A stretch of 32,685 bases of DNA from Porphyra umbilicalis. Its lineage: Eukaryota; Rhodophyta; Bangiophyceae; Bangiales; Bangiaceae. Below the pieces are notes generated by a model. That model searched no databases. It had not been told where the DNA came from and was given only the letters and a program-made list of their open reading frames with translations. Each line of letters begins with the position of its first letter. Positions within the stretch are counted from its first letter, which is position 1. This document shows, piece after piece, positions 1 to 32,685 of the stretch. The position numbers were made by a program, and so were the translations under genes. Where the stretch lies: contig KV919279.1 in assembly GCA_002049455.2 (NCBI GenBank), positions 1 through 32,685 on the forward strand. Reading direction: 5' to 3'.

Positions 1-256
1 TGTTTTGGTGATGGCCAACTGCGAGCACTTGCCGGCCTGCGCACTGATCCAGTTCCTCGCACCGCGCAGCGGCACTGCACGCTTGAACCATCCAGAAGAG
101 CTGCCTGGTGGGCCGGGCCCGTCAACAGTGGCGTGGCGAACGTGCAGCCACAGGCCGCCTCGCAGCCCTTCCATGCCAACCGCCGCTCCCACCGCCATCG
201 CCACGGGCCCCAGCGCAGCTGAGGGCCGCACCCGCCGCCACCACCCGCCGCCGCCG

Positions 257-277
257 TTAGAGCAAGTCTAGCCGTGC
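257..277 (+). repeat. Possible transposon terminal inverted repeat (TTA + GAGCAAG...)
   Basis: TTAGAGCAAGTCTAGCCGTG resembles the terminal repeat of the element at 24052-24952, whose right end read on the minus strand starts TTAGAGCAAGCCCAGCGGTG. The two agree at 17 of the 20 bases shown and both carry CGCTAT-type motifs just inside. No matching opposite end was found downstream in this window, so this is either a solo or decayed end, or chance. Confidence 0.35.
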
Positions 278-631
278 TTTATTGCGCTATTGCCATGTCG
301 CTATATTGTTTGGCGATAGCGAAGAGCATGTCATCCGGTTAACTCTTTCCCGATATCCACAAGTGCAGCCCCATCACCCCCTTCGATGGCCCATGCCTCC
401 TGAATTGACGTAGACGAGCCTTCCAGCACAAGAGATCGCATTGCAATGTAGTAAGTTCCTGTACAGGGAGGTTGAGGGGTGGGGCCCGTGACAACTCCAA
501 TCCTGGTGGGCACCAGATATTGATCAGCTCACCATGCCATTGGCCCACGGATTTGGCGAAGAGCGTATCTTGCGCTATCCTTCTCGGCATCTGTGCATAA
601 ATTGCGAAGTCGATGGCGTAATGGCGAAGAA

Positions 632-712
632 AATGGTGAAAAGGCGCACCAATAGAGATGCCCTTCGCGATCCGCCGTCGCAGAATGGCGAAAAGGCGCA
701 CCGATAGACGTG
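632..712 (+). repeat. Short imperfect direct repeat pair
   Basis: AATGGTGAAAAGGCGCACC at 632-650 recurs as AATGGCGAAAAGGCGCACC at 684-702. Both copies are followed by a similar (A/G)ATAGA sequence, and the starts are 52 bp apart. Together with nearby GGCGAAGA words this resembles the interior of a non-autonomous DNA transposon, but no element boundaries are clear. Confidence 0.5.
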
Positions 713-1745
713 TTGGTCTCAGACCTGACACCGCACGAGCACCGCAGGCACGTTTGCGCGTCGATATCAAGCGGGCTGCCTCGGGCGGGTCCGGTTGTGG
801 TAGCGTGCCCCATCCCGTTGCAGGGCACCCACCGCCGCGCGGCAGAGGTGTCAGCCGCCGGCCGGTGCGGGCGGTGCGCTTGGGTGACGGGTGCCCGGCT
901 TCCACGCGGCGCGTCCCCGCCGGCCGTACCGCAGCCACCGCCCCCGTTGCGTGACGGCAGCCTCGCCGCACCATTTGCAGTCTGACGGCCCCGCACGGCA
1001 TGACCGTTGGTAGTCGGGTTGGCCTGGAAGGGGGGTCGGGGGGCTTCTTTGCCGACGATGGTTGTGGCGACGGGCGGCGGGCCACCCTCCCTGCAATCCT
1101 GTTGCCGCTTGACACGGGCAGCAGGCGAAGCCACTATGGAAAAATGGGGGTCAAGGGGCACGTGCCGTCGGTGCTCGGCAGGGGCTGGATAGCCATTGTG
1201 GACGCACCGGGGAAGGTCCCTAGCGCTGCGTTCCCTTCTCAGGTGGTTCTGCGAGCTCTGATGCGCCTAACGTGGGCGCCGGACGGAAAATAACGGATTT
1301 TCTTGAGATGTGTGTCCTGGTGGCTGAAGCCTACCAGCATGGTGCATGGGGCGGAGACGGCAGGTCAGTCAGCAGTTGGTTTGGTTGACCAAACATCGAG
1401 ATCAGACGAGCTCTTTCCACTCGAGCAACAGAGCGTTCTGACATAACGTAATGTGTCGACCAGAGTAGTTGAAAGTTTGGAAGAATGCATTTAATCGGAT
1501 CCGACCTCTTGATAATTGAACTTATGTGACAATCAAGTGTCGCCGCTGAGGTTGGTGCCACCTCACAAGCTCACCGACGGCCGCAGGCAGGCATCCATCG
1601 CAAGATGGTTTACTCTCAAGCATTGTAACTGGCCAACAATGTGGGCGGCCCTTGTCAAGTGTACATATGTTCATGCGTCTAGTGAAAAGACGATCTGAAG
1701 CTAGTAATCGAATTTCATCAAAATTGTGAGCGATCATAGCTGAAC

Positions 1746-2625
1746 TTGAACTGTATGCAGAGGGATGCGAACTTATCATCCTGGTTTGTGGAGCACGACG
1801 CGGGCTTTGCAGGTGGAGAGCCGTGCACCGTACGATGGCGGCGGGCTCCCAGCCGCCGGCGATCGGGGCCGCCGGCGGTTGGGACAACCATCCCTCGCGT
1901 GCCGCCGTGGCGGCGCGCGGGGAGGCGCAGCGCGGCGCCACGCGTGCGCCGGTGGGATCTCCCACCGCGCCTTGCCGCCCGGCGTCGGACCGCGTGGGGG
2001 GGAGGGGGGGCGGATCCCTGTCACCGCCGACGCCTGCGCCGCCGCGCCGGCCGGCCGGCGGCGGTGGCGGTGGGGCGCCCGCCCGGCAACGGGTCGGCCG
2101 CCGGCGCCGTCCCCGCGCGCGCGCGCGCGGTGCGGGGTCGAGCCCCGCTCGCTGCGGGGCGCGCGTCGCCGCCGCGCGCACGTCATCAGATGCGCGGTCC
2201 GCAGCGGGCGCCGTTGCCACTGACGACGTGCGTCGCCGTGTGGCCGCCGCCGCCGCGCTTTTCGGGCGCGCCCGCCGCCGCCGCGGTTGAACGCCCGCCC
2301 CGCCGTCTGCCGCCGCAACCAGCCGTCGACGCAACGCCGTCGCTGCCGCTCCGACTGCCGCGGCTGCCGCCCGAGGTTGGCCCACCGATTGTCGGAGGCC
2401 GACGACCCAGAGGCAGGGGCAGAATAGCGGCCACCGCGCTTGGGCGCGCCCGACCCCCGACCCAGCGGCCGCCAACGCAAGGCCACTGCAGGCACTATCA
2501 CTGCCGTTGGCACTGGCACAGCTTTGACCACTGCGGCGGCCACGGTTGTTACGTTGGCCGCTGCCGCTGCCTGCCGACCCTCTCGCCTACCTGCCGCCAG
2601 CCGGGCGACGGTGGCGGCTACGACG
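1746..2625. other. GC-rich upstream region, no gene called
   Basis: This stretch is open in several frames on both strands because stop codons are rare in very GC-rich DNA. One plus-strand frame runs unbroken from here into the FG-GAP gene. However, its translation before about position 2860 is Arg/Pro-rich and shows no domain, so I treat the stretch as upstream or 5' untranslated DNA. The better start for the next gene is the ATG at 2626. Confidence 0.5.
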
Positions 2626-4349
2626 ATGGAGCGCTACCGACGCGCCGCCACCAGCGCCCGCCGCCTGGCGGGCGCCTGCCTGGCGGCCGCCGCGGTGGCG
2701 GCGCCGCTTGCAGCCGGCCAATGGGCGTCACCCGGCAGCGGCGCTCCCCCTCCCCCGCCCCCCGCCAATGCATCGTCTGCCGCCGGCGCACTCCCCCCCC
2801 CGGCGCCGCCCCGGCCCTCCTCCCCACTTCCGTGCGTGCGCGCACGTCCACCGCCGACGCGACGTGGCAGGACTGGACGCCCGCGTCCGGCCTCCCCCGG
2901 GGCAACAAAGTCAAGTACAGCGGCGCCCTCATTGCCGACATGGACGGGGACGGGTGGTACGACCTGGTGCTCAACAACCACGACCAAACGCGGCTGCAGG
3001 TGTATTGGAACAACCGCCGCGGGCGGTTCCTGCGCGGCCAAGACGCGCTGCCGTACCGCATGGACGCGCACGGGATGGCGGCGGGGGACCTCGGCGGCGC
3101 CCCCGGCGCCGACTGGGTCGTCATGCAGGGGGGGAGCAACGGCGCGACGCCGGCGCCGCCGCGGCTGCTCCGCACCCGCGGCCCCGCGCGGCGGCTCGTG
3201 CAGGCGCAGCGCCGCGCGGGCGTGGCGGGGCCCGCGTCGGCCGGCCGCGGCCGCACGCCGCTGCTCGCCGACTTGGACGGGGACGGGGACCTCGACCTCG
3301 TGTTGCTCAATTACGACTTGGCGGCGGGCGACCGGGGGCCCCGCCAAAAGGTGTATGAGAACATTGGGGGGGGCGTCTTTCGGCAGCGCCGCCGGACGGG
3401 CCTGGAGGACCTGACCGTCGAGCGCGCGATCGTCACGGACCTCAATGGCGACGGGCGGTTGGATATTGTCGCCTTCCCCTACCTCCGCCTCCTCCTCGCG
3501 ACGGGCCCGTTTGCGTTTACCGACGTGACGCTGAGGTGGTTGTGGGGCATGCCCAACTGGTCGGCGCTGCGCTACGGCGTCCGCGCGGTGGCCGAAGTCG
3601 ACACGGCCAACGCGGGCGTCGCCGACTTGTACCTGTGCCGCCACCCGCGGCAGGACGTGCTGCTGCGCAACCGGGGCACCCGCTTGGCCGCCTCCCCGGC
3701 GGGGGCCGTGCCGGCGGGCACCGCCTCGGGCGACGTGACGGTTGGCGACTTTAACAATGACGGCCGCCTCGACTTGTTCCTCTCCCACCCGGCGGGCACG
3801 GCCAACGGGCGCCCTGGGTGGCGCCCCGACACGCTCCTCACCGCCATTGGCGACGGCCGCTTCCGCGCCTCCACCTCCCACGGGGCGACGCAGTGGACGG
3901 TGGCGCCGGGGGATTCCGTCCAAGCGTTTGATTACGACCGGGACGGGCGGCTCGACTTGCTCGTCGGCGGCGGCGACGAGGTGACCGCCTGGCGCGGCTT
4001 TTCGGGCGTGCCGGGCCCGTGGTCGCTCTTTACGAGCACCATCCCGAGGGCGGGGGCGGGGGGGGCAACCACTGGGTCATACTCGCCGTCGGCCGCTCGC
4101 CGTCGGGCAAGGGCGCCGCGGGGGGGGCGACGCTCAGCCTCCGCGCGGGGGGGGGGGGCTCAAGCGGATGTTCCTCCACCGCCGCGTGGGGGGGGGGGGG
4201 GGGGGGGGACGACCGACGAGCTCCGCCTCGTGCACTTTGGGTTGGGCGGCCGCGATTACGTCGACCAGGTGCGGGTGCGGTGGAGTAACGGGGAGGTGCG
4301 GTGGCTGTCGCCGCCGCCTGTCGACAAGGTGACGACGGTGACCAAGTAG
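2626..4349 (+). CDS. FG-GAP/VCBS repeat protein with C-terminal ASPIC/UnbV domain (CRTAC1-like), frame-broken
   Basis: Secreted or cell-surface beta-propeller protein of the CRTAC1/ASPIC type; members of this family bind calcium, and the molecular role is unknown. Five D-x-[DN]-x-D-G calcium loops are visible at about 2937 (DMDGDGWYDL), 3272 (DLDGDGDLDL), 3438 (DLNGDGRLDI), 3750 (DFNNDGRLDL) and 3930 (DYDRDGRLDL). They are followed by ASPIC landmarks NHWV (about 4066), VHFGLG (about 4230) and VRWSNGE. The ATG at 2626 was chosen because it opens a signal-peptide-like start: MERYRR, then an Ala/Leu core ending AAG. That start lies in frame 1, while the repeats lie in frame 3; the switch falls at the C9 run at 2793-2801. 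The ASPIC domain is itself split over three frames, at G8 (4058-4065), G12 (4147-4158) and G21 (4188-4208). Each switch is explained by one missing base. No intron is needed. About 574 residues are expected. The family call is firm; the exact start and sequence are less so. Confidence 0.82.
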
Positions 4350-4814
4350 GGGGGGCGCGAGGAGGGGGGGGGGGGGGAGGGGGGGGCACCCACCGACGGG
4401 GGGGTGCGGGGAAGGAAGTGGATAGGAGCGTCGCCGGGCCGACCGCGCCGGCACCGCGGCCGCCACGGCGGCGGTGCCGGCGGCGGGGACGGCCGCCGCC
4501 GCCCGCCCCGCGCCCCGTCAGCGGCGGCCCCCGTGCGGGGGGCGCCGCCGCATTTAGGCGCCGCCGTCCCCCCCCGCCACTGGCGGGCCCAGACGCGCGC
4601 GGCGTGCCGCCGCGGGCGGCGGCCGCGGGGCCCCCGATCCCCCGCTGCCCCGCCGCGTCTGCCGCAACGACGGCGGCGGGAGGCGTGGACGCAACCCCCG
4701 GGGGCCGGGGAGGGGCCGGGGGGCGACGCGCCCACCCCCGGCGCACACCCCCGCAGCGCAGATTGATAGAGGCGGGGGGGCCGCTCCGCGCCCGCCGTCG
4801 TGGGGGGTGGATGT

Positions 4815-4911
4815 ACCAAACTTTTTTTTACAACTTTTTGTGTCGTATCCGTGTGTCCTTCTTCCGTGTCCGCGTGTGTTTCTCTTTCTTTTTTTTCTTT
4901 TTTCTTTTTTT
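4815..4911 (+). terminator. T-rich tract, probable 3'-end signal of the FG-GAP gene
   Basis: About 100 bases of T and pyrimidine-rich DNA, with T runs of 7-8, stand out sharply in surroundings of more than 75% GC. The tract lies about 470 bp downstream of the stop at 4349 and on the sense strand. Similar T-rich stretches follow the DnaE gene and, on the minus strand, the predicted gene at 6106-9353. A 3'-end or polyadenylation role is inferred from this recurrence. Confidence 0.4.
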
Positions 4912-5040
4912 GTGCCCGGTCGCCGCCCCGCGCCAGCGAGGCACCGCGCGGCCGCGGGCGCGGCGCGGCAACGAGCCGCGCGCGGCGGTTTGAGGCGCGC
5001 CGCGCCGCGCGCGTCGCGCGTCGCGCGCCGCGTGCCACGC

Positions 5041-5093
5041 CGCGCCGCGCCGCGCCGCGCCGCGCCGCGCCGCGCCGCGCCGCGCCGCGCCGC
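5041..5093. repeat. Pentanucleotide microsatellite (CGCGC)n
   Basis: At least ten tandem copies of CGCGC, preceded and followed by looser CG-rich derivatives. The sequence is self-complementary in part and could form alternating Z-DNA-like or hairpin structures. Confidence 0.9.
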
Positions 5094-5937
5094 GGCCGCG
5101 GGCGGCGGGCGCTCGAGCGCCAAACATATGGCAGCGGCGGGCGGGCGGGCGCGGCGCGGCGCGGCACGTTCCCGCCGCCGCCCGCCCGCCGCCGCCGGCG
5201 GCCGCGCGCGTCAGCCGCGCGCCCGCCAGGGGCGGGCGTCGAGAGTGTCGGCGGCGGGCGGCGGCGGTTGGGGGGCGGCGAGGGGGGAGGGGGGGGGGGG
5301 GGCGAGGGGGGGGGGGGGGGGGGGAGGTGAGGAGGGGCGGCGCCCGCCCGTCCCCGCGCGTGCGTCGGGGTGTCGCACGGACCGCACCCACCCCACGGTG
5401 GGGTGGGTACCGTAGGTGCAAGCTCCCCCCCCACCCCGACGCCCCGTCGCTGGCGAGGCGGGGCGGCTGCGGCGCGCGGGGGTGTGGCGGAGATTTTTCG
5501 GGGGGGGCGTGGCCCACGTGGCGGGGTGGCGACCACAGGCGCCGCCGCCGCCGCCGCCGCCGGGCGGGGGGGGGCGGGGGGGGGGGGGGGGGGGGGCGCC
5601 CCCGACCGAGCCCCGCCTGACGCGGAGGGGCGCGTCGGGTCGACGGGCGGGGCGGGGGGGTGCCCCGTGCGGGCCGGGGCGGCGGGCGCGCCGCGCCTGC
5701 GCGCGGGTGGGGGGACGGCCGCGCGGCCGCCTTGGCGCGGGGCGGGCGCGCGCGCGCGCGGGCACGCGGCGGGCGACGGCGCCCGCGGCGCGCTGTGTGT
5801 TTTGTTCCGTCGGTGTGGCACCGACGCACGGGGCGCCGCCCAAAAGACCCACACGCGCGGGGCGTGGCGGGGGCGGGGGGGCGTGCCCGCGCGCACCGCG
5901 CCCGGCCGGTGCACCGCCCGGCGCGACCGACCAAAGA

Positions 5938-6057
5938 CACGAACAAAAAAAAAAAAAAAGAAAAAAGAGGCACAAACACAAAAACGCACGCACGCAAGAG
6001 GCTGCCGACGAGAAACACCCGCGCGGGCAGACCCCAAAGAAGAAGAAAAAAAAATAA
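5938..6057 (-). terminator. A-rich tract (T-rich on minus strand), probable 3'-end signal of the minus-strand gene
   Basis: An A15 run at about 5945-5959, then AAAAAAG, A-rich spacers and a second A run ending at about 6055. Read on the minus strand it is a T-rich tract starting about 50 bp beyond the proposed stop at 6106. It mirrors the T-rich tract at 4815-4911, and supports a minus-strand gene ending here. An alternative is a retroposon poly(A) tail, but no element precedes it. Confidence 0.4.
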
Positions 6058-6105
6058 CCCTACCGTCGCTCCCGACCCCACGCCCCCCGCCCGACGACCG
6101 CCTGC

Positions 6106-6900
6106 CTACCCACGCAACCGGCGGGGGGACGGCGGCGGGCGCACCGCCACGGCGGCGCCCCCCCCCCCCCCCCCGCGGTCCGCGGTCCGCCGCGGCGGGG
6201 CCGCCGCCCCCCCCGGGGGGACCGGCGCGCCCTCACCGCCCCCCCCCCCCCGGAGGGAGAGGAGCGCCGCGAGGGCGGCGGCGCGGCCCGGACTCGCCCC
6301 CACCGCCGCCGCCGCCGCCGCCGCCGCGGCGGCCGCAGAGGCGGAGCGCCCCCCCCCCGCGGGGGGCGTCGACACCTCCTCCCGCCGGCGCCCGGTGGCG
6401 GCGGGGCCCCCCCCGCGCCGCCCCCGCCCCCCCCCGCCGCCGCCGTCGCCGCCGTCGCCGCCGTCGCCGCCGCACCCGCCGTCGCCACCCGCCGCCGCCC
6501 GACCGTCGCGCGCGCCGACGCGCACGAGCCGTCAGAGCGGGTGGTGAGGAAGCTCACCGACTCGGCGGCGAGCGCCGCCGCCGCCGCCGCCGCCAGCGGC
6601 GGCGCCACCTCACCCGTCGGGGGGGGGGGCGCTGCCGCCGGCAGCGGCGGCGGCGCCGACCGGCCGCCGACAGTGGCAGCGGCGGCAGCGCCGGGCCGCC
6701 GCGTCGCTGCTGCGTGTGGGGGGGGGGGGCCCCCGCGCCCGGGTGACCCGCGCGCGGGCGGCGCCCGCGCGCCGCCGCGCGCCGCCGCCGCCGCGACGGG
6801 CGGGCGGCCGCGCGGCCGCGCGTCGTGCCGGCGGGACGTTTCGCCGACGGGGGTGGGGGTGGGGGTGGGCGCCGACGGGGGCGCGCGGGGCGGCGGCGGT

Positions 6901-6934
<34 letters not shown>

Positions 6935-7026
6935 ACCCCCCGCGGGGGGGCCGTTGAGGACGAGCGCAACGACCGAGGCGGGGGGCGGGGGGGGGACGGC
7001 GGCGGCGGCTGCCGCCTCCCCGCCGC

Positions 7027-7058
<32 letters not shown>

Positions 7059-8361
7059 GCACGAGGTGCGGGGGCGGCAGGCGGAGGCGCCCGCCCTCCC
7101 CCCGCCGCTGCCACTGCCCCGGCGGCGGCGACGGCGGCGGCGGCGCCGCGCCGACCGCCAGCGGGACGCACGGGCGCCCCCCCCCCCCCCCCCCCCTGTT
7201 GCCGTCGACGTGGACGGGGACGGCGGCGGCAGGGGCGGGGGCGTGAGGCGCGGGCGCTTTGCCGGGGAGGGCGCCCCGGCCCCCCCTCCCCCCCCGGCGA
7301 AGGGGCGTGCCCCCCCCCCCCCCCCCCCCCGGCGGCGTCGGCGGCGTCGTTGGGCGCGACGCGGCGGGGACGGGCGGGGCGCCCCGGCGGCCCGTCGCCC
7401 CCGCCGGGTGGCCGACGCGGACGAGGAGGGTGCGGGCGGCGGCGGCGCCGGCCGAGGCCAACTCGGCCCCCGACGCGGGGGCGGGGGACTGGGGGGTGTA
7501 GGAGATGAGGGCGACCGGCGGGCCGCCCGCCGCCGCCGCCGCGGCGGCACCGTCGGCGCCCGCGGGGGTGCCCGACGGCGGCGGCGGCGGCGGGGGCGGG
7601 TAGACGGTGCCGGGGGGGGGGGGGGCGCCCCCGCCGCGCCGCCGCCGCCACGAGGAGCGCGTCGGGCAACGCCGCCGCCGTCGGGCGGACGGTGAGCAAC
7701 ACGACCGACCCGTTGGCGTAGGTGACAAAGACCCCGTCTGCCGCCTCGGCGGGCGCGTCGGCAAGCGCGACGGGCACCGCCAGGGCGCCCCCGTCCGTCG
7801 GCGCCGTCACGCCGGCAACGACCCACGCGACGGAGGCGAGCGTCGGCGGCGGCGGCGGGGGGGGGGGGGGGTCCACCGCCCGCCCCCGCCCGCCGCTGCC
7901 GGTGGCGCGCCGCACGCGGACGTCGTCGCCGCCGTCGCCGTCGCCGTCGTCGCCGTCGCCGCCGCGGCGGCGGCGGCAGCAGCAGCAGCAGCAGCAGCGG
8001 CAGCCGCGTCGACCGCCGCGGTCGTCGTCAGCACCTCAAAGCCGCCGACGAGGAGCGTCTTGACGCGCTCCAGCACCGCCCCGTCGGCGCCGTCGCGCCG
8101 CGTCGACGGCGGCGGGGGCGCGTCGGGGGCGGCCGCCGCGGGCGCGCCCGCCGCCGCCGCACCCGCCGCCGCGCCAGTGACGCGGTAGGGCAACTCGACG
8201 ACGGCGACGATGCCCGGCATGGAGACGGCGAGCAGCCGCGCGAGCAGCGGCAGCACCTTGCCGCACGCCATGGCCGCGCGGCCGGGGTCGGACCACCGCA
8301 TCTCCCGGTCGAGGGCCACCACGACGGGGCGGGTGCAGCAGGGGCGCGTGCACCCACCGCC

Positions 8362-8408
<47 letters not shown>

Positions 8409-9353
8409 AGCGGCGGCCGTCGTCGCCGTCGACGGCACCCGACGTGGCGCCCGCCGCACCCGCCGCCGCCGTCGGCGGCGGCGCGTCGCCCCCGCCGCGC
8501 CCGTCGACCGAGATGATGGCGTCGAGCATTTGGCGGCACATGACCTCCTCGCGGCGCCCGCCGCCGCCGCCACCGCCGCCGCCGCCGCGCACCGCCCGCC
8601 GCCCCGACCGCCGCGTGTCCGTATCCCGCCCGCCGCCGCCGCCGCTGCCGCGGTCGGCGCCGACGCGGCGGCGCTTGCCGCCGCCGCCCCGTCGGCACGG
8701 CGGCGGCGGCGGCGGCGCCGACGCGGCGGTGAGGGCGTCGAGTAAACACACGTTGCGCGCCGTGTCGGGGCGCGCGCGGCGGAGGAGCGCCCGCATGGTC
8801 GGCGGCGACGGCGGCGGCGACGGCGGCGGCGGCGGGGGGCCGGCGGTGGACCAGCGGCCGCACCACGCGTGTGCCCCCGCCGCCGCCGCCGGCGCCGCCG
8901 TCGCGGCCGCCGCTGCGGCGGGCGGCGGCGGACCGAGCGGCCGCCCCGACACGGCGGAGCGGGCGCCGCCGGGCGGCAGCGAGGCGGCCGACGCGGGGGT
9001 TGTTGGGAGGACCCCCCCCGCCGCGTCGGGGGGGCGGGCCCCCCACCACCCGGCCGCAGGGCGTCCATAAAGGAGCGGGGGGTGACCCGCCGCAGCGGCC
9101 GCGGCGCCGTCGGCGCGCGGCGGCGGGGGGCCGCCGCCGGTGGCGACGCCGCCGACGAGGACGACGGGTCTGCCGACGTGGGGGCACCGGCGGGCGGGCC
9201 CGCCGCCGGCAGCGGGGGGGGGGCCAGGGGGGTGATGACGACCCCCGCCGCCGCCGACGCCGACGGCGGCGGCCGCGGCGGCGGCGACGACGCTGCCGCC
9301 GCCGCCGCCGCCGCCGCCGGGCGGGACCGTAACGGACGCATCGGGAGGTCCAT
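6106..9353 (-). CDS. Probable hypothetical protein, low-complexity-rich, frame-broken
   Basis: I do not recognise this protein. Blocks of ordinary-looking sequence with near-total G/C third positions are scattered in all three minus frames, separated by homopolymers. They include MDLPMRPLRSRP (start at 9353), RRVTPRSFMDALRP (about 9100-9060), NVCLLDALTAAS (about 8755-8720), EVMCRQMLDAIISVDG (about 8553-8506), VVVALDREMRWSDPGRAA (about 8325-8270), LPLLARLLAVSMPGIVAVV (about 8250-8195), LERVKTLLVGGFEVLT (about 8075-8028), GVFVTYANGSVVLLTV (about 7740-7690), PPVALISYTPQS (about 7520-7485) and ASVVALVLNG (about 6980-6950). The blocks are joined by poly-Ala, poly-Gly and poly-Pro. The hydrophobic VALD...VELPYRV segment (8330-8180) looks like a folded core. 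A T-rich flank beyond the proposed end supports the strand. The end at 6106 is a guess, and a purely chance origin of some blocks cannot be excluded. Confidence 0.4.
7977..7997. repeat. (CAG)7 trinucleotide tract
   Basis: Seven perfect CAG units inside a longer GCC/GCG-type trinucleotide region (about 7920-8015). On the minus strand, in the frame of the predicted gene, it reads as part of a poly-alanine tract using GCT codons, unlike the GCG/GCC codons around it. Confidence 0.85.
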
Positions 9354-11745
9354 GCACGCGCCCGCGCGCCACGCGTCGACGCTGCGCCGGCCGCGCGCGC
9401 GCAACGGCGGGGGGGGAAAAGGGGGCGGGGTCGTCGGCGCCGGGGGGGGGGGACCCACAACCGCGTGGCCCCACACACCACCGCGCGGGAGGCGGGCGCA
9501 GCACGACCGTCCGCGTCGCGCACAGACGGCAGTGCGGGGCAACAAGGGCACACAGCAGCAGCGGCGGCACAGTGGCGGCACAGCGGCGGCGCCGCACAAT
9601 GACGGCGGCAGCGCGCGGGGGTGGCGCGCGGGGCCCGCCAGTGGCGGGCGGCCTCAAGCCCGCCGCCGACGCGCCGCGCGGCCGGCGCGCCGCGTCGCGG
9701 CAGCGTCAGTGGCCGGGCCACTCGCGCGTCGGGCCACTGCCCGGCACCCGCCCGCCACCGCGGTCAGCCGTCAGGGGCGTCAGGGGTGGGTGGGGGCGAC
9801 GGCCGTCGGCGTGGCCGCCTGCGCGTCCAATGCGGCGCGCCGCCGCCCGCCGCCGCAGCTCGATCTCGGCTCGGAATCAGACGAGCGGGGCGGGGGGTGG
9901 CGCGCCGTGCCGCTTGGGCGGCGGCGGCGGGGCGGGCGGGGCGCCCCCCGGGCGGGGCCCCGTCGGCCGCGTCGGGGAGAAAAAGTTGGCACCCGCGGCG
10001 GGGCGGGCGGCGGGCCCGTCGGCAGCGGCGGCGCCCGGTCCGCCACCCGAAAAGGGGTGTGTGGCCGACGGGGGCGGCCGGCGGGCCGCGGGGGAGCGCC
10101 GGGCGGGCCCAAGATACCGACGCAGCCGCCCGCGGGCGGATGGGCGGTCGACCGTCGACGCGCCGGGGGGGGCACGGGGGGCGCCACGCCGCCACCGGTG
10201 TGGCAATCTGCCAGCCACCACCGTCGGGCGGGGGCGGGGGGGGGGGGCGTCGTGCCGCCGGCAGTGTGCCCCAGCAGCGCGGCAACGGCCGAGAAGAAGT
10301 GGGAAGGAGGGAGGGAGCGAACCCCGCGTCTTGGGGACTGGAGCGTGACACAACCCGACGCGCCGACGAGGCGGCGACGAGGCAGAGACGCGACGCGCCC
10401 ACGCTCAAGGCGAGATGGTCTTGGGGCCGGTGGGGGGGAAGGGTGTGGCCGCTAACCGTAGTGGGGGGGAGAGCACGCACGGCTGCGCGTCGGCGGGGAG
10501 GGGGAGAAAAGGGTGCTGCCGCTCGGACGGGAGCACCACGCGGGGTGTGTGCTGTCGGCGGGGGGGGGGGGGGACCGGGTGATGGAGTTGGCGATGCAAT
10601 GTCCACCGCCCGTCCGCGCGCCGCGATAGCCTGCGCGGGTGTGCGGGCGTGTGCCTCCAGCGGGGGCGGGCGGGTCCGCGCCAGAGGCTGCGCGAGCACC
10701 CCTGTGGCAGGGAGGGGGGGAGGGGGGGGGGGCTCGGCAGCGCCGCCCAGACCCGCGCCCACCAGCTGCTGGTGGCCGATGCTTGCGGGCGCCGTGGCGG
10801 GTGTGGGCGGCGCCGCGCGCGGCGGCTGGTCTGGTGCGCCCCCTCGGCGCGGCCGCCCCCGCGGGGGGGTGGGGGTGGGGTCCCCACGGCCGGCCGGCGC
10901 CGCGCTTGGCAAGCCAACCAGACGAAAAGGGGCGCGCCCGCCCGCCGCCGGCCGCCCGCAAGGACGGCTACGTCGGCCGCGGGGAGGGCGGCGGAGAGGG
11001 GATGGGCCCCGGGGGGGGGGGGGGGGGACGGCGCCGCACGACAGCGGCGGCAGTGGACCACCAACACAAAAGCCGTTGGGAACGAGAAAGATATCAACGG
11101 GCACGGGGGGGATGACCGATGGGCGCACCCGCCGACCGCACGCACGCAGACGGACGATGGGGGCGCGCGGGGGGGGGGGGGGGCTCGGTCCCCCCCCCCC
11201 CCCCCCCTCCGCCATATTCCCCTTGCCGCCACCGGCGGACGTTGACGCGCGCGCGGCCGCCCCCCGCACGTGGCACCGGCGGGGCGGCCGGCAGCGGCGG
11301 GGCGTCCCCTTTCCGCGCGCCGCGGCGGCGGCGCCATGGTGGCACACGGGGGGGAGGGGGGGGGGGGGGGGGGGACGCGCCGCGGCCGCCGGGCCGCCGC
11401 GGCGGTGGCAGCCACCCCACCCTCCATGTGGCGGCACGCGTGAGGCGCGGGGGACACCCCGCGGGGGCGCCTCGAGGGTCGGCGCGTCGGCCCCCCGCGC
11501 GGCAGACGCGCGGGGGCAGCGTCAGCGGCAGCGTCAGCGGCAGCGTCAGCGGCGGCGGCGGTCGCGGCGGCGGCAGCGGCGGCGGCGGGCGGCGGGCGGC
11601 GGCGGGCTCGGGCGCGGCGTGTGAGCGCCGACAGCCGCGCCCCGCCGGGGCGGGCGCAGGCCCCCCCCCCCCCCCCGCGGGCCCTGCGCGTCGGCCCTAC
11701 GGGGCGCCTCCTGTCTCTCGGCCGCCGCCTGCGGCGCTTGCGTGT
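9354..11745. other. GC-rich region without a supportable gene
   Basis: Long open frames exist on both strands (for example 9621-11624 plus and 9764-11437 minus), but they are mutual shadows of stop-poor DNA. They translate to Arg/Pro/Gly/Ala-rich sequence with no domain and no consistent codon preference. The part nearest 9353 probably holds the promoter of the minus-strand gene. Long G runs occur at about 10558-10573, 11010-11027, 11171-11182 and 11358-11373, and a short tandem repeat at 11515-11550. Confidence 0.5.
11515..11550. repeat. 12-bp tandem repeat, three copies
   Basis: Three exact copies of GGCAGCGTCAGC, followed by degenerate GGC/GCGG trinucleotides to about 11600. The repeat is open in several frames but lies in no supportable gene. 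Confidence 0.9.
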
Positions 11746-14700
11746 GGCGGGTCCCGATCCCCGACTGACGGCATCCCCACAGCGCGTTGATGAAATCTCG
11801 TGTCAGGTTCCAAGGTATCTGCAACAAGGCCGAACCGTATTGCTGCTCGACCCCTTTGCGTTCAGAGAGAGATCGAAAATGAGTACATAACTCCTCTTTG
11901 CCCAATCTTTAAGGAGAAGTTCACATCCTTCGAGACATATGTTGCGAGACTCGCCGCAATGATCCCTCGGAGGTCTCGGGGAAGAAGTGGAGCAAGACCC
12001 TGACGGAGGAAAGGATGTGACACCGGCCAGCATTGAGGATACATGCCAAAGATGCATTGAAAGACACGGTCGCTTTATTGTTGCTCGGCGCGGGCACGGG
12101 TGGCAGAGCAGACACGAAATCGATAAGAAAGCCACGGTGTGCTACAGAGTCACGCAGACATGTAGCTAACTGCACACAGCCGCAAACTCTGACAGAGCTA
12201 CAGGCCACCGGACAACAGCAAGCTCACCATGTCAGCGACTCGCGGACACCACGCATGCATGTGCGTATGACACAAGTTACTCGACTTCGATGTCAGCAAC
12301 ACCCATTGGTTTGCAAAGAAACAGAAGCCAAGAAAGAGGAAGCCATCGCACATATGCATGGTAAGGATACATGGGGGACGGGCGAGCGAACACGAAAAAG
12401 AAGTACGTGGTCAGTTCATCCAACCCATCCACCACCCACCCACCGCGCGCGTCACACTATCCACACTGCGCCAGTGTGGATCCCCACCCAATCGCCACCA
12501 CCACTAGTCCAGCGACTGCAAACGTCGTCCGGCCCGTCGTAGAGTGACTCCCCCCCGCCCCCGTGCGAGCTGGAGAGAATGCGTGGGATGGAGGGGATGC
12601 AGATAAGAATACGACAGGAACGAGGGCGGTCGGCAGGAGGGTGGGCGGGGCGATCGAACAGAGGGTGGCCGGGGCTTCCGGCCAGGAGGGTGGGTGGGGC
12701 GGTCGACCAGAGGGTGGGCGGGGCGGTCCGCCAGGAGGGTGGGCCGAGCGGTCGGCCAGGAGAGCGAGCGGGGATGTTGGCAGCACTTGTGCACTTGGGC
12801 GGCAGCCAGGAGCGGGGCTGGGGGCAGCATGGCAGTCACCTGCACACATGCCGAGGGCGCGCATTGGCGCCGCCCAGCACTTCGAATTATTATTAATCGC
12901 CCCGCTATCCCCAAGCACAAGGCTTGACGTTTTCCAGCCCGCTGGTTGGCTGCCCGGTTGACCGGGGGCGCATCCTGGGTCCCCATTGGTAGCAGACTAT
13001 CATGCCAACAGGTACTGAACAAAGTCTGGCTGACACAAGCTACGACGGTGAGGCGTCCGAGCAGAGGTCTCCATGTGCCCGCAAGAATGCATACTGTGTA
13101 CGCCAAGTCTGCCTTGAACTGGGTGTGAAGGGTGCCGTTTGATCGCGCAAGGAGGACCTGCCCCATGACCCTGCCAGAGCTCTGCACGGCAATGCCAGCA
13201 GCCGTCCCACTCTAGCGACACCGTTTGCGCCCCCATCCTCCCCGACCCCCTCGGCATGTATGTGCAGCCCCCCTCGCCCCCCCCCCCCCTGCCAGCAGGA
13301 GAAAGGAGTGGGAGAGGACAGGAAAGGAGGCAAGCACAAGTGTCCGTGGTTGGGCGGTGCCCGCAGCTATTGGGAGTAGACGAGTACGCACATGGGTAGG
13401 GGTGACCAGGTGGGTGGGGTAAGAAGGTCTCTGGGGGTGTCAGAAAGCCTTCTCAGACAGAGCCTTTTAGAGATCGACACAGCGACATTTGCGAGGATGG
13501 TGTCACGAGGTTTGCTGCATGGAAAAACATTTCTCTCACGACCTCTCACGGTTCGCATATATTTTAAGTTCTCCGTGACCCAATTTGACAACGTGCTGTG
13601 CCCCGTCAGGTGGGGGGGGAGGGGGGGGTGCTGGTCTGCGCACGGGTGGGTGGGAGACCGCCCCTACACCCGCCGCCCGACCACTCGCAGGCCCGCAGCG
13701 GGGAGACGGGCGGGGACCCCCGTAGCACAATGGCGGATCCCGTTGACTGCCCCCCCCGCGACGCGCGTCCGTGCACGCGGTTCAATCTGGGGAGATATTT
13801 TCCAGGGCGACGCGCTCAATCGGCAGCCGCCGTACGGCCGCTCGGGTCGCGGGGGGGAGGGGGGGGGTGGGTGCCTCCCCGCTGCAAGTTGGGCGACAGC
13901 AACGCACGTGGGTGGCCGGAAGCAGCCAGTGTCGTAGCGACGGGGGTCCGTGGCCACCCACTCCCCGACGTGCGGTCGACGCACGAGTGGGAATCGATGC
14001 CGCTGACGTCTGCCACTCCTATGTAGTTTTTTCTGTTGTTCTTTTTTTGCATCACAGACCCCCCGCCCGTGTCGCTCGGCGCGGGACGGCGTGCCGGCAC
14101 GTCTGGTGCGCACTTGCACACGCGGCTGACGGCGCGTCCACCCGAAAAAAATCCGCATTGGCAGGCACCCTTGCGCCAGATCTTTCAGCTGATCTCCATC
14201 TCGGACCCTCCCGCCGCCGTCATGCGTGCGCCCGAGGCGTGACGGCGCGGCGCGCCGTGCGGAACGGTGGGCAGGTCCCGTAGCCATGAGTTGCGGTTCT
14301 CCACCGTACACCACGCCCAGCGTCAAACGTGCTGACTGCCATGGCTGCTCGTACCGATGGCAACGGGGGGGGCCGGCGGGGGGGGCGGGACCGGGGGGCC
14401 GTCGACTATGACGATGGCCCTCGCGTGTGGTGCCTTTCCAAATTCAGATAATCTGCTAGTGTCTGCTCCTCGCGGAACCGAGGGCGCGCGGGACCAGCAC
14501 ACCGGTTCGGTCACGACCCCGCGTGTCCGACCTTCCCCTACCGGTCCCGGCTACTGGCCACCTATCTACCGCAGACCGCCCCGCAGACCGCCCCCAAGAC
14601 GGTGTCCTGCGCCCCTCCGTCCCCGGTGCCTGCCGTCGCCACCGCTGCATCACCCGCCCAATCTCCCGACCGGTGGTGCGTGGGGGTGTTTTGGGGACAG

Positions 14701-14859
14701 CGTACAGACGGTACCCAATACTATCGGCACACTTTTGGCCGAAAATTCTCATTGCACTCCTGGGTCCCGATGTGGCTCAATGACACTGGGCAGGGTCGCG
14801 ATATGAACCCCCCTCTCTCAGTCAGCGTGAGGACAGAAACTCCAACAGTCACCAAGACG
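11746..14859. other. Region of mixed composition without a recognised gene
   Basis: GC content falls from about 11750, and the sequence becomes more evenly composed. Open frames of 60-230 codons occur on both strands (for example 12033-12542 plus, 12504-13187 minus, 13392-13937 plus), but none shows a domain, a signal or the strong G/C third-position bias of the real genes nearby. It contains a minisatellite at 12633-12769. The stretch around 13440-13600 is the most balanced in composition and could be remnant mobile DNA. I see no RNA gene. Confidence 0.45.
12633..12769. repeat. Minisatellite, about 24-bp unit, five to six degenerate copies
   Basis: Units built on CCAGGAGGGTGGG-CGGGGCGGTC repeat with a period of about 23-26 bp. 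Alternate copies begin CCAGGAGGG or CAGAGGG. The G-rich strand has several closely spaced GGG runs and could form quadruplexes. Confidence 0.8.
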
Positions 14860-15497
14860 GGGTCCCCGAGACATCCTCTATCTGCTGGTGAACACATCAC
14901 GGCCGTCACCCTGCTCGAACAAGGCGAGTCGCTCGGCACGATTGGTACACTTTTGGGCCGTAGCCGAAGCACCATCGCCTATGTGGCCGAGATGGTTCGT
15001 CAAGCGGGTGGCGGCCCACGATTCGAAAAGCGTGGTCTTCCCAAGGCTCTGACGGACCGCAAGTTCCGCAGCGTCAAGCGGGTTGTCGGCGCCAGTCGCT
15101 TGATTTCCGTCCTCGCCTTGACGGTAACCATTAACCTCACGCGCGCCCAGGCCGGTGGCGGGCCCAACAACGGTCCTTTGTAAACCTCTACGGTACGGCG
15201 AGCTCTCTGGGCCATGGGGTATGCGCCCAGGGTCCCTGCCAACAAACCCTTCCTGTCGGCTACAACTTGCAGAAGCGCCTCTCTTGGTCTGTTGAGCGGT
15301 AGGGCTGGACTGTTGAGTAAGCCTTGGTCTCCTTGACGAACGAGAGCTCCTTCCTTGTGCGCTCAACTCCGGCGGGCGCGTGTGGCGCGGGCGAACGCTT
15401 CGTGCCAGCACCAAGTACTGATCACACCTCGGTGTCAAAATCGAGCGTTTCGTCTGATCACAATAGTTCGTCAAAATTGAGTTTTCTGGTGTTCGGA
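14860..15497 (+). pseudogene. Decayed Tc1/mariner-type transposase
   Basis: A broken transposase of the Tc1/mariner superfamily. The N-terminal helix-turn-helix region is intact in one frame (about 14874-15090: PLSAGEHITAVTLLEQGES, then LGRSRSTIAYV, then KRGLPKALTDRKFRSVKR). An in-frame TAA at 15181 follows. The same frame then resumes with STVRRALWAMGYAPRVP and NKPFLSA (15187-15258), a typical Tc1 block. A frame change gives NLQKRLSWSVER, a TAG at 15300, and WTVE followed by another stop. The first catalytic block reads TNES at about 15336, where the family has TDES, so the first catalytic Asp is Asn. A further frame change gives VWRGRTLRAST (15380-15412), and LVFG near 15486 resembles the next conserved block. 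The second and third catalytic acidic residues are missing. It cannot make an active transposase, and terminal repeats were not identified. Confidence 0.75.
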
Positions 15498-17495
15498 TAA
15501 TAATGGGTACCAACTGTACAGTCGCGGGGGACGTTCCGCTCGACGCCGGGGGGCCGGCTGCCCCCCCAGGGGCGGGGGGGCGGACGCGGTCTCGGCAGCG
15601 GCGGCGTGGGCCCAGGCGGCGGCCGTGGCGTTTTGCAGCCGCACGATGCGTGCGCAGCGGTCAAAGGAGATATGCCGCGTACGGGGGAGCGAGGTACTAT
15701 GGCACTTCAGGGGGTGGGGGGGGGAGGCAGGAGGTGCGTATACCGTCAACGACTCACCGCTAGTGCCACGTCGGACGAATGACGAGCCGTGGCACGCATG
15801 GGCAACGCCGCAATGGTTCCAATTGACGCGCGCGCGGGGGGGTTTCCTGCGCCACGACCGCCGGGTGGGGAGGGGGGGGGGGGTGCGACGCGCACGACAC
15901 CCGGTTCGCCGTGGTGGGGCCGCAGCCATCCGCGGCGGCTGGGGCGGGGGCGCCAGCAGTGCCACCCACCGTGCCGCCCCTCCCCCCCGCGAGTGAGACC
16001 ATGCCGCGGACGCGGTTGCTGTCCGGGCCACGCGGGGCGCGGGGGTGGGGGGTGGGATCCAGCGGACCTCGCGCCCCCGTGCCGGATGACCCGCGGGCCG
16101 CGCCCGCCGCCGGCGCGCCCGCGGGGGCGCCACGGGGCGGCGGCCGCGCTCGTCGCGGGGGCTTGCCCTGCGGCACGTCGGCACCGCGGCAGCAAGACGC
16201 CCGCCATAGAAGCGTGGATGTCCACTTTGGCGACCACTCTATGGCGGCCGCGGTTAGAAGCTGCTCAGCCGGCACAAGGGACAGCCACGGTCGCGGACAC
16301 CGGCGCGACTCCAAAGACGAGCCCGTGCGCCATCCGCTTCCAGCGAGACCCTGATGGCACAGGCATAAACACAAGGCACCATCAAGTGATACAAAAAACA
16401 CAGTGGGGGCTATAGGGCGCCGCCTTCACGCCCATTTAGGTAGCTGGTGGCGTCTGAACTGGACCACCCCTTTCGAACGGGGTGCTGGCTTGGTAGTTTG
16501 TGCTGCAGCCGCCTTCCAAAATTGCTACGGGCGTCCTCTATCGAAGAAAAAAATCAGGTCTTGTGCTAGAGTCTTCGTCGCGGCGGATACCCCAGAACCT
16601 GCCGCGACCGCCACCCGCGCGCCGCTTTTTCCAGTCCCGACATCCACTGCTACTCACGGCGCCGCTCTCACCTCTGCAGCTGTGGCGACCGTCGCTCGCT
16701 CCGCCACCGCTTTTTGTCCAGCAACGCTGAGACCCGTGTTTTCGCGTCTCGCGTGAGCCCGGTGTCGCAGCGGTGCTGAAGCCGAGCACAGCCGCACAGA
16801 GAAGAACACAACGTGACGAACCTTCGCCTTTGTTTAAATTTTTTCTACATGGCAATTAGTATAATTCAGTGATAGTTCAGTTCAGGCATAGCGAACTAAT
16901 ATGAATATATGTCGTGACTTGTTTCGTACTTGTCATTGAGTACAAGGCTCCAGCGCTTGACGGCGTTTTATTTCGGCAACTGCTCTCGCCCACTCTTCCT
17001 CCTCCCCGAACCCACTGCTGTGCATGCATCGGGTTTATTCCTCCCCCTGGCAGCTGCTGATCCCTCTGGCGTGCCATCTACCCCCTCCCCCACCCCCCCA
17101 CCAGCGTCATGCAGGGCGGCCGTCCCAGTGGCTGATGACGTGGCAGTCGGGGTGAGCACGGCGGCTCGGGCGTGTTTTGTCCCGGTGAACCCTGTCGCGT
17201 GGTGCCGACGCGTTGTGGTTGTGGTTGGCCCCTGCTCGCGTCTCTTGTCTCTGTGGAACTGGCGCACATTCACGTGACCATCTTCTTCGTCAACCTCGAC
17301 GGTGGAGGGATCCGTGACGACCTGCACTCGCTGCATTCGTCGTTGTTGCTGAGTCGCCACGGGACCACCGCCGACCTCCTGCGCAAGACCAGCCGGACGG
17401 GCATTACTGCTGACAGCCCGGTTGCTTCTGCTCCGCTGCTTACCGCATAGTTTGCTGATGCTGTGTGTGCGAACCCAACTGGTTCTGACGTGACG
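15498..17495. other. Intergenic region upstream of the C2 gene
   Basis: No domain was seen in any frame. 15530-16260 is GC-rich with open frames on both strands. 16400-16800 contains a 117-codon plus frame (16403-16756) without recognisable features. 16830-16940 is AT-rich and likely non-coding. 17000-17495 probably includes the promoter and 5' leader of the C2 gene; an in-frame TAG at 17448 separates that leader from the coding start. Confidence 0.45.
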
Positions 17496-18893
17496 ATGAC
17501 GATCCCCTCCCCTCCGTCCTCCCCCCTATCCCGCTCGCACCTCTCCGCGGACACATGTGGCGGCCCGGGGGCCGGTCGTCAGGCTTCCTCGTCTGGCCCC
17601 TATACCTGCTTCACCGACGATGAGGGTGAAGGGGAAGACGTGGCTAGCAACGGGAATACCGCTGCTCCTCCCTCGTCGGTTGCGTCGTCAGTGAGCGACG
17701 CGTCGGACGCGCCGTCGCCGTCCACCGGCACGCCTTCGTCGACGCACACCATCACCTTCCCCACGTCAGCATTAGTCGCCGCCCGCGCCGCGCATACCCT
17801 CCCCGTCCTCGGGGAGGAGCGGTCGTGGGTGCCCCTCGCCGGCACGGGGGAGCTGGTCGGCGCCGAACTCGAAGCCGCGCTCCGCCACGTGGCTGTTGAA
17901 CTGTCTTTAACCGCTCGGAAGCTCCCCCGCGCGGAGCTCCTGTCCAAAGTCGACGCCTTTGCCGTCGTTTTTGTGGGCGGCGTCGTGGAGGGGGCGTGGG
18001 ACGAGCTCGGGCGGACGGAAACGATTCGGGATTGCCACGAGCCGCGGTGGGTCGCCAAGTTTCGACTGCCGGGCGCGACCGCCCTCGACCGGGAGGCGCC
18101 GCTGCGGATTGCGGTCTATGCGCAAACGGTAACGGCCGAGGTGGGGGAGCCAGGGGCGGACGGCGAGCCGCCGGCGCTCACGTCCGCGCCCGACCTGGCC
18201 GTCCATACGCTGCTTGGGGGGGTGGAGCTGACGCTCGCCACTGTCCTCCAAGCCCCAGGCCTGTGCTATGACACCCCGCTGCGGCTGCCCGCCGTGCGGG
18301 GGCTTCTCGGCTTGGTCACCGCCACGGGCCCCCCGTCGTGGGGGTGGGGCGCCGGCGCCGGCGCCACGAGTCCCACGGGCGTCGACGGCAGCGCCGGGGG
18401 CGGCAGCGTCGGTGGGCGCCTGCGGGGCGCCCTAACCATCGACGCGGACCTCATCCGCCACGTCCACCCACCGTCGTCGGTGACCATTGGGTTTGGCATT
18501 GACGGCGGCGAGGCGCTCGCGCGCAACCGCTCCCAGTTTGTGCTCTGCCGTGCCCTGCGGCGGGGGCGATGGGCGGCGGTGTACCGCTCCGAGCCACGGG
18601 TGCGCGCCGAGGCGGGCGCTTTCATTCCGGCGGTGCTCCCGACCGACGTGCTTTGTGGCGGGGAGGCCGGCCGCCTGCTCCGCCTCGAGGTGTACCGCTA
18701 CTATCTGAACGGGGAGACGGCGTTGCTCGGGTTTGTGCAGGTCAGTATGGAGAAGCTGAGGAGCATGCGGGAGGGGGGGGAGCTGTACTGGTGGCCGGCC
18801 GTGGGAGGCATCACCCGCGCCAAGGTGCGGATGGAGCGGGTGCAGGTGGGGGAGGCGGAGAGCCAGTTTGGGATGCGTTTGACGGACATGTGA
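17496..18893 (+). CDS. Tandem C2-domain protein, copine-like, lacking the vWA/copine domain
   Basis: Predicted cytosolic protein of 465 residues that probably docks on phospholipid membranes, possibly with calcium. After a Ser/Pro/Thr-rich, acidic low-complexity N-terminus (about residues 1-120), a first C2 domain spans about 130-255. It carries VELSLTARKLPRAELLSKVDAF and GRTETIRDCHEPRWVAKF (residue 134 onward), very close in pattern to copine C2A. A second C2 domain (about 308-440) has FVLCRALRRGRWAAVYRSEP, then LLRLEVYRYYLNGE and LLGFVQVSMEKLRSM, matching copine C2B. Copines normally continue into a von Willebrand A-like domain of about 250 residues; here the protein ends soon after C2B with FGMRLTDM. 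The first ATG after the in-frame TAG at 17448 was taken as start. It is a single exon with strong G/C third-position bias from about 17700. AT-rich DNA follows within about 120 bp of the stop. Confidence 0.78.
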   Translation: MTIPSPPSSPLSRSHLSADTCGGPGAGRQASSSGPYTCFTDDEGEGEDVASNGNTAAPPSSVASSVSDASDAPSPSTGTPSSTHTITFPTSALVAARAAHTLPVLGEERSWVPLAGTGELVGAELEAALRHVAVELSLTARKLPRAELLSKVDAFAVVFVGGVVEGAWDELGRTETIRDCHEPRWVAKFRLPGATALDREAPLRIAVYAQTVTAEVGEPGADGEPPALTSAPDLAVHTLLGGVELTLATVLQAPGLCYDTPLRLPAVRGLLGLVTATGPPSWGWGAGAGATSPTGVDGSAGGGSVGGRLRGALTIDADLIRHVHPPSSVTIGFGIDGGEALARNRSQFVLCRALRRGRWAAVYRSEPRVRAEAGAFIPAVLPTDVLCGGEAGRLLRLEVYRYYLNGETALLGFVQVSMEKLRSMREGGELYWWPAVGGITRAKVRMERVQVGEAESQFGMRLTDM

Positions 18894-19702
18894 TTATAGC
18901 GCGCGGGGCGGGGTGAGCGGGTGGGGGACAGGCCGTTTCCCGCACGAATAGATAGACGGGCGCACCATGCACCTGTGTGTGTGTCGCGGGGATGGTACAT
19001 TTTATGTACTATACTTTTTAATACCATTTATAATTATTGTGGCGCCTGCCAACTGACAAGAGTGCTCATTTTCAAATGCCGGTCACACCCAGAGCTGGCT
19101 ATGGACACGGCCGCCGCACAAAACGCTGCACAAGCTCCTATACGTGAACTAGACTTTCAATTTGTCGCATATTGGAAAAAACACGTGTGCTGCGAATGTC
19201 CCGAGACGCCCTGATGCGCCTGCTGCCAGCTACGGTTGGGGCACGTCTTCAGAAAGCTGGTTCCAACCGCTGGACAAGTGAAAAGTGTCTGACACCTACC
19301 AATCTGGCCAATGAATGGCCGGTAATCCTAATGTCCGACTCAGGGGTGTCTTAACTGGGCGTGGCCTTACTGTTGCCGTCCTTTTGGGGAGGTGGCACGT
19401 GCAGTGTCTCAATCACTTTGCATGGTTCTCCTATCCTACCCCCCTCGCTCCGCTGGTTGAGTCCAAAAACCGAGCACCGTCCTGCCCAACCCCGTTAGGT
19501 TGCCCGTCGCCTGAGTCTGCCAGCCATGGATCACCGCGTCGTCACGTTGTGATGAAGCGGACCGCCACCGAGGGCCCGCCTCGGTGCCAAGGTTTCCATG
19601 CTTTGCCCTCTCCGCCCAGCCAACCCTTGCCTGGCTCACCCGGCAAGGGCTCCCCAACCTGCCACCCTTCAAGCCGCCGCCTCAGCCACGTGCACGGACG
19701 AC
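18894..19702. other. Intergenic region between the C2 gene and Cpn10
   Basis: Converging 3' flanks. 19000-19040 is AT-rich (TTTTATGTACTATACTTTTT) and is probably the 3' end of the C2 transcript. The rest (19050-19700) has moderate GC and only short frames without domains. Cpn10 ends at 19703 on the other strand. Confidence 0.5.
18998..19042 (+). terminator. AT-rich 3' flank of the C2 gene
   Basis: An abrupt AT-rich stretch (ACATTTTATG..., CTTTTTAATACC, TATAATTATTG) begins about 105 bp after the stop codon in otherwise GC-rich surroundings. A 3'-processing role is inferred from position and composition, as with the other genes here. Confidence 0.35.
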
Positions 19703-20008
19703 TCACTCGGACACGACCTTGCCGAGCAGGTCCTCATCCCGGAACAGCCACATCTCCTTGCCCTCCACCTCCAGGGTCGACCCCCCGTACTCTGGCAGCA
19801 CAACCGTGTCACCGGCCGACACGGACGGGGGGATCACCTCTCCGTCCTTGCCGCGCGCACCGGGGCCGACGGCCAGAACTTTGCCCTCGTTGAGCTTGGA
19901 CACCACCGACTCGGGGAGGAGGATACCGCCCGCCGACGTCTTCTTGGGCGCGACCTTTTCAATGAGCACCCGGTCCAGCAGGGGGACGATGCGGCGTGCC
20001 AGAGCCAT
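19703..20008 (-). CDS. Chaperonin 10 (Cpn10/HSP10, GroES family), mitochondrial type
   Basis: Co-chaperonin that caps the Cpn60 folding cage, acting in the mitochondrial matrix as a seven-subunit ring. The 101 residues cover the whole family domain: RRIVPLLDRVLIEKV, the mobile loop KKTSAGGILLPES, KLNEGKVLAVGPGAR, IPPSVSAGDTVVLPEYGG, then EMWLFRDEDLLGKV near the end. Length matches the usual 95-105. The pattern (LLDRVLIEKVAP and LPEYGGS) is that of mitochondrial rather than double-domain plastid Cpn20 proteins. The ATG at 20008 starts MALARRIVPLLDRV, a normal beginning. A pyrimidine-rich stretch ending CAG (20021-20023) sits just upstream, so an intron probably lies before it and an upstream exon may add 18 residues. 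The 3' neighbour is the C2 gene, converging; upstream on the same strand is the acyl-CoA synthetase. Confidence 0.96.
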   Translation of the reverse strand: MALARRIVPLLDRVLIEKVAPKKTSAGGILLPESVVSKLNEGKVLAVGPGARGKDGEVIPPSVSAGDTVVLPEYGGSTLEVEGKEMWLFRDEDLLGKVVSE

Positions 20009-20020
20009 GCCAGACGCCTT

Positions 20021-20652
20021 CTGCGGGGTGGGGGAATGAGGCGGTAACCGAGGCGCGGCGGCGGCAGAGGGACCAGACCAGAAACAGAGGGCAGGCACGA
20101 GGAGTACGGAACAAGGCATCAGGGTCAGCCGCAAGCCATGGAAAAGAACGCAGACAAAGGATATAGCTGACAAAGAACAGGGACCACGCCGAGCGGTTTG
20201 CCAACACAACACGCGGCCGACGGTGAGCGAGACGACCGTCTGTCGAATGGCGACCGCGAGCAGCAATCCGCAGGGGAGTGTGCTCGGGCGCCCTTGAGAT
20301 GCAACCAGCGAGGGCCGGCCACGGACGGACGATTGCTGCCACGAATCCCCTCCACGGCGGCTCGCCCGCAGGGCGAGTCGTCCACGGGGGCGGACACTGG
20401 ACCAGGATATACGCACCATGATGACGAGCAATACAAGGGAGTGTGTATTGAGGCAAGATAGATGCAAAGGAGGCGATGGGAAAGGCGAGGGGGATGATGA
20501 TGATGACGATGGGGTGGCAGGACGGGGAAATGGAGGCTCACAGAGTTGCAAGCTGGGCACAGGCGGACGGATCAAGACGTCGCCGGCGCGTTGCCGTCTC
20601 CTCTTCGAAGAGTCTGGAAAGCTGGTCGTCCACTTCATCAGAGATGACTTAC
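20021..20652 (-). other. Candidate intron in the 5' part of the Cpn10 gene
   Basis: Read on the minus strand, GTAAGT (20652-20647) is a perfect donor consensus. CATTCCCCCACCCCGCAG ending at 20021 is a strong pyrimidine-rich acceptor, 12 bases before the Cpn10 ATG. Splicing would join a 42-base exon (20694-20653, opening with ATG and reading MCGLHVYPSSCTCA) in frame to KASGMALARR. It could equally be a 5' UTR intron. The intron would be 632 bases long. Its 3' half contains no domain. Confidence 0.5.
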
Positions 20653-20965
20653 CGCACAAGTACAAGAAGAGGGGTACACGTGGAGGCCGCACATTCGAGT
20701 GCAACGTGTCGCGCCCGCCTCGTCAGCACAGGTGTCACTCGGGTTTCCAGGAGCTGAGAGGCCCGTTCGCAGTTGCAATGATAGCTATGGTCCCGAGGCA
20801 ATAGAGCCAGCCGATGAGGTGCGGCACTCAGCGTGCTCAGGTCGAAGAGCTAGACGCATGGATACAAAGAACAGCAAGCAACACACACACAAGGAAAAGC
20901 ACCCAACGCAATGCCAGTCGCAACCAAGAAACACGGATGAAGGCAACGTGCAGAGAATGCCCGCC
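20653..20965. other. Spacer between Cpn10 upstream exon candidate and acyl-CoA synthetase stop
   Basis: No gene seen. It should hold the Cpn10 promoter and the 3' untranslated region of the acyl-CoA synthetase, both read on the minus strand. The minus strand is pyrimidine-rich at about 20860-20940, in keeping with a 3' flank. Confidence 0.45.
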
Positions 20966-22972
20966 TCACTTCATGGACGTATACAGCGCCTCCAGAGTGG
21001 CCTTGTACTTCTTGGACAGCTGCGGCCGCTTGTACTTGAAGGTCGGCGTCAGGAGGTCGTTCTCCACCGTGAATCCCTGCCCCAAGTCGTTCACCTCCGT
21101 CTCAAAGAGCAGGTCCTTGATCTCCTCGTAGCGCTTGAGCTTGGCCTCAGCGGTCATGACCTTGAGCTCTGCCAGCACCGCCGCCTTGAAGGCCGGCACA
21201 GCCGCGATGGCGGCCAGGCCGCCCGCTGCCTTGTCGGGCGCGTTCTTGGCCGCCCACGCCTTGGCGGTGATCGGGTCGGGGACGACCACCGCAAGCAGGG
21301 TAGCCTCAAAGGAAGAGCCATACACCCAGATTTGGGAGACCAGCTTGCACTTGGCGTACTCCTGCTCAAGCGCCTCAGGGGACACGTACTCACCCTGGGC
21401 GAGCTTGAACAGGTTCTTCTTGCGGTCAATGATCTGCAGCGACCCATCTGCGTTCCAGCGACCAATGTCGCCCGTTGCAAAGAAGCCGTCCGCGTCAATG
21501 GCCGCCTTGGTCGCCTCCTCATTGCGGTAGTAGGCGCGGGTGACAAACGGACCACGCACGCAAATCTCGCCGCGCGGGCACGGCTTGTCGGCGGCCGTGT
21601 ACTCCATGTCGGGCACGTCGACAAGCTTGACCTCCGCCCCCGGCAGGGGCCCCCCGCAGGTGCCCGACGGAAAGTTGGGCGCCGTGCAGCACATGCCGCC
21701 GACCGTCTCGGTCAAACCGTAGCCCTGCAGCACCGGGCACTGTAGGCACACGCTGAGGAAGTCGTTGGTCTGCGCCGACATGGGCGCCGACCCGGTGATG
21801 ACCAGCCGGCAGTTGGGAAGCAGCTTGGCGCGCACCTTGTTGAAGATGAGGCCGTCCCACAGCCCACTCCGCGGCGTCCCGTTCTGCACCGACGACAACA
21901 CGGAGCCGTACGCGATCTCAAACAGCTTGCGCTTGAGCCACCCCCCCGACTCGACGGTCTCCATGATGCGCTGCTGGAAGCGCGCGAACACCCGCGGCAC
22001 GCCTGCAAAGATCGTCGGCTTGCAGACCTCCAGGTCGGCGAGCAGCAGCTTGACGTCGCCTTGGTAGTAGGCCACCGAGCCACCAGCGCAAAAGACGAGC
22101 GCCTCGCCTTGCTGCGCGAAGATGTGGGCCAGGGGGAGGAAGCTCAGCAGCGAATCGGACGAGCTGAACTCAATGCCAAAGTGGCCGAAGAAGCGCAGGG
22201 CGCTGGCGACAGACGAGATAAAGGCGCGGTTCTGAAGCGTTACGCCCTTTGGGTCCCCAGTGGTGCCGCTGGTGTACATGATGACAAAGAGGTCTTCCCA
22301 GCCCGACGGGGAGGCCGTGGCGTCCTCAGAACCCTGGAGGTGCAGCGCCTCCATGGTCACGACGTCACCCGCCACAACAGACGGCAGCTGGGCCGTCGAC
22401 GCGGCAGCGGGGATGTCCCCCGTCTCCATGACAACCACCTTGGTCACGGTCGGGCACTTGGGCCGGGCGGCCAAAAAGTTGTCGAGGTTGGCCACCGTCG
22501 TAAAGACGAACTTCACCTCAGCGTGGTTGATCACGTACTCGACGGCGTTGGGCCCCAGCGAGTCGTACAGGGGCACCAGCACCAGACCCTGGGAGGAGCA
22601 CGCCATCTGCGCCATGCTCCAGTTGGGGCAGTTTTTCCCGTACACGCCCACCCGGTCGCCCTTGACCAGGCCGGAGGCGACGAGCGCCGAGCCGAGGCGC
22701 AGCGCCGTCTGATGCACCTTGTTGTAGGTGTGGAACGTGTACGGCCCAGCCTCGCCCGCCGCGTTGATCGGCCGCCAGCCCAGGCACTTGGCGGTGGGCT
22801 GCTTCTTGGCAAACCGGGCGACAAAGTCAAAGGTGGTGCGGATCGTCTCCCCTGGGAAGGGCTGCTCATCCGACGGCAGGTAGCCACAAGTGCGGACGGC
22901 GCTCTCGCCGGGCCGCATCGGCTCTGCTGCCGGCGTAGACAGCTGCAGCTTGGCCCGCAGTGGGGACGCCAT
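20966..22972 (-). CDS. Long-chain acyl-CoA synthetase (AMP-forming, LACS/FACL)
   Basis: Activates free fatty acids to acyl-CoA with ATP through an acyl-adenylate; feeds lipid synthesis or beta-oxidation. 668 residues, the usual length for eukaryotic LACS. Seen in order: the ATP-binding loop YTSGTTGDPKG (from residue 233), FLPLAHIFAQ, the GVPRVFARFQQRI segment, ITGSAPMS, the adenylate motif YGLTET, and the fatty-acyl signature region FFATGDIGRW (Asp about 502) followed by IIDRKKNLFKLAQGEYVSPE. The LAQGEYVSPE form is typical of eukaryotic long-chain enzymes. The ATG at 22972 (MASPLRAKLQL) was preferred to upstream non-ATG extensions to 23017. No cleavable signal is evident, and the C-terminus (YTSMK) is not a peroxisomal PTS1. 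The whole reading frame is a single exon without homopolymer damage. The downstream neighbour on the same strand is Cpn10; there is no evidence for co-regulation. Confidence 0.96.
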   Translation of the reverse strand: MASPLRAKLQLSTPAAEPMRPGESAVRTCGYLPSDEQPFPGETIRTTFDFVARFAKKQPTAKCLGWRPINAAGEAGPYTFHTYNKVHQTALRLGSALVASGLVKGDRVGVYGKNCPNWSMAQMACSSQGLVLVPLYDSLGPNAVEYVINHAEVKFVFTTVANLDNFLAARPKCPTVTKVVVMETGDIPAAASTAQLPSVVAGDVVTMEALHLQGSEDATASPSGWEDLFVIMYTSGTTGDPKGVTLQNRAFISSVASALRFFGHFGIEFSSSDSLLSFLPLAHIFAQQGEALVFCAGGSVAYYQGDVKLLLADLEVCKPTIFAGVPRVFARFQQRIMETVESGGWLKRKLFEIAYGSVLSSVQNGTPRSGLWDGLIFNKVRAKLLPNCRLVITGSAPMSAQTNDFLSVCLQCPVLQGYGLTETVGGMCCTAPNFPSGTCGGPLPGAEVKLVDVPDMEYTAADKPCPRGEICVRGPFVTRAYYRNEEATKAAIDADGFFATGDIGRWNADGSLQIIDRKKNLFKLAQGEYVSPEALEQEYAKCKLVSQIWVYGSSFEATLLAVVVPDPITAKAWAAKNAPDKAAGGLAAIAAVPAFKAAVLAELKVMTAEAKLKRYEEIKDLLFETEVNDLGQGFTVENDLLTPTFKYKRPQLSKKYKATLEALYTSMK

Positions 22973-23640
22973 GGCTACGTCGAGAGGGTGGGGGGAGGTC
23001 GGGAGGCGAGGGGACACCGAGGGGACAAGCGGAAGGAGAACAGGGGCAGAGCAGGAGACCGTCGTTGCCTGCGCAGTGTGCGCTCAGCCCGCGGCGCCGC
23101 TAAAATCCCGTCGGCAGCTCCTTTGGAGGATGCACGGCAGTCGTCGCAGGCGCGCGAGCGACGTTGGCGGCGGTCTTGAGGCGAGGGGCACACGCTCGGA
23201 GGCAGAGCGCGCGTCCAACAACCTCGCAACGCACACCTCGCGCTCACGGTCAAGTCAGAGTCAGAAAACGTACGACAGGGGCAAAATTCTCGACTGTGTG
23301 CGAGCCTCTCCCCGTCCGCAAACGATACGCTGGCAGTGCGAGAGGGGTCCCTGCGGTGGCGTCTCAGCGCGACGCCTGGCCAGCCACTCAGGTCCGTCTT
23401 CGGATGACAACACCACGGCGATGCCAGCGTAGGATACAGGGGGGGCACCCGGCTCCCATCCCCGAAGTTTGAGGACCAGTGTCGCCTGCCACTACTGTCA
23501 TGGCTGTCGACGACGTCATCTGATTGGGCGGACTTCACCTCAACGTCCCAGCCCCACGGGAGCTGTTACGGCCGATCGGCTCCTTTCTACCACATAACAA
23601 CATCAAAGCTGCTCACAAGGATATAATTACAACTCATTAA
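22973..23640. other. Upstream region of the acyl-CoA synthetase gene
   Basis: Probably holds the promoter and 5' leader of the gene read leftward from 22972. Open frames occur on both strands (for example 22975-23538 minus) but show no domain. Base composition shifts from GC-rich to mixed at about 23580. Confidence 0.45.
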
Positions 23641-23710
23641 GAGGTCGTAAATCACAGTACAGTACCATTGGGAGTGAAGCAAAATACCGCTATCGCCGAG
23701 ATGGCCGTGC

Positions 23711-23830
23711 TTAGGGATGCTCAGAACGCCCAGGGCGTCGTTAAGGGCGTCGTTAAGGGCGTCACCAGGGCGTCATTTGGGCGTCGTGCGTCCCTAAAGG
23801 GCGTCAGCAAGGCGTCGCCAAGAGAAAGAT
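23711..23830. repeat. Cluster of GGGCGTC motifs within a short inverted repeat
   Basis: TTAGGGATGC at 23711-23720 is inverted, with one mismatch, at 23788-23797 (GCGTCCCTAA). Between and just after lie at least six GGGCGTC words, including two tandem GGGCGTCGTTAA units (about 23733-23758). More GGGCGTC or GGGCGCT words occur at 23964-24015. This resembles a small palindromic transposon or subterminal transposase-binding repeats. Confidence 0.6.
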
Positions 23831-24019
23831 TTCATGGGGGTCTACATGATTTAGTAGGTGGTGGCTGTGCACCTTGGTTGTGGACAGGCACCCAGTCTTG
23901 AAACAGAAAATGACCTATGAGTTGACAATATGGATGCTACTTTTATCATATGGTGAATTCTGAGGGCGCTACTTGGGGCGTCGTAAGGGCGTTTTGGCTG
24001 CCTAATGGGGCGTCAGTAA

Positions 24020-24080
24020 CGCCATAATCCGAACCGCTGGGCTTGCTCTAAGAGCAAGCCCAGCGGTTCGGATTATGGCG
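24020..24080. repeat. Perfect 30-bp inverted repeat around a single base
   Basis: The arm 24020-24048/9 (CGCCATAATCCGAACC..., ending GGGCTTGCTCT) is followed by one A (24050) and its exact reverse complement at 24051-24080. Directly after it, GCGGAGA-A-TCTCCGC (24078-24092) is a second palindrome. The centre contains TAA between two opposed copies of the element terminus GAGCAAGCCCAGCGGT, as if two related elements met at one target site. Confidence 0.95.
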
Positions 24081-24955
24081 GAGAATCTCCGCTAACGCCA
24101 AATTATAGCGGAAAGGGATGCCCAGCGGTCAGATTTATGGCGCGGAATCCACGCCAAATGTTGGGATGGCGGAGATCCGACGCTATATTCCGGTGGTATG
24201 GCGTGAGATCTACGCCATCCCAACGTTTGGCGGAGCCATATGGCGGAAACATGCCGCTGCGAATCGAAAGGTCATCTCGAATGTGAGGACAGGTGACACT
24301 TCGACGTGGCCATGTGGTTTCTTTCAATCGCCTGACCAAAGACCACAAGACACGTCCAGCTGCAACGTCTCTTTCGAAGCCAGCGACCATACATTCCCTC
24401 CTCCTGGAAGCACTGTGCAACAGGGAGGATTCAAATGCTGTCGTCTTTTGGCCAGTCACCGCCACTGTGCTCAACATAAACAGAGAAGCGATCTAATACG
24501 TCTGTTTCTTCGTCGACATCTTCAGTTTGTTTCAGCTGGCCGAGGGTCGGGGGGGGGGGTGGCGCTGAACCCATGCATTCTTCCTGGCGAGCGTGATGGC
24601 CGAGTCCCCCAAAATACGCCCTTCAACTCATGTGGGGGGGGTGCAGGGCGGGGGGGCAATATGCGAATAGAGAGGGGAGGGAGTACATATCTTTGCACTT
24701 CCGCAGCGGGCGCTCCGCCAGCAGAAAACGCATGGTTTGCAGCTGGGATGGTGCAGGCGGGGCTCCTCCTCCACTTCCTGGCGCGGTCCCGAAGAATTCG
24801 GATTTTCCGCTATACTCTGGCGCCCAAACCGCTGGAAGACATCGACCATCGGCCGCTCCATATTAATAATGTGGAGGGGCCACTCACAATGCGCCACGAA
24901 TCGAGTCGAAAACGCTATACTATGGCGTTGGCGGGCACCGCTGGGCTTGCTCTAA
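24049..24955. mobile_element. Non-autonomous DNA transposon, 901 bp, with terminal inverted repeats and TAA target duplications
   Basis: The left end GAGCAAGCCCAGCGGT (24052-24067) is the exact inverse of the right end ACCGCTGGGCTTGCTC (24937-24952). TAA flanks both ends (24049-24051 and 24953-24955), a 3-bp target duplication. Just inside both ends lie matching subterminal words AACGCCA and ATAGCG in the same order. A further inverted pair, with two mismatches over 24 bases, lies at 24154-24177 and 24207-24230. No transposase domain is found inside; the open frame 24118-25029 has none. A 3-bp T-A-rich duplication is typical of the PIF/Harbinger superfamily, so a MITE-like derivative of that group is the best inference. 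Confidence 0.72.
24154..24230. repeat. Internal hairpin of the transposon
   Basis: CCAAATGTTGGGATGGCGGA... at 24154-24177 pairs with ...TACGCCATCCCAACGTTTGG at 24207-24230 with two mismatches over 24 bases, leaving a 29-base loop. It lies inside the TAA-flanked element near its left end. Confidence 0.85.
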
Positions 24956-25798
24956 GGCGTCTTAGAGCATTGTTAACAATGAGATGCTATCCCCATATTC
25001 AAGCCACGTTGCACAACGTGTCCCATTAAGCACCTGAAGTCCGATGTAACACCACTTTTTAGACGAAGAAGCCCTTTTTATGTTCGGGCCATGGAAATCG
25101 AACTACCTACTTGATTCTGGCTTCAGCTGACCAGGATAGCCGAGGCTATCTCACGGGGGCCTCTGATTGGCCCATGTGATGGATCAACGACCCGTTTCAC
25201 AGCAAATAGTAGCACGTGGCTGCAACGTGTGCGCCACGTCTGCAAGATTGACTGCCAGTTTCTTCTGGGCAGAGGTGGTGGGAACGTCCGCAAGAGCTGT
25301 CGTGCATGGCAATGGTCCTACAGTGACGTCCTTCTAGGCGTGGTCGTCATCAAGTGCTGCATATTTTGACCTGTTTCTTTGTCCGTCTGCCGACGAGCGT
25401 TCTCTGCGCCTTCGTTATGGTTGATACGGCTGCTCACCACAGTTGTCATCTGCCGCTGCAGTGAATCAAGTCCTGGCCGAAAATATCGTCTTGATCGGGC
25501 CCAGACAAGGCCTGGTGTAAGGAAACCTGCGGGTACTTAGGCTCATGACAGCACAGGAGCCAACCGCTGACGTACATGTGGCTGTCTAAGGACGCGGACT
25601 TGGTTCTAGAATGGAATAGCCGATAGCGATAGCCTGAGTTGTTGGCAATGCTCTTATCCGTAGCGCGCCCCTGGCGCCTCCCAAATAGGGGCGTCGTGTG
25701 CAACCCGAGCCGCGCTCCAGCTCGACGCCACGCTTGAACGCGGCCAACAACCGTCCTCTTCCTGAATACGTCGCCATCGGTCACACCCACGTCTGAGC
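24956..25798. other. Intergenic region upstream of dnaE
   Basis: No domain in any frame. The right flank of the transposon contains CTTAGAGCATTGTTAACAATG (about 24960-24978), with a small palindrome (ATTGTTAACAAT), possibly another decayed element. The rest is of mixed composition; the part nearest 25798 should hold the dnaE promoter and leader. An in-frame TGA at 25763 limits the dnaE reading frame upstream. Confidence 0.5.
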
Positions 25799-28700
25799 AT
25801 GCCGTCGTCAACACCCACGGCATCTCCCGACATCCCGTCCAGGAGGGTGCCTATGTACTGTCTATTTGTCGCTTCCTCTGCACCACGGCGGCAGGCGGCG
25901 CGTCCCATCACTGCAATCACCGCCGCCGTTGGTGCGTGCCGGTGCGTGCCAGACGCCTGCGGCGGCGCGGCGGCGCCGGCGCTGGCCGTGCGGCTCTCCT
26001 TCTCCTCCTCCTTGCGGACAAGGTTAGGCGCCACTGGCGGCGCTTCCCGGTGCCTCTCGTTTTTCCAGAGCCCCGGCGTCGCCCGCCCATGCGGTGACGT
26101 GGAGGCGCCGGCCGCTGCGGCGGAGCGGGCCGGCTGCCGCTTCCATGGCGGCGTCTTTATGGGGGCGGTCCCCCTGCGCGGCGTGGTTGCCGAGGGCGTC
26201 GCCGACGGCGCCGCTCCGCCCTACGTCCCCCTCCACGTACATTCCGACTACTCCCTCCTCGACGGCGCCAGCCGCCTGACCGACCTCGTCGCCCGCGCCG
26301 CCGAACTCCACACCCCCGCCCTCGCGCTGACCGACCACGGCGTCCTCTACGGCGCCATTGAGCTCGTGCGCACCTGCACGGCGGCGGGCGTGAAGCCCAT
26401 CGTCGGGAATGAGATGTATATTGTCAACGCGCCGCTCGGCGACGATGCGGTTGGAAAGAAGCGCTTCCACCTGACGGTGCTCGCCAAAAATACGGCGGGC
26501 TACCGTTCCCTCGTCGCCCTAACGACCAAGTCGCACCTGGAGGGGTGGCCCAAGCGTGGCGGCATGTTCTCCCGCCCGGCCATCAACAAGGAGTTGCTGG
26601 CGGAGCACGCAGACGGCCTCATCATTGCGTCGGGGTGTCTCAGCGGAGAGATTCCGCGTGCCATCCTCAGCAATGACTTTGATGAGGCGCGGCGGGTGGC
26701 GACGTGGTACCGCGATACTTTTGGCGACGATTTTTACTTGGAGCTCCAGGACCACGGCCTGCCGATGGACAATATTGTCAATGCCGGCGTCGCCGCACTT
26801 GCCAAGGAGATGAACCTCCCGCTCATTGCCACCAACGACTCGCATTTTACGTCAGCGGCCGACGCGGAAGCGCACGACGCGCTCATTTGCATGCGGACTG
26901 GCAAAAAGCTCGTCGACAAGGGGCGCCTCGTCTACACTGGCCACGAGTACTTCAAGTCGACGCCGCAGCTGCTCGACGCGCTCGCGCGAACGGTGGAGCC
27001 AGACGTGGCGGCCGAGGCGCTGCGCAACACCGTGGCCATTGCCGACAAGGTGTCGCCGTACGACATCCTTGGCGAGACGCGCATCCCCGACTTTCCCATC
27101 CCAGACGCGTTTGCGCCGGGCGGCGACGCCGCCGCGCGCTCCCACACCGCCTACCTCCGCCACGTGGCGCTGGAGGGGCTCGCCGCCCGCGTCAAACGGA
27201 GTAACATTTCGGAGCAGCGGCTGCGCGACGAGTACATGCCACGGCTGACGTACGAGCTTGACATGCTCGAGCGGATGGGGTTCCCCTCCTACTTTCTGGT
27301 CGTTTGGGATTTTATCCGCTTTGCGCGGGAGGAGGGCATCCCGGTCGGCCCGGGTCGCGGCTCGGCCGCCGGCTCGCTGGTTGCGTACGTCCTAAACATC
27401 ACCACCGTCGACCCGCTGGTGCACGGCCTCCTCTTTGAGCGCTTCCTCAACCCCGAGCGCGCGTCCATGCCCGATATCGACACGGACTTTTCGGTGGAGG
27501 GCCGCGACAAAGTCATCCAGTACGTGACGCGCAAGTACGGGGACGACCGCGTCGCGCAGATTATCACGTTTGCGCGGATGACATCCAAGGCGCTGCTCAA
27601 GGACGTTGCTCGCGTGCACAATGTCAAGTACGCCGAAGCGGACCGCCTCGCCAAACTCATCCCGGTCGTCCGCGGGAAGCCCGCCACCCTCAAGCAGCTG
27701 CTCTCCAAGGACACCCCGTCGGCCGAATTCAAAGCCGCGTACACGTCTGGCACCTACAACGTGTGGGTGCCGAACGAGGAGGTGGCGCCGCCGGCGCTCA
27801 CCGAAGGGGAAGACGGGGAGCTGGTCGAGTCGCACGCGGACGAGCAGCCGCCGCCGCCAGTGGCGGCGGCGTCCCCCAAGCGCCGGCGGAATGCCAAGGT
27901 CGCCACGTCGGGCGTGGAGGGCGACGGCGGGACCTGGGAGAAGCGCGACTTTCGGGACCTCATTGACAAGGCCAAGCGGATTGAGGGCACCAAAAAGTCG
28001 TATGGTGTGCACGCCGCCGGGGTCGTCATCTCCTCCCGCCCGCTAGCCGAGATTGTGCCCCTATCGCGGGGCAAGAATGGGGAGACCATCACTCAGTACG
28101 CGATGGAGGATGTGGAGGCGCTGGGGCTTCTCAAGATGGACTTTCTCGGCCTCAAGACGTTGTCGATTATCGACGATGCCGTCAAGCTCATCAACGCGCG
28201 GCGTGTGGAGGTCGGCCTACCTGCCGACGTTGACGTGTCGGTTGACGCGCTGCCAACAGACGACAAGGAGACGTACGACTTGCTTGCGAGTGGCAAACTG
28301 TACGGCGTCTTTCAGTTGGACGCGTCGGCTGGCATGCGCGCCATCGTGCGGCAGCTACGGCCGTCGTCACTCGCTGACATATCCTCCATTCTCGCCTTGT
28401 ACCGGCCCGGCCCGCTTGACGCCGGCCTCATCCCAAAGTTTATCGCGCGGAAGCATGGGCGGGAAGCCATTGACGTTGCACACCCGCTGCTCAAGCCCAT
28501 CCTCGAAGAAACATACGGCATCCTCGTCTACCAAGAGCAGATTATGCGGGTCGCGCGGGAGCTCGCGGGCTACTCTCTGGGCGAAGCTGACATCCTCCGC
28601 CGCGCCATGGGCAAGAAGAAGGTTGACGTTATGGAGCGGGAGCAGGGTCGCTTTGTTGCCGGCTGCGTCGACAATGGGGTGTCCAAGCCGGTGGCGGAAG

Positions 28701-30478
28701 CGCTCTTCGCGCAGATGCTGCTGTTTGCCGAGTACTGTTTCAACAAGTCGCACTCGAGCTGCTACGCCTACCTGACGTACCAGACAGCGTGGCTCAAGGC
28801 CAACCACCCAGTCGAGTTCTTCACCTCCCTGCTCCGCGCCAACGTGACCGCGTCGGACAAGCTGGGCCGGTACGTCGTCGATGCGGACGCAGCGCGGGTA
28901 CGGGTGCGGCCGCCCGACATTAATCGGAGTGAGCTCGGCTTCACCCCCGACTATGACGACGACGGTGCTGACGTGGGCGACGGCGCGCACTTGCACGCGG
29001 GGACGCACGCCAAGCGGTACCGCGGCGCCATCCTCTTTGGCCTCGAAGCGGTCAAGACGGTCGGCGCCACGTCGGCTCTCCCGCTCATCGAGGAGCGGCA
29101 GCGGGGTGGCCCTTTCCGGTCCATCGCAGACATGCTCGAGCGCCTCCCGAGTTCGGTCATCAACAAGCGCTCCCTCGAGGCCCTCGTTTCGTGTGGCGCC
29201 TTTGACCGCCTCCACCCCAACCGGCGGGCGCTCCTCGAGGCGCTGCCCGAGATGCTCGTCCTCCGGAAGCGGTCGACGGAACGCCAACGGCGGCTCGACA
29301 AGCGCGCGGTGACGGCGGCGGACAAGGCAGCGGCGGCAGCGGGCCTCCCGACTCCCGCCGACGCCGACGCCGTCGTGGCGGCTCGTGCGGAGCTGGTGGC
29401 GGCGACAAAGTGGGTCAAAGAAACGGAAAAGGAGCGGGAGGCGTGGGCCGAGTTGGAGCTGAGCATCTCAGCCGCCGCGCGGGACGTTGATGAGTTTCCG
29501 CTGCAAACGCGCCTGCAGATGGAGAAGGAGATGCTGGGCTTTTACGCGACCGCCCACCCACTGAGCAACTTGGGCGCGGTCGCCGCGCTCGTTTGCCCGA
29601 CGCCACTTGTCGACATTGTCGGGTCGGACGAGGCGGCCGAGGACGCCGGCTTGGAGACGGGGACGGACCTGTCCGGCCCAGACGGGGACGGCGCGGGGGC
29701 GCCATCAGTGCACGTCGTCGTGCAGGGGAGCCGCGCCTCTGGCGGCGATGCGGTCGGCGACGCGGCGCCGCCCCGGTCGTCCGACCTCCCCCCCTCTGCC
29801 ACTCACTCGGCGCCCGTCGTCAAGGAGGGCGCCGAGGTGGTTACGCTTGGCCTCATCACCGGCCTCAAGATGCTCAAGACCTCTGCCCGCAAGCAGACGA
29901 TGGCCACGTGGACGCTGGAAGACGAGTCGGCCTCTCTTGCCGCCGTCGCCTTCCCGTCGACGATGCCGGTCGTGCAGCCCGCCCTTGCCGACGAGGCACG
30001 GGTGCTCTGCTGGGGCAAAGTGCAGCGTGATTCGGGTGGCTACACGCAGCTGATCGTCAATGACGTGCAGCGCGTGCGGGCGGCGCAGGTGCTACTGCTC
30101 ACACGCACGGGCGACGCGCCGCACGTGGGCGTCGGCACCCTCCGCGCGCAGGCAAACATTGTTCTCCGCCGCGCGACGGGCGCGGACGACACGGCCATGG
30201 ACGAGGGCGATGGTGGCGGTTACTCGCGGCGGACGTGGCGCAAAAAGGTGGACATGGCGACGCTCCCCCGCATCGCCATCGTCCTCGACGTTGGGCCCGA
30301 TGGTGGGGGGACGGACGGCCCGCGGCAACGCGCCTACCTTGGCAACAACTGCCGCGTTCACGAGTCCCACGTCGACCGCGTCATCCGCGCGGCGGCGACG
30401 ATTGGGTGTACCGCGCAGCTGTTGCGGATTGGGGACACGTTTGGCGTCGACGCCGACGCGGATGAGGTGGCAGCCGAG

Positions 30479-30510
<32 letters not shown>

Positions 30511-32176
30511 GGCGGTGGCGCCACCGCCGGCGCCCGAAGCGGCCGATGGCTCCCTGCCGACCGCCGACGGTGGGGGTGGTGGTGGCGGCGACGGCGGCGG
30601 CGGCAGCGGCAGCGGCGGCGGCGGCGTGCCGGCGGCGACGCCGCCGCCGTCGTCTACGCGGGGGCCCGGGTCGTCGTCGGCCGCGCTGCAGCGGCTGCCC
30701 CCCCCCGCGTCGACCCGCGCGGCGGCGGTGCAGCGGCCGGCCGCCCCCGCCGCGTCGTCAATGGCGACTGCCGAGGCGGTCACGCTGGCGCCGGCGGTGC
30801 CCGCCGCCGCCGCCGCCCCCGCCGACCCGCCCATGGACGCGTCGGCGGCCGACCCGGCGTTGCGCTTCCCCGCCAATGATACGGTTGTCGGCGCGCCGGC
30901 GCCGACGCCAGCGGCGGCTGCTGCCGCCGCTGCCGCCGCCGCCGCTGGGAGCGACGACCTCGACGTGCGGGCGGCGACCACCGACCCCGTGGCGGCCGCG
31001 CCGGGTGCCGACATGGCCCTCGCCCCCCACGACGTGTGCGCCGGCGGCGGCGGTGACGGTGGGGACGGCGACGGGGGCGGCGTGCCGGCCCCCGCGCCGG
31101 CGACCGGCGTCACGCCCGCCGTGGATGCGCACGCGTACCGGGCGGTGCCCGCGGCCGTAAACTTTTGGGGGGCGCCGCCGACGCGGGCGGCGGCACCGGC
31201 CCCCGCCGTTGCCCCCGCCGCCGGTGCGGCGGCGCCTCCCCCCGCGGTCGCGCCCGCCGCCGCGGCGGCGGCTCCTCCCCCCCTGCGGTCGCGCCGTCTG
31301 CCGTGGCGGCGGCCGCCGCCGCCGCACCGGCGGTGGCGACACCCGTGGCGCCGGCGGCGGCGCCCCGCCGTGGCGCCCTGCCCCGCATCCAGCGGCCGGC
31401 CGCGGGCGCGGCGGCGGCCGGTGGGGTGGCGCCGCCGGCACGGGCGGCGGCGCCACTGCCGCCGACCGCACCCGCGGCGGCGACGGCGGCAGCGGCGCCC
31501 CGTGGCGCGCTGCCCCGCATCAAGCCAGCCTCTGTGGCTGCAGCGCCCTCGCCGCCACTGGCGGTCGCCACCCCCTCCCCCCCCCCACCCCCCCCGTCGT
31601 GTCGGCAGCGGCAGCGGCAGCGGCGGCGCCGCCGCCCGTGGCGCCGCCGCCCATCCCCCCCGCGACCCCACCGACCGTGGCGCCCGCCGTCCCCCCCCCT
31701 CCCCCCCCCCCCCTTTGGCCCGTCGCCCACCCTCGACGCCTTCCTCGCTGCGGCGTCGTCTGGGGTCCCCCCCCCCGCCCCCCCCCCCCCCCCCCGTCAG
31801 CGACGCGGCGCCCGACCGCGGGGCCCTTGCCGCCGCCGAACTCCTCGCCATCGCCGCCGCGCAGGAGCGGGCCGCCTACGCGACGCACGTGGCGCGCCTC
31901 TCCCAGACGCCCGCCGAGCGCGAGGCGGCGGAAGCGGCCGCGGCGACGGCCGAGGCGGCCGGCAGCGGCGACGGCGACGACACCGCGTGGCCGTTTCGGC
32001 GCGGCGTCGAGGAGCTGCTCGAGGCGGAGCGGCAGAGGCTGTTGGCCGAGGCGGCCGCCGCCGAGGCGGCCGTGGCGGGCACGGAGGACGATGTGGCGGC
32101 GCTGTTGGGGCGCTTGGCCGAGGGCCGCGCCGCGCGGGGCGGGCCCAAGCCGTACCGCCTCGACCTGCCGCGCTAG
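25799..32176 (+). CDS. dnaE: DNA polymerase III alpha subunit (C-family replicase), cyanobacterial-like, with long N- and C-terminal extensions
   Basis: Template-directed replicative DNA polymerase of bacterial family C. From ATG 25799 (in-frame TGA at 25763), about 145 residues rich in Ala/Arg/Ser precede the PHP domain, as expected for an organelle presequence; ATGs at 25853 and 26159 are alternative starts. The PHP domain starts LHVHSDYSLLDG and keeps H146, H148, D150 or D155, H180 (LTDHG), E205 (GNEMY), H224, C280, D347 and H349. Polymerase catalytic residues are present: D561 and D563 in MPDIDTDFS, and D781 in MDFLGLKTL. FAEYCFNKSHS (C980) marks the site of the cyanobacterial split intein; none is here. 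Helix-hairpin-helix (about 1115-1150) and OB-fold (about 1347-1425) follow. A 55-residue insertion (about 657-712) carries PKRRRNAK. After about residue 1558 comes a 550-residue Ala/Pro/Gly-rich tail, ending in an acidic helical segment (about 2003-2125). Family length is about 1160. Residues about 1827-1999 as literally translated are doubtful because of poly-C frame slips. Confidence 0.95.
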
Positions 32177-32685
32177 CCGCGGGGGGGGCGCGGGCGAGTC
32201 CCGCACGCCGCCGAGGTGGTGGTGGGGAGGGCCCAAAATTTCTTTTATTTTTTTCTTGTCCCGCTCGCCAGTCGTGCCCCCTACCCATCCCATGGGCGCT
32301 TGCGTGGTGTGTATCCCCCACACGTTTTGCACTCGGCCTCTTGCAGACGGCCCGACGGGCCGGCACGTGCGCACCGCGCCGCCCCCGCGGTCGCCGTTGC
32401 CACGGCGGGGCGCCCCCCCCGGGCGCCGGCGGCAGCCCGCGCGCGGCGGGGTGTCGCCGGCGGCGCAGGCCCCGCCGCCCACCACTGACCGGATCAGGGC
32501 GGATCCCCACCGTCCGCGTCGGCGGCCGCCCCGCGGCGGCCGCCCGCCCGCCCCTCCGCGCCGCCGACGTCGGGTGGCCCCCGCCACACCAGCCGCACGG
32601 TCGGTGGGCCCCCCCCCCCCTCCCCCCCCCCCCCCCGCCCCCCCCCCGACACCACCGCGGCCATGCCCCCCCCCCCCCCCACTTG
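32177..32685. other. 3' flank of dnaE and GC-rich end of window
   Basis: A T-rich tract at 32234-32259 follows the dnaE stop. After it, GC-rich sequence with C runs (about 32609-32647 and 32667-32680) contains only domain-free open frames on both strands. A minus-strand frame at 32494-32682 could be the edge of a further gene, but nothing supports that. Confidence 0.5.
32234..32259 (+). terminator. T-rich tract, probable 3'-end signal of dnaE
   Basis: AAAATTTCTTTTATTTTTTTC begins about 58 bp after the TAG at 32174-32176, in sequence that is otherwise very GC-rich. It resembles the tracts found after the other plus-strand genes. Confidence 0.45.

Follow-up and report, generated by a model that had tools for sequence, protein, structure and literature searches.

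The window analysed here, 32,685 nt long, is an entire contig (C519) of an 83.8-Mb assembly of 665 contigs that also includes a red-lineage plastid genome. It carries a DnaE gene as a single open frame of 2125 codons with a complete domain set, alongside genes of eukaryotic type (Table 1). The plastid genome has an intein-bearing dnaB and, taken with the GC content, suggests that the DNA is from a Bangiales seaweed. A bacterial replicase in a eukaryotic nuclear contig had been proposed for this locus in the original prediction, and both the eukaryotic-type neighbours and the matching codon usage of the DnaE core bear this out. Cpn10 and a LACS-type enzyme were recovered among the neighbours; the latter keeps the LACS name as a probable assignment, as Pfam itself supports AMP-binding only. 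The predicted copine-like protein is supported only as a C2-domain protein, and the predicted DNA transposons are represented only by a helix-turn-helix frame (14452-15183) and inverted repeats (24.0-24.2 kb).

Table 1. Genes and DnaE features in the window, numbered from its first nucleotide.
Feature	Position	Strand	Description
C2-domain protein	17463..18893	+	Pfam PF00168, E 4e-7
Cpn10	19703..20008	-	Pfam PF00166, E 3e-27
LACS-type AMP-binding enzyme	20966..22972	-	668 aa, one open frame; Pfam PF00501, E 1e-83
DnaE ORF	25799..32176	+	2125 aa, ATG start, 0 internal stops
N-terminal extension, candidate organelle presequence	25799..26215	+	residues 1-139
PHP domain, candidate proofreading exonuclease	26231..26755	+	residues 145-319; Pfam PF02811, E 2e-46
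Polymerase palm/thumb with catalytic D-x-D	27152..27730	+	residues 452-644; Pfam PF07733
In-frame insert, predicted disordered	27749..27946	+	~65 residues, 651-716
Palm/fingers, third catalytic aspartate	27938..28678	+	up to residue 960
FAEYCFNKSH, uninterrupted	28724..28753	+	residues 976-985
HhH domain	28898..29233	+	residues 1034-1145; HHH_6 PF14579, E 3e-24
Beta-clamp-motif segment, motif absent	29252..29590	+	~35-45 extra residues, two long model helices
OB fold and C-terminal domain	29867..30433	+	ends at ~residue 1545, the natural DnaE end
Putative low-complexity Ala/Pro/Gly/Arg-rich tail	30434..32173	+	~580 codons past ~residue 1545

As had been predicted, the DnaE core has the same G/C-rich third positions as its neighbours: third-position GC is 0.84 in the core, compared with 0.88 in the LACS-type gene, 0.84 in the C2 gene and 0.86 in Cpn10, and the core shares the codon usage of these eukaryotic-type genes. 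The N-terminal extension fits them less well (r 0.74 over 139 codons). A T-rich stretch lies within about 100 bases 3' of the DnaE stop, and Rfam and tRNA scans of the window gave no matches. A plastid-bearing red-lineage alga is supported as the host, with DnaE encoded in its nucleus.

Domains and conserved residues of the DnaE frame

The domain order of the frame, PHP followed by palm/thumb, fingers, HhH and OB, is that of a DnaE1-type C-family polymerase (Pfam, PDB). The top PDB match is DnaE 2hpi (E 1.4e-232), whereas PolC structures match far more weakly (E 1e-22 to 1e-31). In Pfam, the top DNA_pol3_alpha stretch, which coincides with the palm/thumb, reaches E 1e-89, and a second PF07733 stretch lies at 27938-28150. 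DNA_pol3_finger (PF17657) covers residues 787-960 (E 6e-57) and the OB fold (PF01336) residues 1357-1424 (E 3e-6), and the C-terminal (tau-binding) domain aligns with its bacterial counterparts up to about residue 1545. A Pfam search of the assembly recovered a single dnaE gene, split in two pieces.

Other identities for the frame were rejected. PolC does not fit, as the frame has only one PHP stretch and no embedded 3'-5' exonuclease family in Pfam. An error-prone DnaE2/ImuC is rejected on identity: the rows annotated as 'error-prone' among the best 40 of 2051 plasmid records are 28-33% identical, compared with 54-62% for cyanobacterial DnaE, a comparison separate from the trees described below, which were built without DnaE2 rows. 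The frame is not a family-A polymerase (POP) either, as it lacks PF00476 and the family-A genes of the assembly sit elsewhere, on contigs C46 and C199.

The alignment shows that the three catalytic aspartates (equivalents of D401/D403 and D555) are kept, in agreement with the predicted PHP, polymerase and OB-fold DnaE with catalytic aspartates. All eight polymerase residues checked (positions after E. coli numbering) are kept, as are 166 of the 182 invariant polymerase columns. The PHP domain retains His, Glu and Cys positions that are absent from the E. coli row and that we take to be metal ligands; its invariant columns (alignment A1) include H7, H9, D16, D40, H41, E66, H85, C141, D208 and H210. 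Over all invariant columns, 85% are kept in the seaweed DnaE versus 96.5-100% in 22 bacterial rows (leave-one-out check). As this value is below that of every one of the 22, selection has been relaxed or has shifted. FAEYCFNKSH marks what is presumably the insertion site of the cyanobacterial split intein. Among 86 frames examined, the site was found in 50, and 49 of these have Cys at this position.

Outside the conserved core, the N-terminal extension is some 139-144 residues long, matching the predicted presequence of about 145 residues. Its first 95 residues contain 2 acidic, 10 basic and 19 Ser/Thr residues, versus 185 acidic residues in the 1402 residues from 144 to 1545. If the extension is a presequence, it could equally be a mitochondrial one. 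In several BLAST alignments the insert shows up as a gap from query position 511 to 578-580, and pLDDT falls below 50 at residues 521-571 of the predicted structure. As the DNA of the tail is 77-85% GC, in which chance long open frames are common, its translation is only putative. The insert, the tail and the loss of the clamp motif described below go beyond the original prediction.

Loss of the internal clamp motif and the replication partners

The internal QxxLF site between the HhH and OB domains begins with Q in all 19 other DnaEs compared and with A in the seaweed DnaE, and neither of the two invariant columns of this segment is kept. The predicted structure places its helices at model residues 1003-1041 and 1050-1090, in a block with pLDDT 46-85. 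Elsewhere in DnaE we found no good candidate for a clamp motif: the strict pattern Q..[LIM]F occurs only at residue 972, within the polymerase core. A looser pattern additionally matches QVLLL (residue 1430), C-terminal to the OB fold, which may be a degenerate clamp contact. What is new here, judging from the sequence, is a DnaE that retains those catalytic and PHP residues that were checked but has lost the clamp motif.

Of the partners named in the original prediction, plastid-encoded DnaB is present in the assembly, its gene bearing an intein. The sliding clamp DnaN was not found in the 83.8 Mb, and the clamp loader DnaX had no match over its cut-off. As DnaG was not found in the assembly either, and no DnaX exceeded the cut-off, no bacterial replisome is seen around DnaE. 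The assembly does contain a POP-like gene with 3'-5' exonuclease and family-A polymerase domains (on C199) and a Pol I gene, and DnaE therefore need not be the replicase.

Descent from the cyanobacterial line

The closest relative of the seaweed DnaE is cyanobacterial, with a best identity of 62% over 755 columns in the N-terminal two thirds. A phage origin was rejected, as the best 15 of 1367 phage records are only 34-42% identical, and a plasmid origin is unlikely, as all but one of 2051 plasmid records fall below 60% identity, the one lying at 60-80%.

All trees were built on the N-terminal two thirds, from 51 rows drawn from 81, from 89 rows (40 of the 81 plus 49 new loci; 87 different, with L083 left out) and from 45 rows that are a subset of the 89. 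In all three, the DnaE row has a long branch (1.6 in the 89-row tree) and an odd composition. Joining it to the non-photosynthetic relatives was rejected (p ~0.001), in a test that held three outgroup rows together and the fourth (L149) apart. By these alignments and trees, DnaE is a descendant of the oxygenic-cyanobacterial line. The claim of an endosymbiont-derived gene thus holds as far as oxygenic-cyanobacterial descent is concerned, and the trees are compatible with either the plastid ancestor or a later transfer. Two rows titled as other bacteria (L045 and L059) group with Melainabacteria.

We give not far short of an even chance to the gene having entered the Bangiales lineage by horizontal transfer, with a cyanobacterium as the donor, rather than by inheritance from the plastid ancestor, with the function proposed below or a new one. 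This alternative concerns origin and is compatible with the reading we favour. The best trees of 51, 89 and 45 rows place DnaE beside the Synechococcus/Prochlorococcus clade (SH-aLRT 84-91), nesting it in each of the three modern cyanobacterial groups tried is compatible (p 0.24-0.53), and Pol III is not named in the table excerpts for C. merolae and Porphyridium. However, a stem placement just outside the crown cyanobacteria scores slightly above the free tree (lnL 3.8, p 0.60), and there is no near donor, as the best 88 matches listed are each 54-60% identical, over residues 3 to 510-522. Placing DnaE as the sister group of the oxygenic rows as a whole is also compatible (p 0.32), and AU tests did not reject pairing with L022 or with L133 and L145.

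Possible roles of a nuclear DnaE

The reading we favour, with somewhat better than even confidence, is that of a plastid-imported, self-proofreading, clamp-free C-family polymerase of cyanobacterial descent. In a Bangiales-type red alga, DnaE would be encoded in the nucleus, made in the cytosol and directed into the plastid by its N-terminal presequence, where it would copy or repair plastid DNA together with the DnaB helicase encoded there and with the family-A polymerase POP. A single chain would both polymerise and, through the intact PHP site, proofread. It would operate without a beta clamp, as the clamp-binding peptide is lost and no clamp was found in the genome, and its grip on DNA may come from the OB and HhH domains or from the new charged helices and the tail. 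We infer expression, import, enzymatic activity, the assignment to replication or repair and any role of the tail. A bolder form, in which the Bangiales plastid never lost its ancestral replicase and nuclear, clamp-independent DnaE still copies plastid DNA with DnaB as a single self-proofreading chain, is possible but doubtful.

The same gene might instead encode a polymerase, plastid-targeted or dual-targeted, that repairs DNA or fills gaps while POP copies the plastid genome; we consider this unlikely. The POP-like and Pol I genes are in keeping with such a role, the lost internal motif and the failure to find DnaN would suit short-patch synthesis, and excerpts of the literature give plastid replication to POP (PMC3914683, PMC8227023). 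On the other hand, the nearest relatives are cyanobacterial DnaE1-type, far from the 'error-prone' plasmid rows, and the intact PHP site suggests retained accuracy. A decaying relic under weak constraint is very unlikely: the long branch, lost clamp motif, low-complexity tail and reduced share of invariant columns would fit it, but the frame is open and the polymerase residues and columns are kept as described above. Contamination or an assembly chimera of bacterial DNA fused to an algal contig, which the end of the DnaE frame 509 bases before the contig end might suggest, is highly improbable from codon usage, from the search of the assembly for other bacterial replication genes, in which DnaN and DnaG were not found, and from the distance to all bacterial relatives seen (62% at best), and the insert and tail are eukaryote-like.

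A red alga with a nuclear DnaE of cyanobacterial type would mean that the break with the cyanobacterial replicase was incomplete. A natural C-family polymerase for which no clamp partner was found would also make the necessity of the clamp testable within one protein. Our literature search turned up no account of a DnaE encoded in an algal nucleus, in line with the original prediction.

The seaweed protein shares domain order, active sites, PHP residues and FAEYCFNKSH with cyanobacterial DnaE (DnaE1, Pol III alpha). In contrast to the latter, its gene is nuclear, adds a candidate presequence, an insert and a putative tail, and has lost the internal clamp motif in a genome where no DnaN was found. 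POP is named in the excerpts cited as the successor of Pol III in plastid replication, a replacement that review passages place at the origin of chloroplasts (PMC3914683, PMC8227023). It would share compartment and task with the seaweed DnaE, but belongs to a different polymerase family. The plastid dnaX of the cryptophytes Rhodomonas salina and Teleaulax amphioxeia, attributed in excerpts to lateral transfer from a firmicute (PMC4457928, PMC2412073), is, like DnaE, a subunit of bacterial Pol III in a red-lineage plastid system, but it is the tau/gamma subunit, in plastid DNA, and not the polymerase. The chromatophore of Paulinella, a photosynthetic organelle, has a Pol III alpha of cyanobacterial type, as is proposed here for the seaweed plastid. 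According to one table (PMC9450145, Table 3), it is encoded there in the organelle, along with the beta, delta, delta' and gamma/tau subunits, whereas the seaweed DnaE is nuclear-encoded.

Genomic setting of the dnaE gene

Contig C519, which is the whole window, belongs to an assembly totalling 83.8 Mb in 665 contigs. Here, dnaE has as neighbours genes for a LACS-type enzyme (a single open frame), Cpn10 and a C2-domain protein. The original prediction of a bacterial-type DnaE in a eukaryotic nuclear contig describes a real arrangement, and the surprise stands. The neighbours are eukaryotic-type, and synonymous codon use in the DnaE core correlates at 0.94 with that of the three genes pooled. 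The corresponding values are 0.89 for the low-complexity tail and 0.74 for the N-terminal extension (residues 1–139). Among 80 fetched relative loci, each represented by its longest plus-strand frames, the best correlation with the neighbour pool was 0.88 and the median 0.30. The GC content of the window is 56–86% in 1-kb steps, and five further nuclear pieces of the same genome have 68–78%. The accessible part of the Pyropia genome paper gives 64–68% for Bangiales genomes versus 37–57% for other red algae (PMC7423979). From these values and the red-lineage plastid genome in the assembly, we assign the source to the Bangiales red algae.

Other features of the contig are listed in the table. 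The long frames in the low-complexity region are likely chance frames, and the HTH_38 frame is possibly a transposase remnant. The inverted repeats 5' of dnaE, near which lie tandem repeats rich in GGGCGTC, are possibly a MITE-like element.

Features of contig C519 and of two further contigs of the same assembly
Feature	Contig, locus	Position	Strand	Source
FG-GAP repeats and UnbV_ASPIC domain frame, opposite end from dnaE	C519	1746–4349	+	
Low-complexity region, GC 75–86%, long open frames on both strands	C519	5000–12000		
Frame with helix-turn-helix (HTH_38)	C519	14452–15183	+	
Inverted repeats, 30 nt at 100% and 36 nt at 86%	C519	24020–24232		
dnaE frame, 2125 codons	C519	25799–32176	+	
Low-complexity tail of dnaE	C519	30434–32173	+	
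Pol I, 5'-3' exonuclease and family-A polymerase domains	C46, L098	315–4400	+	Pfam
Plastid dnaB with intein (PF14890)	C665, L097	2399–4192	-	Pfam

Origin of the gene

A scan of genome contigs yielded at least 588 confirmed stretches; titles name cyanobacteria for 75 of the best 80, which were kept (exceptions L045, L058, L059, L074 and L083). DnaE was matched by 191 of 194 genomes drawn from the phylum. Among the matches listed from these genomes, the first 88 show 54–60% identity over residues 3 to 510–522, and the others 44–50%.

In the trees, the window DnaE falls within the oxygenic group, on starred branches. At 17 diagnostic columns, where 95% or more of the 82 oxygenic rows agree on a residue that all nine outgroup rows lack, it has the cyanobacterial residue 12 times, the outgroup residue three times and another residue twice. 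In the same test, outgroup rows scored 0–5 of 15–19, and three cyanobacterial controls scored 13/17, 14/17 and 17/17. At eleven columns conserved in the outgroup and changed in cyanobacteria, it has a cyanobacterial residue eight times, the outgroup residue twice and another residue once.

Grouping DnaE with three Melainabacteria-type rows (p 0.0011) or with the row L149 (p 0.0013) was rejected. A sister position to all oxygenic rows was not rejected, the starred branches notwithstanding (p 0.32), nor were positions nested within the oxygenic group (p 0.24–0.53), and a stem position above the row L022 scored slightly above the free tree (p 0.60). As sister, stem and nested positions all remain, the gene may have come with the plastid or have been acquired afterwards from a cyanobacterium. 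Of the endosymbiont origin first proposed, trees and diagnostic columns thus uphold oxygenic-cyanobacterial descent, and do not separate these two routes.

Catalytic sites and the clamp link

Descent and fold both mark the encoded protein as a DnaE. All eight polymerase positions checked, in what we take to be E. coli numbering, match E. coli DnaE. The PHP positions that we assume to be metal ligands, several of them altered in E. coli, are also kept, so that judging from sequence the protein probably has a 3'-5' exonuclease of its own. Among 301 columns identical across 22 relatives, 257 are kept in the window; when each bacterial row is omitted in turn, it retains 96.5–100%. By region, it keeps 65/77 in PHP, 69/75 and 97/107 in the polymerase, 20/25 in HhH, 0/2 at the clamp motif and 6/15 in the last stretch, where three of the 15 lie beyond the end of the piece.

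One functional feature of bacterial replicases that this DnaE does not have is the internal clamp link. The motif Q..(L/M/F)(F/L), present in 19 of 19 other DnaE rows (QADMF in E. coli), is gone, and its segment carries about 35–45 extra residues, modelled in a predicted structure as two long helices with low to fair confidence. Behind the OB fold, QVLLL at residue 1430 loosely resembles the motif; it was not counted as one, though a clamp contact there is conceivable.

Of the replisome partners named with the original prediction, plastid DnaB is present. DnaN was not found in the genome by a six-frame search with PF02767, which a split or diverged gene could escape; the same model was positive in 10 of the 14 controls, each of these ten being a bacterial genome. 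For DnaX, the only two matches (94 and 85 bits) lie under the curated cut-off of 250, and we read them as eukaryotic RFC subunits. The lost motif and the failure to find DnaN fit together as a C-family polymerase freed from its clamp, which would work without a beta clamp. DnaG primase was likewise not found with two Pfam models, which a split or diverged gene could escape; a nuclear DnaG has been reported, in sources available in part, for C. merolae and Porphyridium.

Candidate organelle replication genes in the same genome

The first 95 residues of DnaE resemble an organelle presequence in composition. We infer that DnaE may be imported, which the N-terminal extension would mediate, and the reading that attracts most is a putative role in replicating plastid DNA. 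In the accessible parts of the literature, a table sets PolIII in cyanobacteria against POP in chloroplasts (PMC8227023), and the organelle polymerases named are family-A only (PMC4166229, PMC6523293). The closest precedents in such partial texts are cryptophyte dnaX, which is plastid-encoded there (PMC4457928, PMC2412073, PMC3667073), and Paulinella Pol III, which is encoded by the chromatophore (PMC9450145). 'DNA polymerase' is absent from the main text of the Pyropia genome paper (PMC7423979), and in PMC6963530 and PMC6366073 the word DnaE is confined to a reference and the name of a kit. Titles and abstract beginnings of the papers listed, with subscription journals thinly covered, gave no description of a nuclear algal DnaE; the gene may already stand in public protein records without comment.

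The genome also contains a POP-like gene and a TWINKLE-like gene (Toprim and DnaB_C). The Pol I frame on contig C46 is very long and alanine/glycine-rich, with no match to a 3'-5' exonuclease family.

Contig C665 (185 kb; GC 31–34% in two pieces) is a red-lineage plastid genome. It carries rbcL and the intein-bearing dnaB according to Pfam, and other frames read as rbcS, cbbX, clpC and rpl9. Compared with Rubiscos in the PDB, its RbcL scores about 840–1000 bits for the first eleven, which are presumably red-type, and at most 673 for the remainder. The plastid dnaB contains an intein, whereas the cyanobacterial split-intein site of the nuclear dnaE is uninterrupted.
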